Of a stretch of DNA of 64,000 nucleotides, positions 1 to 64,000 are shown piece by piece. Each line of letters begins with the position of its first letter. The first letter of the stretch is position 1. The notes under the pieces are model-generated. The model was not told the origin of the DNA. It worked only from the letters and a program-made list of their open reading frames with translations, and did no database searches. Location of the stretch: assembly GCF_003611465.1 (NCBI RefSeq), contig NZ_RAXV01000001.1:62001-126000 (forward strand), read 5' to 3'. The position numbers and the translations under genes were made by a program. The DNA is from Acinetobacter tianfuensis. Lineage in GTDB: Bacteria > Pseudomonadota > Gammaproteobacteria > Pseudomonadales > Moraxellaceae.

Positions 1-2
1 TT

Positions 3-653
3 TGGGGCTCCATTTTTGCCTCATTCTTCCAAGGCGTCATTTTAGGCGCATATATTCAAGGAATTAAAACAGTCAATGGCGTGTATGCAGGCGGCGGTTT
101 AGATTGGTTAACTTCATTTTCTTTGTTCACAGGTTTGGCTGTGGTCGTGCTGTATGCAACTTTAGGCTGCGGCTGGCTCATCTTTAAAACAGATGCGCGG
201 GTGCAGGATCATATGTATCGTTTGATGCCAAAGCTCATCATTGCGTTATTATTCATTTTTGCTGCGGTCAGTATTTATACGCCAATGGTTCATACTCAAA
301 TTGCAGCGCGCTGGTTTAGCTTGCCGCAACTGTATTATTTTAGCCCTGTGCCGATTTTAGTGGTGATTTTCGGTGTTTTAGCCTTACGCGCATGTAAACG
401 CCGTCAAGAATTTGCGCCGTTTATTTATACATTGGCTTTGGTCATGCTGGCTTATACAGGTTTCTTGATTAGTTTATGGCCTTATATTATTCCGCCATCT
501 GTAACCATTTGGCAGGCGGCAGCGCCGCAAAGCAGCCAGTTATTTGCATTGATTGGCGCATTGATTTTGATTCCGATTATTTTGTTCTACACAGCGCTGT
601 CGTATTGGGTATTTAGAGACAAAGTGCGTGTGGGTGATGACGGTTATCATTAA
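3..653 (+). CDS. cydB: Cytochrome bd-type ubiquinol oxidase subunit II (3' part)
   Basis: Membrane subunit II of a bd-type quinol oxidase (CydB/CioB), which with subunit I reduces oxygen to water using quinol in the inner membrane. The frame is open from the window edge (first full codon at base 3), so the N-terminal part is missing. Visible family features are the FFQGVILGAYIQG helix, the YAGGGLDWLTSFSLFTG segment typical of CydB, and about five hydrophobic helices. It ends in a charged tail. The next gene follows after 11 bases and encodes a DUF2474 small subunit, a partner usually seen with cyanide-insensitive (CioAB-type) oxidases, so this may be CioB rather than classical CydB. The family call is secure; the subtype is inferred from the neighbour. 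Confidence 0.93.
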   Translation, partial: WGSIFASFFQGVILGAYIQGIKTVNGVYAGGGLDWLTSFSLFTGLAVVVLYATLGCGWLIFKTDARVQDHMYRLMPKLIIALLFIFAAVSIYTPMVHTQIAARWFSLPQLYYFSPVPILVVIFGVLALRACKRRQEFAPFIYTLALVMLAYTGFLISLWPYIIPPSVTIWQAAAPQSSQLFALIGALILIPIILFYTALSYWVFRDKVRVGDDGYH

Positions 654-664
654 GGAGTTCTAAG

Positions 665-772
665 ATGAAGCTGAATCAAGCGGGCTGGTTTATTGTTTTA
701 TGGCTGGGAGGTGTATTGAGTTTAGCCATAGTCGCCGGCCTATTCCGCATGCTTATTCAATGGGCGTATTGA
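665..772 (+). CDS. DUF2474-type small membrane protein, bd oxidase accessory subunit
   Basis: A 35-residue single-helix protein starting MKLNQAGWFIVLWLGGVLSL and ending in IQWAY. It begins 11 bases after cydB with a TAAGGAG ribosome binding site (positions 653-659). It is followed by a strong terminator, so it is the last cistron of the oxidase operon. The pattern of a short polar N-terminus, a Gly-Trp pair, one hydrophobic helix and a terminal aromatic residue fits the DUF2474 family, which sits after cioAB in many proteobacteria and is thought to act like CydX in stabilising the oxidase. The assignment rests on pattern and position; its role here is inferred. Confidence 0.8.
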   Translation: MKLNQAGWFIVLWLGGVLSLAIVAGLFRMLIQWAY

Positions 773-790
773 TCTCATTAGGTTGAAATG

Positions 791-829
791 AATCCGCCGC
801 TGTACGATGTGCAGCGGCGGATTTTTTTT
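791..829 (+). terminator. Rho-independent terminator of the oxidase operon
   Basis: Perfect 12-bp stem (791-802 with 812-823) with a 9-base loop, followed by a run of eight T. It lies 18 bases after the DUF2474 stop codon. Confidence 0.92.
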
Positions 830-1440
830 CTAAATGGCCATCGTGAAGGGGGCAGATTACATATAAGAAGATATTTGGGCTGTGTACAGCATTATATGAT
901 GAACATGATTGATATAAATTTACTGCAGCGTTTTAAGCCGAAGCTGCATAACAGCGCTTTCAATACATTGTACATTGGAATAACAGCAGATCATGACTGA
1001 TGTTTACCCGTGCATTGGGCTATAGCTGCTGATTATTTATGAAATAATTCAACTGATAAATAGAAAGTGAGCAGGCTGATCTTTTTTCATATTAAGATGA
1101 GGAAAATTCATTGTGATTGTTTCATCTGCTGATTTCTATTTCTGCCGTATTTCATGATAACGACTATTTTTCTATACATCTGAAATAGCATAATTTTTTA
1201 CAGAAAAATTTTATTGTTTTAAGTCATTGTTATTTAATGTTTTATATAGAAGTATTGCTTTTCTCTCTTTATTGATATTTCACTTAGGACGGCTGTATTT
1301 TTAAAAAACTTATGTAAGTAAATTTTTTAGGTGAATTTTATTCATCTTTCATTGAGTCTAAATCATTTTTATTCATCTTTGGTTTCACGTATAAATGCAC
1401 TCAGACAGAAATTTTGATTATCTTAGGGCAGTGAATTTCC
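830..1440. other. Intergenic, AT-rich leader of mesX
   Basis: About 600 bases without a convincing gene. A 70-codon open frame at 788-1000 overlaps the terminator hairpin and has no recognisable features. The AT-rich part from 1160 probably carries the mesX promoter; a MetR-box-like palindrome lies at 1332-1344. No riboswitch fold was recognised by eye. Confidence 0.6.
1332..1344 (+). promoter_or_regulatory. MetR-box-like site upstream of mesX
   Basis: The 13 bases TGAATTTTATTCA match the MetR consensus TGAA-N5-TTCA exactly in both half sites. It lies about 97 bases upstream of the mesX start, where an activator of methionine synthesis genes could bind. No metR gene is in the window. The match is short and the area is AT-rich, so chance is possible. 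Confidence 0.45.
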
Positions 1441-2430
1441 ATGAGCAATAAATTTGCATGCACAATTAAACGTATCCGTTTTGATGAAAATTACGCGCCA
1501 GCAGACAGCACGCGTTTAACGACAAACTTTGCCAATTTGGCCCGCGGTGAACACCGTGAAGAAAACCTGCGCCGTACATTGGCAATGATTAATAACCGTT
1601 TCAATACGTTGGCAAGCTGTGATAACCCAAATGCAGACCGTTATTCACTTGAAATTGACATTATCTCTGCTGAACTGGATGTTGAAGGCAACGGCCAAAC
1701 GTTCCCATTCATTGAAATGCTGAAAAGCACAATTACTGACCACAAAACCAATGAACGCATTGAAGGTATGATTGGCAACAGTTTTTCATCTTATGTGCGT
1801 GATTATGACTTCAGCGTAGTATTGCCAGCACTCGGTTGCAAGTTCAATGAAAAACCTGAAGATTTTGGCGATTTACATGGCAAGCTGTATCAACATTTGA
1901 TCAATTCAGACGTATTCAAAGCTGAATTTAAAAAACAGCCTGTCATTTGTTTAAGTGTTTCAACTACAAAAACCTATTACCGTACTGCAAATGTGCATCC
2001 GATCTTAGGTGTGGAATACACCAATGATGACTATTCACGTACCGATGACTATTTTGCAAAAATGGGCTTAAGCGTTCGTTACTTCAAACCTGAAAATGCG
2101 ACTGCGCCATTGGCATTCTATTCAGCAAATAACTTGCTGAGCGGCTATACAGATTTCGAGTTGATCAGCGCGATCAGCACCATGGAAAGCTTCCAAAAAA
2201 TCTATCGTCCTGAAATTTATAACACCAATGCGGCAGCTGGTTTGGTGTATCAGCCAAGCTTAAGCTTCGGAGATTACTCATTAACCCGTATTGTGTATGA
2301 CCGTGTTGAACGTGGTCAGTTAGCAGTTAAACAGGGCAAATGGACAGAAGAGAACTTTATCCAGCCATATAAAGATATTCTGAATGAGTGGGCGGCCAAT
2401 TTTAGTATTGAAAATGCAGGCGCAGCTTAA
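1441..2430 (+). CDS. mesX: MesX (DUF1852), partner of the MesD methionine synthase
   Basis: A 329-residue cytoplasmic protein of the DUF1852 family (no signal peptide or membrane segment seen). Family members sit next to the MetE-like core protein MesD. Published genetics on folate-independent methionine synthases reported that MesD needs this protein and oxygen for activity. The chemistry of MesX is not established. It is followed after 76 bases by mesD, with a short hairpin between them. The start ATG at 1441 has an AGGG-like ribosome site about 12 bases upstream. The name rests on the overall sequence (for example KFACTIKRIRFDENYAPAD at the N-terminus) and the invariant mesD neighbour. Confidence 0.85.
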   Translation: MSNKFACTIKRIRFDENYAPADSTRLTTNFANLARGEHREENLRRTLAMINNRFNTLASCDNPNADRYSLEIDIISAELDVEGNGQTFPFIEMLKSTITDHKTNERIEGMIGNSFSSYVRDYDFSVVLPALGCKFNEKPEDFGDLHGKLYQHLINSDVFKAEFKKQPVICLSVSTTKTYYRTANVHPILGVEYTNDDYSRTDDYFAKMGLSVRYFKPENATAPLAFYSANNLLSGYTDFELISAISTMESFQKIYRPEIYNTNAAAGLVYQPSLSFGDYSLTRIVYDRVERGQLAVKQGKWTEENFIQPYKDILNEWAANFSIENAGAA

Positions 2431-2456
2431 TTTTAAATCACACAAATAGATGAAAC

Positions 2457-2482
2457 ACGGGTGAGTTAAACACCCGTTTTAA
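2457..2482 (+). terminator. Intercistronic hairpin between mesX and mesD
   Basis: A 7-bp stem (2457-2463 with 2471-2477) and 7-base loop followed by TTTT and then an A run. It resembles a weak or leaky terminator, and could set the ratio of MesX to MesD or protect the upstream message. Confidence 0.5.
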
Positions 2483-2506
2483 AAAAATAGAGATAGAAGA
2501 TCGAAT

Positions 2507-3550
2507 ATGGCCCATTTAACACATAAACAGTTACTCCCAACGTCAACTGCCGGCAGCTTACCTAAACCTTCTTGGCTGGCTGAACCTGAAAAACTGTGGT
2601 CTGCATGGAAACTTGAAGGCGAAGCATTATTAGATGCAAAACGTGATGCGTTGAAATTATCTTTGCATGAACAAATCCATGCAGGCATTGATATTGTCAG
2701 CGATGGCGAACAAACCCGTCAGCATTTTGTGACCACGTTTATTGAACATCTTGAAGGTGTGGATTTCGAAAAACGTGAAACGATGCGTATCCGAAATCGT
2801 TACGATGCAAGTGTACCGTCTGTGGTGGGTGAAGTATCGCGTAAGAAAGCAGTGTTTGTTGATGATGCGAAATTCCTGCGCAGCCAAACTAATCAGCCGA
2901 TCAAATGGGCGCTGCCTGGCCCGATGACGATGATTGATACCTTGTATGATGGGCATTATAAGAGCCGTGAAAAATTGGCTTGGGAATTTGCTAAAATCCT
3001 CAACCAAGAAGCGCTTGAGCTGGAAGCGGCAGGCGTGGACATCATTCAATTTGATGAGCCTGCATTTAACGTATTTTTTGATGAAGTCAATGACTGGGGG
3101 ATTGCGACCTTAGAGCGCGCGCTTGAAGGTTTGAAATGCGAAACAGCTGTTCACATTTGCTATGGTTATGGCATTAAAGCCAATACAGATTGGAAACAGA
3201 CCTTGGGTAATGAGTGGCGCCAATATGAGGAATCATTCCCGAAACTGCAGCAATCGAAGTTAGATATTATCTCACTTGAGTGCCAAAATTCTCGCGTACC
3301 CATGGATTTAATCGAACTCATCCGCGGTAAAAAAGTGATGGTTGGCGCCATTGATGTGGCGACGAATCAGGTTGAAACGGCAGAAGAAGTGGCGAATACC
3401 TTACGCAAAGCGCTTCAATTTGTAGATGCCGATAAGCTGTATCCTTCAACAAACTGCGGTATGGCGCCTTTGTCACGCCAAGTAGCGCAAGGCAAGCTGA
3501 ATGCTTTAAGCGCAGGCGCGGCTATTGTCCGTCAAGAATTGACCGCATAA
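2507..3550 (+). CDS. mesD: MesD, folate-independent MetE-like methionine synthase core
   Basis: A 347-residue protein matching only the C-terminal catalytic half of cobalamin-independent methionine synthase (MetE is about 750 residues). It transfers a methyl group to homocysteine. Zinc/homocysteine ligands are visible: HIC (His216, Cys218), Glu258 in LEC, and Cys317 in NCGM. The QFDEPAF motif (Asp183-Glu184) is also present. The N-terminal MetE half that binds methyl-tetrahydrofolate is absent, so the methyl donor must differ; for the MesD family it is not known. mesX upstream and a flavin reductase downstream fit an oxygen- and flavin-linked system. The MesD assignment, against MesA-C, rests on the MesX neighbour. 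Confidence 0.85.
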   Translation: MAHLTHKQLLPTSTAGSLPKPSWLAEPEKLWSAWKLEGEALLDAKRDALKLSLHEQIHAGIDIVSDGEQTRQHFVTTFIEHLEGVDFEKRETMRIRNRYDASVPSVVGEVSRKKAVFVDDAKFLRSQTNQPIKWALPGPMTMIDTLYDGHYKSREKLAWEFAKILNQEALELEAAGVDIIQFDEPAFNVFFDEVNDWGIATLERALEGLKCETAVHICYGYGIKANTDWKQTLGNEWRQYEESFPKLQQSKLDIISLECQNSRVPMDLIELIRGKKVMVGAIDVATNQVETAEEVANTLRKALQFVDADKLYPSTNCGMAPLSRQVAQGKLNALSAGAAIVRQELTA

Positions 3551-3653
3551 ATGCAAGCTGGCTCAATATTATGCATGGACAAAGAGAATCTACATTTTTT
3601 TATTGCCTTGCATGATGTTGAGTTAAGCCAACTAGACCATTGAGATTGAAGAG

Positions 3654-4148
3654 ATGATTGAAGCAACTGATTTTAGAAATGCAATGTCTTTATTGACAAC
3701 GGCAGTCAACGTGATTACGACTGAAGGCGAAGCAGGCATGCATGGATTTACAGCATCGGCCGTATGCAGTGTGACTGATACGCCGCCAACTTTGCTGGTC
3801 TGTATGAATCAATCCTCTCGTTCTCATGCGCATTTTCTGGAAAATAAAGTGTTGTCTGTGAATGTTTTGGGCTCACAGCATGAGCAAATTTCTAATGCAT
3901 TTGCTTCAAGCAAATTCAATTCTGAAGAGCGTTTTAAATTGGGTTCTTGGGTAGCTTTGCAAACTGGTTCACCCGTTTTAAAAGATGCTTTGGTCAGTTT
4001 TGACTGTCAGATTGAACAGATTCAAGAAGTGGGAACGCATAGCGTCTTTATGTGCCGTGTTGTTGCTATTCGGCAAAATCAGCAGGAAGAAAGTCTGGTG
4101 TATTTCAATCGGGCTTATCATGCTGTTGGTCAGCTTGAACTGGCTTAA
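3654..4148 (+). CDS. Flavin reductase-like, FMN-binding split-barrel protein (HpaC/RutF family)
   Basis: A 164-residue member of the flavin reductase domain family (HpaC, RutF, ActVB). Family landmarks are MSLLTTAVNVITT at the N-terminus, GFTASAVCSVTDTPPTLLVC in the flavin-binding region, and YFNRAYHAVG near the C-terminus. These enzymes use NAD(P)H to reduce FMN or FAD, which diffuses to a partner oxygenase. It lies 103 bases after mesD on the same strand without an evident terminator between, so it may supply reduced flavin to the MesX/MesD system, whose activity is reported to need oxygen. That link is inference from position. The start at 3654 follows a GAAGAG ribosome site. Confidence 0.85.
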   Translation: MIEATDFRNAMSLLTTAVNVITTEGEAGMHGFTASAVCSVTDTPPTLLVCMNQSSRSHAHFLENKVLSVNVLGSQHEQISNAFASSKFNSEERFKLGSWVALQTGSPVLKDALVSFDCQIEQIQEVGTHSVFMCRVVAIRQNQQEESLVYFNRAYHAVGQLELA

Positions 4149-4193
4149 ACGTATTTCTCTTTCTTCTATCAGCTCTTTAAAAGTATTTATTTC

Positions 4194-5006
4194 GTGGAAC
4201 TCATTATTTTCTTAAGCATTGGCGCATTTGCCGGTTTTGCTGCAGGGCTGTTTGGCGTCGGCGGCGGAACCATCATTGTGCCGTTGCTGTTTATTGTTTT
4301 TACCCAAATGGGCTACAGCCCAGATGTCATTATGCATTTGGCTCTCGGTACATCATTAGCCACTATTATTGTCACATCAATCAGTTCTTTAATGGCGCAT
4401 CATAAAAATGGCGCTGTGATTTGGCCTGTATTTAAAAATTTAGCCCCGCCTATGGCGATTGGCTGTTTTGCCGGCGCAGGTATTGCTGGCTTGATGAATG
4501 CTGTACAGCTGCAGCTGGTTGTAGGTGTCTTTTTAGTTTGGGTGGCTTATACCATGTTTAAGGGGGCAGCAAAGTCAGCCGGCCCAAATAAAACATTGCC
4601 GCCTGCAGGCCAGCAGATTGCAGCGGGTTCGGTCATTGGCTTTGCATCTGCAATTTTTGGGATTGGCGGCGGCAGTATTACAGTGCCTTATTTAAACCGT
4701 TATGGCGTAGTCATGCAAAAAGCGGTGGGCACATCGGCAGCTTGCGGTTTACCCATTGCCATTGCTGGCGCATTAGGTTTTATGTTTTTTGGCATGCAGC
4801 AGCATGTTGAAACTCCAAATACCATAGGCTTTATTCATATCTATGCCTTTTTAGGTATTAGTGTGATGAGCTTCTTCACTGCTCAATATGGTGCGAAAAC
4901 TGCCCATGCGCTTTCACCAGCGGCACTTAAAAAGTGTTTTGCTGTACTCTTGGCTGTTATCGGCAGTTATTTTGTGCTGCAGGGGTATTTAAGTCTTTTA
5001 GCTTAA
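4194..5006 (+). CDS. TauE/SafE family membrane transporter
   Basis: A 270-residue inner-membrane protein with about eight hydrophobic segments and two copies of the glycine-rich signature: GLFGVGGGTIIVPLL near residue 20 and AIFGIGGGSITVPYL near 160. This duplicated pattern defines the TauE/SafE (DUF81) family, associated with export of sulfite, sulfonates or other organic anions. The start is a GTG at 4194 without a clear ribosome site. It lies 45 bases after the flavin reductase on the same strand and may share its transcript. The substrate is unknown; a sulfur compound tied to methionine synthesis would fit but is not shown. Confidence 0.85.
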   Translation: MELIIFLSIGAFAGFAAGLFGVGGGTIIVPLLFIVFTQMGYSPDVIMHLALGTSLATIIVTSISSLMAHHKNGAVIWPVFKNLAPPMAIGCFAGAGIAGLMNAVQLQLVVGVFLVWVAYTMFKGAAKSAGPNKTLPPAGQQIAAGSVIGFASAIFGIGGGSITVPYLNRYGVVMQKAVGTSAACGLPIAIAGALGFMFFGMQQHVETPNTIGFIHIYAFLGISVMSFFTAQYGAKTAHALSPAALKKCFAVLLAVIGSYFVLQGYLSLLA

Positions 5007-5024
5007 ACAAAGTTTTTCTTGTGA

Positions 5025-5048
5025 GGCCTAAGGGAAAATACTTAGGCC
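5025..5048. terminator. Hairpin after the TauE-type gene
   Basis: Perfect 8-bp inverted repeat (5025-5032 with 5041-5048) around an 8-base loop, 19 bases after the stop codon. There is no T tract on either side, so it is a weak terminator candidate or an RNA-stabilising hairpin. Confidence 0.4.
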
Positions 5049-5064
5049 AGATTGATGCTAAGCA

Positions 5065-5277
5065 TTAATTGGTGAGTATTGCAATTTCAGCTGGCGTATA
5101 GCCGCGGTCATGTAAAATACTGCAAACGGCATCTTTAGTGTTTTGGCATTCGGAGAGTTTAACTTTTTTGATCAGTTCAATATCGCTATAACTGCTGAGA
5201 TCAAATCTGATTTCTAAAACTTTTGAATCTTGTTTGGGGAAAATAGATTGAACAAGATGGTGTATTCTGGGCTGCAT
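5065..5277 (-). CDS. Small hypothetical protein
   Basis: A 70-residue frame from ATG at 5277 (MQPRIHHLVQ) to the stop at 5065; a TTG at 5307 would add ten residues. No family was recognised. The predicted protein is soluble, mixed alpha/beta in character, and ends GYTPAEIAILTN. The frame stays open upstream to 5352 without an obvious better start or ribosome site, so it could be the tail of a decayed longer gene. It converges with the TauE-type gene. Coding status is uncertain. Confidence 0.4.
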   Translation of the reverse strand: MQPRIHHLVQSIFPKQDSKVLEIRFDLSSYSDIELIKKVKLSECQNTKDAVCSILHDRGYTPAEIAILTN

Positions 5278-5443
5278 ATCGTTAAACGGACGAGATCGAA
5301 CCCGCAATTCTAACCATTCTAAAAAAAATGAACAGTTGCTCAGCCTCTCTTATGGGCTTATTGGCGCTTAAATATACAAATTATGAGGGCTTAATTTTCA
5401 GGCTGCGCAAATGTTGTGCTGCTGAGTCAGTACAATGATGATT

Positions 5444-5626
5444 TTACTCTTTAAAATATGCAAAAAGTTTCTCTGTATTAGGCAGTGTCTCATAACTTTG
5501 ATTTGCCTGATTCGTCATTACCCATGCAACTTTAGAGCCCATACAAAAATGCAAACGGTTTTTTATGTCAGGCATTTCATTTAATAAGCCCAATGGAATC
5601 CATATCCAGCTGCCGTCATAGGTCAT
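5444..5626 (-). CDS. Small hypothetical protein, possibly a remnant
   Basis: A 60-residue frame starting MTYDGSWIWIPLGLLNEMPD. It is rich in aromatic residues and of plausible protein composition, but no family was recognised and no clear ribosome site precedes the ATG at 5626. It lies in the same orientation as the small frame at 5065-5277. Whether it is translated cannot be judged from sequence alone. Confidence 0.3.
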   Translation of the reverse strand: MTYDGSWIWIPLGLLNEMPDIKNRLHFCMGSKVAWVMTNQANQSYETLPNTEKLFAYFKE

Positions 5627-5779
5627 GTTGAATCTTAAAAATGAAAATTTCTTTTTAGCGTGTTTTGTTTACTTAGACAAGGCGTATATGTACAGGCAGT
5701 CAAACGGATCAAGGGGAAAAATTTAAATAAGCTTAGCTTGGTTCGATGAAAAGCGTCCCGGCACATTTATATTTCAACG

Positions 5780-5825
5780 GCCAAAATAAAGCCGCCTATA
5801 CCCTGTAAAACAGGATATAGGCGGC
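5780..5825 (-). terminator. Terminator of the hpd-aroP-tyrB operon
   Basis: A long stem (5791-5805 with 5811-5825, one mismatch) with a TTTTA-type loop. On the minus strand it is followed by the T-rich stretch TTTATTTT. It starts 29 bases past the tyrB stop codon. Confidence 0.88.
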
Positions 5826-5853
5826 AGATATGAAGTGTTTGTTTTAGGAGTGC

Positions 5854-7059
5854 TTAAGCAGCAGTTTCAATCACTTTAGCCATCGCATCGGCAACATAGT
5901 CAATATTGTTTAAATTCAGACCTGCAACACACATACGGCCTGAACGAACCATATAAATGCCAAACTCTTCTTTTAAACGGTCAACTTGCGCTGCGCTTAA
6001 GCCTGTATAACTGAACATGCCTTGCTGTTTCACCAAATAGCCAAAATCCTGATCTGGCAATGCTTGGCTGAGTTTAGTGCTCAGCAGCTGGCGCATTTTT
6101 AAAATACGTTCACGCATTTCATTCAGTTCAGCTTGCCATTGGCTGTTCAATTCAGGTGTGTTCAGTACATTGTCGACCAGCAGTGCGCCTGTTGTTGCTG
6201 GGCTAGAGTAAATGCGGCGAACAGTCGCTTTTAATTGCCCTAATACGGTTTGAGCCGTTGCAGCATCGTCACAGACAAAAGTCAGGCTGCCGACACGTTC
6301 GCCGTACAGTGAGAAAATTTTAGAAAAAGAATTGCTGACAATAAAGTTCATACCAGCCTGATCCAGTGCGCGGATCGCATAAGCATCCTGTTCCAGACCT
6401 TGAGCAAAGCCTTGGTAAGCAATGTCCAAAAATGGAATCAGGTCATTTTGTTTTAAGACGTCAATGACACGGTCCCATTCATTTGCCGTTAAATCTGCAC
6501 CAGTCGGGTTATGGCAGCAAGGATGCAGCAAAACAATACTTTTTGCCGGCAAAGTGCGCAGCGTGTCCAGCATGGCCTCAATATTGACACCATTGGTTTT
6601 TGCATCGAAATATGGATAAAAATTTGATGCAATGCCAGCGCCGTTAAAAATGGCAATATGATTTTCCCATGTCGGCTGGCTGACCCAAACCTCAGATTCT
6701 GGAAAGTACTTTTTCAGAAAGTCTGCGCCGACTTTTAAAGCGCCAGAGCCGCCCAATGTTTGAATGGTCACTGCGCGTCCTGCATTGCGGGCAGGGCTGT
6801 CAGCACCCAGCAGCAGCGCCTGAGTTGCTTGGTTATAGGCTTTTAAGCCATCCATAGGCAAGTACAGTTTCACTTTATTATTGTCTGCAGCAATATTTTT
6901 ACAGGCAGCCTGTACACAGTTTAGCTGAGGCACGATATTTTCTTCGTTGTAATACAGGCCAATGCTTAAATTTACTTTTTGGCTGCGCTGATCTTTTACA
7001 AATTCTTCCATCAATGAAAGAATCGGGTCGCCTGCATAGGCATCTACGTGTTGAAACAT
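5854..7059 (-). CDS. tyrB: Aromatic amino acid aminotransferase
   Basis: A 401-residue PLP-dependent class I aminotransferase of the AspC/TyrB type. It exchanges the amino group of tyrosine or phenylalanine with 2-oxoglutarate, giving 4-hydroxyphenylpyruvate or phenylpyruvate. Visible motifs are HPCCHNPTG (residues 179-187), the PLP-contacting Asp212 in LDIAYQGF, and the PLP lysine Lys247 in [16 protein letters not shown]. It is the last gene of the minus-strand set hpd-aroP-tyrB, 36 bases after aroP and followed by a strong terminator. Its product is the substrate of Hpd, so it supplies the first step of tyrosine breakdown. AspC-like specificity cannot be excluded from sequence, but context favours aromatic substrates. 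Confidence 0.9.
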
Positions 7060-7095
7060 GATTAAACCTTATTTTTCAAAATTTGGAAGCCGCCC

Positions 7096-8484
7096 TTAAG
7101 ACAGACGGACTTCATCTTTACTCAGCAGTGTTTGGCTGGCCGCTTTTTTCTGTTTAAAGAGATAAGCGGCTGTCAAAATAGAAATCCAGCATGGAATCAT
7201 CCACACAGCAATACGCATGTCTGACTGGCTCATAATCCATAAGATACCGCACATAAAGACGATACATAAATAATTGCTAAAAGGGTAGGCAATACTTGGA
7301 AACAGTGTCGCCGTTTGAGTCTGCAGCATATGCTTTTTAAATTTGATATGGGTATATGAGATGACCACCCAGTTAATGACAATTGCAGCCACCACCAGCA
7401 TCATCAGCAGGCTGAAGGCTTTTTCAGGGAATAAATAGTTAATCAGCACACAGATCATGGTGAAGAAGGCAGAAGCCATGACAGCATTGACTGGAATGCC
7501 GCGTGCATTAATTTTGCTGAACAGCTTCGGTGCATTGCCTTGTTCTGCAAGTCCTAACAGCATGCGGCTAGTACAGTAGTTTGTACTGTTATAGACAGAA
7601 ACTGCAGCGGTCAGCACCACAAAGTTCAGTACAGTTGCAGCAGTCTGGCTGCCCAAAGCATCAAAAATCATGACAAAAGGGCTGCCGCCTTGCGCCATTT
7701 GGTTCCAAGGATAAAGCGATAAAATAATCACTAAGCTTAAAATGTAGAACAGCAGTACGCGGTAAACGATTTGGTTAATGGCTTTAGGCAGGGTCTTTTT
7801 AGGATTCTCCGTTTCAGCCGCGGCAATACCGACCAGTTCAATACCTCCAAAGGCAAACATGATCATCGCCATGGCCATAACCAAGCCCATTGCGCCATTT
7901 GGGAAGAAGCCGCCGAGCTCCCATAAATTGCTTAAGCTGGATGTTGCAGCCGCATTGCCGCTGGCCAGCAGATAACTGCCAAAAGCAATCATGGCAATAA
8001 TCGCAATGACTTTAATAATTGCCAGCCAAAATTCCATTTCGCCAAACAGTTTGACATTCAGCAGGTTAATGACATTGATAAAAATAAAGAAGCCTAAGGC
8101 AGAGATCCATGTCGGAATTTCAGGCCACCAGTAGTGAATATAGAGGCCAATAGCGCTCAGCTCAGCCATACAGACTAAAATATTCAGTACCCAGTAATTC
8201 CAGCCAGACATAAAGCCTGCAAATTTGCCCCAATATTTATAGGCAAAATGGCTGAAAGAGCCGCTGACGGGTTCCTCCACAATCATCTCACCCAATTGGC
8301 GCATCATGAGAAATGCAATCAGGCCTGCTATGGCATAGCCTAAAATCACAGATGGGCCTGCCAGTTTAATGGTTTGTGAAATACCTAAAAATAGGCCTGT
8401 ACCAATTGATCCGCCTAGGGCAATCAATTGGATATGGCGGTTGCTTAAACCTTTTTTGAGGTTTCCTTGTTGGGTTTGCTGCAT
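7096..8484 (-). CDS. aroP: Aromatic amino acid permease, AroP/PheP type
   Basis: A 462-residue amino acid-polyamine-organocation permease with about twelve transmembrane helices. The N-terminal LSNRHIQLIALGGSIGTGLF and LGEMIVEEPVSGSFSHFAYK closely resemble AroP and PheP. FAFGGIELVGIAAAETENP is the usual helix 6 region of the family. It would import tyrosine and phenylalanine by proton symport. It lies between hpd and tyrB on the same strand, which supports uptake of aromatic amino acids for catabolism. Specificity for tyrosine over other aromatic amino acids is inferred from the operon. Confidence 0.9.
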   Translation of the reverse strand: MQQTQQGNLKKGLSNRHIQLIALGGSIGTGLFLGISQTIKLAGPSVILGYAIAGLIAFLMMRQLGEMIVEEPVSGSFSHFAYKYWGKFAGFMSGWNYWVLNILVCMAELSAIGLYIHYWWPEIPTWISALGFFIFINVINLLNVKLFGEMEFWLAIIKVIAIIAMIAFGSYLLASGNAAATSSLSNLWELGGFFPNGAMGLVMAMAMIMFAFGGIELVGIAAAETENPKKTLPKAINQIVYRVLLFYILSLVIILSLYPWNQMAQGGSPFVMIFDALGSQTAATVLNFVVLTAAVSVYNSTNYCTSRMLLGLAEQGNAPKLFSKINARGIPVNAVMASAFFTMICVLINYLFPEKAFSLLMMLVVAAIVINWVVISYTHIKFKKHMLQTQTATLFPSIAYPFSNYLCIVFMCGILWIMSQSDMRIAVWMIPCWISILTAAYLFKQKKAASQTLLSKDEVRLS

Positions 8485-8604
8485 TTTCTAACATCGTCCT
8501 TGGTCGAGTTCTGCGCCGGAGCTATGACAGTGGATTATTGTTTTGCCTGTACATGCGGGCAGAATCATGAGTTTATGAAAATCGTGTGCAAAGCAGGGGA
8601 ATCG

Positions 8605-8624
8605 TGCGCCAGCGGACTGGCGCA
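8605..8624 (-). other. Intercistronic hairpin between hpd and aroP
   Basis: Perfect 8-bp GC-rich stem with a 4-base loop (8605-8612 with 8617-8624) in the 185-base gap between hpd and aroP. No T tract follows on the minus strand, so it is more likely an mRNA processing or stability element than a terminator. Confidence 0.5.
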
Positions 8625-8669
8625 TATATAAAAAATCTGGAATAAAAATAGAGTAAGTCAACTGTGTCT

Positions 8670-9731
8670 TCAGGCGTTTGAGATATCCAGCACACCGCGT
8701 TTGATTTGATCACGTTCAATCGATTCAAACAGGGCTTTAAAGTTGCCTTCGCCAAAGCCGTCATCATCTTTACGCTGAATAAACTCAAAGAATACGGGGC
8801 CCAGCATGTTTTCAGAGAAAATTTGAAGCAATAAGCGCTTCTCACCATTTTTGGTATTGCCGTCAAGCAAAATACCGCGTTTTTGCAGTTCTTCAGTCGG
8901 TTCGCCGTGTTCCGGCAAACGTTCAGGCAGCATGTCATAATAAGTGTTTGGCGGCGGTGTCATAAACTTCGCGCCTAGGGCTTTTAGCTTATCCCAAGTG
9001 CTAATTAGATCATCGGTAATAAAGGCAATATGCTGAATACCTTCACCGTTAAAGTCATTTAAGAACTCGGCAATTTGACCATTGCCCTTGTCTGAGTCTT
9101 CGTTCAGCGGAATACGGATTTTACCGTCTGGAGCAGTTAAGGCTTTTGAAGTGAGGCCTGTGTATTCGCCTTTGATATCAAAGTAGCGGATTTCTTGGAA
9201 ATTGAAGATTTTTTCATAGAAGTTTGCCCAATATTCCATGCGGCCTTTGTAGACGTTATGAGTCAAGTGGTCAATTTCATTTAAGCCAGTACCTGCAGGA
9301 TTTGGGTCTTGGCCTTCAATAAAAATAAAATCGCTTGAATAAATATCGCGGTCAACCAAGAAAATAGGCGAGCCGCCAATCCCTTTAATGGCAGGAATAT
9401 TCAGTTCCATTGGGCCAATTTTGCTGTAAATCGGTTCTGCGCCCAGTTCTACTGCTTTGTGAAAAGCTTTAGCTGCGTCTTTGGTGCGAAAGCCCATAGC
9501 ACATGCAGAGGGGCCATGTTCTTTATAGAAAAAAGCAGCTGAGGATTCGGGCTGGTAATTTAAAATAATGTTGATTTGACCTTGACGCCATAAATACACA
9601 TTTTTTGATTTATGTTTAGCAACTTTAGTGAATCCGATGGTCGAGAAAATATCGTCAAGTTCACCGTCTTGAGATACAAACTCAATAAATTCAAAGCCGC
9701 GGAGTTCTAAAGGGTTTGCTAACTCATTCAT
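8670..9731 (-). CDS. hpd: 4-hydroxyphenylpyruvate dioxygenase
   Basis: A 353-residue non-heme iron dioxygenase with two VOC-fold halves. It converts 4-hydroxyphenylpyruvate to homogentisate, the central step of tyrosine catabolism. The three iron ligands of bacterial HPPDs are visible: His155 in EIDHLTHNV, His234 in [11 protein letters not shown] and Glu316 in [11 protein letters not shown]. Length and C-terminal helix are normal for the family. It is the first gene of the set hpd-aroP-tyrB. About 235 bases upstream of its start lie two overlapping palindromes, one of which recurs at the fahA promoter, suggesting common control of both parts of the pathway. Confidence 0.96.
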
Positions 9732-10160
9732 ATAACGTCCTCATTTTTTCAGCAATCCAATTGCTTGATTTTCAAATTATTGTTATGAGCAAATGAAGCA
9801 GCCTTCGCGCATGATTCTGAAATCCTGCACTGCTGTTAAGACAAATCCATTTGCCCTAGTATAATTTTCCGAAGATACGCCAGCGGCGGCTGGAGATATC
9901 GGTTCGATAAAAATAATATATTTGTTCATCATATCTGGCTAAAAAAATTATTCAATACATAATTGAATTATGTATTACGTAATTAGTGAAATTGGTTATA
10001 TATTTTATAACATAAAGTAATGAAATGAATAATAAAAAGTGCTTAGACGGAGGTTTTTACAGCTGAATTTCTTATTGTAAATTTTTGTAATTATTTTAAA
10101 TCTCAAAATATGCTGTTCAGTAGGGTTTTTCTAATTTTAAACTTTTGTTTATGAAGGTTT
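9732..10160. other. Intergenic region upstream of hpd
   Basis: About 430 bases without a gene. It holds the hpd promoter region on the minus strand and the palindromes at 9954-9984. The part beyond 10000 is very AT-rich, with no other structure recognised. Confidence 0.6.
9954..9984. promoter_or_regulatory. Double palindromic operator upstream of hpd
   Basis: Two overlapping palindromes. 9954-9976 is a perfect inverted repeat with 11-bp arms around a central G. 9966-9984 reads AATTATGTATTACGTAATT, with arms AATTAnGTA and TACnTAATT. The second matches 17 of 19 bases of a palindrome at 47258-47276 between fahA and its divergent IclR-type regulator. Binding by that IclR regulator is inferred. 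Confidence 0.65.
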
Positions 10161-10613
10161 TTATATTTCTAAGTAGGGGTTGTCAGTTTGCGGCAGCCAT
10201 TCAATGCAATGCTGCAGACTCCATGCAAAATCATCTGCAGATCGGGTAGAGCACTCCCACCAAATACAAACTCTCCATCCCGCTTGCTGCAAGGCCAAAC
10301 AGTGAGCACTATCCCGTTCGGCATTTTTTAAAATTTTAGGCTGCCAATAATCTAAATTGCTTTTAGGCCAGTGAAAATATTTGCAATCGTGCTTATGCCA
10401 AAAGCAGCCATGTACAAAAATGACAGCATTATATTTTTTCAATACTAGATCAGGCTTGCCAGCTAAATCTTTTTGATGCAGACGGAAGCGGTATCCTGCT
10501 TGATGCAGCGCCTTACGGATTTTAAGTTCTGGACGGGTGTTTTTGGAGTGGATAGCCGCCATGTTTTCAGAACGGGTCATCGCGGGTTTAGCTGTATCGG
10601 CTTTTTTTCTCAT
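10161..10613 (-). CDS. vsr: Very short patch repair endonuclease
   Basis: A 150-residue Vsr protein that nicks next to T:G mismatches left by deamination of 5-methylcytosine. Visible features are MTRSENMAAIHSKNTRPEL at the N-terminus, the catalytic Asp55 in GKPDLVL, and the zinc-site region VHGCFWHKHDCKYF (Cys70, His73, Cys77) with WWECS further on. Length is typical. Vsr normally sits beside a DNA cytosine methyltransferase (dcm) or a restriction system, but neither is nearby, so this copy is an orphan within the window. The gene 68 bases upstream on the same strand is an HD hydrolase with no evident link. Confidence 0.93.
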   Translation of the reverse strand: MRKKADTAKPAMTRSENMAAIHSKNTRPELKIRKALHQAGYRFRLHQKDLAGKPDLVLKKYNAVIFVHGCFWHKHDCKYFHWPKSNLDYWQPKILKNAERDSAHCLALQQAGWRVCIWWECSTRSADDFAWSLQHCIEWLPQTDNPYLEI

Positions 10614-10681
10614 AGCGCACTCTTATTCAGGCATTGGACGAAAGGCAGCGGCTTTAGAACATGTTTTTTCAGCTGTTAAAA

Positions 10682-11509
10682 CTAAAGTAATGCTTTTTGA
10701 AAGTCCTGCAAAATTTTCTTAATTATATTTCGGCTCAAAGCATCTGAAAAATAGCGGTTAAAAAGCAGCTGATCTGCGCGGTAAATCAGCTGCTGTGCAT
10801 AGCTTAAATTTACCTGCTGGCTTTGACGTTTACACCAGCTGAAATATGCGGCGCAGTCTTTAAAAAGTATAGCGTATGTTTGAGCAGAGCCTATCTTCAG
10901 CCTGCTGCAGGGATGCCGAACATCCTGCATCAGGTTCAGGATAAATAGATAATTTTCTTGGCGGCTTGAATATTCAAACAGCGGATAATCACGAGGCGGC
11001 TGGCAGCGCTGAATCAGCCGATGAATCTGATCTGCTTCTAGAATGACGGTATATACGTGCTGGTATTGCTTGAGCCGGGCTAAATCTTTTACGGTAATTT
11101 TTTGCAAACGTGACAGATCCATGTTGTCTGTCAAATCTGCCAATTTGACTTGGCAGGCAATCGCATTTTTAACAGTGCGCTGTGCGGCGCTGAAGCGGCT
11201 GTCATGTTCAAGCTTCGTGAGCGCGATGACGGCATTTAGGACGGTTTGTGAAAAACCAAGTGCAGCTAAGTCATGCACTTTTGTATTGGTGTCTTCCAGT
11301 AAATCATGCATAACGGCTGCCATTTTGGCATCATTGCTGGAGACATTTTGCATCACTCGTAACGGATGGGTGATATAGGGCTGTCCCGCTTTATCTTTTT
11401 GACCTTGATGCTGCGCTGCAGCAAATCTAATGGCTTGTTCTAATGTTGAAATAAAATATTCCTCATCGAAGGCGGCTTTTTTTACCGAGTTGAATGCAGT
11501 AATAAGCAC
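10682..11509 (-). CDS. SpoT/MESH1-like HD-domain hydrolase
   Basis: A 275-residue protein whose first ~180 residues form an HD domain of the RelA/SpoT hydrolase type. His34 (AAQHQGQ), His48 (ITHPLRV), His68-Asp69 (VMHDLLEDT) and Asp125 (KLADLTDNM) match the metal-binding and catalytic set of single-domain ppGpp hydrolases (MESH1-like). No synthetase, TGS or ACT domain is present. The roughly 90 C-terminal residues show no recognised family. It may remove (p)ppGpp or act on a related nucleotide such as NADPH; both are inferred from the family. It could share a transcript with vsr downstream. Confidence 0.82.
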   Translation of the reverse strand: MLITAFNSVKKAAFDEEYFISTLEQAIRFAAAQHQGQKDKAGQPYITHPLRVMQNVSSNDAKMAAVMHDLLEDTNTKVHDLAALGFSQTVLNAVIALTKLEHDSRFSAAQRTVKNAIACQVKLADLTDNMDLSRLQKITVKDLARLKQYQHVYTVILEADQIHRLIQRCQPPRDYPLFEYSSRQENYLFILNLMQDVRHPCSRLKIGSAQTYAILFKDCAAYFSWCKRQSQQVNLSYAQQLIYRADQLLFNRYFSDALSRNIIKKILQDFQKALL

Positions 11510-12153
11510 GCTAAACTGCGGGTGATATTTTCCTATTTTTTGCTGCAGGCGCTGTTCGTGAGCGGCAATTTATGCAGTATTTTTCAGCGGATTGTAAACG
11601 GCCGCTCTACATTGGAAATAGGGCTTTTCACATCATAATATCCATATTTTAAATTTGAAAAATACTGGGGATGCAGCGCTATTTTACGGTTAATAAGAAG
11701 CAGCTGTATTATAAAATAAACAGCAGAACTTAATGCCTTTGGCTATTTATAAAACTGAAGTCAGCAATGGGTAATATGGGTTTGATTGGCATAATATTAC
11801 AAAAAAATAAATGCAGAAATCTGATTTTATAATTCAAAAATTTAAAATCATTTAATGTGGAGGTCGAGCGGATAATCTAATATCTAGATGGGTATTATAT
11901 AATTCAGGTATAAGTTTTAAACTTTAAAATGGAGGCGGTTCGATTGTCTATCACTGATTTTTGGGATTTTAATAGACGAAGATCAAGGCGCTAAGCAAGA
12001 AAACTGTATAAGGGCTGTTCTCAACATATCTGTTTAGACAGACATAAAAAGGATGTCATGATAGCGGGTATGAGCAGATTAAGAACATAGAGCTATGCGT
12101 TTCTATGGACGCATAGCATGTGTTTAACAGGAACATTTTGAAATATAGGAAAT
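11510..12153. other. Intergenic region without a recognised gene
   Basis: About 640 AT-rich bases. The only clear structure is a 9-bp inverted repeat with an 8-base loop at 12092-12117, lacking a T tract. The promoter of the HD hydrolase gene (minus strand) should lie near 11520-11650. No small coding frame with a good ribosome site was seen. Confidence 0.5.
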
Positions 12154-12348
12154 TTAAATTTCACGCCAAACACTGTTTTGGTCTTTGAGTGAAATAGTGA
12201 AGTTGAAGTTGGAGTCATCACTCACCAATAACCCTTCAGGTGTTTGCATAATCACTTTCAGTACAGTACCTGTTTCAAAGATCTTTGGGGTGCAATTCTC
12301 TTTTCTTAGTGTTACTGGCTTAAGCAGTTCAACAATCGGTCTTTCCAT
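12154..12348 (-). CDS. Small conserved-looking hypothetical protein
   Basis: A 64-residue protein starting MERPIVELLKPVTLRKENC. A strong GGGGAGGTG ribosome site lies just upstream of its ATG, which supports translation. It has no signal peptide or membrane segment. The alternating pattern (TGTVLKVIMQTPEGLLVSDD, NFTISLKD) suggests a small beta-barrel fold, but no family was recognised. It stands alone, divergent from sbmA. Function unknown. Confidence 0.6.
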   Translation of the reverse strand: MERPIVELLKPVTLRKENCTPKIFETGTVLKVIMQTPEGLLVSDDSNFNFTISLKDQNSVWREI

Positions 12349-12767
12349 TTTACACCTCCCCTAGATGGCATTGTATTTTTAATGAGCATAACATAATTTT
12401 GAATAATTAACCATTTTTATCAATATTGAGTGATGGTTCATTAAAATATAAGAAATAATAAATTAATACCGTTATTTTTGGGCGAAAATGTTAATGTCTT
12501 CTATGCCGCTGCATTTAAATGGCTGAGTATTAACCGCAAGTTTATACTGCTTGTCAGTACACTGCATTTGTCTTTTTGAAAAGAAAACCGGCTGGCTGTG
12601 CATGGATAAAACGGCATTTGCAGATGTTTGGTTTCATAAAAAAAACGCTGAAGCTGAAATGAAGCTTAGTTTTATAAAAAAGCTTTAAAAAAGTTAAATT
12701 TTCATAACAAAAATGTGTATTTACGTTTTATGATCGGCGCGTATGCTGAAAGCAATAATAAAAGGAC
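12349..12767. other. Divergent intergenic region upstream of sbmA
   Basis: About 420 bases between the small minus-strand gene and sbmA. It should hold both promoters. AT-rich; no clear operator or conserved RNA structure was recognised. Confidence 0.5.
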
Positions 12768-13976
12768 ATGAGCAACAGTATGTTTAAATCTTTCTTTCCG
12801 AATCCAAAATGGTTTTTCGGTTCGCTGGTCATTTGGTTCATTATAAATTTAGCGCTGTGGTATAGCGGAGGATCAGGCTGGGGCACATGGATTGGATTTA
12901 CCGAAGGCTATGCCAAAGCGGAACTGCCGATTGATGTGAGCCGCTTTTGGGCGCCATCTTTTCTATGGTTTTATATATGGTTCTTTGCAGCCACTGTGCT
13001 GTTCGCGCTGTTCTGGAAATGGAAGTCGAATAATCCTTGGCAGGCATGGTCGGTTTGGGGTTCAGCTTTTATCTTGTTTAATATCTGGTTTAGCGTACAG
13101 GTCAGCCTGCTGATTAATGCATGGTATAACCCATTTTATGACCTGATTCAGAAAATGCTCAGCAATAACGGCGGTGACATTAATTTGCTCTATTTTCAGC
13201 TCATGGAAATTATGTGGGTTTTAATGATTTATGTCACGACAGCAGTGTTTAACTTATTTTTTGTCAGCCACTATGTTTTCCGCTGGCGTACCGCAATGAA
13301 TGACTTTTACACAGCCCATTGGGAGCAGCTGCGTCATATTGAAGGGGCATCACAGCGTATTCAGGAAGATACAATGCGCTTTGCTAAGACCATGGAAAGC
13401 TTAGGTGTCAGCTTGGTTGAAGCGCTGATGACATTAATTGCATTTTTACCGGTATTATTTACGCTGTCATCGCATGTGAAAGCGCTGCCGATTGTAGGGG
13501 AAATTCCTCAGGCGCTGGTTTGGGCTGCCATCAGCTGGTCTGTATTGGGCACGGCTATACTGATGCTGGTAGGCTATAAGCTGCCAGGTTTAGAATTTAA
13601 TAATCAAAAAGTGGAAGCGGCTTACCGCAAAGAATTGGTCTATGGTGAAGATCACGCAGAGCGTGCAGATCCATTAAGCTTAAAAGAACTTTTTTCTCAA
13701 GTCCGTTTTAACTATTTCCGCCTATATTTTCACTATGCATATTTTAATTTAGTGCGTATCTGGTATTTGCAGCTGGATAATCTGTTTGGCATATTTGTAT
13801 TGTTCCCAAGCATTGCAGCAGGTGCGATTACTTTGGGTTTAATGATGCAGATTGGCAACGTGTTCGGCAAAGTCCGCGAGTCTTTTCAGTATTTAATTGC
13901 ATCGTGGCCAACCATTATTGAACTGCTTTCTATTTATAAGCGTTTAAGAGCTTTTGAGTCGACCTTGGATCAATAG
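12768..13976 (+). CDS. sbmA: SbmA/BacA-like peptide uptake protein
   Basis: A 402-residue inner-membrane protein, close to the 406 residues of E. coli SbmA. It has several transmembrane helices and the typical N-terminus [18 protein letters not shown]. SbmA/BacA imports proline-rich antimicrobial peptides, microcins and thiopeptide-like compounds using the proton gradient. It resembles the membrane half of an ABC transporter but has no ATPase domain. The start has an AAAGGA ribosome site 2-7 bases upstream. It is monocistronic, with a terminator 16 bases after the stop. No yaiW-like partner gene follows. Confidence 0.92.
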
Positions 13977-13991
13977 TTTTATCTGCATTTC

Positions 13992-14016
13992 AGCCCGATT
14001 GATTCGGGCTTTTTTT
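13992..14016 (+). terminator. Terminator of sbmA
   Basis: Stem AGCCCGA/TCGGGCT with a 5-base loop followed by seven T. Confidence 0.93.
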
Positions 14017-14273
14017 ATGCGCTGCGCTCTGTGTTTATAGAGCTTTGGCCTTTGGCCGTCGCGCTCTAAGGTTTATGGAAATTTGATGGGCTGTTTTTCA
14101 TGCAATTTTAAAGGTTATGCAGTTCAAGTTTTATAAAATGAAAAGCTCGCTGTTTGGCATTTTATAAGATAATTAAAGCGTGGTTCATATAAAAATAATA
14201 TTTAAAACAATGCTTTGAGTTTGAGCTTTACGGCTAATTCGGCTAACGTTATTGACTTGGTTTGATTGGGTAG

Positions 14274-15221
14274 ATGTGCGTGAATATGAAGTGTTTGGGC
14301 TTATTGGCCAGTTCAGTATTAATGCTGCATGGCTGTGCCAGTTTGGGCCATTTAGGTGCAGATCCGATGACAAAATACAGTTCTGTGCAAAGCCTAATTG
14401 CAGAGCAGCAGCTGCATAACCAAACCTATATTTATGCATGGGGTGCAAAGAGTAAGCAAAACGAACCTCAGACGATGATGCCTCGCGCTCAATTGGCAAA
14501 ATATTGTCATGCCAATGGCGGCAGTTTTTCACTGTATCAAAAGAGCAATTTGCCTTTGATTAAAAGCAGTAAAATAAAAAATACACTGGCAGCGAACCGC
14601 AATATTACTCAAGCTGCCGGTTCATATCAGTGTGTAAAGCAGAAACAGCAATTGTGGGTGGTTTCTATTGAGCCGACAGCAGAGCTGAAGTCTCCGCAAG
14701 ATCATGATGCCCGTGCAGTACGTATGAATGTAGAACTCATGTCTGCATATGAAGCAAAGCAGCTGTACAAAAACGCGGCAGCATCTGCAGCAGTGAAAAA
14801 ATCGGCGGCTGTTCCTGCAGCGAAAACTGCTGTAAAAACACAAAATACCAAAGAACAAAAAGCAGCTGAGGACAAAAAAGAGCAGCCTGCAGCTCAGTCT
14901 GTACGTGCAGCGGCAGATACACCGCAGCAAAAACAAATGGAACTTTATGTGTCTGCGCGCAGAGACATTAATAACGGCAAAAATTTAAATAATGCCTGTA
15001 ACAATGCACAGCGCGCTTATAATTATGGCAAATTGCAGGGCACGGATGGTACACGTGTTTATACCGAATCTGGAATGCTGGTTGCGCGCTGTTTGACCAG
15101 TATTTCTACATACAGCAGCCGTTTTCCAAATGCGAAAGGCCAAGCGAAACGCATACTGCAAAACTTAGCGGTTAACTATAATCACTCTGGCGCAAAGCAT
15201 ATGCTGAAGCAGCTGGGCTAA
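14274..15221 (+). CDS. Putative lipoprotein with Ala/Lys-rich linker
   Basis: A 315-residue protein with a signal peptide ending in a lipobox (LMLHGC, Cys21), so probably a lipoprotein. An internal ATG five codons in (MKCLGLL) is an equally good start. Residues 25-150 contain cysteines in an otherwise unrecognised domain. Residues 160-225 form a low-complexity linker rich in Ala, Lys and Gln. The last 90 residues hold two further cysteines. The layout suggests an envelope protein with two folded parts joined by a flexible segment. No family was recognised. The next gene, 108 bases on, also encodes an exported protein. Confidence 0.7.
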   Translation: MCVNMKCLGLLASSVLMLHGCASLGHLGADPMTKYSSVQSLIAEQQLHNQTYIYAWGAKSKQNEPQTMMPRAQLAKYCHANGGSFSLYQKSNLPLIKSSKIKNTLAANRNITQAAGSYQCVKQKQQLWVVSIEPTAELKSPQDHDARAVRMNVELMSAYEAKQLYKNAAASAAVKKSAAVPAAKTAVKTQNTKEQKAAEDKKEQPAAQSVRAAADTPQQKQMELYVSARRDINNGKNLNNACNNAQRAYNYGKLQGTDGTRVYTESGMLVARCLTSISTYSSRFPNAKGQAKRILQNLAVNYNHSGAKHMLKQLG

Positions 15222-15329
15222 AGCATTTTTTACAGTTTGCCGTACGGCAGACAAATGTTCTACACAGTAATACAGCGCAGGCGTTTAAGCCTATGGTAAA
15301 AAGGGGCATATACTTTTGGAGCTTGCTCT

Positions 15330-15854
15330 ATGTCACTGCGTTTTTCATTTCCAGTTTTAAATTTTATTTCTCATTCACGTTTTGCTAAACCTGCAATGCT
15401 GGCAGTGGCGCTTTGCGGCGCTGCGCCTTTGGCTACGGCTGGACCTGCTGTAGATCAGCTCAGTGACTGTTTGGTGAAATCAACCACGGCGGCGGATAAA
15501 ACAGCGGTGCTGCAATGGACATTTACTGCATTGGCGCAGCATCCTGAATTAAAACAGTTCAGTAATATCAGTGCTGAACAGAAAATGACTTTAGATAAAA
15601 AATTGGCACAGACTTTACAGCGGATTTTAACGGAACAATGCTCGGCACAAACCAAAGCCGTGATTCAAGCTGAAGGCATGCAAGCGGTAGGGGAAAGTTT
15701 TCAAGAACTTGGCAGTATTACAGGCGATGAAATTTTAAAAAAACCTGAAATCAAACAACAGTTACAGGGTGTACTGCGCTATGTGGATTTAAATAAATTA
15801 GTCACCACATTTTTAACGCCAGAGCTTTGGAATAAGTTGGGTGTGGTCCGTTAA
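15330..15854 (+). CDS. Exported hypothetical protein
   Basis: A 174-residue protein with a long N-terminal signal sequence (charged start, hydrophobic stretch around residues 22-37, AxA-like cleavage near ATAGPAVDQ). The mature part is mainly helical with two cysteines (CLVKS and EQCSAQ) that could form a disulfide, consistent with a periplasmic location. A GGAG ribosome site precedes the ATG. The sequence looks Acinetobacter-like, but I do not recognise a named family. It ends at a strong terminator. Confidence 0.72.
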   Translation: MSLRFSFPVLNFISHSRFAKPAMLAVALCGAAPLATAGPAVDQLSDCLVKSTTAADKTAVLQWTFTALAQHPELKQFSNISAEQKMTLDKKLAQTLQRILTEQCSAQTKAVIQAEGMQAVGESFQELGSITGDEILKKPEIKQQLQGVLRYVDLNKLVTTFLTPELWNKLGVVR

Positions 15855-15877
15855 TTTTATTGTTCAGTGGATTTGAA

Positions 15878-15905
15878 AATGCTCCTTTTATACAAGGAGC
15901 ATTTT
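15878..15905 (+). terminator. Terminator of the exported-protein gene
   Basis: Perfect 10-bp stem (15878-15887 with 15894-15903), 6-base loop and following T run. Confidence 0.92.
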
Positions 15906-15963
15906 TATGGATTCAACTTAAATGGATGATGATCCAATTTGCTTTAGTTTGGCGACTCGAGCA

Positions 15964-16542
15964 TTAAATCGTAATCGTTGCGCCTAATGCTTTAACAAAC
16001 TGGGCCATCCATGCAGGATGAGCAGGCCATGCAGGTGCAGTAACTAAATGACCATCGGTCACTGCATCCGTGACTGCAATATCTGCATATTGACCACCAG
16101 CCAGTTTAACTTCGGCGGCACATGCAGGATAAGCGGAACATGTACGGCCTTTCAGTACATTGGCTGCTGCCAAAATTTGCGCCCCATGACAAACCGCTGC
16201 AATAGGTTTTTTCGCCGCGTCAAATTCGCGTACGATTTCAATCACACGTGTATTCATACGTAAATATTCAGGCGCACGACCGCCCGGGATCACTAAGCCG
16301 ACATAGTTTTCTGAGTTAACTGCATCAAAGTCATAGTTAATCGCAAAGTTATGACCGCGTTTTTCGCTATAAGTTTGTTCACCTTCAAAATCATGAATGG
16401 CTGTGGCAATGCTGTCGCCAGCTTTTTTGTCAGGACAAACGGCATGAACGGTATAACCAAGACCAACTAAAAATTGAAAAGGTACCATTGTTTCGTAGTC
16501 TTCAGCATAGTCGCCCACGAGCATAAGAATTTGTTTTGACAT
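15964..16542 (-). CDS. DJ-1/PfpI family protein
   Basis: A 192-residue member of the class I glutamine amidotransferase-like DJ-1/PfpI superfamily. The nucleophile elbow [10 protein letters not shown] (Cys118-His119) and the conserved acidic region [12 protein letters not shown] near residue 14 are visible. Relatives act as general stress proteins, glyoxalase III/deglycase-type enzymes or intracellular proteases; sequence alone does not decide. No signal peptide, so cytoplasmic. It is a single gene converging with the exported-protein gene. The start ATG at 16542 is preceded on the minus strand by GAGGGTT. Confidence 0.88.
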
Positions 16543-16660
16543 GATCTAACCCTCTGTTGAAATATGATTTATATCAATTTTTCATTTACCTTAGCATATT
16601 GAAATGACAGTTTTAAGCAGACTGTAAATTCTTTAGTTGTATAGCTGAGGTCATTTTTAT

Positions 16661-16684
16661 AAAAAAGCCCCAATCAATTGAGGC
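16661..16684 (-). terminator. Terminator downstream of the exported FG-GAP-like protein gene
   Basis: Stem of 7 bp (one G-T pair) with a 4-base loop. On the minus strand it is followed by six T. Confidence 0.8.
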
Positions 16685-16761
16685 GTTTTAACTGCCCGTA
16701 AAAGTTTGTTAAATCAATCCGTTTACATATTCAGTGATATGGAATTTTCTATGCTGAGGTA

Positions 16762-17235
16762 TTAATCGTTTAATGTGCAGGCTTTGCCGTTATATTCATA
16801 ACGGTTGACATCATATTTTTGACCATTCCAGCGGTAAATAGTAAAACAAAATCCGGGGCCACCATTTTCAATATCTGGCCAGCCATCTTTTCCTTTGGTT
16901 TTTAGAAAAGTAGGGACCCCCATGTTTTCAAAAATGAGCTTCCAATTTCCAGTTTTTTGCTGAGCAACAATGTGGTAACCAACACCTGTGTTGCCATAGC
17001 ACATGGTGCTGTAGTCTGAAATGACTGCATCTTTTAGACCGTCACCATTGAAGTCTTTGTATGTAGTGATTTCACCTGTGTCACAGCTGCCTTCCCAGCC
17101 ATGTTTTGTTTTTGAAAAGCCTGCGGCTTTAAAGATTTGGCTGGCTTCTTTAGCTGGAATATTGGGTTTGGTTTCTGCAAATGTGGTGGTGCCGAGGAAG
17201 GCAAGCGTAGAAAGTGTGAGGATAGCTGTTTTCAT
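16762..17235 (-). CDS. Exported hypothetical protein with FG-GAP/EF-hand-like motif
   Basis: A 157-residue protein with a typical signal peptide (MKTAILTLSTLAFLG, cleavage likely after TFA near residue 20). The mature part contains DFNGDGLKDAVISDY, a calcium-binding DxNGDGxxD loop as in VCBS/FG-GAP repeats. Four cysteines occur in the secreted part (CDTG, MCYG, FCFT, ACTL), suggesting disulfides in the periplasm. Function is unknown; similar small proteins are often annotated as VCBS-repeat-containing. It is monocistronic. Confidence 0.78.
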   Translation of the reverse strand: MKTAILTLSTLAFLGTTTFAETKPNIPAKEASQIFKAAGFSKTKHGWEGSCDTGEITTYKDFNGDGLKDAVISDYSTMCYGNTGVGYHIVAQQKTGNWKLIFENMGVPTFLKTKGKDGWPDIENGGPGFCFTIYRWNGQKYDVNRYEYNGKACTLND

Positions 17236-17360
17236 TTTTGTCCTTTGGTATTTTGAAAATGCTGACTGTTTTAAAGTATTAGAATTAGTTTAGTGTAGTG
17301 GTTTTTCGGGAATTAGATAGGTAATTTTAGCTATACGAAGCAGAGTTTTGAATTTTTAAA

Positions 17361-17478
17361 TACCTCTCCCTAGCTCTCTCCTTAAAAAGGAGAGGGAACA
17401 TTCATTATTAAATATATGGTGCTATCAAATTTACAATGAAAGCGCCTTCTCCCAGTGGGAGAAGGCGGGGATGAGGTA
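17361..17478. repeat. REP-like double-hairpin element
   Basis: An element of 118 bases bounded by TACCTC and its complement GAGGTA. It contains two hairpins: an 8-bp stem at 17376-17394 and a perfect 10-bp stem at 17444-17466. Paired short GC-rich hairpins in an AT-rich spacer resemble the dispersed intergenic repeats of proteobacterial genomes (REP/MITE-type). Only one copy is in the window, so repetitiveness is inferred. Confidence 0.6.
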
Positions 17479-17615
17479 TATTCAGAAGTCACGCATAAAA
17501 AATGACTTTTAAAGATTATTAAGTCTTGAACTCTATGGGATAGTATTTTTATTAATGTTAATGTAATTTTTACTTTATTAAAAATAGATATTCCAAAGTA
17601 TTAAGCGAGAATTTA

Positions 17616-19442
17616 ATGTCTGAATGGGTCAAGATTGAAGAAGAACTAGCTCTTTTTTATGAACAAAATAATTTTTATGGATATTCAAGTATAAGTGGTT
17701 GGTTTGATGAAAAAGCTAAAACTTTAGAAGATGGAAACCTAAAAGAAGAATTAAAACTCTATTCAAAAATTTGTTTCATGATGTTAATACCAACGAGTAT
17801 GAATGAACCCTTGAAAGAAAGGCTAAATCTCTTTGAACATGGTCGGAGCACAAGACCAGAAGATTTGACTGAAGTAGAGATTGAAAAATTAGAAAGTACC
17901 TATGAGGTTTTAACTAATTCATGGTTAAAAGCTCGTGTAGCAGAAATATTATGGCTGTTAAAAAAACCTAAAAATATTGAATGGATACAAACAGCAATTG
18001 ATAGTTATTTATCAATTAAAGCAACTAAAGAAAACTGGTCTAAGGATGTAGCTATTTGTCACGAACGGGCATTTTTTTTAGTGGCTAAATTTGGGAGGAA
18101 TCCTAGAGTTACTATTGATATAGAAAAAATGAGAGCCAATAAATTAGCAATAATTTTTAGTGAAAATAAACCTGAAAATTTTGTTATTTTAAAAGTAGGT
18201 GAGCTCTTAGCTAGGTATAGTTTAATTGAAAATTATGAAACCCAATTGATTGCGAAATATCTCGAATTAGCTGAATTATGTTGTGAAAAAAGTATTTTAC
18301 TTGCTGATGGCTATTTGAAAGCGACGATAGATTTATATAACCAACTTGAAAAGTTTGAGGAAACTTCTAAAATTATTGTGAAACGTGTCAAACTCTATGA
18401 AAAAGAAGGAGATGAGCATTTAAGAAAAACAGAGATAGGGGCTGTATTAGCTCAGAATTCATATGAAAAAGCATTGCAAATTTTAGCTACGATACAAAGA
18501 CGGTTTAGAAGAAAATTCCAGTATGCTCAGGTGGAGCAAAGTCTATATAATAAAATGCATGAAGCTGCACATTTAGCTATAGAAACAATGCCTTCAATTA
18601 CAAACAAGATCGATATCAAAGATATAATTGACTGGCTAAACGATGAAATTAGTGAAAAAGAATTTCCAATAGCTTTGCATAAATTCTTATCTATAAAACC
18701 TTTCATAAAACTTGATGATTTAAAAAAGACAGTAATTGAAAAAAATAAAGATAGATTTTTATCTAACTTTTTTGGGGAAAAGCATTTTTCAGGGGATGCA
18801 AGAGTAATTAAGAGGTCATCAGCAATTGGTACTGATGATTTAGATGATGATCAATTAGAAGAACAATTGATTTTAGAATGTAAAGTTGATGCAGATTTAT
18901 GGACAAGATCAGCATTGATAGAAGGATTTAAGATTTTACAAAGAGAACATAATCTTAGATTGGAGGATTTTTTTCATTTAACACAGTTTTCTCCTTTTAT
19001 TCCAGAAGACAGATCTAGAGATATGGCTAGAGGTTTATATTATGGTTATGATGGTGATTTTTTTACTTCACTTCATTTGTTAGCGCCTCAGATTGAGCAT
19101 ATTGTTCGATATCATCTGAAGAATTCAGATATAAAAACTATCATGATTGAAGATGGTATTGAAACAGAGCTAAGCCTTAATGCATTATTGAAAAAAGAAG
19201 AGATAAAAAAAGTATTCAATGAAGCTTTGATAATTGAGTTAAAAACAATATTTACTCATCCAAGTGGTTTTAATATTAGAAATGATGTGGCTCATGGTTT
19301 GGTAAGCTCTAATAATTACAATCAGGTTAGTTTTTTCTATGCTTGGTATTTTTTATTAAGAACAACTTTTATTCATTTTTGTAGAAAAGCCCAAAGTGTA
19401 GATGAAGAAGGTTTTCAGGATTTAGAAAAAAACCCGCTCTAA
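17616..19442 (+). CDS. Large hypothetical protein with C-terminal DUF4209/HEPN-like RNxxAHG motif
   Basis: A 608-residue soluble protein. The first ~450 residues are helical and unrecognised. The last ~150, from ARGLYYGYDGDFFTSLHLLA, resemble the DUF4209 region, defined by a conserved RNxxAHG motif; here it is RNDVAHG at residues 555-561. The R-x4-H spacing recalls the active site of HEPN ribonucleases, but RNase activity is only an inference. The gene is far more AT-rich than its neighbours, lies between a repeat element and gatB, and has no partner gene, all suggesting recent acquisition. A defence or RNA-related role is possible. Confidence 0.75.
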   Translation: MSEWVKIEEELALFYEQNNFYGYSSISGWFDEKAKTLEDGNLKEELKLYSKICFMMLIPTSMNEPLKERLNLFEHGRSTRPEDLTEVEIEKLESTYEVLTNSWLKARVAEILWLLKKPKNIEWIQTAIDSYLSIKATKENWSKDVAICHERAFFLVAKFGRNPRVTIDIEKMRANKLAIIFSENKPENFVILKVGELLARYSLIENYETQLIAKYLELAELCCEKSILLADGYLKATIDLYNQLEKFEETSKIIVKRVKLYEKEGDEHLRKTEIGAVLAQNSYEKALQILATIQRRFRRKFQYAQVEQSLYNKMHEAAHLAIETMPSITNKIDIKDIIDWLNDEISEKEFPIALHKFLSIKPFIKLDDLKKTVIEKNKDRFLSNFFGEKHFSGDARVIKRSSAIGTDDLDDDQLEEQLILECKVDADLWTRSALIEGFKILQREHNLRLEDFFHLTQFSPFIPEDRSRDMARGLYYGYDGDFFTSLHLLAPQIEHIVRYHLKNSDIKTIMIEDGIETELSLNALLKKEEIKKVFNEALIIELKTIFTHPSGFNIRNDVAHGLVSSNNYNQVSFFYAWYFLLRTTFIHFCRKAQSVDEEGFQDLEKNPL

Positions 19443-19456
19443 AGCGGGTATTTTTA
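19424..19456. terminator. Bidirectional terminator between the DUF4209-like gene and gatB
   Basis: Stem ACCCGCT/AGCGGGT (19432-19438 with 19443-19449) flanked by an A run on the left and TTTTTATTT on the right, so it can serve both convergent genes. It overlaps the last codons of the plus-strand gene. Confidence 0.85.
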
Positions 19457-19474
19457 TTTCAAAATCAATTGGTA

Positions 19475-20950
19475 TTAACCAATCAATTTCTTCATCAATT
19501 CATTCACTTGCGCAGGGTTGGCTTTACCTTTCGCTGCTTTCATCACTTGACCAACAAGACCATTGAAAGCTTTCTCTTTACCAGACTTATACTCTTCAAC
19601 CATCTTCTCGTTCGCAGCAAGCACGTCTTTAATAATCGCTTCAATTGCGCCTGTATCAGTTTCCTGTTTCAAGCCTTTTTCCGCAATAATTTCGTCTGCA
19701 GTTTTGCCTTCTTCCCACATAAATCCGAACACTTGCTTCGCGATCTTACCGTTGATTGTGTTGTCCACAATACGTGCAATCATGCCACCAAGTTTTTCTG
19801 CTGTTACAGGAGAGTCAGCAAGTTCTAGGCTCGCTTTGTTTAAAGCACCAGAGAATTCACCCATCACCCAGTTTGCAGCCACTTTACCTTGAGCAGCGCC
19901 GCCCGCAGCGTTTACAACCGCTTCATAAAACTCTGACATTTCACGAGTAAGCGTCAATACGTGCGCATCATACTCAGTCACACCAAAGTCCGCTACGAAA
20001 CGTGCACGACGTGCAGCAGGCAACTCAGGCAGGGCAGCGCGAGCTGCTTCAATTTGCGCATCTGCAATCACAACAGGTAACAAGTCAGGATCTGGGAAGT
20101 AGCGGTAATCGTTCGCTTCTTCTTTCGAACGCATTGAACGCGTTTCCATCTTCACAGGGTCGAATAAACGCGTTTCTTGGTCGATGGTGCCATCCCATTC
20201 TAGGATTTCCATTTGACGTTCAATTTCAACGTTAATCGCTTGTTCAATGAAGCGGAAAGAGTTGAGGTTTTTCAACTCACAACGTGTACCAAATGGTTGA
20301 CCCGGACGGCGTAAAGACACGTTACAGTCCGCACGGAATGAACCTTCTGCCATGTTACCGTCAGAAATACCTAACCAACGCACTAGGGTGTGAATCGACT
20401 TAATATAAGCCAACGCTTCTTCAACTGAACGCATATCCGGTTCAGATACGATTTCAAGCAGTGGTGTGCCTGCACGGTTGAGGTCGATGCCTGACATGCC
20501 TTCAAATTGGTCATGGATTGATTTACCTGCATCTTCCTCAAGGTGCGCACGGGTTACGCCAATGCGTTTAACCGTGCCATCTTCAAGTTGGATGTCGATA
20601 TGACCCAAGCCCACAATCGGGTTATCCATTTGGCTGATTTGGTAGCCTTTAGGCGAATCTGGATAGAAATAGTTTTTACGTGCAAAGACAGAAGCTTGGT
20701 CGATGTAAGCATCAATACCCAAACCAAAGCGGATCGCGAGATCAACCACTTCTTTGTTCAATACAGGCAATACACCCGGCATGGCCAAATCGACAAGGCT
20801 GGCTTGAGTATTTGGGTCTTGACCGAACGTAGTTGAAGAACCTGAGAAAATCTTCGTATTGGTTGCAAGCTGAGTATGAATCTCGATACCAATGACCACT
20901 TCCCAACCGTCAATCAGGTTAGATTTTGGTTTAGCAGCGTTCTTAGCCAT
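19475..20950 (-). CDS. gatB: Aspartyl/glutamyl-tRNA amidotransferase subunit B
   Basis: A 491-residue GatB, the tRNA-binding kinase-like subunit of the GatCAB complex that converts Glu-tRNA(Gln) or Asp-tRNA(Asn) to the amide form. The N-terminal [15 protein letters not shown], the central [11 protein letters not shown] and the C-terminal YqeY-like helical tail ending [10 protein letters not shown] are typical. Its ATG overlaps the gatA stop codon by one base (TAATG), showing translational coupling. A terminator is shared with the convergent upstream gene. Confidence 0.98.
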
Positions 20951-22428
20951 TATGCATTCTCCTCAGCAATTGCAGCGCGTTGTGTATGCCAATCCGTTGC
21001 TTGTTGGTACTGATGCACTACAGACAACAATTGAGATTCTGACCAGTAGTTACCAATCAGCTGTAAGCCAACCGGTAAATTGTCTTTATCAAAACCAACA
21101 GGCGCATTAATCGCAGGTAGACCAGCCAAGTTCACTGCAATCGTGTAGATGTCACCCAAGTACATTTCAACTGGAGATAGGTTTGCACCAATCTTATAAG
21201 CAGTTGTAGGTGCAGCAGGAGCAGCAATCACGTCTACAGATTCAAATGCTTTTAAGAAATCCTGTTGGATTAAACGGCGTACTTTTTGTGCTTTCACATA
21301 ATAAGCATCGTAGTAACCCGCAGAAAGCGCGTATGTACCAATCAAGATACGCTGCTGAACTTCTTTACCAAAACCTTCAGAACGTGAACGCTTGTAAAGA
21401 TCCATCAAATCCACTGGATTCTCGGCACGGTAGCCATAACGCACGCCGTCATAACGAGAAAGGTTTGAAGAAGCTTCAGCAGGTGCGATCAAGTAGTAAG
21501 TAGGCACGTAGCTTTCTGTCATGTTCAGGTCAATCTCAACTAAGATTGCGCCCATTTCTTCAAGCTTTTTCAGAGATTCTTCAACACGTGCTTTTACGTC
21601 AGCGTCTAAGCCGGCAACGTTAAAGTATTGCTTAGGAATACCAATGCGTAAGCCTTTTACAGAAGTGCCGTTGAGGTTAGCCACATAGTTGTCTACGTCT
21701 TTTTCAACTGAGGTTGAATCTTTCGCGTCATGACCTGCCATCACGTTCATGAGGTAAGCACAGTCTTCAGCCGAACGCGCCATTGGGCCGCCTTGGTCTA
21801 AAGATGATGCGTATGCAATCATACCGAAGCGTGAAACACGGCCATACGTCGGTTTAAGACCAGTCAAACCGCAGAAAGACGCAGGCTGACGGATAGAACC
21901 GCCTGTATCTGTACCTGTTGCAAATGGAGCAAGGTCAGCTGCTACTGCTGCCGCAGAACCGCCTGAAGAACCGCCCGGAACATGCGATAAATTCCAAGGA
22001 TTCGCCGTTGCGCCATAAAATGAATTTTCAGAGGTTGAACCCATGGCGAATTCATCCATGTTCACTTTACCTAAAGTGACAAGGCCCGCAGCTTTAGCTT
22101 TCGCTACAACGGTCGCGTCGTAAGGAGAGATAAAATTGTCCAGCATTTTAGAACCAGCAGTGGTTTTAATGCCTTGGGTACAGAAAATGTCTTTGTGCGC
22201 AATGGGAACACCCGTCAACGCTGTTGCATTGTCAGCTTTAATGGCTGCGTCGGCAGCATCTGCTTGCGCAAGTGCTTGCTCAGCCGTCACGGTCACGTAT
22301 GACTTGACTTGAGCATCGATTTTTTCAATGCGTTTTAAATAGTGTTCAGTCAATTCGCGTGAAGAAAATTTAGCGCCAGCCAAACCTTCAGTCAGTTCAC
22401 GAACGGATAAGCGATGTAAATCTGTCAT
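20950..22428 (-). CDS. gatA: Aspartyl/glutamyl-tRNA amidotransferase subunit A
   Basis: A 492-residue amidase-signature protein that releases ammonia from glutamine for GatB. The catalytic Ser-cisSer-Lys set is visible: the lysine in IAHKDIFC near residue 79 and the serines in [13 protein letters not shown] near 153-160, with [17 protein letters not shown] following. Normal length. It lies 51 bases after gatC and overlaps gatB by one base. Confidence 0.98.
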
Positions 22429-22479
22429 AAGAAATATTTCTTTACGTTTAATTTGAAAAAGGTTTTAACTGAATAAAAA

Positions 22480-22794
22480 TCACTCAATTACGCGAGGAAC
22501 AAGGTACAAGCCATCTTGTACGGCAGGCGCGGCAGCCTGATATTCTTCACGGTGATTGGATTCAGAAACCGCGTCTTCACGTAAGGGCTGCGGATGATCA
22601 AATGGGCTTTTCAGCGGTTCAACACCGTCAGTATTGATGCCTTTCAAGGTTTCCATCATGCCTAAAATTTTATTTAAACTTTGAGCATAGTCAGCAGATT
22701 GCGTCTCATTTAGCGATAAACGTGCTAGATGAGCAATCGCTGAAACTGTTTGTGCATTTAGATCTGCAGAATGCTGTGCATCCGATGTAGACAT
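22480..22794 (-). CDS. gatC: Aspartyl/glutamyl-tRNA amidotransferase subunit C
   Basis: A 104-residue GatC, the small linker that stabilises the GatA-GatB complex. The typical IAHLARLSLNE motif appears near residue 20 and the PLREDAVSE motif near 70. It is slightly longer at the N-terminus than usual. It is the first gene of gatCAB and divergent from mreB, the common arrangement in Acinetobacter. Confidence 0.96.
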   Translation of the reverse strand: MSTSDAQHSADLNAQTVSAIAHLARLSLNETQSADYAQSLNKILGMMETLKGINTDGVEPLKSPFDHPQPLREDAVSESNHREEYQAAAPAVQDGLYLVPRVIE

Positions 22795-22846
22795 AACATT
22801 ACCTAATCAGTATTAAAAAAATTCAAAATATCGTGGCTTATGATAA

Positions 22847-23974
<1,128 letters not shown>

Positions 23975-23990
23975 GAAAAGGACTGGGCGG

Positions 23991-24848
23991 GTGCAAACTC
24001 AACTGTTTTCTAGACAACCGCCATCTTTTCGCTCATTTATCATTGCGGCGATCGCATGTTTGGTGGTGCTTTTCTTTGATTGGCGCATGCCTCATGTGAT
24101 TCAGCCGGCAAGAGACGTCTTGTATGCGGCATATAATCCTATATATGCCGTAGCAAGCTATCCAGTGTTATCGCGAGAATGGCTAAACCAGCAAACCAAG
24201 TCTGAAACTCAATTGCGCCGCGAAAATACCGCGATGCAGGCTGAACTTTTACAGGCTCAGGTCCGTTTGCAAAAACTTTCTGAACTTTCTGCTGAAAATA
24301 CCCGTCTGCGCGGTCTTTTAGACACGCCATTGATTATTGATGGGCGTATGGAAATTGCCGAAGTGATTGGCACTGATGCAGACCCGCTGCGTCATATTAT
24401 TGTCATTAACCGCGGTTCAAACAGTCAGCTCCGTGTCGGTCAAACCGTACTGGATGACAAGGGCATCATGGGGCAGATTATCAATGTCTACCCGCATAGC
24501 AGCCGTATAATGCTGCTGTCTGATAAAGAGCATTCGCTATCTGTGCGTTTAGAGCATACAGGCATGCGCGCAATTGTTTCAGGTACGGGCGATTTAGGCC
24601 ATTTAAAAATGGAATATGTGCCAACCAGCGCAAATATTAAAGTGGGTGAAAAGGTGTACAGCTCGGGCTTGGGCGCACATTTCCCGGCAGGCTATTTAGT
24701 GGGAACAGTATCTAAAGTCAGCCGCCATACTTCAGGTGAGTTCGCTAAAATTGATGTTATCCCTGCAGCGCAGCTGGCTGGCGGGCATCATGTGGTGGTG
24801 CTGTTCTCTGATTCATTAGCGATGGAGCAGCCAAATGTTAGCCGCTAA
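23991..24848 (+). CDS. mreC: Rod shape-determining protein MreC
   Basis: A 285-residue bitopic membrane protein: short cytoplasmic N-terminus, one transmembrane helix (about residues 15-30), a coiled coil (about 65-105) and a periplasmic beta domain. It bridges MreB to the elongasome. GTG start at 23991, 16 bases after mreB. Its 3' end overlaps the mreD start by 14 bases. Confidence 0.95.
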   Translation: MQTQLFSRQPPSFRSFIIAAIACLVVLFFDWRMPHVIQPARDVLYAAYNPIYAVASYPVLSREWLNQQTKSETQLRRENTAMQAELLQAQVRLQKLSELSAENTRLRGLLDTPLIIDGRMEIAEVIGTDADPLRHIIVINRGSNSQLRVGQTVLDDKGIMGQIINVYPHSSRIMLLSDKEHSLSVRLEHTGMRAIVSGTGDLGHLKMEYVPTSANIKVGEKVYSSGLGAHFPAGYLVGTVSKVSRHTSGEFAKIDVIPAAQLAGGHHVVVLFSDSLAMEQPNVSR

Positions 24849-25326
24849 GCTGAATCAGAAAACTCCGCGTGATCCGCTGTTTGCGATTATTTTGTCAGTC
24901 ATCTTTGCATCGGTGCTGCTGGTGTATCCGCTGTCATATGATATTTCAGGCTGGCGTCCGCTGGCTATGCTGCTGGTCATGCTGTTTTGGGTGCTGTGCC
25001 AGCCGACATGGTGCGGCATTTGGTTTGCCTTTGGGACAGGCCTCTTTACAGACTTGCTGATTGGCACACCTTTGGGAATGAACGCGCTAAGTTTTGTTCT
25101 TATTACGTTTACTGCACGCTTCCTAACGCGTGAGCGCCGTATTTTAACATTCAGCAATCTTTGGATTATTAGCACTCTAGCTGTACTGGCGCATTTAATT
25201 GTAGTTTGGCTTGGACAAGTGATGAGCGGTGTGCATTTTTCTTTTGCCCGCCACTGGCAGCCGCTGCTGACCAGTATTCTATTCTGGCCAGTTATTTATT
25301 ATTTGCTTAAAAAATGGCGCATTTAG
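24835..25326 (+). CDS. mreD: Rod shape-determining protein MreD
   Basis: A 163-residue polytopic membrane protein with about five helices and the family-typical GTGLFTDLLIGTPLGMNALSF region. It is part of the elongasome with MreB and MreC. It overlaps mreC at the start and maf by 13 bases at the end, indicating tight translational coupling. Confidence 0.94.
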   Translation: MLAAKLNQKTPRDPLFAIILSVIFASVLLVYPLSYDISGWRPLAMLLVMLFWVLCQPTWCGIWFAFGTGLFTDLLIGTPLGMNALSFVLITFTARFLTRERRILTFSNLWIISTLAVLAHLIVVWLGQVMSGVHFSFARHWQPLLTSILFWPVIYYLLKKWRI

Positions 25327-25880
25327 TTCTTGCTTCCAGCTCACCTCGGCGCCGCGAATTGCTGGCGCAGCTGGGCCTTCAATTCGATATTTTCAGTCCA
25401 GATATAGATGAATCGACGATTGCCTCTGAGTCAGCTTCTGCTTATGTTGAACGGTTAGCCCGCGCTAAGGCCGAGGCTGTACAGCTGTGCTATCCTGAAT
25501 CGATTATTGTTGCTGCTGATACCAGCTTGGGTGTCGATGGTCTGATTTTAGGCAAGCCAGAATCCAAGCAGCACGCATTTGAAATGTGGCAGCAGATTTC
25601 TGGCCGAAAACATGATGTATTTTCAGGTGTTTGTGTGCGTACAAAGACGCAAATTTACAGTATAGTAGTGCGTACACAGGTTGAATTTCAAACGCTCACC
25701 GTTCAGGATATGGAAAGCTACTGGGCCACGGGTGAACCTATAGGCAAGGCGGGAGCCTATGCTATACAGGGTATTGCTGCGCGCTATATCCCTCGAATTG
25801 AAGGCAGTTATTCCAATGTGGTGGGTTTGCCTTTGCATGAAACCGTACAGTTATTACAGACAGTTAAGGCATTAAATTAA
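25314..25880 (+). CDS. Maf/YhdE-type nucleoside triphosphate pyrophosphatase
   Basis: A 188-residue Maf family protein. These enzymes hydrolyse non-canonical or specific nucleoside triphosphates (dTTP/UTP for the YhdE branch, m7GTP for YceF) to the monophosphate. The signature LASSSPRRRELLAQLG at the N-terminus, AADTSLGVDG around residue 64 and GKAGAYAIQGIAARYI near 145 are visible. Position between mreD and rng is the classic one for the YhdE branch. Confidence 0.94.
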   Translation: MAHLVLASSSPRRRELLAQLGLQFDIFSPDIDESTIASESASAYVERLARAKAEAVQLCYPESIIVAADTSLGVDGLILGKPESKQHAFEMWQQISGRKHDVFSGVCVRTKTQIYSIVVRTQVEFQTLTVQDMESYWATGEPIGKAGAYAIQGIAARYIPRIEGSYSNVVGLPLHETVQLLQTVKALN

Positions 25881-25920
25881 CTGCTGAAGCAAGAATTTTT
25901 ATAATGTTTTGAGTTTTGTT

Positions 25921-27375
25921 ATGTCTGACGAATTATTGATTAACGTCACACCGATGGAATGTCGTGTCGCGTTAATTGAAAATGGCACCGTCAACGAGCT
26001 GTTTGTTGAGCGTACGGTAAAACGCGGGTTAGTCGGTAATATTTATAAGGGTAAAGTGGTGCGGGTGCTTCCGGGCATGCAGGCTGCTTTTGTTGATATT
26101 GGCCTGTCGCGTACTGCTTTTTTACATATCAACGATATGGTTTGGCCGCGCAATCAGCCAACTCCGAATGTATTTGAATTGCTGCAGCCGGGTCAAATCC
26201 TCACGGTTCAAGTGATGAAAGACATGCTCGGCACGAAGGGCGCGCGTCTAAGTACAGATCTTTCTATTCCTTCACGCTATTTGGTGCTGATGCCTTATGG
26301 CAGCCATACTGGTGTTTCACAGCGTATTGAGTCTGAAGAAGAGCGTGACCGTTTGCGCGGTATTATTGAGCGTGTCCAAGCGGAGCATAAACTTCCGGGT
26401 TCAGTGATTGTGCGTACTGCAGCGGATGGTATTGAAGAAGCGGCTATTGCGCAGGATATGGCGTATTTAGCTAAGCTTTGGGGATTCATTCAGCGCAAGC
26501 AGACTGGCATTGCTGTGCCGTCTCTTATTTTTGAAGAATTGCCGCTGCCGCAGCGTGTGATTCGCGATTTAGCCAATGAAAATACCGCGAAGATTCAAGT
26601 CGATTCGCGTGAGATTCATGGCAAATTAAAAGAGTTTGTTGAAGTTTTTGTACCTAAAATGCAGGACTGCCTGATTCATTATCCAGGTGAGCGTCCAATT
26701 TTTGATTTGTACAATGTTGAAGAAGATATTCAAAAAGCGCTGCAAACACGCGTTGCGCTGAAATCTGGCGGTTATCTGATGATTGACCAGACTGAGGCGA
26801 TGACCACGATAGACGTCAATACAGGCTCATATGTGGGCGGCCGTTCGCTGGAAGACACCGTATTTAAAACCAATATGGAAGCAACTCAAATTATTGCGCG
26901 TCAGCTTCGTCTGCGTAATTTGGGCGGCATCATCATTATTGACTTCATTGATATGCAGGAAGCGCAGCACCGTGAGCAAGTGATGTCCCAGTTTGAAAAA
27001 ATGCTGGAACGTGATCATGCGAAAACCAAAATTACACAGGTGTCTGAGCTGGGTTTGGTCGAAATGACCCGCAAGCGTACACGTGAGTCGCTGGAACATT
27101 TGCTGTGTGAGTCTTGCCCAACGTGTCAGGGGCGCGGTTTTGTAAAGACCGCAGAGACAATTTGCTATGAAATATTTCGAGAAATTTTAAGATATGCGCG
27201 CGCTTTTGAATCGCAAAGCGGATTTACGGTGGTTGCGCATCCTTCTGTGATTGACCGATTGTTAACAGCCGAAGCGCCAGCAGTGGCTGATTTAGAGCAC
27301 TTTATCAGCCGTGTGATCAAGTTCCAAGTGGAAAATTTATATACGCAAGAGCAATACGATATCATTCTGAGCTAA
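25921..27375 (+). CDS. rng: Ribonuclease G
   Basis: A 484-residue RNase E/G family endonuclease that processes the 5' end of 16S rRNA and degrades mRNA. The ATG at 25921 (MSDELLINVTPMECR) matches the family; an upstream TTG at 25909 is less likely. The S1 domain occupies about residues 35-125, catalytic aspartates lie in TTIDVNTG and IIIDFIDM, and a zinc-link CESCPTCQGRG is present. The C-terminal scaffold of RNase E is absent, as expected for RNase G. Confidence 0.97.
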   Translation: MSDELLINVTPMECRVALIENGTVNELFVERTVKRGLVGNIYKGKVVRVLPGMQAAFVDIGLSRTAFLHINDMVWPRNQPTPNVFELLQPGQILTVQVMKDMLGTKGARLSTDLSIPSRYLVLMPYGSHTGVSQRIESEEERDRLRGIIERVQAEHKLPGSVIVRTAADGIEEAAIAQDMAYLAKLWGFIQRKQTGIAVPSLIFEELPLPQRVIRDLANENTAKIQVDSREIHGKLKEFVEVFVPKMQDCLIHYPGERPIFDLYNVEEDIQKALQTRVALKSGGYLMIDQTEAMTTIDVNTGSYVGGRSLEDTVFKTNMEATQIIARQLRLRNLGGIIIIDFIDMQEAQHREQVMSQFEKMLERDHAKTKITQVSELGLVEMTRKRTRESLEHLLCESCPTCQGRGFVKTAETICYEIFREILRYARAFESQSGFTVVAHPSVIDRLLTAEAPAVADLEHFISRVIKFQVENLYTQEQYDIILS

Positions 27376-27517
27376 AATTGTAACAGAATATCGTTAAACA
27401 GTTGTTACATCTGAAATTTTACTTTTGAACTGTAATTTTTGATACTAGACACATCGAATAGCCAAAGCCATTTCTGAGCAAGAAAATCGGAACATGGTTT
27501 AGCAAAGTGAGGTGAGT

Positions 27518-27691
27518 ATGGGTGTCAGTAAAGCGGTAGTAAATACAGGTTTAAAACATATGCTGGATGTCAAGACAATGCATTCAGGCTATATCGTTGA
27601 CGATCGCGGCAATGAAGTTCAGATTACTGCATCTATGGTCCGTTCAGCATGCTATCAATTATTAAAACAATGCCGAAATATTAAAAATTAA
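27518..27691 (+). CDS. 57-residue small conserved-looking protein
   Basis: Small gene starting MGVSKAVVNTGLKHMLDVKT and ending QCRNIKN, with a good GAGGTGAG ribosome site and its own terminator. No signal or membrane segment. The sequence looks like an evolved small protein (YIVDDRGNEVQITASMVRSA) rather than a chance frame. Family not recognised; it resembles small uncharacterised proteins annotated in Acinetobacter genomes. The AT-rich 140-base gap after rng probably contains its own promoter. Confidence 0.75.
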   Translation: MGVSKAVVNTGLKHMLDVKTMHSGYIVDDRGNEVQITASMVRSACYQLLKQCRNIKN

Positions 27692-27720
27692 GGGGCTTTT
27701 AAAAGCCCCTTAATTTTTTT
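27688..27720. terminator. Bidirectional terminator
   Basis: A perfect 13-bp stem (27688-27713) with almost no loop, followed by TTTTTTT on the plus strand and a T-rich stretch on the minus strand. It can serve both the small gene and the convergent wax-ester synthase gene. Confidence 0.9.
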
Positions 27721-27766
27721 ATTACTAATCTATTTGTTGAAATAATAATTTGAGCTTAATCCGCGG

Positions 27767-29146
27767 TTAGCTCACCGCTTGAAGCTTTGGGTGGTCAGTA
27801 TCCACAATTTCTTCGAAACGCTGAATTTCATCTTCTAAATGCTGCAGTAAATTTTGCATTTTTGGCAATGCATTGCGGCAAGCTGTTAATCCAACTTCAA
27901 GTTTATCTAAATAACTGGTCATAGTAATGTTGAGCGCTTGGCCATCTAAAATAATAGATGCAGGGTAGAGCGCTTCTAGACGTGCGCCATTCCAATACAG
28001 CGGATCTTGAGGTCCTGGAACATTAGAAATCACCAGATTGAACGCTTGGCGTTTTGGCATTAGGCCAGATGCAATGTTAATGCCTGCAGCGCCATAGATA
28101 AACGCGCTGTAGTTCAGAATCTGATTTGCATTCATTCGTTTAAAACGCTGTTTAGCATTCAGTACGCTGCGGCGGACAATTTTTAAACGCTCCAGCGGAT
28201 CTTCTTTATGCGTGCCAAGGTTGGCTAAAATCATGGTAATACGGTTGGATGTATCGGAGTCATCATCTCTGATAGATGCAGGCACCATAGCAATCAGCGG
28301 TTTTTTTGGCAGCGCATTTTGGTGAATTAGATATTCACGTAAAGCCCCAGAGCAAATTGCCAGCACAATATCATTAATGGTTACACCAAGCGCGTTGGCA
28401 ATGCTGCGAAGACGTGAAAATTCAAATGACTGCGCTGCAAAACGGCGTGAAGAGCTGACACGCTGGTTTAAAATAGAACTCGGCGCTTGGAAGCTGGATA
28501 CATAATCTGGGTTGCGCCCCATGTCTTTCATCACGGTTTGAGACAATTCATAAGCGACACGCGGTGTAGCCTGAATTTGGCTTTTTAAACCGTTTAAAAT
28601 GCTTTTGGCGCGGCTGACTTTAGGCTGTTTGAGGCGTTTAGCTCGCGGGCCTTCTACACACCAAGGCGGTACAATGCTTTTGGTGTCTGGATCATGCGCA
28701 AGAGACTTTTGCACAAGACGCATACCGGCAATGCCATCGACCATGGCATGATGAATTTTGAAGTACATCGCAAAACGGTTGCCTTCAATGCCTTCAATAA
28801 TATGGCAAGTCCAAAGCGGTTTAGCGCGGTCAATCAGCGCGCTGTGTTCTTGTGAAATGTAAGTGAGCAATTCACGGATGCGGCCGGGCTGCGGCAAAGC
28901 GATATGACGGAAATGGTGGTCAAGGTCAAACTCTTCGTCTTCATCCCAAAAAAAACCGTTCAGCTTGTTATTAAAAGGCGGGATAGGAATAGATTTTGAA
29001 TTGCGGATATCGGTAACAAGGTCTTGAATAAAGCTTGCAGGCGCATTGTCAGGGATTTGAAATAAGAATAAGCCGCCGACATGCATAGGCTGTTGCCGTT
29101 TTTCCAAAGAAAGGAAAATAAAGTCAATTGGATGTAATGGACGCAT
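27767..29146 (-). CDS. Wax ester synthase / acyl-CoA:diacylglycerol acyltransferase (WS/DGAT)
   Basis: A 459-residue bifunctional acyltransferase that esterifies fatty alcohols or diacylglycerol with acyl-CoA to make wax esters or triacylglycerol storage lipid. The catalytic HHxxxDG motif is HHAMVDG at residues 132-138; PLWTCHIIEG before it and the C-terminal NLVISNVPGPQDPLYWNGA region are typical of WS/DGAT. The protein has no cleaved signal and family members associate with the membrane and lipid bodies. This enzyme is characteristic of Acinetobacter. It is a single gene between two terminators. Confidence 0.95.
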   Translation of the reverse strand: MRPLHPIDFIFLSLEKRQQPMHVGGLFLFQIPDNAPASFIQDLVTDIRNSKSIPIPPFNNKLNGFFWDEDEEFDLDHHFRHIALPQPGRIRELLTYISQEHSALIDRAKPLWTCHIIEGIEGNRFAMYFKIHHAMVDGIAGMRLVQKSLAHDPDTKSIVPPWCVEGPRAKRLKQPKVSRAKSILNGLKSQIQATPRVAYELSQTVMKDMGRNPDYVSSFQAPSSILNQRVSSSRRFAAQSFEFSRLRSIANALGVTINDIVLAICSGALREYLIHQNALPKKPLIAMVPASIRDDDSDTSNRITMILANLGTHKEDPLERLKIVRRSVLNAKQRFKRMNANQILNYSAFIYGAAGINIASGLMPKRQAFNLVISNVPGPQDPLYWNGARLEALYPASIILDGQALNITMTSYLDKLEVGLTACRNALPKMQNLLQHLEDEIQRFEEIVDTDHPKLQAVS

Positions 29147-29275
29147 AGGGGGGATTGCCTCACTGCAATATCTATGGGAGCTCTTGTATAAGCTGCCTTG
29201 TTAGAATTATATGATTTCCTTGGCAGTATAACGGTTTTCATACTGCTTGGCATTGGTTTTATATGGATTATCAGG

Positions 29276-29306
29276 TTAAAAAACCACTGCGGCAGCAGTG
29301 GTTTTT
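29276..29306 (-). terminator. Terminator of cysH
   Basis: An 11-bp perfect stem (29280-29290 with 29295-29305) with a 4-base loop and T runs on both strands; it lies just past the cysH stop codon on the minus strand. Confidence 0.9.
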
Positions 29307-29310
29307 TACT

Positions 29311-30045
29311 TTACTTTTTAAGATTTCCTGCATGCAGGCCGCACTCTTTATGGGTGGCATCTTCCCACCACCAACGGCCTTCGCGCTCATGCTGATTTGG
29401 CAAAACAGGACGGGTGCAAGGTTCGCAGCCAATAGACGTAAAACCGCGCTCATGCAGTGGATTGTATGGAATTTCCATCAGGCGGATATAGTTCCAAACA
29501 TCTGCACTCGACCAGTTTGCCAGCGGATTGTATTTAATCAGCTGCTTGCCGGGGCCTGAAAAACCAGGATCTGCCTGTACGACAGGGATTTCATTACGTG
29601 TGCCGGGGCTTTGGTCTTTACGCTGACCCGTAATCCAGCCATCTAAAGTTGCCAGTTTTTTGCGTAGAGGCTGTACTTTTCGGATGCCGCAGCATTCCTT
29701 ATGGTCATCTTCGTAGAAGCTGAAAAAGCCTTTTTCTGTCACCAACTTTTGCATAGCTTCTGTTTCAGGGAAACAAATTTCAATGTCAATATTATAGTGT
29801 TTGCGCACTTGTTCGATAAATTGATAAGTCTCTGCATGCAAACGGCCCGTATCTAGGCTGAATACACGAAAAGGCTTGCCTAAGTGTGATGCCATATCAA
29901 TCAGCACTACATCTTCTGCACCTGAAAATGAAATCGCAAGTTCACCTTCTTGGCTCAGCGCAAGTTCTAAAATTTCGTTTGGAGATTTGTTGGTATATTC
30001 AGATGCCAGAGCATCCACAATATCAATAGTCGGAATAGTCGTCAT
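29311..30045 (-). CDS. cysH: Adenylyl-/phosphoadenylyl-sulfate reductase
   Basis: A 244-residue assimilatory sulfate reductase that makes sulfite from APS or PAPS with thioredoxin. Besides the catalytic Cys235 (KECGLH), it has the paired cysteines Cys118-Cys119 (ECCGIRK) and Cys207/Cys210 (GCEPC) that bind a [4Fe-4S] cluster. That cluster marks the APS-using branch (as in Pseudomonas) and is absent from the E. coli PAPS enzyme. The P-loop-like [10 protein letters not shown] lies near residue 40. Single gene, divergent from thrH. Confidence 0.95.
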
Positions 30046-30255
30046 GTGTATCCTGGCAATAGGCTTGGAAACTTCAAACCCATATTAATTTATTTCATAT
30101 CTATTTTAATAGAAAAGCAAAAGCCGACTTATTAATAAAAATTAGATTGATATGAAAAAAATAGAATTAATAAAACCGAGCCTTTATATATAAACTTCGG
30201 ATATGATAGATATAACTTTTAATAACTTTTTACAATAGTGACATTGGGAGAACCC

Positions 30256-30873
30256 ATGGAAATCGTATGTCTAGATCTTGAGGGCGTGTTAGTTCCAGAA
30301 ATTTGGATTAACTTTGCAAAAAAAACTGGCATTAAAGCGCTTGAGGCAACCACACGTGATATTCCAGACTACGATGTGCTGATGACACAGCGTTTGAATA
30401 TTTTGAAAGAACATGGTTTAGGCCTGAACGATATTCAAGACGTTATTGCTGATATGGGGCCTTTTGAAGGCGCTAAAGAATTTGTAGAGTGGGTGCGTAC
30501 GCATTTCCAATTAATCATTTTATCTGACACTTTTTATGAGTTTGCGCACCCGCTGATGAAGCAGCTCGGCTGGCCGACAATTTTCTGCCACAAGTTGGAA
30601 ACTGATGAAAAAGGCATGATTACTGCGTATAAATTACGTCAGCCTGATCAAAAGCGTAAAGCGGTACAAGCGCTGCATGGTTTAAATTTCCGTGTAATTG
30701 CTGCAGGCGATTCTTATAACGACACCACAATGCTCGGTGAAGCAGACAAGGGTTTCTTATTTGATGCGCCAGAAAATGTGATTGCTCAATTTCCGCAGTT
30801 CCCGCCTATTCATGGCTATGAAGCATTGAAACAAGCGATTCGTGAAGCGTCAGTACGCGATATTCCAAACTAA
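30256..30873 (+). CDS. thrH: Bifunctional phosphoserine phosphatase/homoserine phosphotransferase
   Basis: A 205-residue HAD-superfamily protein close to Pseudomonas ThrH, which dephosphorylates phosphoserine and can move the phosphate to homoserine. The N-terminal MEIVCLDLEGVLVPEIWINF carries the nucleophile Asp and matches ThrH. ILSDTFYEFAHPL and AAGDSYNDTTML are HAD motifs II and IV. The ATG at 30256, behind GGGAG, fits the family length better than a GTG at 30238. Confidence 0.93.
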   Translation: MEIVCLDLEGVLVPEIWINFAKKTGIKALEATTRDIPDYDVLMTQRLNILKEHGLGLNDIQDVIADMGPFEGAKEFVEWVRTHFQLIILSDTFYEFAHPLMKQLGWPTIFCHKLETDEKGMITAYKLRQPDQKRKAVQALHGLNFRVIAAGDSYNDTTMLGEADKGFLFDAPENVIAQFPQFPPIHGYEALKQAIREASVRDIPN

Positions 30874-30886
30874 GTATTTGGACCAT

Positions 30887-30913
30887 AAAAAAGGCGCATT
30901 AAGCGCCTTTTTT
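30887..30913. terminator. Bidirectional terminator of thrH and the first FadL-type gene
   Basis: GGCGC/GCGCC core stem extended by A/T pairs with a 5-base loop, flanked by A6 and T6. Confidence 0.9.
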
Positions 30914-30929
30914 ATTTAAATGATTTCTA

Positions 30930-32075
30930 TTAGAAGCGGTAACCGATTTTCATGCCATAGCCGAGAGCATAATTATCTGCAAAAGATGCTTTGACGTCAC
31001 CTCCAGTCTGAGCTTCTGCATCACCCAGCCAGAAATATTTTATACCAGCTTGAATAAAATAATTTGCGGCAGGGCTATATTGACCGCCTAGGCCGATACT
31101 CCAATAGCCTTCAGTCGGGCCAAGTGTAGTCACGGGGTTGCCAGCGCCTGAATCCCAGCCGATTGCAGCTGTACCAGCCCATTGATCATTAAATTTGCGC
31201 GATAAACCTGCTGTTACGGAGTATTGATCATCTGAATAATTAATCAGGTCTTGACCTTTAGTTGCAAGAAATTTAGGACTAACAACAAATTGGTCCCAAT
31301 GTACCCAGCGTAAATTAGCAAATACCAGAGTGTTTACCGCAATCCCTGTTTGTAAATCAATATTCACTGATTGAGGTGTAATTGCATCTAAGTCTGAAGT
31401 TAATAATTGCAATGTACCAATTGGTGTTGTCATTGTTTCTGTAGCTTTAGCCTTGTGTTTAATTTCAGAGCGATAGGTCACAGCAGCTTTTAAAGCAATT
31501 TCAGGAATTTGGTATGCAAAGCCCGCTGCCCAGCCATAGGCATCTTCTTGATCGACTTTAATATTGTAACCGCTTAAACCAGTGGGAGCGGGGCCTCCGT
31601 ATGCATTACCGCGTAAAGAAATATCCGCTTTGACGGTTTGCCATACTGGACCTGCGTAGATATTCCAGTTTTCAGTGGGTTGATAACCGATTAAAGCGGT
31701 TAAGTTATTGGTGCGTACTTTTACTTTTGTGCCTTCTTGGCTGTTGTCGAAAGTGCCAGTGTCAATACCGTAAGTTGCGTCAGCGCCAAAGGGCTGATCA
31801 TACAAAAGGCCTAAAGAAATTTTATCAGTTGCTTGCACTTTTACTGCAGCAGTAGGGAAGTAGTAATCATCACCCATATCGCTTAGAGATTTTTTGTCCA
31901 AATGCGATGAACCTTCTACTGTTGGATCAAGGACTGTGAAAGAGGCTTCTGCATAGTTGTCTGGCTGTAAAAATGCAGCGATAGATTGGCCTGAACGGTC
32001 TAGGCCAGCAGCAAATATTGAAGAAGCTGGCAATGCAGTAAATAAAATAGCGGTACTTAAGCGGCTGAGTTTCAT
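30930..32075 (-). CDS. FadL/TodX-family outer membrane transporter (copy 1)
   Basis: A 381-residue outer-membrane beta-barrel of the OMPP1/FadL/TodX family, which takes up long-chain fatty acids and hydrophobic aromatics. The start MKLSRLSTAILF at 32075 has an AGGGAAAAG ribosome site; an upstream in-frame start at 32120 is unlikely. The signal peptide ends near SIFAAGLDRSG; alternating barrel strands end in a C-terminal Phe (KIGYRF) as required by the BAM machinery. A paralogue lies directly upstream with shared segments (GLDRSGQSI, TLGPTEGYWS), so the pair arose by duplication. Substrate unknown. Confidence 0.9.
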   Translation of the reverse strand: MKLSRLSTAILFTALPASSIFAAGLDRSGQSIAAFLQPDNYAEASFTVLDPTVEGSSHLDKKSLSDMGDDYYFPTAAVKVQATDKISLGLLYDQPFGADATYGIDTGTFDNSQEGTKVKVRTNNLTALIGYQPTENWNIYAGPVWQTVKADISLRGNAYGGPAPTGLSGYNIKVDQEDAYGWAAGFAYQIPEIALKAAVTYRSEIKHKAKATETMTTPIGTLQLLTSDLDAITPQSVNIDLQTGIAVNTLVFANLRWVHWDQFVVSPKFLATKGQDLINYSDDQYSVTAGLSRKFNDQWAGTAAIGWDSGAGNPVTTLGPTEGYWSIGLGGQYSPAANYFIQAGIKYFWLGDAEAQTGGDVKASFADNYALGYGMKIGYRF

Positions 32076-32330
32076 ACTTTTCCCTGTTGTAGGTTTTGAT
32101 GAGAGATCAATGCGGGGCAAAGTAACACATTCAAAAAAGGAGTAAATACTCAGCTCTGCTCTAGAAATGAACTGGATAATACAAAAAAAAGGCTTGAATA
32201 GAGTAAAAGATCTAAATGTTGTTTGTATCTTTATGATTTATAAGTAAAAAAATAGAGTAAATGTTTTAAAAGATGTTTTAGTGAGTTAAAAGTTAAATGA
32301 CTGTTTTTAAAGCAAACGGTTTAGAAAGCA

Positions 32331-32360
32331 AAAGACCATAGCGAACTATGGTCTTTTTGG
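32331..32360 (-). terminator. Terminator after the second FadL-type gene
   Basis: Perfect 11-bp stem (32331-32341 with 32346-32356) with CGAA loop; T run on the minus strand is short, with a longer one on the plus strand. Confidence 0.75.
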
Positions 32361-32373
32361 CTATGCAGCTAAA

Positions 32374-33609
32374 TTAGAACTTGTAACCGATTTTCAAGCC
32401 ATAAGCCCAAGCATCGTTGTCTTCAAATTCTGCAACTTGTGCGGCAACAGCATTACCTGGAATTGAATAAGTGCCTGAGTGTGCTGTAGCATCGCCTAGC
32501 ATTAAGTACTTAACACCAGCCGCAATGAAATAGTTTGGAGCGGGGCTAAACTGTGCACCTAATCCAACACTCCAGTAGCCTTCAGTTGGGCCAAGTGTGG
32601 ATACGGGATTACCCGCGCCAGTGTCGTAACCTACAGAGACATTACCAGCCCAATGATCAGTAAATTTACGGCCTACACCGACTGTCGCAGAAATTTGGTC
32701 ATCAGAATAATCAACTAAATTGAAGCCTTTTGTATAAAGACCGCCAGTTGCTGCAGCTGATGCAGCCTCTGAACCTTTGCCAAATTTATATGGACGGATG
32801 GAGAAATCTTTCCAATTTACCCAGCGCACATTTGCGAAAGCAACTGTGTTTGCCATGATGCCAGTTTGCAAATCAAGGTTAACTGATTGAGGTGTTGTAA
32901 TATCAGTAGAACCAGTATCAGCAGGGTTGTTAATAATTGTAGTGATAGGTCCAGCACCTGTTGACTGTTCTTTTACATTTACTTCATGTTCAATTTCTGA
33001 ACGATAAGTTACAGAAGCTTTTAATGCAATTTCAGGAATTTGATATGCAAAACCAGCTAGCCAGCCGACTGCAGAATCTTCACCGATGTTAGCATTATAA
33101 GCACCGAATGCTGTTGCTCCACCGTATGCTGCGCCACGTAATTGAACATTACCTTTTACTGTTTGATAAACAGGGCCAGCATAAAAATTGAAATTTTCAG
33201 TCGGCTGGTATCCAAAAATAAATGAAAGGTTTTGTGTTTCAACTTCAACTTCTGTTGATTCGCCTGCTGCATTATTAAATACATTTAGAGCAGTTGGAGA
33301 GTAGGTTGCAGCTGCTCCAAAAGGCTGGTCATAAATAAGACCAAATGAGAAATTAGACGTTGGTTGAAGTTTTAATGCAACATTATAAAATTGATAGTCA
33401 TCAGCCATTTCACCAGTACTTACACTTGGTGCTGCTTTAAAGTGACCTGAAACATTTGGATCTAAAACAGAAATGCCTGCTTCAAAGTAGTTGCCAGGCT
33501 GTAAAAAAGCTGAGATTGATTGACCAGAACGATCTAGCGCTGCTGCAAATACACCAGTCGCTGGCAATGTTGCAAGAATTAAGGCTGTAGTGAGCTTTTT
33601 TAATTTCAT
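32374..33609 (-). CDS. FadL/TodX-family outer membrane transporter (copy 2)
   Basis: A 411-residue paralogue of the downstream FadL-type gene. The start MKLKKLTTALIL at 33609 follows an AAGGAAAG ribosome site. The signal peptide ends near VFAAALDRSG and the C-terminus is KIGYKF, with the terminal Phe of outer-membrane barrels. It differs from copy 1 by insertions in loops, for example around residues 230-250 and 280-300, which could change specificity. A terminator and 255 bases separate the two genes, so they are probably transcribed independently. Confidence 0.9.
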   Translation of the reverse strand: MKLKKLTTALILATLPATGVFAAALDRSGQSISAFLQPGNYFEAGISVLDPNVSGHFKAAPSVSTGEMADDYQFYNVALKLQPTSNFSFGLIYDQPFGAAATYSPTALNVFNNAAGESTEVEVETQNLSFIFGYQPTENFNFYAGPVYQTVKGNVQLRGAAYGGATAFGAYNANIGEDSAVGWLAGFAYQIPEIALKASVTYRSEIEHEVNVKEQSTGAGPITTIINNPADTGSTDITTPQSVNLDLQTGIMANTVAFANVRWVNWKDFSIRPYKFGKGSEAASAAATGGLYTKGFNLVDYSDDQISATVGVGRKFTDHWAGNVSVGYDTGAGNPVSTLGPTEGYWSVGLGAQFSPAPNYFIAAGVKYLMLGDATAHSGTYSIPGNAVAAQVAEFEDNDAWAYGLKIGYKF

Positions 33610-34528
33610 TCTTTGTCTTTCCTTAGTGTGCAAATTGAACTTACTGCATTTTATTTTGAGTTAAGCGAATACTGGCTAATGCATTTCCAATAGGTTTATT
33701 TGTTACGCCATGTGACAAAAATATCACAAAAAAAATAAGAGTAAATGCTCTATAGGTAAAAAAATTAAAAACTTGCACTTAAAATAGAGTAATAAGCCTA
33801 TTTTTTTCCTAATTGATACAAGTAAGGTTTTGTTATTTATTAATAAAAGTTTTTTATTTTAAAAAAAAAGACGAATACTGGACTTGTGTTCTAATTTTAA
33901 ACAGATGTTTAGCCGCATGGGGGGAAAATGAGCAGTATTTCGTGTCTAGCAGATCGAGGGTTATGATCTATTTGCCTTCTTTTTAGAATATAAAACAGCT
34001 GTATTTACTCTTTTATAATAGGCATTGAGAGGGCTCTGATTTGAATGAAATTTTGCACTGTCCGTGTTAGAGGTTAAGTATTTTTTCTTGATTGATTGCG
34101 CCTAAATGAACCACACAGATTGCGAAATGATATTTAGTTATGGGAACAAAAAAAACAATGGTTTCTTGCTGTAAAATCCCTTTAGAAATAGGCATAACTT
34201 AATGCTCTGGCTTTTTTAGGTGCTGGAGTTATTCTCTGCTTGAATAGGAAAGTTCGATACGATAGCAATGCTTGAAGCTGCTATTATCAATAAAAAATGT
34301 GATTTTAATTGGTCATTTAAATGTGCTGGTGATTGGAGTGGCATGCGGCCATTTTACCGCGTCATACTCGGTACCATCGGCTTTGACAAGTGATGGGATA
34401 AAGAGAGTTTGCTGATTTTAAAAGATTAATTTTTTTTGGTGTAATCATCAAGCAAATTAAGTTGAAAAATAGTTGTTTGATTAATATATTAATTAAATTT
34501 AAGTTTGGGATTCTTAAGAATTCACTCT
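33610..34528. other. Long AT-rich intergenic region
   Basis: About 920 bases without an intact gene. It holds the promoter of the second FadL-type gene near 33620-33850. At 34481-34500 lies a copy of the 20-base motif also found in the hpa promoter. No other structure could be supported. Confidence 0.55.
34481..34500 (+). promoter_or_regulatory. Copy of the hpa-promoter repeat unit
   Basis: The 20 bases TTAATATATTAATTAAATTT are identical to 50603-50622 in the hpaA/hpaG promoter. It stands just upstream of the GMC oxidoreductase remnant and the aldehyde dehydrogenase gene. A regulator site is inferred. Confidence 0.5.
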
Positions 34529-34716
34529 TGTATGAACATGCCGTATGGGAAAAATATTCAGGATTCAGCAGGAGATTTAAGCTTGCCAGTACATGGTATT
34601 TCGCAGCTGAGCGTGATTGATTGTTCTATATTTCCTTTATTCCAAGCGGTAATACTAATGTGCTGGCTATTGCGGCTGCAGAAAACGGAGTGGAGCTGCT
34701 GATTGCAGTAAGGTGA
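34529..34716 (+). pseudogene. Remnant of a GMC oxidoreductase (C-terminal end)
   Basis: Two adjoining frames together encode the C-terminus of a glucose-methanol-choline oxidoreductase. VHGISQLSVIDCSIFP is in the first frame, then IPSGNTNVLAIAAAENGVEL in the frame starting at 34639. The break is between 34634 and 34641 and fits loss of one base. In GMC enzymes these segments form the continuous block (VHG..LRVIDASIMPTIPSGNTN) with the active-site loop. The rest of the ~530-residue enzyme is not seen. It lies directly before an aldehyde dehydrogenase, the usual partner for alcohol oxidation. Not functional. Confidence 0.8.
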
Positions 34717-34821
34717 TATTTTCATCAGGTCATCTTGAAAGTTCATCCTTTAGGATGAGTTCGTTATTTGGATTCATCGCTAAAATGCGTTTAATCCGAC
34801 TAAATAAATAGGGAAATGATA

Positions 34822-36228
34822 ATGAACACAGATTTAATTATTCATGGTCAGGCTATTCAGGGTGAAGCGCCAGTATTTTCAGTGATTAACCCTGCAAATG
34901 AAGCGGTGCTGGCAAAGGTGGCTGGCGCTAGTATGGCACAAGTCAATCAAGCGATTGACTCTGCTGCTGAAGCCTTTAAGTTATGGAAAAATACGACTGA
35001 TGATTCAGTGAATGAACTTTTCTTAAAAATTGCTGCAGATATACGCGCTGCCAAAGATGAAATTGCGAAGCTGATTACTTTAGAACAAGGTAAAACTTTG
35101 CCGATGGCGCAATTTGAAGTTGAGGCAGGCGCGGGCTGGATTGAATATCTAACCAGTTTAGAAATTCCTGTCGAAACAATTGCAGACCCGAGCGGTAAAA
35201 CCATTAAGGTTTATAATCGTCCTTTGGGAGTGGTTGCATCTGTAACGCCATGGAATTGGCCATTTATGATTGCGGTTTGGCATATTTTCCCAGCGTTAAA
35301 AACCAAGAACTGTGTGGTGAATAAACCTTCTGAATATACACCGCTGAGTACAATTAAACTGGTTGAAATTATTAACCGCCATGTGCCGCAAGGCGTATGT
35401 AATATTGTTTTGGGTAAGGGGAATATCGGTCAGGCTTTAACAGAACATCCTGCTGTAAATAAAGTTGCATTTACGGGCTCTACCCGTACAGGGCAAAGCA
35501 TTTTGAGTCACTCTGTGACTTCGCTTAAAAGTGTTGTGCTGGAGTTGGGCGGGAATGATGCTGGGATTGTATTGGAAGATGCTGATATTGATGCAGCGGC
35601 AGAAAAGATTTTTGGCTCAGCTTTTTTAAATGCGGGTCAAACATGCGCTGCGCTTAAGCGTTTGTATGTGCATGAAAGTATTTATGATGTTTTGACTGCC
35701 AAATTAGCTGCTATTGCAGATGCTCAAGTTGTGGGTGATGGCATGGATGCTCAAGTGAGTTTTGGACCTGTGCAAAATAAAATGCAGTATGAAAAAGTCA
35801 AAGCGCTTATTGCGGATGCAGCAGCGCAGGGCGGTCAAATTATGACAGCATCAAAACGGCTGCCTGAATCTGGTTACTATATTGCACCGACGATTATCGC
35901 AAATGTTCAAGAAGGAATTGCTGTGGTGGATGAGGAGCAGTTTGGCCCAGTTTTGCCTGTTTTGAAGTTTAGTACTGTAGATGAAGTCTTACAGCGCAGC
36001 AATGCAACTGAATTTGGTCTAGGCGGTTCAGTGTGGAGCAAAAATTTAGAACGTGCAGAGCAAATTGCCGGCAGAATGGAAACTGGTACAGTTTGGATTA
36101 ATAGTCATTCAGACTTGTCTCCAGCAGCGGCATTTGGCGGCTGGAAAATGTCAGGTTTAGGTTACTCATTTGGTTTGGACGGTTTGTTATTATTTACGCA
36201 TAAACAAGCTGTTCATATTACGCCATAA
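34822..36228 (+). CDS. NAD(P)-dependent aldehyde dehydrogenase
   Basis: A 468-residue ALDH superfamily enzyme oxidising an aldehyde to the acid. The catalytic cysteine Cys275 (NAGQTCAALKR) and general base Glu241 (LELGGNDAG) are present, as is TPWNWPF in the cofactor region. ATG 34822 is preferred over 34816 because AGGGA lies 7 bases before it. The remnant GMC oxidoreductase upstream could once have made its substrate; the amine oxidase TynA 0.8 kb downstream could also supply phenylacetaldehydes. Specificity is not decided by sequence. It ends at a terminator. Confidence 0.9.
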   Translation: MNTDLIIHGQAIQGEAPVFSVINPANEAVLAKVAGASMAQVNQAIDSAAEAFKLWKNTTDDSVNELFLKIAADIRAAKDEIAKLITLEQGKTLPMAQFEVEAGAGWIEYLTSLEIPVETIADPSGKTIKVYNRPLGVVASVTPWNWPFMIAVWHIFPALKTKNCVVNKPSEYTPLSTIKLVEIINRHVPQGVCNIVLGKGNIGQALTEHPAVNKVAFTGSTRTGQSILSHSVTSLKSVVLELGGNDAGIVLEDADIDAAAEKIFGSAFLNAGQTCAALKRLYVHESIYDVLTAKLAAIADAQVVGDGMDAQVSFGPVQNKMQYEKVKALIADAAAQGGQIMTASKRLPESGYYIAPTIIANVQEGIAVVDEEQFGPVLPVLKFSTVDEVLQRSNATEFGLGGSVWSKNLERAEQIAGRMETGTVWINSHSDLSPAAAFGGWKMSGLGYSFGLDGLLLFTHKQAVHITP

Positions 36229-36238
36229 CTATATTTAG

Positions 36239-36264
36239 CCCTTTGCAGGAAGCAAAGGGTTTTT
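36239..36264 (+). terminator. Terminator of the aldehyde dehydrogenase gene
   Basis: 8-bp stem CCCTTTGC/GCAAAGGG with a 5-base loop and T5. Confidence 0.88.
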
Positions 36265-36312
36265 GGGCGCATATATTGCTAATTATATTTCCGAACAGGA
36301 TAGGTGGAAATA

Positions 36313-36978
36313 ATGTTTAATCATCAATTTGTAAATGAGTTCAGTCAAAATTTTATTGAACAGGTCAATCGAGTTTTAAGTTTTGATAGTTATTTGGTGT
36401 ATTCGATAGATAATATAAATCATGCTTATGATTATCAGGGTTTTAATATCTCAAATAAGTCTTTAACAGAATATTTAAACTATAAAGTTGAAAATGATCC
36501 TGTGTCATTTAAAAAATATTTTAATGAAAAAGATCACTGTGTTGAATTACTGAGCCAACATTGCTGTGATGAGGATTATGATGATTTTATGCAGCGCTGG
36601 AAAGTGCAGGATACGGCAGAAATCTTTTTTAGGAAGCGTAATGGTGAGCCAGCATTAGGCTTAAGTATTGTTCGTGAAGGCGATAGCGCGCTTTTTAATG
36701 AGCAAGAAAAAACTGTGCTGGAGGCTTTTTGTGAACTGTCAAAGCGGTATTTTTTCACTCAGACAGACTCGCTTGAAATAACTGATGTATATCGCAGTTT
36801 TCAATTTACTAAAAAAGAAACGCTGGTGCTTGAGCTGATTTTGCAGGGGTTTAGTAATCAAGCCATTTCAGTTCATTTAAATTGCAGTTTAGCAACAGTT
36901 AAAACGCATGTTCAGCATATATTTCAAAAAACCAATCTAAATAGCCGTCAAGAAATTATGATTAAGTTTTTAAAGTGA
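36313..36978 (+). CDS. LuxR-family transcriptional regulator
   Basis: A 221-residue regulator. The C-terminal ~60 residues are a GerE/LuxR helix-turn-helix (FTKKETLVLELILQGFSNQA, then LATVKTHVQHIFQKTNL). The N-terminal ~150 residues have no clear acyl-homoserine lactone or response-receiver signature, so the signal is unknown. The ATG at 36313 has AGGTGGA in front; a GTG at 36304 would overlap that site. It sits between the aldehyde dehydrogenase and the amine oxidase, both on the same strand, and may control one or both. Codon usage is AT-rich. Confidence 0.88.
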   Translation: MFNHQFVNEFSQNFIEQVNRVLSFDSYLVYSIDNINHAYDYQGFNISNKSLTEYLNYKVENDPVSFKKYFNEKDHCVELLSQHCCDEDYDDFMQRWKVQDTAEIFFRKRNGEPALGLSIVREGDSALFNEQEKTVLEAFCELSKRYFFTQTDSLEITDVYRSFQFTKKETLVLELILQGFSNQAISVHLNCSLATVKTHVQHIFQKTNLNSRQEIMIKFLK

Positions 36979-37005
36979 AAAATCATCCTTTGGGTGGATT
37001 TTTTA
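36977..37005 (+). terminator. Terminator of the LuxR-type gene
   Basis: Stem CATCC/GGGTG with one bulge extended by A/T pairs and followed by T6; overlaps the stop codon region. Confidence 0.7.
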
Positions 37006-37062
37006 TCGATTGAATTACATTAATTTACAGCCATAGCCGTGTTTATTATGGATTTTGGAACA

Positions 37063-39366
37063 ATGAAGTTTAATCAAATTACACAATCATTAAAAAAATT
37101 GACAGCATTAAATATTGCTGTTGCAGCATTTGCTTTAGGCGCACATCAAAATGTATTGGCACACGGTCAAGCTGCAGAGATGGTGCCTTTATACCAAAAC
37201 ATGAGTGATTTTGGCGCTGACGTTAAAAAAGATGACTTCAGTAATGTCTATACCATTTCAAAAGGTTCATTGGTTGTTCGCGCTAAGGCGAATTCAGATA
37301 CGGTATTGGTTAATGGCAAGCCTTTGAAAGTCAGTGTGCCGCTGGTTGAAAAAAATGGTAAAGCTATTGTTAGTAAAGAGTTTGCTGCTGAAATTTTTCA
37401 ATCAGGTTTAGATCAAACCTTTAAAGTTGAATCTGTTGCGCACCCATTAAATGGTTTAACGTCTCAAGAAATTTCTCAGACTTTCGATGTGATCAGCAAG
37501 TCTGAATATGCTTATCCAAATATGCGTTTTTCAGAAATTAAATTGAAAGATCCTGAGAAAGAGCAAGTATGGGATGCTTTTATTCAGCATAAAGATTTTA
37601 AAGGTGACCGTGTTGCTGAGTTTACTTTATTAAAAGGCAAGCAAGTGATTGAAGGTTTGGTTGATCTTCAAACATCTAAAGTGACGCAGTGGAAAGTTTT
37701 AGACAATACGCACGGTATGGTGCTGTATGACGACATGGTTGCTGTTCAGGAAATCGTGACGAAAGACAAAAACTACATTAAAGCCTTAGCTAAACGCGGT
37801 GTAAAAGATGTCACTAAAGTTGTAACTACACCTTTAACAGTGGGTTATTTTGGCGGTAAAGACGGTTTAGACCGTGAGCTGAATGTTTTAAAAGTTGTAT
37901 CTTATTTAGATACAGGTGACGGCAATTATTGGGCACATCCAATTGAAAACTTGGTTGCAGTAGTTGATTTGGACAATAAGAAAATTGTGAAACTAGAGGA
38001 AGGCGCGATTATTCCAGTTCCGATGTCGCCAAATTCAATTGTTAATAAAAATGATAAGTCTCAATTTAAGCCATTAAATGTCGTTGAACCTGAAGGCAAA
38101 AACTTTTCGATTACAGGGCAAACAATTCATTGGGGACCATGGTGTTTCCATGTGGGTTTAGACTCACGTGTCGGTCTAAAAATTTCAACAGCCACTTATA
38201 AGGATAAGGGTGAAAAGCGTAAGGTCATGTATGAAGGGAATTTAGGCGGTATGGTTGTACCGTATGGTGACCCGGATATGGGCTGGTACTTCAAGTCGTA
38301 TTTAGACTCGGGTGAATACGGTATGGGTACATTGACCTCTTCAATTGAAAAAGGCATTGATGCGCCAGATAATGCTGTTTTGCTTGATGCTGTGATCGCA
38401 GACTACACGGGGCAGCCGCGTGTGATTCCAAATGCGATTGCTATTTTTGAGCGTTATGCAGGTCCTGAATTTAAGCATCAAGAGATGAATCAGCCGAATA
38501 TCAGCTCTGAACGCCGTGAATTGGTTGTACGCTGGATTAGTACGGTAGGCAACTATGACTATATATTTGACTGGGTATTTAATAACAACGGCATTATCGG
38601 CATTAATGCCGGCGCAACAGGCATCGAAGCGGTTAAAGGTGTGAAAGCCCGCACCATGCGTGATGCAACAGCGAAAGAAGATACACGTTTTGGCACTTTA
38701 ATTGACCATAATATTGTGGGTACAACGCATCAGCATATTTATAACTTTCGTTTAGATATGGATGTAGATGGCGGTAATAACAGCTTTATGGAAGTCGACC
38801 CAGTGATTGCTAAAAATACCCGCGGCGGTCCGCGCAGCAGCGCAATGGAAGTGAAAGAGCGTATTGTCAGCACAGAGCAGGAAGCCGCGCAGAAGTTTGA
38901 TCCATCGACAATTCGTTTGATCTCGAACATGAATAAAGACAACCGTATGGGGAATCCAGTGTCCTACCAAATGATTCCATTTGCAGGCGGTACGCACCCA
39001 ATTGCTAAAGGCGCAAACTTTTCTCCAGATGAATGGCTATTTAAGCGTTTGAACTTTATGGACAAGCAAATTTGGGTGACCAAGCGTGATGTAAATGAGT
39101 TATTCCCTGAGGGCAAATATTCAAACCGTTCTGTAAAAGACACTGGTTTAGGTGAATTTGTTGCAAACAATGACAATATTGAAAACAAAGATCTTGTGGT
39201 ATGGATGACGACTGGTACGACTCACGTGGCTCGAGCAGAAGAATGGCCAATTATGCCGACAGAGTGGGTTTATACCATGTTGAAACCATGGAACTTCTTT
39301 GACAGCACGCCGACATTGAATAGCGGCGATGATCAAAAAGTAAAAAAGGACCAGCATAAGCATTAA
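37063..39366 (+). CDS. tynA: Copper-containing primary amine oxidase (tyramine/phenethylamine oxidase)
   Basis: A 767-residue copper/topaquinone amine oxidase very similar to E. coli TynA (MaoA). It converts primary aromatic amines to aldehyde, ammonia and hydrogen peroxide in the periplasm. The TPQ precursor tyrosine is Tyr498 in VGNYDYIFDW. Copper ligands are His556 and His558 (TTHQHIYNF) and His721 (TTHVARAEEW). YLDSGEYGMG contains the catalytic Asp. The ATG at 37063, 4 bases after GGA, gives a normal signal peptide (MKFNQITQSLKKLTALNIAV, cleavage before HGQ); a GTG at 37039 is less likely. It would make 4-hydroxyphenylacetaldehyde from tyramine, feeding the hpa pathway. Confidence 0.96.
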   Translation: MKFNQITQSLKKLTALNIAVAAFALGAHQNVLAHGQAAEMVPLYQNMSDFGADVKKDDFSNVYTISKGSLVVRAKANSDTVLVNGKPLKVSVPLVEKNGKAIVSKEFAAEIFQSGLDQTFKVESVAHPLNGLTSQEISQTFDVISKSEYAYPNMRFSEIKLKDPEKEQVWDAFIQHKDFKGDRVAEFTLLKGKQVIEGLVDLQTSKVTQWKVLDNTHGMVLYDDMVAVQEIVTKDKNYIKALAKRGVKDVTKVVTTPLTVGYFGGKDGLDRELNVLKVVSYLDTGDGNYWAHPIENLVAVVDLDNKKIVKLEEGAIIPVPMSPNSIVNKNDKSQFKPLNVVEPEGKNFSITGQTIHWGPWCFHVGLDSRVGLKISTATYKDKGEKRKVMYEGNLGGMVVPYGDPDMGWYFKSYLDSGEYGMGTLTSSIEKGIDAPDNAVLLDAVIADYTGQPRVIPNAIAIFERYAGPEFKHQEMNQPNISSERRELVVRWISTVGNYDYIFDWVFNNNGIIGINAGATGIEAVKGVKARTMRDATAKEDTRFGTLIDHNIVGTTHQHIYNFRLDMDVDGGNNSFMEVDPVIAKNTRGGPRSSAMEVKERIVSTEQEAAQKFDPSTIRLISNMNKDNRMGNPVSYQMIPFAGGTHPIAKGANFSPDEWLFKRLNFMDKQIWVTKRDVNELFPEGKYSNRSVKDTGLGEFVANNDNIENKDLVVWMTTGTTHVARAEEWPIMPTEWVYTMLKPWNFFDSTPTLNSGDDQKVKKDQHKH

Positions 39367-39378
39367 TTTATTTTAAAG

Positions 39379-39406
39379 AGGATCAGCAGTATGCTGGTCC
39401 TTTTTT
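39379..39406 (+). terminator. Terminator of tynA
   Basis: A 10-bp stem (39379-39388 with 39392-39401, one G-T pair) with a 3-base loop, then TTTTTT. Confidence 0.9.
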
Positions 39407-39861
39407 ATATTCAGAATAACAGCATGAAAAAAATATTGTGTACAGTGAGTATGGTGATTTTAATGGACACAGTTTTTCTTCTTTTTATAAAAACTAGGCG
39501 GGCTGTTTAATAATAGTATATGGATTTATCAAGTCTCTTTGCAAATTTCAATTAAAGTAAACTTTTATTTATGGTTGTTGATATATGAGTTTGATGTCAT
39601 TAAAAAGATCAGGGAAATTTAGATAGAAATGGATATTTTAAACAACAGTGATTGATTTAAAAGTGCAGGCAGTAAGGTGTGCATGTGGATTTTAATTTGT
39701 TTTTGCTGTTGTTTTTAAGTTGGGGTTTTGGGTTTTAAAATCAATATATTGGTTTTTTTGTTTGTGTTTTTAATTTGGTTTTTAAATAATTGTTTGCTTA
39801 TTTGTTTTTTATTAATTAACATGTTAAATATAATAATATGGAAATGACAGGGAGTTGTCAC
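39407..39861. other. T/G-rich leader upstream of the AlgE-like porin gene
   Basis: About 450 bases without a supported gene. From about 39686 to 39815 the plus strand is almost free of C, with TGGGGTTTTGGGTTTT-like tracts. It ends in a perfect palindrome TTAACATGTTAA (39816-39827). The porin promoter should lie here. Confidence 0.6.
39813..39827 (-). promoter_or_regulatory. Variant of the hpa-promoter repeat unit, inverted
   Basis: On the minus strand the 15 bases TTAACATGTTAATTA match TTAATATGTTAATTA of the hpa promoter (50583-50597) at 14 of 15 positions. It lies 35-49 bases upstream of the porin start. Confidence 0.4.
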
Positions 39862-41271
39862 ATGAAAGTGAAAAGGATAATACTTGCTGTAAGTTTTTTT
39901 ATGGGTGTGCAAGGTGTTTATGCGCAGGAAAATGTCCCAAGTGATTTAGGTGGTCCTAGGTTTATTGCGTGGAATAATGATTATCAGTATTTGGGTAATT
40001 CTGATAATAGAACAGGATATTGGGCTGAAGGTTTAAATTACATTCCATTAAGTCAGAACCCTGAAACGTATTTAACAGTAGGAGGTGAAGGCCGCTGGAT
40101 GTATGAGTATTTAAATCATGCCTCGGCAAATTTTGAACCGAATGACCGGAATGAATCTGTTGCGCAGCGGCTGAGATTGTTTGGTGATTTACATTTAAAT
40201 AAAAATTTTCGATTATTTTTAGAACTTGGTGATAACTGGGCATATGATGCCGAAGTGCCTACACCAGCGAATTATGATGCAGTTGATATTCAACAGGCAT
40301 TTTTTGATTATCAATTTAAGCTAAATGAAAATATGCAGGTTGGTTTTAGACCAGGGCGTTTTGTTATGCCTTTAGGCAGCAAAATACTTGTGTCCACACG
40401 TGATGGCAGTAACTTGCAATATAATTATGATGGTTTAAGGGCTTGGCTAAATTATCAAGATAATTTAAAAGTTGATGTTTTTAATGTTAAGCCAGTTAAA
40501 TTTAAGCGCGGATCATTTGATGATCAAGCTGATAATAGCAGAGAATTCAAAGGTATTTATTTAACCGCTAGTATGTCTGATGAAAATATAGACAAAGCAA
40601 ATTTTGATTTATATTTTTTTGATATGAACCATGATCGAAAAATATTTACGGACCAGTTTGGAAAACAGAATAGGAATAGCATAGGTGCACGGCTATATGG
40701 TCAGAAAAATAATATTGACTATGATTTTGAATATGTTCATCAATTTGGAGATTTTGGTGAAAAGGATATTCAAGCTTATGCTGTATTTTCAAAATTTGGT
40801 TATCAAATTGATCAAAAATTTAATCCATATATCGCTTTGCAGAGTATGCTTTTTAGCGGTGATAATGATTTAAATGATCAAAAATTAAAAACATTTGAGT
40901 CGCCTTTTTCAAGAACAGCATTATTTAGCGGTGCAGCTGAATTTGGCCTGATGAATGCTTTATTTATAAAGCCAAGTTTAAGTTTAAATCTGCTGCCAAA
41001 AGTTAATTTAACTGCATCTTATGCTGTTTTACAAAAGCAGACTAAAAATGATTCGATTTATCATGCCCCTTCAGGTGTGTCATGGAATGATCATTATCAA
41101 ACCAGTTCTAAAGATATTGCCAATATCACAGAGCTTGAATTGAATTATGATTACAGCCGTAATTTAAATTTCAATGTTTTATTTTCTAATGTTGATGCAG
41201 GTCAGGCACTCAAAGAGATGGGCGGGAAAACCAATAACTATATTAGCGTTACAACACAATTTAAATTTTAA
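39862..41271 (+). CDS. AlgE-like (alginate-export family) outer membrane porin
   Basis: A 469-residue outer-membrane protein with a cleavable signal (MKVKRIILAVSFFMGVQGVY, cleavage near YAQEN) and a C-terminal Phe (VTTQFKF). Alternating amphipathic strands and the segment RLRLFGDLHLNKNFRLFLEL resemble the alginate-export (AlgE) porin family, whose members can be general anion or aromatic porins. ATG 39862 follows GGGAG; an upstream ATG at 39838 is not preferred. It is followed after 27 bases by the arylsulfatase gene, so it is probably the uptake channel for the sulfated substrate. Confidence 0.85.
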   Translation: MKVKRIILAVSFFMGVQGVYAQENVPSDLGGPRFIAWNNDYQYLGNSDNRTGYWAEGLNYIPLSQNPETYLTVGGEGRWMYEYLNHASANFEPNDRNESVAQRLRLFGDLHLNKNFRLFLELGDNWAYDAEVPTPANYDAVDIQQAFFDYQFKLNENMQVGFRPGRFVMPLGSKILVSTRDGSNLQYNYDGLRAWLNYQDNLKVDVFNVKPVKFKRGSFDDQADNSREFKGIYLTASMSDENIDKANFDLYFFDMNHDRKIFTDQFGKQNRNSIGARLYGQKNNIDYDFEYVHQFGDFGEKDIQAYAVFSKFGYQIDQKFNPYIALQSMLFSGDNDLNDQKLKTFESPFSRTALFSGAAEFGLMNALFIKPSLSLNLLPKVNLTASYAVLQKQTKNDSIYHAPSGVSWNDHYQTSSKDIANITELELNYDYSRNLNFNVLFSNVDAGQALKEMGGKTNNYISVTTQFKF

Positions 41272-41298
41272 GTCAGGATATATACACAGGAGTGGACG

Positions 41299-42963
41299 AT
41301 GAAAATCAAAAAATATGGAACATTATTGCTTTCGATGTGGATGTGTTCATCTTTTGCAAATGCAAAGCAGCCGAATGTATTGCTTATTGTTGCTGACGAT
41401 GTAGGTTTTTCTGATATTCAGCCTTTTGGCAGTGAAATTCCAACGCCAAACTTACAGCGTTTGGCCAAACAAGGGGCAACATTATCTAATTTTTATTCTG
41501 GTCCAACGTGTTCAGTGACGCGTTCAATGCTGTTGACTGGTCAAGACAATCATCAGGTTGGCATGGGCACAATGGCAGAATTGTTGCAGCCCGAGCATGA
41601 AGGTCATGAAGGCTATCAAGGTGTGCTCACAAATAAGGCGTCTACACTTGCTGAAATTTTAAAGCAAAGCGGTTATCAAACCTTTATGAGCGGTAAATGG
41701 CATTTGGGTAAAAAGCCTGATTTGGTGCCTTCTGCACGCGGTTTTGAAAAATCTTTTGTTTTATTGCAAGGCGGTGCAGGGCATTTTGATGAAACACCGC
41801 TGCTGTTGAACTATGATCCAATTTATCTGGATGATGGCAAAAAAGTGAAATTGCCAGAAAATTTTTATTCGACAGATTATTATACTGACCGCATGTTAGG
41901 TTATTTAAAAAATTCTCGCGATCAGAATAAGCCATTCTTTGCCTATTTAGCATTAACTTCGGCACACTGGCCTTTACAGGCGCCAGATCAATATATTGCC
42001 AAATATAAAGATGCTTATAAACAAGGATACGATGCTGTTCGTGAACAGCGCCTGACGACATTGAAGCAATTGGGTGTGGTCGCTCCAAATACGGCTGTGA
42101 ATAATCCTTTTGCAGATAAATTGACACCATGGCATGAATTAACTCCAGAACAGCAAGCTCGTGAAAGCAAAGCAATGCAAGTTTATGCAGGCATGCTCGA
42201 CAATATGGATGTCAATATTGGCCGAGTCATGGATTATTTACAAAGTACAGGTGAGCTGGATGACACCATCGTATTATTTATCTCTGATAATGGACCAGAA
42301 GCAGCCGATATTGAAGGTTTGGACGAAAATGATGGTTTTATGGATTGGGTAAATTCGGCCTTTGATAACTCCCTTGAAAATATGGGGCGCAAGGGTTCAT
42401 ATATTGCGTTAGGACCACAGTGGGCTCAAGTCTCTGCAACACCGTATCCGCATGCTAAAGGTTTCCTTTCTGATGGCGGAATTCATGTACCTGCTTTAAT
42501 GAGTTATCCGAAAAGAATTCCTGCCGGCACAATAAATAATAGCAATTTGCATGTTATGGATTTTGTACCTACCGTGCTTGATTATGCAGGAATTAAACAA
42601 GATAAAAAGGCGGCTTTAAAATTTGAAGGGGTGTCATTTTCTTCTGTTTTTAATGGTAAAAAATTGCAGGATCGTGCGCTCAATTGGGAGTTTAACAACC
42701 GTAAAGCTGTGAGGGATAAAGACTGGTTGTTATTAGAGCAGGCAGCGCCTTATGGTAATGCCAAATGGCAATTGTTTGACCGAGCATCAGATCCCTCCAT
42801 GAAAGCAGATGTGGCTGAACAGCACCCGAAACAAGTCAAAAAAATGATTAAACAGTGGCAGCAATATGCCAAACATGTAGATGTCGTGAAAGCGCCTGCC
42901 CGTTATAACTATGCACAAAAGCTTTGCTTTTATGGCAAATGCATAGGTGAGGCTGAAAAATAA
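41299..42963 (+). CDS. atsA: Exported type I arylsulfatase
   Basis: A 554-residue sulfatase similar to Pseudomonas AtsA, hydrolysing aryl sulfate esters. It has a signal peptide (MKIKKYGTLLLSMWMCSSFA, cleavage near NAKQP), so it acts outside the cytoplasm. Metal ligands VADDVG (Asp33-Asp34) and FISDNGPE are visible. The formylglycine cysteine is Cys71 in PTCSVTRSMLLTG; the usual C-x-(P/A)-x-R motif has Val in place of Pro/Ala. It is followed after 113 bases by a formylglycine-generating enzyme gene on the same strand, which supports maturation of Cys71. Substrate unknown; a sulfated phenol such as tyramine sulfate is a guess from context. Confidence 0.92.
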   Translation: MKIKKYGTLLLSMWMCSSFANAKQPNVLLIVADDVGFSDIQPFGSEIPTPNLQRLAKQGATLSNFYSGPTCSVTRSMLLTGQDNHQVGMGTMAELLQPEHEGHEGYQGVLTNKASTLAEILKQSGYQTFMSGKWHLGKKPDLVPSARGFEKSFVLLQGGAGHFDETPLLLNYDPIYLDDGKKVKLPENFYSTDYYTDRMLGYLKNSRDQNKPFFAYLALTSAHWPLQAPDQYIAKYKDAYKQGYDAVREQRLTTLKQLGVVAPNTAVNNPFADKLTPWHELTPEQQARESKAMQVYAGMLDNMDVNIGRVMDYLQSTGELDDTIVLFISDNGPEAADIEGLDENDGFMDWVNSAFDNSLENMGRKGSYIALGPQWAQVSATPYPHAKGFLSDGGIHVPALMSYPKRIPAGTINNSNLHVMDFVPTVLDYAGIKQDKKAALKFEGVSFSSVFNGKKLQDRALNWEFNNRKAVRDKDWLLLEQAAPYGNAKWQLFDRASDPSMKADVAEQHPKQVKKMIKQWQQYAKHVDVVKAPARYNYAQKLCFYGKCIGEAEK

Positions 42964-43079
42964 ACCAGTTCAGATATTCTAAAAGTACAACGTTTTCAAG
43001 CATTAGCTTTTAGGGGGAAATTGAGTTAAGCCTAAAAGCTGACGGCATTGTAAGATCATCAAATTGAGAGTGAAAGTTG

Positions 43080-44072
43080 ATGAAAAAGATTTGGGCGGTA
43101 CTCTGCTTTAGCCCTTTATTTTTTATGGGCTGCAGTCAGCCGAAGGAACAGCCAAACCAATCTGATGAAGCATCTGCTCCAAATAAAATAAAAGCTGAGT
43201 TATGCCGGCAGTATTCTGGTGTTCCCCAGGGTTGGTTAAAGCATAAGACTGCAGGAATGGTGAATATTGAGGGCGGAAGTTATGAAATAGGCAATAATGA
43301 GGCTTATCCAGAAGAAAAGTCTCTTATGAATAGCCAGCGCACGGTTGAATCTTTTTATATGGATCAGACGGAAGTAACCAATGCGCAGTTTGAAGCCTTT
43401 GTGAAAGCAACACAGTATGTAACGGAGGCAGAACAGCAAGGTGAAGCAGCTATTTTTGTACAGCCGAAACAGGCAGTCAGTGAATTAGGCTGGTGGAAAT
43501 TGGAAAAAAATGCCACTTGGAAACAGCCGTGGGGTGCACATTCACAGAGAAAAACTTTACCGAATGAGCCTGTGAGGATCGTCACTTTAAAGGATGCGCT
43601 GGCATATGCAGACTGGTTAGGGCATGAACTGCCAACAGAAGAGCAATGGGAATACGCTGCTAAAGCATTTGCTCAGCAGCGTGATGTGCAAGCAATGAAT
43701 CATGGCAGCCATATCAATGCTAATGTTTGGCAAGGCCAATTTCCTTATCAAAATGCAGTCGAAGATGGCTTTGAGGATGTTGCGCCAGTAGGCTGCTATG
43801 AGGCCAATCCTTTTGGTTTATACGATATGATTGGCAATATTTGGGAGTATACACGCTCACCGTTTACAGGCAGCCATGATGATCATTTGGGAAATCATCA
43901 ACAGCTGAAAAAATCGCAGCCTGCCTATAACCATTACACCATTAAAGGCGGTTCATATTTGTGTGCTGACAATTATTGTGCGAGGTACCGCGCAGCTGCA
44001 CGGCAGTCACAAGAAGCAAATCTTGCCATGAGCCATGTTGGATTTAGAACTGTTTATCAAAGCAAAAAGTAA
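43080..44072 (+). CDS. Lipoprotein formylglycine-generating enzyme (sulfatase-modifying factor)
   Basis: A 330-residue SUMF1/FGE-sulfatase domain protein that would convert the sulfatase cysteine to formylglycine using oxygen and copper. The active-site pair Cys295 and Cys300 (GGSYLCADNYCARYRAAARQ) matches the two catalytic cysteines of true FGEs; GFRT at the C-terminus and GHELPTEEQWEYAAK are also typical. It starts with a lipobox (FFMGC, Cys18), so it is predicted to be membrane-anchored on the periplasmic side. ATG 43080 is used; the preceding TTG is not preferred. It follows the arylsulfatase, its likely substrate. Confidence 0.92.
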   Translation: MKKIWAVLCFSPLFFMGCSQPKEQPNQSDEASAPNKIKAELCRQYSGVPQGWLKHKTAGMVNIEGGSYEIGNNEAYPEEKSLMNSQRTVESFYMDQTEVTNAQFEAFVKATQYVTEAEQQGEAAIFVQPKQAVSELGWWKLEKNATWKQPWGAHSQRKTLPNEPVRIVTLKDALAYADWLGHELPTEEQWEYAAKAFAQQRDVQAMNHGSHINANVWQGQFPYQNAVEDGFEDVAPVGCYEANPFGLYDMIGNIWEYTRSPFTGSHDDHLGNHQQLKKSQPAYNHYTIKGGSYLCADNYCARYRAAARQSQEANLAMSHVGFRTVYQSKK

Positions 44073-44309
44073 TTTTATGTCTAAGATAAATTAGGCAATT
44101 GATTTTTATTTCAATTGAAACGTGTGACAGAGTCTTTCTGCCAGCGGGCAAGACTTTAGGGCTGAAGCAAAGTAATCACTTCTGTCATAGTAAAAATATT
44201 GGAAAGCGTGCAAAGTAATAAAATAGCTGAACTTTTTTGTCAGATTTGAAAATATTGGCTAAAAATACTAGACATTGCGGCCATAGGAATACCGGCATAA
44301 TAACATGCC
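44073..44309. other. Intergenic, convergent
   Basis: AT-rich spacer between the FGE gene and the minus-strand homogentisate genes. No clear terminator for the FGE gene was seen. Confidence 0.4.
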
Positions 44310-44338
44310 TGCAAACAAAGCAGCCCAAGCTGCTTTGA
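44310..44338 (-). terminator. Terminator of the homogentisate operon
   Basis: A 9-bp perfect stem (44316-44324 with 44329-44337) with a 4-base loop; the minus strand continues with TTTGC. Position downstream of the VOC gene fits the operon end. Confidence 0.7.
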
Positions 44339-44356
44339 AGAGAATGTTTTGGTTAC

Positions 44357-44467
44357 TTAAGCAGCATCCAGCACTTTCGTAATGAGTTTCACGTCTACTG
44401 TTAAAGTTTAATTACTGGCAACGGCTGAGGCCAAAGCAAGTTCAGTATTTGCCGCTAATTTATTCAT
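44357..44467 (-). pseudogene. Short frame interrupted by one in-frame stop
   Basis: Between the VOC gene and the operon terminator, the minus strand reads MNKLAANTELALASAVASN, then TAA, then TLTVDVKLITKVLDAA and a second TAA, all in one frame (37 codons including both stops). AGGGA precedes the ATG by about 11 bases. It could be the remnant of a small gene broken by a nonsense change. No family was recognised and coding origin is uncertain. Confidence 0.35.
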
Positions 44468-44487
44468 GAGTCTGATTGTCCCTGAAT

Positions 44488-45063
44488 TTAAGCATTAGCT
44501 TTGGCATCAGCGGAGTTATTGTCTAACTCATCTGCATGCAAAAAGTGAGTATGGTGCGGCGCACGTTTATTTTTAGACCATTCTTCAAGCATTTCGTACT
44601 TCATTTCCTCGGTAATCATGGCAATTTTTTGCTGCGCTTTTTCATCGTCATATGCTAATTCTAAGCGGTGGCCATTTGGGTCGAAGAAGTAAATTGAATG
44701 GAAAATACCGTGGTTGGTAATTCCTAAAACATTTACACCATTTGCTTCTAAATGCGCTTTTGCTTCTGCAAGCGCTGTGCGGTCTTTCACTTTAAGCGCA
44801 ATATGCTGCACCCATTTGGGCGTATTTTCGTCACGGCCCATTTCAGGCTGTGCAGGCAGCTCAAAAAAAGCTAAAACATTGCCGTTGCCTGCATCTAAGA
44901 ATAAATGCATATAAGGATCGAAAGCTTTGGTTGACGGTACATAGTCTTCAGCAAACGCTAAAATAAAATCCATATTCAGATTTTTTTTGTACCATTCCAC
45001 GGTTTCTTTTGCATCTTTACAGCGGTAAGCCACATGGTGAATTTTTTCGATTTGAATCGCCAT
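44488..45063 (-). CDS. VOC-family (glyoxalase/extradiol dioxygenase-like) protein of the homogentisate operon
   Basis: A 191-residue vicinal-oxygen-chelate protein with paired beta-alpha-beta modules. IEKIHHVAYRCKD (His9/His10), WVQHIALKVKD (His87) and GHRLELAYDD (Glu135) give a plausible His-His-Glu metal site, as in type I extradiol dioxygenases and glyoxalases. It is the last gene of fahA-maiA-VOC. No cupin-type homogentisate 1,2-dioxygenase is in the window, so this protein is a candidate for the missing ring-opening step, or for an isomerase or lactone-handling role. The dioxygenase idea is inference from position and metal site. Confidence 0.85.
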   Translation of the reverse strand: MAIQIEKIHHVAYRCKDAKETVEWYKKNLNMDFILAFAEDYVPSTKAFDPYMHLFLDAGNGNVLAFFELPAQPEMGRDENTPKWVQHIALKVKDRTALAEAKAHLEANGVNVLGITNHGIFHSIYFFDPNGHRLELAYDDEKAQQKIAMITEEMKYEMLEEWSKNKRAPHHTHFLHADELDNNSADAKANA

Positions 45064-45084
45064 AATTTATGTCCTTATAAAAGT

Positions 45085-45723
45085 TTAAGCGGCTTCAGGC
45101 TGGGCTTCTGGAGCTGCCTGCTGAAATGTCTTTAATGTGCTGCAATGTGCGTAAATGGCTTCAATTTTCGGATATGCAGATAAATCAATATTGAAGCGTT
45201 TGGCGTTATAAACCTGAGGAATCAGGCAGCAATCGGCTAAAGTCGCTTGTTGACCAAAACAAAACTGTCCATTTGAATGAATCAGCTGTGCTTCAAGGGC
45301 AGCAAAGCCTGTTTTAACCCAATGTGCATACCATGCTGACTTTTGTTCATCGCTGATGTTGAACACAGTTTTTAGGTATTGCAAAACCCGCAGATTGTTC
45401 AGCGGGTGGATATCGCAGGCGATACTTAAGCTGAATGCGCGAATCAAAGCGCGCTGTTCGATGTCTTGCGGAAGCAGCGCCGTATTGGGATATTTTTCAT
45501 CGAGGTACTCGATCATGCCTAATGATTGAGTCAGCGTGAAATGCTCATCTGTTAATGCAGGTACAAGTGCACTCGCGTTGATTTGGCGATACGCTTCGCT
45601 ATGCTGCTCACCGCCATTGTTGAGCAAGTGCACAGGAATTTGCTCTGCCTCTAAGCCTTTCAAATTCAGTGCAATGCGGACACGGTAGGCCGCTGAGCTG
45701 CGAAAATAGGTATACAGTTTCAT
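45085..45723 (-). CDS. maiA: Maleylacetoacetate isomerase
   Basis: A 212-residue zeta-class glutathione transferase that isomerises maleylacetoacetate to fumarylacetoacetate. The N-terminal KLYTYFRSSAAYRVRIALNL includes the SSAAYR catalytic motif of the class. ASALVPALTDEHFTLTQS provides the glutathione-binding cis-Pro and Ser. It lies 17 bases after fahA and 21 bases before the VOC gene on the same strand. Confidence 0.95.
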   Translation of the reverse strand: MKLYTYFRSSAAYRVRIALNLKGLEAEQIPVHLLNNGGEQHSEAYRQINASALVPALTDEHFTLTQSLGMIEYLDEKYPNTALLPQDIEQRALIRAFSLSIACDIHPLNNLRVLQYLKTVFNISDEQKSAWYAHWVKTGFAALEAQLIHSNGQFCFGQQATLADCCLIPQVYNAKRFNIDLSAYPKIEAIYAHCSTLKTFQQAAPEAQPEAA

Positions 45724-45740
45724 TTAAGCTGTCCTAAATT

Positions 45741-47024
45741 TTATTCAGTAAAGTTAAATTGAACAGCTGGAAGGACTCTGCCAGAAACCTCACCAAAACC
45801 GACACGTAAACCATCTTTTTCACAGTAGCCTTTCATGGTTAGCGTATCGCCATCTTGAATAAATGTACGCTGTTCACCATTTGCTAATGTAAGCGGTTTG
45901 GTCGTATTCCATGTGATTTCAAGCAGTGAGCCATAAGAGTTTGGTGTTGGGCCTGAAATCGTGCCTGACCCCATAAGGTCACCGACTTGTACATTGCAGC
46001 CGGCAATGGTGTGATGCGCTAATTGCTGCGCCATTGACCAGTACATATATTTGAAGTTGGTTTCACAAATCACATCTGCTTGAGCTGCGCCATCTGCTTG
46101 AATTTCTACAGACAGGTTAATGTCATAGCTATTGCGGCTATGGTCTTCACGAAGATAGGCCAGCGGCTGAGGGTCTTGGACTGGAGAATGTGTTTTAAAG
46201 GGTTCAAGCGCATCTAAAGTGACAATCCAAGGCGAGATTGAAGATGCGAATGTTTTTGCATTGAATGGGCCTAGCGGAACGTATTCCCACTGCTGCAAGT
46301 CACGTGCAGACCAGTCATTGAACAGCACCATGCCAAAGATATGATCCCAAGCATTTTCAATGCTGATCGGCTCGCCTAATTTGTTGGGTTTGCCAATAAT
46401 GAAACCTGTTTCTAATTCAAAGTCGAGCTTGCGGCAAGCTGAAAACTCGGGACGCTCTGCAGTTGGCAATTTAATTTGACCCGATGGGCGAACAATGTCT
46501 GTGCCGCTCACAATGACTGAGCTTGCACGTCCGTTATAGCCTACAGGCAGTTCAGACCAGTTGGCTAAAAGTGCATTTTTAGGGTCGCGGAACATAGAGC
46601 CAACATTTGTTGCATGTTCTTTTGATGAGTAAAAATCTGTATAGCCAGGAACATGGACCGGTAAATGCAATGTTACTTCTGATTGTTTAAAAAATACTTT
46701 TTGACGTAATTCACTGTTGTCACGCAGTTCTGGGTGATCTGCTGAAAGCAATGTTTGCAATTCAGTGCGGACTTTAGACCAGTTGGCTTTGCCTGACTCA
46801 ATGAATTTGTTGAGTGTTGCTTGATTGAAATATGTTTCGCCAGCTTGGAGGTTTAAAAAGCCATTTGCTTCTAAGGCAGCAAGGTCTACGGCCCATTCAC
46901 CTAAAGCCACAGCTGCGCGGCGTGTGCCTGCAGGTGTCTCGCTGAATATGCCGTATGGCAAATTCTGAATAGGGAAGTCCGAGTTTTGTGCAATTTCAAT
47001 AAATGATTTCAATTGGCTAGTCAT
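45741..47024 (-). CDS. fahA: Fumarylacetoacetase
   Basis: A 427-residue fumarylacetoacetate hydrolase giving fumarate and acetoacetate, the last step of homogentisate breakdown. Family segments are PVHVPGYTDFYSSKEHATNV (metal and active-site His/Asp region), FELETGFIIGKPN and NDWSARDLQQWEYVPLGPF. ATG 47024 (MTSQLKSFIEIAQ) sits behind AAGGAAC at a good distance; the longer frame from 47060 is less likely. It is the first gene of fahA-maiA-VOC, divergent from an IclR regulator with operator-like palindromes between. Confidence 0.95.
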   Translation of the reverse strand: MTSQLKSFIEIAQNSDFPIQNLPYGIFSETPAGTRRAAVALGEWAVDLAALEANGFLNLQAGETYFNQATLNKFIESGKANWSKVRTELQTLLSADHPELRDNSELRQKVFFKQSEVTLHLPVHVPGYTDFYSSKEHATNVGSMFRDPKNALLANWSELPVGYNGRASSVIVSGTDIVRPSGQIKLPTAERPEFSACRKLDFELETGFIIGKPNKLGEPISIENAWDHIFGMVLFNDWSARDLQQWEYVPLGPFNAKTFASSISPWIVTLDALEPFKTHSPVQDPQPLAYLREDHSRNSYDINLSVEIQADGAAQADVICETNFKYMYWSMAQQLAHHTIAGCNVQVGDLMGSGTISGPTPNSYGSLLEITWNTTKPLTLANGEQRTFIQDGDTLTMKGYCEKDGLRVGFGEVSGRVLPAVQFNFTE

Positions 47025-47406
47025 TTCCATGTTCCTTATGTCAAAGTGACGTTTTTGCATTTCAGTGCTTTATTCATCAAATTCGGCAATTTTTATAAGA
47101 GTTTAGTGCTCATAAATGGTGTTTGTTGCTAAAAATAATTTTTAAAACAATTGTTTATGTTTGATTTGAGTCATTTTAAGACTCGCGTCTAAGAGACGTT
47201 GCATTTTGCAATTAATCTCATCATACTTATTTTTATAAATTACACAATATGTAATTTAATTATGAATTTCGTAATTATGTTTGATTTTAGATTGTCAGCA
47301 GCAAGGACACGCTTCGTATTCATTGCGATCATTTTCTTGTGTTTGACGCTTTGCAATCAGCGTGCTTCGAGTAGAATGCTGATCAAAGAAGTGAGAGTTA
47401 GGACAA
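47025..47406. promoter_or_regulatory. Divergent promoter region between fahA and the IclR gene
   Basis: About 380 bases serving fahA (minus) and iclR (plus). Contains the two palindromes described separately at 47236-47276. Confidence 0.7.
47236..47276. promoter_or_regulatory. Double palindromic operator of the homogentisate operon
   Basis: 47236-47258 has perfect arms TAAATTAC and GTAATTTA around 7 bases. 47258-47276 reads AATTATGAATTTCGTAATT, a near-perfect palindrome that matches 17 of 19 bases of 9966-9984 upstream of hpd. The pair lies between fahA and a divergent IclR regulator, the usual place for the operator of an HmgR-type repressor. Confidence 0.7.
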
Positions 47407-48186
47407 ATGTCTGAAGAAAAAATACAAGGCGGCGTGCAGTCCTTAGAAGTTGGCTTAACTGTACTTGATGCTCTGATTGCGCACCAAATGCCCATGATGC
47501 TGAAAGAACTGGCTGAAAAATTGTCGATGCACCCTGCAAAAGTCCATCGTTATGTTGTGAGCTTAGTGCGTATGAGCTATGCAAAACAGCTTGATGATGG
47601 GCGTTATGCGCTTGGTGATCAGGCATGGCGTCTGGGATTGAGCTGTATTCAGCGAACAGATGCTATACAGGCTGCTCAGCCGATGATTTATGAATTGCAC
47701 CGAAGTATTGAATGCGGGTTGCAAATTAGTAAATGGTCATCACAAGGACCGCTGATTGTGCAATGGATTGAACCGAATCAACCGGTTTCTGTTATTACAC
47801 GAGTGGGTTCGATTATGCCGCTGCTGAATTCTGCTACAGGCCGTGCATATGCTGCATTTATGAATGAAAGCATTATTCGGCCATTGCTGGAGCAGGAGTG
47901 GGCACTGAAACAAATGCAAGGACAGCCGGTTTATCCAGCCAATTGGACTGAGTTTCAGGAAATGAAACAAAGCATTGTTGAAAAAGGCGCTGCAACTGTT
48001 TCGGGCGATATGCTGGCAGGAGTGAACTCGTTCTGTGTACCAATTTTCAATGCGCATGGCGAGATTGAATTTTGTATAGCTGCATTGGGAAGTGAATGGT
48101 GCCTGCCTATAGACTTTGAAAATGAAAAGGTCAAAGCTTTAAAAGAAACGGCTCAAGCTTTGACTGCGTATATCACTCAGAGATAA
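47407..48186 (+). CDS. IclR-family regulator, probable homogentisate pathway regulator
   Basis: A 259-residue IclR-type protein: winged helix-turn-helix in residues 10-75 (QSLEVGLTVLDALIAHQMPM, then LAEKLSMHPAKVHRYVVSLV) and a C-terminal effector-binding domain (RVGSIMPLLNSATGRAYAAF, then ATVSGDMLAGVNSFCVPIFN). It is divergent from fahA-maiA-VOC. In pseudomonads an IclR protein (HmgR) represses the homogentisate genes and responds to homogentisate, so the same role is likely. A shared palindrome at hpd suggests it also controls that operon; this is inferred. Confidence 0.9.
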   Translation: MSEEKIQGGVQSLEVGLTVLDALIAHQMPMMLKELAEKLSMHPAKVHRYVVSLVRMSYAKQLDDGRYALGDQAWRLGLSCIQRTDAIQAAQPMIYELHRSIECGLQISKWSSQGPLIVQWIEPNQPVSVITRVGSIMPLLNSATGRAYAAFMNESIIRPLLEQEWALKQMQGQPVYPANWTEFQEMKQSIVEKGAATVSGDMLAGVNSFCVPIFNAHGEIEFCIAALGSEWCLPIDFENEKVKALKETAQALTAYITQR

Positions 48187-48434
48187 GCCCTTCCATTCGG
48201 CGCTTTTCTCCAAAAGTGACATTGAGGGAATCTAGCCAGTTTTTTTAGATCTAGAGAATTATCGTTGCTTTAATGGCGGTATTGTCTTGCCGGTTTCTGT
48301 CGGACAAGCGGGACTTTTTATTTTCCACTGCTAAGCGCCTTTTTTGCAGCGCTGGGTTTGGCTATGTCAATATTGGAAGAATGGCCAGATGCAAGGCCGT
48401 GGCAGTGGCTGCCACGGAAGAGGCTACAGTCAGA
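48187..48434. other. Convergent intergenic region with a strong inverted repeat
   Basis: Contains a perfect 9-bp GC-rich inverted repeat with a 3-base loop at 48397-48417. It has no T tract, so terminator function for either neighbour is doubtful. A 64-codon frame here is not convincing. Confidence 0.5.
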
Positions 48435-49619
48435 TTAGTCGTGTTTCATACCATGAGTAAGCATTAAGCTTATTAAGCATAAACAAGCGCCTAAACAGAC
48501 CACAAGGTTCATGGTTGCAGGATGATTGTTAGTGAAAAATATACTGACTAATCCGCTCATGCATGCCCCAATTGCAAATTGGGTTGAAACCGCAAGACCA
48601 GATGCAGTGCCTGCTTGCTGCGGTAAAAGTTTTAATAGATTGGCCAATGAGTTGGCGCCAATAGAACCAGTGACACCGACAAATACAGCAAGGCCAGCAA
48701 TCAGCCATACAGGTGATTCAAGCTGTAGCACGGTAATCACGGCTAAATATAGGCCTGCTAGGCAAGAAATGGCAGCCATAATCTTCAGCAGCTGATAAGC
48801 CGAATAATATTTTAATGCACGGCTATTTATACTGGTAAAAATAATGATGCTGAAAATGTTGAAGCCAAACAGCAGGGCATATTGCTGCGGGCTGAAGCCA
48901 TAATAATGAATAAATACAAAGGATGAGGCTGTGATATAGGCAAACATGCCGCCAAATGAAAAGCTGTTGCATAAAATTAAGCCAATTGCGAAACGGTTTT
49001 TCAGTACGGCCGTATAGTTGGTCAACAGGCTGGCTGGATTGGGTGCGGGCAGCCGCGCTTCAATACTGAATTTGGTCCACATTAAACAAATGACAGAGTA
49101 CACCAGCAGGAAAATAAAAATGCCATGCCAGCTCCATTGGGTTGCAATCCACGCGCCAAATACTGGGGCAATAAGAGTCGCAATCATGGTGATAATATGC
49201 ATAAGCGATAAAATTTTAGGAATTTCATCATTGTTGAAAAGATCACGCACCAAGGCGCGGGATAATACAGAAGCGCTTGCGCCGCCAATGGCCTGTAATA
49301 GCCTAAACCATTGCAGCTGCTCGATTTGCTGTGCAAAAGCGCAGCCTAAGGTCGCAAAAATATAAATCAGCATACCCATTATTAACAGCTTTTTACGGCC
49401 ATAACGGTCAGACAGCGGGCCATAGATCAGCATGCCAATACTAAAGCCGATCAAAAAAATAGTGATGGTCTTTTGCACTTGGCTAACATGGGTATTTAAA
49501 TCCGAAGCAATGAATGGGAGGCTTGGAAGATACATATCAATAGAAAGCGGCCCAAAAGCCACTAATGCGCCCAATAAAACAATCAGTGACTTGGGCGGGG
49601 TGCGGCGGGAATCAATCAT
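48435..49619 (-). CDS. Bcr/CflA-family MFS efflux transporter
   Basis: A 394-residue major facilitator with 12 predicted helices. The N-terminal ALVAFGPLSIDMYLPSLPFI and the loop GPLSDRYGRKKLL are hallmarks of the Bcr/CflA drug-resistance branch. Its ATG overlaps the last 8 bases of hpaA, so the two are co-transcribed; this suggests a role linked to 4-hydroxyphenylacetate, for example export of toxic intermediates, though drug efflux is the family norm. No clear terminator follows. Confidence 0.9.
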   Translation of the reverse strand: MIDSRRTPPKSLIVLLGALVAFGPLSIDMYLPSLPFIASDLNTHVSQVQKTITIFLIGFSIGMLIYGPLSDRYGRKKLLIMGMLIYIFATLGCAFAQQIEQLQWFRLLQAIGGASASVLSRALVRDLFNNDEIPKILSLMHIITMIATLIAPVFGAWIATQWSWHGIFIFLLVYSVICLMWTKFSIEARLPAPNPASLLTNYTAVLKNRFAIGLILCNSFSFGGMFAYITASSFVFIHYYGFSPQQYALLFGFNIFSIIIFTSINSRALKYYSAYQLLKIMAAISCLAGLYLAVITVLQLESPVWLIAGLAVFVGVTGSIGANSLANLLKLLPQQAGTASGLAVSTQFAIGACMSGLVSIFFTNNHPATMNLVVCLGACLCLISLMLTHGMKHD

Positions 49620-50553
49620 AATTTAAGGTTCGGGCTGTGTTGAGGTGCTGGTTGCGGTAATCTGAGGGGCGCAGGCCTGCATGACGGGTAAAGAAACGGC
49701 TGAAATAGGCAGGATCTTTAAAACCCAATTGATAGCACACCGTATTGATTGTGGCATCGGAGAAAATAAGCTGGCGTTTTGCTTCTTGCATTTGGCGGTC
49801 AAAGATCAATTTTTTGGAAGAAATGTCAGCCACGCGGCGGCAAATGTCATTTAAACGCGTTTCAGTGACGTTCAGCTGTTTGGCATATTCACTGAGCGGC
49901 CAATGTTCCAGAAAGTGATTTTCAATCAGTTCGTTAAATGCGCGGAAAGTTGCAAGATCCCCGCTGCAGCTGTTAATACGCGGCGCAGTTACATCACCCA
50001 AGCGGATCATTTGAATAAAAATCAAAGAGACCAGATTACGCAGAGCAGGCTGACGGTTGGCTTTATTGGTTTGGAACTCTTTTTGTAAATCAATAAAGTA
50101 ACGTTCGAGCTGAATCAGGTCGTCGGCATTTTCTTTTTTAAGGCTGTCGATTGAGATACACAAGGGCACGATATTTTGCACCTTTAAGTCTACTTGCAGT
50201 AAAGGCCAGACTAAATTTTGCTGAACCGTGAGCACATGGCCTTCACACATTGGATCGGTAATAAATGAGTGCGCTACGGAAGGCGGAGTGAGAAAACAGA
50301 CTGGCGCATTGCAGACGTATTTCACATCATCTAAAAAGATGCGGATAGACCCTTTGGTGAAATAGTGAATTTGAAAAAAGCCGTCATGACGGTGGGCTGG
50401 CATGTTCACGCCAAAGAAATCCGCCAGCTTCCCTTGCGAGTCGTAATGAATTTCTGAATTCATGTAGCGCTGGTCATAAACCTCGCCTAATTTGATGTTG
50501 GGGATTTGCATCTGATTCATACCTTCGAGTCCATGAAAAGTATAATTTTTCAA
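49612..50553 (-). CDS. hpaA: AraC-family activator of 4-hydroxyphenylacetate catabolism
   Basis: A protein of up to 313 residues with an N-terminal cupin-like effector domain (HRHDGFFQIHYFTKGSIRIF) and a C-terminal AraC/XylS double helix-turn-helix (LSEYAKQLNVTETRLNDICR and INTVCYQLGFKDPAYFSRFF). This layout matches HpaA, which binds 4-hydroxyphenylacetate and activates hpa genes. It is divergent from hpaG1. Alternative starts at 50520 or 50511 would shorten it by 11 or 14 residues; GAAGG lies just before the former. A tandem repeat in the 117-base divergent promoter is its likely binding site. Confidence 0.9.
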   Translation of the reverse strand: MKNYTFHGLEGMNQMQIPNIKLGEVYDQRYMNSEIHYDSQGKLADFFGVNMPAHRHDGFFQIHYFTKGSIRIFLDDVKYVCNAPVCFLTPPSVAHSFITDPMCEGHVLTVQQNLVWPLLQVDLKVQNIVPLCISIDSLKKENADDLIQLERYFIDLQKEFQTNKANRQPALRNLVSLIFIQMIRLGDVTAPRINSCSGDLATFRAFNELIENHFLEHWPLSEYAKQLNVTETRLNDICRRVADISSKKLIFDRQMQEAKRQLIFSDATINTVCYQLGFKDPAYFSRFFTRHAGLRPSDYRNQHLNTARTLNYD

Positions 50554-50580
50554 CTTTACCTGTAAAAAGGACTTGAAAAA

Positions 50581-50622
50581 AGTTAATATGTTAATTATAA
50601 AGTTAATATATTAATTAAATTT
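50581..50622 (+). promoter_or_regulatory. Tandem 20-bp direct repeat in the hpaA/hpaG1 promoter
   Basis: 50581-50600 (AGTTAATATGTTAATTATAA) and 50601-50620 (AGTTAATATATTAATTAAAT) are adjacent direct repeats, identical at 17 of 20 positions. A 20-bp spacing (two helix turns) in direct orientation is typical of AraC-family binding sites, and hpaA is divergent here. Copies of the unit occur at 34481, 39813 (inverted) and 62867. Confidence 0.7.
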
Positions 50623-50670
50623 CAAAATGTCTAGTCAAATATTGACCAGATCATCAGTAGAGAGTCTCAA

Positions 50671-51330
50671 ATGAGTGAGTTAAAAAGCATCAGCATGGAT
50701 GGTAATATTTTTGGTATCACATTGAATTACAAATGCTTATATGAAAAACTTCAGGCGCAGTTCAATGAGAAGCCTTATGTGAATGAGCCGAAAAAGCCGG
50801 TTCTATTTATTAAAACACCAAATACGCGAAATGCATCTGGAAATATTGTCATTAAGAAAAAAGGCGAGATTTTGCAAGCAGGCCCTGCGCTTGGCATCGT
50901 GATCGGCAAAAGTACCAGCCGTGTTGCGGAAAATGATGCTTTAGCACATGTAGCGGGTTTTGTGACTGTCAATGAACTGAGTCTTCCGGAAGACAGCTAC
51001 TACCGTCCAGCCATTAAAGCCAAATGCCAAGATGGTTTCTGTGTACTGGGTACACCAGTCGCTGCAGATGCAGTGACAGATCTGAATAATTTGACGCTGC
51101 GTGTTTATGTCAATGGTGAGTTAAAGCAAGAAGGCAACACAGCCAATTGGATTCGTACACCTGCGCAAATTATTGAAGAAATTTCTGAATATATGCCGCT
51201 GAATGAAGGCGACATTATTTTAACTGGCACACCGTTTGGCCGTGTGGACTTAAATGCAGGTGATGAAGTTCGTGTGGAAATCGATCAGCTCGGCTCAGTG
51301 ACAAATACAATTCAGGAAGAAGGGAACTAA
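50671..51330 (+). CDS. hpaG1: 4-hydroxyphenylacetate degradation isomerase/decarboxylase, N-terminal-type subunit
   Basis: A 219-residue protein corresponding to the N-terminal half of fused E. coli HpaG (HpcE), a fumarylacetoacetase-fold protein that decarboxylates 5-oxopent-3-ene-1,2,5-tricarboxylate. LPEDSYYRPAIKAKCQDGFC and ILTGTPFGRVDLNAGDEV match closely. In E. coli both halves are one protein; here they are separate genes three bases apart. It is the first gene of the hpa operon. Confidence 0.92.
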   Translation: MSELKSISMDGNIFGITLNYKCLYEKLQAQFNEKPYVNEPKKPVLFIKTPNTRNASGNIVIKKKGEILQAGPALGIVIGKSTSRVAENDALAHVAGFVTVNELSLPEDSYYRPAIKAKCQDGFCVLGTPVAADAVTDLNNLTLRVYVNGELKQEGNTANWIRTPAQIIEEISEYMPLNEGDIILTGTPFGRVDLNAGDEVRVEIDQLGSVTNTIQEEGN

Positions 51331-51333
51331 GAC

Positions 51334-52095
51334 ATGAAAACTGCACGCATTCGCTATAACAATGAAATTTTAGAAGTTCAGGTCAATGATGAGCTTCAAG
51401 TGACCCTTCCAAATGGTGAAGTTGTAGAAGAAAAAGCAGTTGAATGGCTGCCGCCTGCAAACGGCACTATGTTTGCGCTAGGCCTGAATTATGCAGACCA
51501 TGCACGTGAGTTGGCATTTGAACCGCCTAAAGAGCCGTTGATTTTCATTAAAGCGCCAAACACATATACAGGCCATAACGAAAATACTTGGCGTCCGGAC
51601 AATGTTGAATACATGCACTATGAGTGTGAGCTGGTTGCTGTGATTGGCAAAACGGCGAAAAATGTAAAACGTGAAGATGCGTTGGATTACGTTGCAGGTT
51701 ACACACTATGTAACGACTACGCAATCCGTGACTTTTTAGAAAACTACTACCGTCCGAATTTACGTGTGAAGAACCGTCATTCGACGACGCCAGTAGGTCC
51801 TTACATTATTGATAAATCATTGGTTCCATCGCCAAATAACCTTGTATTAAAAACTTGGGTGAATGGTGAGCTTCGTCAAGAAGGTACAACCTCAGACATG
51901 ATTTTTGATGTGCCATTCTTAATTGAATACATCTCATCATTTATGACTTTACAGCCGGGCGACATGATCGCAACGGGTACACCAGAAGGCTTATCTGATG
52001 TCGTTCCGGGTGACGAAGTTGTCGTTGAAATTGAGGGCGTGGGTAAGCTGCGCAACTTCATTGTTTCAGAATCAGAATTTTTTAAAACAGCATAA
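51334..52095 (+). CDS. hpaG2: 4-hydroxyphenylacetate degradation isomerase/decarboxylase, C-terminal-type subunit
   Basis: A 253-residue fumarylacetoacetase-fold protein matching the C-terminal half of E. coli HpaG, which isomerises 2-hydroxyhepta-2,4-diene-1,7-dioate to the 2-oxo form. FALGLNYADHARELAFEPPK, EYMHYECELV (metal-binding acidic residues) and MIATGTPEGLSDVVPGDEVV are visible. An extra ~40-residue N-terminal segment (KTARIRYNNEILEVQVND) precedes the catalytic domain. It probably forms a complex with HpaG1. Confidence 0.93.
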   Translation: MKTARIRYNNEILEVQVNDELQVTLPNGEVVEEKAVEWLPPANGTMFALGLNYADHARELAFEPPKEPLIFIKAPNTYTGHNENTWRPDNVEYMHYECELVAVIGKTAKNVKREDALDYVAGYTLCNDYAIRDFLENYYRPNLRVKNRHSTTPVGPYIIDKSLVPSPNNLVLKTWVNGELRQEGTTSDMIFDVPFLIEYISSFMTLQPGDMIATGTPEGLSDVVPGDEVVVEIEGVGKLRNFIVSESEFFKTA

Positions 52096-52113
52096 GGTTA
52101 AAGGATTAACAGC

Positions 52114-53574
52114 ATGATTAAGCATTGGATTGACGGCAAAGAAGTCGAAAGCAAAGAAACGTTTACCAACTATAACCCTGCAACCAACCAAGCGATTGGT
52201 GAAGTGGCCAGCGGCGGTCAGGAAGAAATTAACTTAGCGGTTGCTGCTGCAAAACGCGCTGCACCGGGCTGGGCAAAAACACCAGCCAAAGAACGCGCGC
52301 GTTTAATGCGTAACTTGGGCGACTTAATTGACCAAAACGTAGCGAAAATTGCGGAACTGGAAACTTTAGATACGGGTTTGCCGATTCACCAAACCAAGAA
52401 TGTTTTGATTCCTCGTGCATCACATAACTTCAACTTCTTCGCTGAAGTATGTACACGTCTAAATGGTCATACTTATCCAGTAGATGACCAAATGCTGAAC
52501 TACACACTGCACCAGCCAGTGGGGGTATGCGGTTTGGTTTCTCCTTGGAACGTACCGTTCATGACCGCGACGTGGAAAACTGCGCCATGTTTAGCATTAG
52601 GTAACACGGCTGTACTTAAAATGTCTGAGCTTTCGCCGTTAACAGCAAATGAGCTGGGCCGTTTAGCGCTGGAAGCGGGTATTCCAGAAGGCGTATTTAA
52701 CGTGGTTCAAGGTTATGGCGCAAATGCAGGTGATGCACTGGTGAAACACCCTGATGTACGCGCAATTTCATTCACAGGCGGTACAGCAACTGGCCGTAAA
52801 ATCATGGCTGGCGCGGGCTTAAAAAAATACTCAATGGAACTTGGCGGTAAGTCTCCAGTGCTGATTTTTGAAGATGCAGATCTAGAGCGCGCACTTGATG
52901 CTGCACTGTTCACCATCTTCTCTTTGAACGGTGAACGTTGTACTGCAGGCAGTCGTATTTTCATTCAAGAATCGGTATATGACGAGTTTGTTAAAGAATT
53001 TGCGCGCCGCGCGAAAAACATTTTGGTAGGCGATCCGCAGGATCTGAAGACTCAAGTCGGTTCAATGATTACCAAAGCGCATTACGACAAAGTAACGGGC
53101 TATATCAAAATTGGTATGGAAGAAGGCGCGAACTTAGTTGCAGGCGGTTTAGAGCGCCCAGCAGGTCTTGCAGATCATTTGAAAAACGGTCACTTCATTC
53201 AGCCAACTGTATTTGCTGACGTTGACAACCGTATGCGTATCGCGCAAGAAGAAATCTTTGGCCCAGTGGTATGTTTGATCAAGTTCAAAGATGAAGCTGA
53301 AGCGCTTCGTTTGGCAAATGACACTGAATATGGTCTAGCATCTTATATCTGGACTCAAGACATTGGTAAGGCGCACCGTATTGCTGCAGGCATTGAAGCA
53401 GGCATGGTGTTCATTAACAGCCAAAACGTGCGTGACTTGCGTCAGCCATTTGGCGGCATTAAAGGTTCTGGTACAGGCCGTGAAGGCGGTGAGTACAGCT
53501 TAGAAGTGTTCACTGAGCTGAAAAACGTATGTATCTCAATGGGTTCACACCATATTCCAAAGTGGGGCGTGTAA
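52114..53574 (+). CDS. hpaE: 5-carboxymethyl-2-hydroxymuconate-6-semialdehyde dehydrogenase
   Basis: A 486-residue aldehyde dehydrogenase oxidising the ring-opened semialdehyde of homoprotocatechuate to 5-carboxymethyl-2-hydroxymuconate with NAD. The catalytic cysteine is in NGERCTAGSRIFI and the base in MELGGKSPV; VSPWNVPFMTATWKTAPCLA is typical of the HpaE branch. It lies between hpaG2 and hpaD with short gaps (18 and 53 bases). Confidence 0.95.
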   Translation: MIKHWIDGKEVESKETFTNYNPATNQAIGEVASGGQEEINLAVAAAKRAAPGWAKTPAKERARLMRNLGDLIDQNVAKIAELETLDTGLPIHQTKNVLIPRASHNFNFFAEVCTRLNGHTYPVDDQMLNYTLHQPVGVCGLVSPWNVPFMTATWKTAPCLALGNTAVLKMSELSPLTANELGRLALEAGIPEGVFNVVQGYGANAGDALVKHPDVRAISFTGGTATGRKIMAGAGLKKYSMELGGKSPVLIFEDADLERALDAALFTIFSLNGERCTAGSRIFIQESVYDEFVKEFARRAKNILVGDPQDLKTQVGSMITKAHYDKVTGYIKIGMEEGANLVAGGLERPAGLADHLKNGHFIQPTVFADVDNRMRIAQEEIFGPVVCLIKFKDEAEALRLANDTEYGLASYIWTQDIGKAHRIAAGIEAGMVFINSQNVRDLRQPFGGIKGSGTGREGGEYSLEVFTELKNVCISMGSHHIPKWGV

Positions 53575-53627
53575 ACGCTCCCTTCGGGAAATGAATAAAG
53601 CATTTTAAAATTTCAGGAAGAAAGAAT

Positions 53628-54476
53628 ATGGGTAAGCTCGCTTTAGCTGCAAAAATTACGCATGTGCCATCGATGTATTTGTCTGAACTGCCGGGCCCGC
53701 AAAATGGCTGCCGTCAAGCCGCGATTGACGGTCATATTGAAATTGGCCGCCGCTGCCGTGAACTGGGTGTAGATACTATTGTGGTTTTTGACAGCCATTG
53801 GCTGGTGAACAGTGCTTTTCATATTAACTGCGGCGCGCATTTCGAAGGCGTGTATACCAGTAATGAACTGCCGCACTTCATTAAAAATATGGAATTCGAT
53901 TACGACGGCAACCCTGAATTCGGTCAATTGATGCAAGAAGAAATTGCAAAAACCGGTATTCGTGTTCAAGCGCATAACATCGAAAGCTTGCATCTTGAAT
54001 ACGGTACATTGGTTCCAATGCGTTATATGAACCAAGACAAAAAATTTAAAGTGGTTTCTGTCTCTGCGTTCCTCACGTCGCATGAACTGCAAGACAGCCG
54101 TAAATTTGGCGAAGGCTTGTTAAACGCGATTGAAAAATACGACGGTACAGTTGCAGTATTTGCCAGCGGTTCATTGTCACATCGCTTTATTTGGGACCGT
54201 GAAGCGCATCGCGGTATGGACTCTTATACCCGTGAGTGGGACCGTCAAGTCGATAAACACGTGGTCGGCATGTGGGAACGCGCTGAGTGGAAAGAATTCA
54301 CAGACATGCTGCCTGAATATGCAGAGTACTGTTATGGCGAAGGCGGTATGCATGACACCGCAATGCTATTGGGCTTATTGGGCTGGGATAGCTACAGCAA
54401 GCCTGTTGAAATCGTAACGCCAGCTTTCCCAAGCTCAGGCACAGGTCAAATTAACGCGATTTTCCCAGTGGAATAA
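53628..54476 (+). CDS. hpaD: 3,4-dihydroxyphenylacetate 2,3-dioxygenase
   Basis: A 282-residue class III (LigB-type) extradiol ring-cleavage dioxygenase that opens homoprotocatechuate next to the hydroxyls. The N-terminal KITHVPSMYLSELPGPQNGC supplies the first iron-ligand His, VVFDSHWLV the second, and the acidic ligand lies in the C-terminal half. Length is as in E. coli HpaD. A 15-base gap separates it from hpaF. Confidence 0.95.
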   Translation: MGKLALAAKITHVPSMYLSELPGPQNGCRQAAIDGHIEIGRRCRELGVDTIVVFDSHWLVNSAFHINCGAHFEGVYTSNELPHFIKNMEFDYDGNPEFGQLMQEEIAKTGIRVQAHNIESLHLEYGTLVPMRYMNQDKKFKVVSVSAFLTSHELQDSRKFGEGLLNAIEKYDGTVAVFASGSLSHRFIWDREAHRGMDSYTREWDRQVDKHVVGMWERAEWKEFTDMLPEYAEYCYGEGGMHDTAMLLGLLGWDSYSKPVEIVTPAFPSSGTGQINAIFPVE

Positions 54477-54490
54477 CAGGAGTCCAGATC

Positions 54491-54880
54491 ATGCCTCATT
54501 TTACAGCCGAATACAGCGCCAATATTAAAGATGACATCGACTTTCAGGACTTCTTTAATAAGGTAAATACTTTCTTGGGTGCAACAGGCGTATTCCCCTT
54601 AGGCGGCATCCGCAGCCGCGCAATCCGTATGGATGACTATGTGATTGCCGATGCCAAGCACGATTATGCATTTATCCATATGACCTTAAAGGTTGGGGCT
54701 GGTCGAGATTTGGAAACGCGGCAGCGTGTAGCAGAAGAACTCTTCGCGCTGATCGACGCATACTTTAAGCCTTTAAAAGACAAACGTCTGCTGGCGGTCT
54801 CTTTTGAAATGACAGAACTTGATCCGGTATTGAATTACAAATCTAACAATATCCATCAATTTTTGAATGCACAGAAATAA
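54491..54880 (+). CDS. hpaF: 5-carboxymethyl-2-hydroxymuconate delta-isomerase
   Basis: A 129-residue isomerase of the tautomerase superfamily (CHMI). The N-terminal proline after Met ([15 protein letters not shown]) is the catalytic base in this family; [20 protein letters not shown] is also typical. It follows hpaD by 14 bases with an ACAGGAGT ribosome site. Confidence 0.94.
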
Positions 54881-54894
54881 AAGGATTTATACAT

Positions 54895-55698
54895 ATGCTA
54901 GATCAAGAAAAAATTAAAGCGCTTGCACTCGAGTTAGACCAAGGCGAGAAGACCCGCACGCAAATGCGTCAATTCTCTTTGCAATACCCTGAAATGACCA
55001 TTGAAGATGCATATGCTATTCAAAAAGAGTGGGTAGCGCATAAAATTGCCGAAGGCCGCAAGCTGATTGGTCATAAAATTGGCCTAACGTCGCGTGCGAT
55101 GCAAGTGTCATCAAATATTACAGAGCCAGATTATGGCGCTTTGCTGGATGACATGGTGTTTGAAGAAGGTTCAGATATTCCATTTGAGCGCTTTATTGTG
55201 CCGCGTGTGGAAGTGGAACTGGCTTTCATTTTAGGTAAAGACCTAACAGGCCCAAACTGCACCATTTTCGATGTACTCGATGCAACGGATTATATTATTC
55301 CAGCCATTGAAATCATTGATGCGCGTTTGCATAACGTAGACCCTGAAACAGGGATTACCCGTAAAGTTTTTGATACGATTTCTGATAACGCTGCCAACGC
55401 AGGTATTGTTTTAGGCGGCCGTCCAATCAAACCGCATGAGCTGGATTTGCGCCGTATTTCTGCCATTTTGTACCGTAATGGTGTGATTGAAGAGTCGGGT
55501 GTATCTGCTGCAGTGCTGAATAACCCTGTAAAAGGTGTCGCGTGGCTTGCCAATAAATTACACCCGCATGGTGTGACTTTAAAAGCAGGCCAAGTGATTT
55601 TAGGCGGTTCATTCACCCGCCCAGTGGCTGCCCGTCCGGGTGATACGTTCCATGTTGATTATGATCAGCTGGGTTCAATTGCGTTCCGTTTTGTTTAA
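54895..55698 (+). CDS. hpaH: 2-oxo-hept-4-ene-1,7-dioate hydratase
   Basis: A 267-residue hydratase of the FAH-like MhpD/HpaH family that adds water to 2-oxohept-3-ene-1,7-dioate. [17 protein letters not shown] and the acidic metal site [16 protein letters not shown] are visible, with [15 protein letters not shown] in the middle. It lies 14 bases after hpaF and 9 bases before hpaI. Confidence 0.95.
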
Positions 55699-55707
55699 GG
55701 TGCAGCA

Positions 55708-56511
55708 ATGTTAGATACCACAAACTACTTTAAGCAAAAACTGAAAACTCAGCAGCAGCTGGGTATGTGGCTGGGCATGGCGGATGGCTATGCAGCAGAA
55801 ATTGCAGCTAATGCAGGTTTTGACTGGTTATTGATCGATGGTGAACATGCACCAAATGATTTGCGTACTATTTTGCATCAATTGCAGTCCATTGCGGCGT
55901 ATCCAAGCCAAGCGGTTGTCCGTCCTGTAACGGGTGATGTAGGATTGATTAAGCAGCTGCTGGACATTGGCGCGCAAACTTTATTGATTCCAATGGTGGA
56001 GTCAGCAGAACAAGCTGAGCTGATGGTCAGTGCGACCCGTTATCCGCCAGAAGGCATCCGCGGAGTGGGTTCTGCTTTGGCGCGCGCTTCACGCTGGAAC
56101 AATTTAACAACTTATTTAAATGATGCAGATGAGCAAATCTGTGTCATCGTGCAAATCGAGTCGAAAAAGGGCTTGGAAAATTTAGATGCAATTTTGCAGG
56201 TTGACGGTGTTGACGGTGTATTTATCGGCCCTGCAGATTTATCTGCTGCCTTAGGTCACCGCGGCAACCCAGGTCATCCGGACGTGCAGGAAATTATTCT
56301 TTCAAGCATTGGAAAAATCCGTGCTGCAGGTAAAGCAGCAGGTATTTTGTCTGCCGATGAAAAGCTGGCAAAACATTATTTATCGATTGGCACTGAATTT
56401 GTTGCAGTGGGTGTGGATACGAGCTTGCTGATGAAGTCGATGAATCAGCTGCTGGCAAAATTTAAAGAAGGCGCGGCGCCTGTAGAAAATGCAGCGCCGA
56501 GCGTCTATTAA
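55708..56511 (+). CDS. hpaI: 4-hydroxy-2-oxoheptanedioate aldolase
   Basis: A 267-residue class II pyruvate aldolase splitting 4-hydroxy-2-oxoheptanedioate into pyruvate and succinate semialdehyde. [13 protein letters not shown] (catalytic His and substrate loop), [20 protein letters not shown] and [14 protein letters not shown] are family signatures; VQIESKKG holds a metal-ligand Glu. It is followed by the dehydrogenase for its product. Confidence 0.96.
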
Positions 56512-56522
56512 GGAGAATATAG

Positions 56523-57971
56523 ATGCAGCTTAAAAATTCTGAACTGCTTAAAACACAAGTTTATATTAACGGTGCATGGACCAATGCAGCAGATGGCAAA
56601 GATTTTGCTGTGACGAACCCTGCAACGGGTGACGAAATCGCCCGTGTTCCAAGTGTAACTGCAGCACAAGTTGAAGAAGCGGTTGAAGCTGCTGAAACGG
56701 CATTGGCTTCTTGGAAGCTGACAACAGCAAAAGAGCGTTCAAGCTTGCTGCGTAAATGGTTTAACTTGATTGTTGAAAATCAAGAAGACCTTGCTGTGAT
56801 TTTAAGTACAGAACAAGGCAAGCCATTAGCAGAAAGCCGCGGTGAAATTCTGTATGGCGCAAGCTTTATCGAATGGTTTGCTGAAGAAGCAAAACGTACT
56901 TATGGCGATATCATTCCTCATGACAAACAAGGCCGCCGTTTAGTGGTGATTAAGCAGCCTGTAGGTGTTGTTGCTGCTATTACGCCGTGGAATTTTCCAA
57001 ATGCCATGATCACACGTAAAGTAGGTCCTGCATTGGCTGCTGGCTGTACTGTGATTATTAAGCCTGCGTCTGAAACGCCGCTTTCAGCGTTGGCATTGGC
57101 GGCTCTTGCAGAACAGGCAGGCATTCCTAAAGGCGTGGTGAATGTTGTAACAGGCAGTTCGCGCGAAATCGGCGGTGTTTTAACCAAACACCCTGCAGTG
57201 AAAAAAGTATCTTTCACAGGTTCAACAGGTGTTGGCAAATTGTTGATGGAACAGTGTTCATCTACAATGAAAAAAGTCAGCATGGAATTGGGCGGAAATG
57301 CGCCGTTCATCGTGTTTGAAGATGCTGATTTAGACAAAGCGGTTCAGGGCGCGATTGCATCTAAATTCCGTAACAGCGGCCAAACATGTGTATGTACCAA
57401 CCGTGTTTTAGTACATGAAAATATTCATGATGCTTTCCTTGAAAAATTAACCGCTGAAGTAAACAAGCTGAAAGTTGCGCCGGCATTTGAGCCAGGTGCA
57501 GAACAAGGTCCGCTGATCAATGAAAAATCAGTAGAAAAAATTGAAGAGCATATTGCAGACGCTGTCGCAAAAGGCGCAAAAATTGTTGCTGGCGGTAAGC
57601 GTCATGCTTTAGGCCATACCTTCTTTGAACCCACCGTTTTGTCAGGTGTAACACAAGACATGCTGGTGGCCAAAGATGAAACTTTTGCCCCCTTAGCGCC
57701 TGTATTTAAATTCAGTACCGACGCGGAAGCAGTTCAAATGGCGAATGACACAGAATTTGGTTTGGCTTCTTATATTTATACAGAAAGCCTCAGCCGCGCT
57801 TGGACGGTGGGTGAAGCGCTTGAATACGGTATGGTCGGCATTAATGAAGGTTTAATTTCCACAGAAGTCGCGCCATTTGGCGGCATTAAGGAATCTGGCT
57901 CTGGCCGTGAAGGCTCGAAGTACGGCATTGAAGACTATATGGAAATTAAATATATGTGCATGGGTATTTAA
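56523..57971 (+). CDS. gabD: Succinate-semialdehyde dehydrogenase
   Basis: A 482-residue aldehyde dehydrogenase of the GabD branch, oxidising succinate semialdehyde released by HpaI to succinate. The catalytic cysteine is in NSGQTCVCTNRVLVH (the double cysteine is characteristic of GabD), the base Glu in MELGGNAPFIVFEDAD, and the C-terminus EDYMEIKYMCMGI is typical. It is last in the hpa operon, 11 bases after hpaI with an AAGGAG ribosome site, and ends at a strong terminator. Confidence 0.94.
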   Translation: MQLKNSELLKTQVYINGAWTNAADGKDFAVTNPATGDEIARVPSVTAAQVEEAVEAAETALASWKLTTAKERSSLLRKWFNLIVENQEDLAVILSTEQGKPLAESRGEILYGASFIEWFAEEAKRTYGDIIPHDKQGRRLVVIKQPVGVVAAITPWNFPNAMITRKVGPALAAGCTVIIKPASETPLSALALAALAEQAGIPKGVVNVVTGSSREIGGVLTKHPAVKKVSFTGSTGVGKLLMEQCSSTMKKVSMELGGNAPFIVFEDADLDKAVQGAIASKFRNSGQTCVCTNRVLVHENIHDAFLEKLTAEVNKLKVAPAFEPGAEQGPLINEKSVEKIEEHIADAVAKGAKIVAGGKRHALGHTFFEPTVLSGVTQDMLVAKDETFAPLAPVFKFSTDAEAVQMANDTEFGLASYIYTESLSRAWTVGEALEYGMVGINEGLISTEVAPFGGIKESGSGREGSKYGIEDYMEIKYMCMGI

Positions 57972-57986
57972 GATATTCAGGCTGCC

Positions 57987-58016
57987 AAAATAAGGATCTT
58001 CGGATCCTTATTTTTT
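57987..58016 (+). terminator. Terminator of the hpa operon
   Basis: Perfect 12-bp stem (57987-57998 with 58003-58014) with a TTCG tetraloop, running into T6. Confidence 0.96.
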
Positions 58017-58498
58017 GTATATAAGAATCAGTATTTAAATATGTATTGAAAAGATATGGCTGCGCGGGTGTAGTTGAGCTATTTTCTGTTGAGCGAAGGC
58101 TGAAAATGTGTGCTCAATGTATTTGCCGCAACGCTGTACAGCAGCCTTTAGATCATGCTGAGAATAAATGCATTTTCTATGCAATTTCCAGTGTTTTGTA
58201 CCAGTATTTATTTTATATAAAGAGTAAATTTCGTCTAAATAGTTAATTTTAATTTTTTGGGAGCGTTGTCACGGCTTTACTTTTTCTCTTAAATTCAATT
58301 AGCTGTATGATTGTTTTTTTATAATTAAGACTAAAGTATGAAGTTAGTTAATAAGTTAAATAGTTGATATGCAATGGATTTTACGCCATGCTTGGAAAGT
58401 GCAAATTAAACTGAATTTAGTACCTTTCTTGCACATTAAAGATGTTTTAAAAATAAACGATGGATAAGGTTATCCACGGATGACGTAAGGATTCGAAG
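58017..58498. other. Intergenic region after the hpa operon
   Basis: About 480 AT-rich bases. A 66-codon frame at 58046-58246 has no ribosome site or recognised features. The promoter of the 58-residue gene should lie in the right part. Confidence 0.5.
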
Positions 58499-58675
58499 AT
58501 GGAGCGCAATACAACGGATGTTGACACTATAATGTTGATAGGGCTGCACGAAGCGCTTACTCCAGAGCTGCTTCAGCAAATCTATTCAGACGAACCGGAT
58601 GCTGTGAAACATTCAGATATCAGTTTTTTTAAGGCTGTTCTGCAGTGGATTCATTCACAGTTTAAAGGCCGCTGA
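58499..58675 (+). CDS. 58-residue small hypothetical protein
   Basis: Small gene starting MERNTTDVDTIMLIGLHEAL and ending HSQFKGR, with AAGGA at a proper distance before the ATG and its own terminator 16 bases after the stop. It is acidic, soluble and predicted helical (LTPELLQQIYSDEPDAVKHS). No family recognised. It lies between the hpa operon and the MHS transporter, so a regulatory or accessory role in this pathway is possible but not shown. Confidence 0.6.
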   Translation: MERNTTDVDTIMLIGLHEALTPELLQQIYSDEPDAVKHSDISFFKAVLQWIHSQFKGR

Positions 58676-58690
58676 GCACCAGTGAATATA

Positions 58691-58715
58691 AAGGGGATAT
58701 TCCCCTTTTTTCCGC
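58691..58715 (+). terminator. Terminator of the 58-residue gene
   Basis: 7-bp stem AAGGGGA/TCCCCTT with a 3-base loop followed by T4. Confidence 0.88.
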
Positions 58716-58813
58716 GTTAATTCCATTTCTAATTTTTATATGCCAGCAGGCTATAGTCTGCCGGACGGGCATTCTCATCCCCAAGTTTTATCGTTTTTAG
58801 AGAGGGACATCTC

Positions 58814-60211
58814 ATGTCTACAGCACCTTATGCTGCCCAAGATAGAAATAAAATGTCTGCCAATGACCGTAAAGTTGCTTTTGCAACAATTATCGGTACA
58901 ACCGTAGAGTGGTATGATTTTTTTATTTACGCTGCTGCAGCAGGTCTTGTTTTTAAAACATTATTCTTCTCACCGGCAGGCTCAACTTTAGGCACAATGC
59001 TGGCATTTGCGACAGTGGGTTTGAGCTTTTTATTCCGTCCTTTGGGCGCATTTCTTGCAGGTTACTTTGGTGACATTTATGGCCGACGTGCTGTTTTGGT
59101 TGCAACTCTTGTGGTGATGGGGCTGTCAACAGCTTTAATTGGATTATTGCCTACCTATGAAACAATTGGTATTTGGGCGCCTATTTTACTTTTGCTTCTG
59201 CGTATTTTACAGGGCTTGTCTGCAGGCGGCGAATGGGGCGGGGCGGTATTGATGGCGGTGGAACATGCACCTGTGCATAAGCGCGGCCGTTTTGGCTCAT
59301 TCCCTCAAATTGGTGTGCCGTTAGGATTATTGCTGGCTTCGGGCATGTTTGCGCTGATGAGCGGTGTGATTGCTCCAGGAGATGCATTTATGGAGTGGGG
59401 ATGGCGCATTCCTTTTCTATTCAGTATCGTCCTGCTGTTTTTGGGGCATTGGCTGCGTAAGTCTGTAGAGGAAAGTCCTGTATTTGAAGAAATTAAAGAA
59501 CGTAAATCTGCATCTAAAACACCAATTAGAGACTTATTTAAAAATCACGCGGCTTTAGTTATCGTGGCTGCTTTGGTCTTTGCTGGAAATAGCGCGATCG
59601 GTTATATGACCACAGGCGGTTTTATTCAAAATTACACGACAAATCCTGAAGGGCCTCTGGCATTGCCGCGTACTCCAATTTTAATCAGCGTGACCGTTTC
59701 TGCTGCAATTTGGCTGTTGTTTACATGGTTCTCGGGCGGTTTATCAGACAAAATTGGCCGCCGTCAGACTTACATTTATGGTTTTATCGTGCAATTATTC
59801 GGTGTTCTTGCATTATTTCCATTGGTCAATATTGGCGAAATTTGGTCGGTATCTTTAGGTCTATGTTTCTTGGCTGTCGGTATTGGAATGACTTATGGCG
59901 CTCAGTCAGCATTTTATTCAGAACTGTTCCCTGCATCGATCCGTTTCTCTGGGGTGTCTATTTCTTATGCTTTAGGCGCTATTTTGGGCGGTGCATTTTC
60001 GCCATTAATTGCCTCATGGCTGGTCAGCTCTACAGGTTCAACTGACTCTGTAGCATACTATTTGGCAGGAATGACGATTGTAGGCCTAGTTGCAGCGATA
60101 TTGCTGAAAGACCGTTCCGGTATTCCTCTTGGCCCAGATCATGAGGCATTGCAAAATGAGTCTGCCTTTACATTCAGCAAAGAAAAAAGCAAGCATGTTT
60201 ATAGTGAATAA
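58814..60211 (+). CDS. MHS-family MFS transporter, probable aromatic acid uptake
   Basis: A 465-residue metabolite:H+ symporter (MFS) with 12 predicted helices. ATIIGTTVEWYDFFIYAAAA is the signature N-terminus of the MHS branch, with GDIYGRRAVL in the first conserved loop and SAGGEWGGAVLMAVEHAP in helix 4-5. Members carry shikimate, proline, citrate or aromatic acids. Placement between the hpa operon and the 4-hydroxyphenylacetate hydroxylase genes suggests uptake of 4-hydroxyphenylacetate, by inference. GAGGGAC precedes the ATG; a terminator follows. Confidence 0.88.
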   Translation: MSTAPYAAQDRNKMSANDRKVAFATIIGTTVEWYDFFIYAAAAGLVFKTLFFSPAGSTLGTMLAFATVGLSFLFRPLGAFLAGYFGDIYGRRAVLVATLVVMGLSTALIGLLPTYETIGIWAPILLLLLRILQGLSAGGEWGGAVLMAVEHAPVHKRGRFGSFPQIGVPLGLLLASGMFALMSGVIAPGDAFMEWGWRIPFLFSIVLLFLGHWLRKSVEESPVFEEIKERKSASKTPIRDLFKNHAALVIVAALVFAGNSAIGYMTTGGFIQNYTTNPEGPLALPRTPILISVTVSAAIWLLFTWFSGGLSDKIGRRQTYIYGFIVQLFGVLALFPLVNIGEIWSVSLGLCFLAVGIGMTYGAQSAFYSELFPASIRFSGVSISYALGAILGGAFSPLIASWLVSSTGSTDSVAYYLAGMTIVGLVAAILLKDRSGIPLGPDHEALQNESAFTFSKEKSKHVYSE

Positions 60212-60239
60212 AGATTGAAGCATTGATGTGCAGTATTAA

Positions 60240-60265
60240 GAGCTGGGTTTATCCCAGCTTTTTTT
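60240..60265 (+). terminator. Terminator of the MHS transporter gene
   Basis: 7-bp stem AGCTGGG/CCCAGCT with a 5-base loop followed by T8. Confidence 0.93.
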
Positions 60266-60544
60266 ATGGCGTTTATTCGTACGGCAGACAATAGGATGCC
60301 GCTGAGCGCAGATGTTTGGGTTTTATATCTAAGCTTTTAAATAAAAATTACACAATTAATTCATCTGAAAATATTTGCTTTTTAGGTAATTTGAAAAGTG
60401 CAATTTTAAGTCGGGAAAATACATTAAGCTTTGCCAAATAATACTGAATAATGGATTCAATACAGCAGAATGGCCTGCTATCTAGGGAATTGTGCCGATG
60501 AGTGCCTTTATGCTGAAAGGCACTATAAACGAAGGATATATAGA
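60266..60544. other. Leader region of the 4-HPA hydroxylase operon
   Basis: About 280 AT-rich bases expected to hold the promoter. No copy of the hpa repeat unit was found here. The frame upstream of 60545 is open but is not expected to be translated. Confidence 0.5.
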
Positions 60545-62777
<2,233 letters not shown>

Positions 62778-62793
62778 CTATCTAATTATTAAT

Positions 62794-62820
62794 AAAAAAG
62801 CTGCTTCGGCAGTTTTTTTA
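62794..62820 (+). terminator. Terminator of the 4-HPA hydroxylase operon
   Basis: CTGC/GCAG core with TTCG tetraloop, extended by A/T pairs and followed by T7. Confidence 0.9.
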
Positions 62821-62866
62821 TTTCAATGAACCCAAGGCAAAACACTTTCCAATAAGCTGATTGTTA

Positions 62867-62883
62867 TTAATATATTAATTAAA
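62867..62883 (+). promoter_or_regulatory. Copy of the hpa-promoter repeat unit
   Basis: The 17 bases TTAATATATTAATTAAA are identical to the first 17 of the motifs at 34481 and 50603. It stands directly upstream of the FAD dehydrogenase remnant. Confidence 0.5.
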
Positions 62884-62901
62884 AACCCTTGAGTAGCGTT
62901 T

Positions 62902-63063
62902 ATGTACCAAAGCTGCAGGAGTGGACGTGGAAAAAATATCGAATGTGATGTGCTGGTGGTAGATTTAGGCGCATCAGGCATGGCATCCGCAATAACTGCT
63001 AAATTATTGGATTTAAATGTGGCGGTTATTTGGCAGTGTAAGCCTGTTTCAATTGATTGCTGA
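62902..63063 (+). pseudogene. Remnant of an FAD-binding dehydrogenase (N-terminal end)
   Basis: A 53-codon frame contains CDVLVVDLGASGMASAITAK followed by LLDLNVAVIW, the Rossmann FAD-binding start of the fumarate reductase/3-ketosteroid dehydrogenase type (normally VVGSGASGMAAAITAK..G..V.VIEK). The first glycine of GxGxxG is replaced (Asp-Leu-Gly), the expected EK after VI is Trp-Gln, and the frame stops after 20 more bases. Nothing of the remaining ~500 residues follows. A regulator gene takes its place. Not functional. Confidence 0.7.
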
Positions 63064-63111
63064 TCTGTTTGGCATAGTGCATTGATTGATTTTAAAATTA
63101 TAGGAGCTAGG

Positions 63112-63849
63112 ATGGCTGGTCAACAACGCGGAATTCAAACAGTTGAATTAGCTGGTGAAATATTAAAGTTGGTATGTGCTTCAAAAAAGTCATTTTCCTT
63201 GAGTGAAATTGCAGCAATGCTTAATCTTGCTTCCGGTTCTGCTTATAAATATTTAGTGAGTTTGCAGCGTACGGGACTGCTTAAACGAAATGAAAGCACT
63301 TTAGAGTTTGAAGCAGGCTCACTGAGCCTGCGGTTAGGCCTATCTAAAATTAACCGCGACGGCATAGTGGTACAGTCACGTCAGGCTTTAGCTCAAATTG
63401 CAGAAAAATATGAGGTGAATGTCTTTAGCTCTTTATGGTCGAATATAAATGGCCCTACCGTCGTATTTTACCGTGAGTTTTCTAGTTTTTTTAACCTCGG
63501 TTTCCGTTTGGGGGAAAATTTAGCGCTGAGTACGGCAACAGGACGTTTGTTTGCAGCATACCATGCTGAAAATCTTGCACAGGCCATATTGCTAAAACCT
63601 TATGCCGATGCGCAGCAATTCAGTGATGCCCGTTTTTTACATGATTTAAATCGCATTCGCCAGCAAGGCTATTCTGTATTAATCGATACGCCTGATATCT
63701 GCAGTTATGCTGTTCCAGTTTTCAATCATGATAATCAAATGGTATTGGCCATGACTGTATTTGCAGAAACTCAAAGTGTTGATGCAGATAAAATCTCAAT
63801 GATTTTAGAGGATTTAACGGCAATTGCTGGCGTACTGAAGGGGATGTGA
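63112..63849 (+). CDS. IclR-family transcriptional regulator
   Basis: A 245-residue IclR-type protein: N-terminal winged helix (QTVELAGEILKLVCASKKSF, then LSEIAAMLNLASGSAYKYLV) and C-terminal effector domain (LSTATGRLFAAYHAENLAQA, then GYSVLIDTPDICSYAVPVFN). ATG 63112 has TAGGAGC in front; a TTG 30 bases earlier is not preferred. It sits after the FAD dehydrogenase remnant, and a second IclR gene begins two bases after its stop. The target genes may lie beyond the window. Confidence 0.9.
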   Translation: MAGQQRGIQTVELAGEILKLVCASKKSFSLSEIAAMLNLASGSAYKYLVSLQRTGLLKRNESTLEFEAGSLSLRLGLSKINRDGIVVQSRQALAQIAEKYEVNVFSSLWSNINGPTVVFYREFSSFFNLGFRLGENLALSTATGRLFAAYHAENLAQAILLKPYADAQQFSDARFLHDLNRIRQQGYSVLIDTPDICSYAVPVFNHDNQMVLAMTVFAETQSVDADKISMILEDLTAIAGVLKGM

Positions 63850-63850
63850 G

Positions 63851-64000
63851 GTGGAAAATCTAAATCAAAATGCGGGTATTCAGAGTATTGATTATACTGC
63901 GCAAATATTGGAACTTTTTTGTCAGCAGCGGACAAGGTTAAGCCTGAAAAAAATTGCACAGCAATTAAATGAAAGCCCTGCAAAAATTTTCCGTTATTTG
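63851..64000 (+). CDS. IclR-family transcriptional regulator (5' part)
   Basis: The first 50 codons of a second IclR-like regulator, cut by the window edge. Start GTG at 63851, one base after the previous stop codon, with AAGGGG as ribosome site. IQSIDYTAQILELFCQQRTR, then LSLKKIAQQLNESPAKIFRY is the winged helix-turn-helix of the family. A tandem pair of IclR genes is unusual; they may act together or recognise related ligands. Confidence 0.8.
   Translation, partial: MENLNQNAGIQSIDYTAQILELFCQQRTRLSLKKIAQQLNESPAKIFRYL

Follow-up and report, generated by a model that had tools for sequence, protein, structure and literature searches.

Predicted HpaR operators at the hpaG1 promoter of Acinetobacter tianfuensis and before further catabolic and transport genes

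The window analysed in this study (the whole stretch of 64,000 nucleotides, C1:62001-126000 of the 3.46 Mb genome of Acinetobacter tianfuensis) contains the divergently oriented genes hpaA and hpaG1, and a tandem repeat at 50581-50622 lies between them. The features of this region are as follows.

49612..50553 (-), hpaA, AraC-type activator gene (TIGR02297, 360 bits against a cut-off of 275)
50573..50601 (+), likely hpaG1 promoter, read by eye: TTGAAA at 50573-50578, a 17-bp spacer and TATAAA at 50596-50601
50583..50594 (+), predicted hpaG1 operator O1, TTAATATGTTAA, a perfect match to the dyad pattern, in the spacer of the likely promoter
50603..50614 (+), predicted hpaG1 operator O2, TTAATATATTAA, just 3' of the likely -10 and over the expected start
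50671..51330 (+), hpaG1, first gene of the meta-cleavage operon (TIGR02305, 252 bits against a cut-off of 229)

The initial annotation had described two adjacent direct units here, and these are present at 50581-50620 with 17 of 20 positions identical in the register given. Sequence comparison also confirmed that the 20-mer TTAATATATTAATTAAATTT at 50603 occurs again at 34481-34500, that 17 bases recur at 62867-62883, and that an inverted match of 14 of 15 bases lies at 39813-39827. The view that such matches are unlikely by chance was borne out as well: when up to 2 mismatches were allowed, the 16-mer TTAATATATTAATTAA had 7 matches in the window, where 0.25 would be expected, and none of 100 dinucleotide shuffles reached 7, although two of the seven matches are the overlapping reverse reading of one place. 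A shorter 12-mer with 1 mismatch was less striking (6 in the window against 1.64 expected; 1 of 100 shuffles reached 6). The repeat at 50581-50620 is confirmed as real and above chance.

The core shared by all copies is a 12-bp dyad, TTAAYATRTTAA. Both 20-bp units are themselves dyads: O2 is fully palindromic, as are the copies at 34481, 39816, and 62867, and O1 has a single central pair that does not match. Since the arms of O1 are inverted TTAA and O2 is palindromic throughout, the asymmetric direct half-sites of an AraC-type site were not found here. In the genome-wide count, TTAAYATRTTAATTAW was located at 7 places of the 3.46-Mb genome (8 strand-hits), with 0 for the reversed control. The objection that the motif might be abundant in the genome did not hold, because the core TTAAYATRTTAA occurs at only 13 places (reversed control, 0): eight in C1:96481-128866, two on C32, and one each on C23, C29, and C62. 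Three of the copies on C1 lie 0.7 to 2.9 kb past the window end (C1:126656, 127121, and 128855). The location of 8 of the 13 copies inside 32.4 kb has a binomial P of 7e-14, for an interval chosen after the fact. Markov models of the window predict 2.3-3.4 occurrences of TTAAYATRTTAA per genome, and the copies on C23, C29, and C62, which occur within a reading frame or after unrelated genes, are consistent with a background of about 1.7-3.4 per genome. Ten of the 13 copies precede catabolic, transport, or hpaR genes, or remnants of such genes. Unpaired dyads account for 6 of the 8 copies on C1 and for both on C32.

One of the copies past the window end, at C1:127121, is located 31 nt before the ATG of a repressor gene.

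C1:127152-127577, hpaR, MarR-family repressor gene, 141 aa, 1.2 kb past the window end (TIGR02337, 161.5 bits against a cut-off of 121.2)

HpaR of this genome matches the solved HpaR 7el2/7el3 (E 3e-54), structures that we take to be those of Acinetobacter baumannii HpaR. The stretch ACILKPSLTGI, which was taken for the DNA-reading helix, is identical between the two proteins. The dyads at 50583-50594 and 50603-50614, 57-88 nt 5' of the hpaG1 ATG, have the TTAA-N4-TTAA form of HpaR operators, lie at the hpaG promoter, and share their genome with HpaR. According to PMC7180172, Yersinia pseudotuberculosis lacks an HpaA homologue, and the sites footprinted by HpaR at its hpaG1 contain TTAA-XXXX-TTAA; they are called similar to those of E. 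coli W, where HpaR represses the meta operon and HpaA activates hpaBC. The arrangement here resembles that described for HpaR of Y. pseudotuberculosis and E. coli W, with TTAA-N4-TTAA at the hpaG promoter, one copy over the promoter core, and hpaR in the genome. On the other hand, the two Yersinia sites are far apart (-189 and -8), whereas the dyads here are 20 bp apart around the likely -10, and extra copies are predicted here at sulfatase, amine oxidase, porin, and transporter genes. PMC7180172 also describes an action of Y. pseudotuberculosis HpaR at a T6SS4 promoter site without TTAA arms, so counting the motif may miss part of the regulon. PMC12718150, citing Permsirivisarn et al. 2022, places HpaR binding in Acinetobacter baumannii upstream of both hpaA and the meta-cleavage operon, which corresponds to 50581-50622 here; the passage that says so mentions no target beyond the hpa cluster. 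ChIP in Salmonella located the fatty-acid regulator FabR in the gap between hpaR and hpaG (PMC4804515), and its motif, ACAnnTGTnnnnT, is different from the dyad.

To follow the dyad beyond the genus, we used 79 HpaR loci picked by protein similarity only (best 80 of 554). hpaG1 was matched in 59 of them, and 57, mostly from Pseudomonas, were retained after two weak matches (34% and 31% identity) were dropped. A dyad was present within 150 nt upstream of hpaG1 in 57/57 of these loci among the best 80 of 554, and in 48 of them the dyads were paired at a spacing of 20 bp (32) or 21 bp (16). TATAA was found in 47 of the 48 linkers between paired dyads of these loci chosen by protein, and by eye in 15 of the 16 rows of the genus alignment. 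Nine of the 57 loci failed the test for head-to-head hpaA (<500 nt), yet all nine retain the dyad at hpaG1; hpaR stands between hpaG1 and hpaA in six, no hpaA was found in the locus of one, and two may have a longer gap. A dyad lies within 160 nt upstream of the hpaR start in 44 of the 78 loci having enough upstream sequence. The 69 non-Acinetobacter loci together carry 167 dyads, where first-order Markov sequences predict 1.55. In dyads of other genera, the arms are constant and the four central bases variable.

A consensus scanner applied to 50400-50800 listed three other promoter-like sites, two of which overlap the dyads, one per strand. The TTGAAA/TATAAA promoter is unlisted because the scanner demands T at the last -10 position, and since the scanner lists other sites, the position given for the hpaG1 transcription start is approximate. 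GAAAAGTATA at 50535 was considered as an HpaA box and rejected because of its overlap with TATACT, on the minus strand the likely -10 of hpaA.

The two regulators could be separated in E. coli HS. Here TTAACATATTAA is located 43 nt before hpaG, inside the 271-nt hpaR-hpaG gap, whereas the 250-nt hpaA-hpaB gap contains no dyad, even with 3 mismatches. One more TTAA-N4-TTAA occurs in the 10.3 kb examined, inside tsr.

In 175 Acinetobacter genomes, HpaR passed the cut-off in 22 and HpaA in 16, all of which were among the 22; therefore, HpaA and HpaR are inseparable within the genus. The mean dyad count was 7.3 in the 22 HpaR-positive genomes and 1.7 in the 153 HpaR-negative genomes (P 9e-11). However, the reversed control pattern was also commoner in the HpaR-positive genomes (3.2 vs 2.0, P 0.013), so part of the dyad excess reflects composition. 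Among HpaR-positive genomes, the six without HpaA had 3.0 dyads on average against 8.9 in those with HpaA. Alone, this contrast would favour HpaA, but hpaG1 was found in 0/6 of the genomes lacking HpaA, indicating that the pathway itself is missing there. Of the 16 hpaA loci, 15 carry a perfect dyad at -102 to -112 relative to the start of the HpaA match, and hpaG1 adjoins hpaA in 14. In G065, where hpaA and hpaG1 are ~22 kb apart, the 20-bp dyad pair is at hpaG1 and a 1-mismatch relic is at hpaA. In G150, on the other hand, a perfect dyad precedes hpaA with hpaG1 absent within 1.5 kb, so the dyad is not always tied to hpaG1; HpaR control of hpaA would explain this dyad, and HpaA autoregulation would do so equally. 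A perfect dyad was found within 160 nt in 7 of the 22 hpaR promoters of the genus.

A different element stands before hpaB.

60393..60423 (+), candidate HpaA site, direct repeat GAAAAGTGCA-N11-GGAAAATACA, 152 nt 5' of hpaB, which starts at 60545

Upstream of hpaB in relatives, GAAAAGTRCA occurs twice, 21 bp start to start. From these upstream regions we drew the pattern GRAAARTRCM-N11-GRAAARTRCM, into which the 21-bp spacing is built. The pattern was found once each in 14 of the 175 genus genomes (reversed control, 1 hit in 175), all 14 copies being 119-154 nt before hpaB. It was present in 14/16 HpaA-positive genomes (G029 and G103 miss it) against 0/159 HpaA-negative ones (P 7e-19), and in 7 of the 8 HpaA-positive genomes outside the pattern-drawing set (P 1e-11), P values that are too small because related genomes are not independent. 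No HpaR-type dyad lies within 400 nt of hpaB in the window; of 14 genus genomes, 12 likewise lack one there and 2 have one. E. coli HS has GAAAAGTACC-N11-CAAAAGTGTC 122 nt before hpaB, found among spacings 10-39. XylS-type sites consist of two direct units 21 bp apart. The repeat at 60393-60423 likewise has two direct units at this distance upstream of an activated gene and co-occurs with HpaA, whereas 50581-50622 comprises two dyads, not two asymmetric half-sites. Judging from these patterns, 60393-60423 is a better HpaA candidate than 50581-50622, and HpaA most likely acts there. E. coli-type HpaB was not found among the 79 HpaR loci, so in Pseudomonas no link between the repeat and hpaB could be made. 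When the 69 non-Acinetobacter loci were scanned for repeat pairs, spacing 21 yielded 9 pairs and spacing 26 yielded 7, and every other spacing between 12 and 33 yielded 0-3, which is weak support at best for the HpaA repeat.

The initial annotation was right in proposing a shared regulatory motif for hpaG1, the aldehyde dehydrogenase gene, and the porin-sulfatase genes, but its assignment of the motif to HpaA is most probably wrong. If the units at 50581-50622 were tandem HpaA half-sites and the other copies further HpaA targets, this would account for the two direct copies next to hpaA, spaced 20 bp, for the higher dyad number of HpaA-positive genomes, which are a subset of the HpaR-positive ones, and for the dyad before hpaA in G150 with hpaG1 not nearby. 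Such an assignment is very unlikely, because an AraC-type site does not fit units that are dyads, four of them (O2, 34481, 39816, and 62867) perfectly palindromic, nor copies that are mostly single, one of them before hpaR. TTAA-N4-TTAA was footprinted for HpaR in an organism lacking HpaA, Y. pseudotuberculosis, and the dyad stays at hpaG1 where hpaA sits elsewhere. Furthermore, at hpaB, where a different direct repeat tracks HpaA, the dyad is missing from E. coli HS and from most genus genomes. HpaA was rejected as the binder of the dyads on the basis of the palindromic units, the HpaR footprints in Yersinia, E. coli HS, and the hpaB repeat.

It is even less likely that the dyads are bound by another local regulator, namely the LuxR-type protein encoded at 36304-36978 or an IclR-type protein encoded at 47407, 63082, or C1:125851. 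Genes of both types do lie in the island, and the LuxR-type gene is between two dyad copies; however, E. coli HS keeps the hpaG dyad with no such gene among the annotated neighbours, and TTAA-N4-TTAA is the HpaR site in the published work. That AT-rich promoter DNA was repeated by chance, with no specific protein, is the least probable of these explanations and close to negligible. The arms consist entirely of A and T, some copies are background, and the reversed control is raised too in HpaR-positive genomes, but 7 matches in the window against 0.25 expected and 167 dyads against 1.55 expected in GC-rich relatives led us to reject a chance origin. We consider, with a probability of about 0.92, that the repeat at 50581-50622 is an operator pair for HpaR, that the single copies before hpaR and the other catabolic and transport genes are further HpaR sites, and that HpaA acts elsewhere. 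We infer HpaR binding in this species, the geometry that brackets the -10, and control of the extra targets from the sequences compared here.

In the proposed mechanism, when neither 4-hydroxyphenylacetate nor its first product is present, one HpaR dimer would occupy each TTAAYATRTTAA dyad. At the hpaG1 promoter, two dimers 20 bp apart, i.e., two helical turns, would sit on one face of the DNA and flank the -10, and RNA polymerase would then be unable to open the promoter; the inducer would release HpaR. Two MarR dimers two turns apart would explain the tandem look without an AraC protein. The single copies would place uptake, desulfation, amine oxidation, and ring cleavage under one repressor, HpaR. 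For Serratia HpaR, calorimetry saw no 4-HPA binding (PMC10364317), which makes the inducer step of the model less certain.

Beyond hpaG1, the following dyads of the window stand before genes or gene remnants.

34481..34492 (+), predicted HpaR operator, perfect dyad, 324 bp 5' of aldehyde dehydrogenase, LuxR-type, and amine oxidase genes (34816-39366)
39816..39827 (+), predicted HpaR operator, perfect dyad, about 35 bp 5' of the porin-sulfatase-FGE operon
58348..58359 (+), degenerate dyad TTAATAAGTTAA, one mismatch, upstream of an MHS-type transporter gene (58814-60211)
62867..62878 (+), predicted HpaR operator, perfect dyad, before a decayed FAD-dependent dehydrogenase gene (operator and remnant together, 62867-63060)

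The predicted operator before the aldehyde dehydrogenase (AldDH) gene (34816-36228) is the weakest of the targets: of 20 AldDH loci in 17 genomes, 4 (among them the present one) have a dyad in the 500 nt upstream. At two of the four dyad-bearing loci, G092 and G119, a LuxR-type gene (33% identity) follows the AldDH gene as it does here. LuxR-type homologues are also found behind AldDH in G088 and G113 (52-53%). The LuxR-type regulator gene of the window (36304-36978) lies between the aldehyde dehydrogenase and amine oxidase genes, and GerE was the only regulatory domain found in its product. Between the 34481 operator and the aldehyde dehydrogenase gene, 34530-34810 is a decayed reading frame, by eye presumably like the C-terminus of a GMC-type oxidoreductase.

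The porin gene (39862-41271) has orthologues of 64-100% identity, and the dyad stands before it in 3/3 genomes (this genome, G088, and G113); among 8 distant porin homologues (27-28%), it was absent before both that were checked. In G088, hpaR, MFS, AldDH, LuxR-type, and amine oxidase genes, the dyad, and the porin and sulfatase genes follow in this order within 13 kb beside hpa genes. G113 has AldDH, LuxR-type, and amine oxidase genes, the dyad, a truncated porin gene, and a retained FGE gene, and the sulfatase gene is missing there; the sulfatase is thus present in 2/3 genomes having the dyad-porin arrangement. In the sulfatase encoded at 41299-42963, the active-site stretch reads CSVTR, where the usual sulfatase signature has P or A in place of V, and a gene for a formylglycine-type enzyme follows at 43077.

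On C32, genes for an OprD porin and an MHS-type transporter have one dyad each. For the OprD porin, a dyad (<=1 mismatch, 600 nt) was found at 5/10 HpaR-positive loci against 0/20 HpaR-negative loci (the 30 best of 74 matching genomes), and the gene is directly beside hpaR in G113, G076, G120, and G088. An MFS gene is located behind hpaR in 12 of the 22 genus hpaR loci, and in 10 of these 12 it is preceded by a dyad 1622-1721 nt from the HpaR match start. In 5 of 6 other loci with the same MHS-type transporter as that encoded at 58814-60211 (74-83% identity), the 180 nt upstream contain one or more perfect dyads; we do not claim the one-mismatch dyad at 58348 as a working operator. Also on C32, near the OprD and MHS genes, L010:12946-16170 is a 1074-aa frame with Cas3 type I-F, Cas2-like, and helicase domains.

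Two copies on C1 precede gene remnants. At the place of the decayed gene behind 62867, L122 (Acinetobacter sp. ANC 3813) has an intact FAD-binding gene preceded by a near-dyad, TTAATATCTTAA. The predicted operator at C1:126656, also a perfect one, precedes a remnant (operator and remnant together, L009:6656-7100) whose match, judged by eye, is the OprD-family porin of L122, in which intact FAD-binding, MFS, and OprD genes stand. The C32 OprD protein gave no match to the C1:126656 remnant; the intact L122 gene at that place belongs to the OprD family.

Control of the hpaA/hpaG region by HpaR is already known, A. baumannii included (PMC12718150). What is new is the predicted reach of HpaR, suggested by the position of the dyads, to the amine oxidase and aldehyde dehydrogenase genes, the porin-sulfatase operon, the unlinked porin and transporter genes, and the MFS gene. 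In the open-licence literature searched, which leaves Galan 2003 and Permsirivisarn 2022 outside it, no HpaR targets are described among sulfatase, amine oxidase, or unlinked porin genes; likewise, no HpaA repeat is described there, with Prieto and Garcia 1997 also outside it.

Tentatively, one HPA-sensing repressor might govern a full scavenging route for sulfated aromatic amines or acids, with HpaA separately gating the first hydroxylation. In this route, the porin and sulfatase would free the phenol, the amine oxidase and aldehyde dehydrogenase would convert it to 4-hydroxyphenylacetate, and the meta pathway would consume the product; tyramine sulfate or 4-sulfooxyphenylacetate are possible substrates. 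HpaA would gate the first hydroxylation via the 21-bp direct repeat common to Acinetobacter and E. coli. We regard the route as rather doubtful, and its probability was lowered by the missing sulfatase in one of the three genomes. The analysis corrects the regulator of the motif and provides a testable HpaR regulon for Acinetobacter, in which a sulfatase of unknown substrate would be linked to aromatic-acid catabolism. The specific candidate HpaA site may be useful for HPA-responsive promoters and for work on hpaBC expression.
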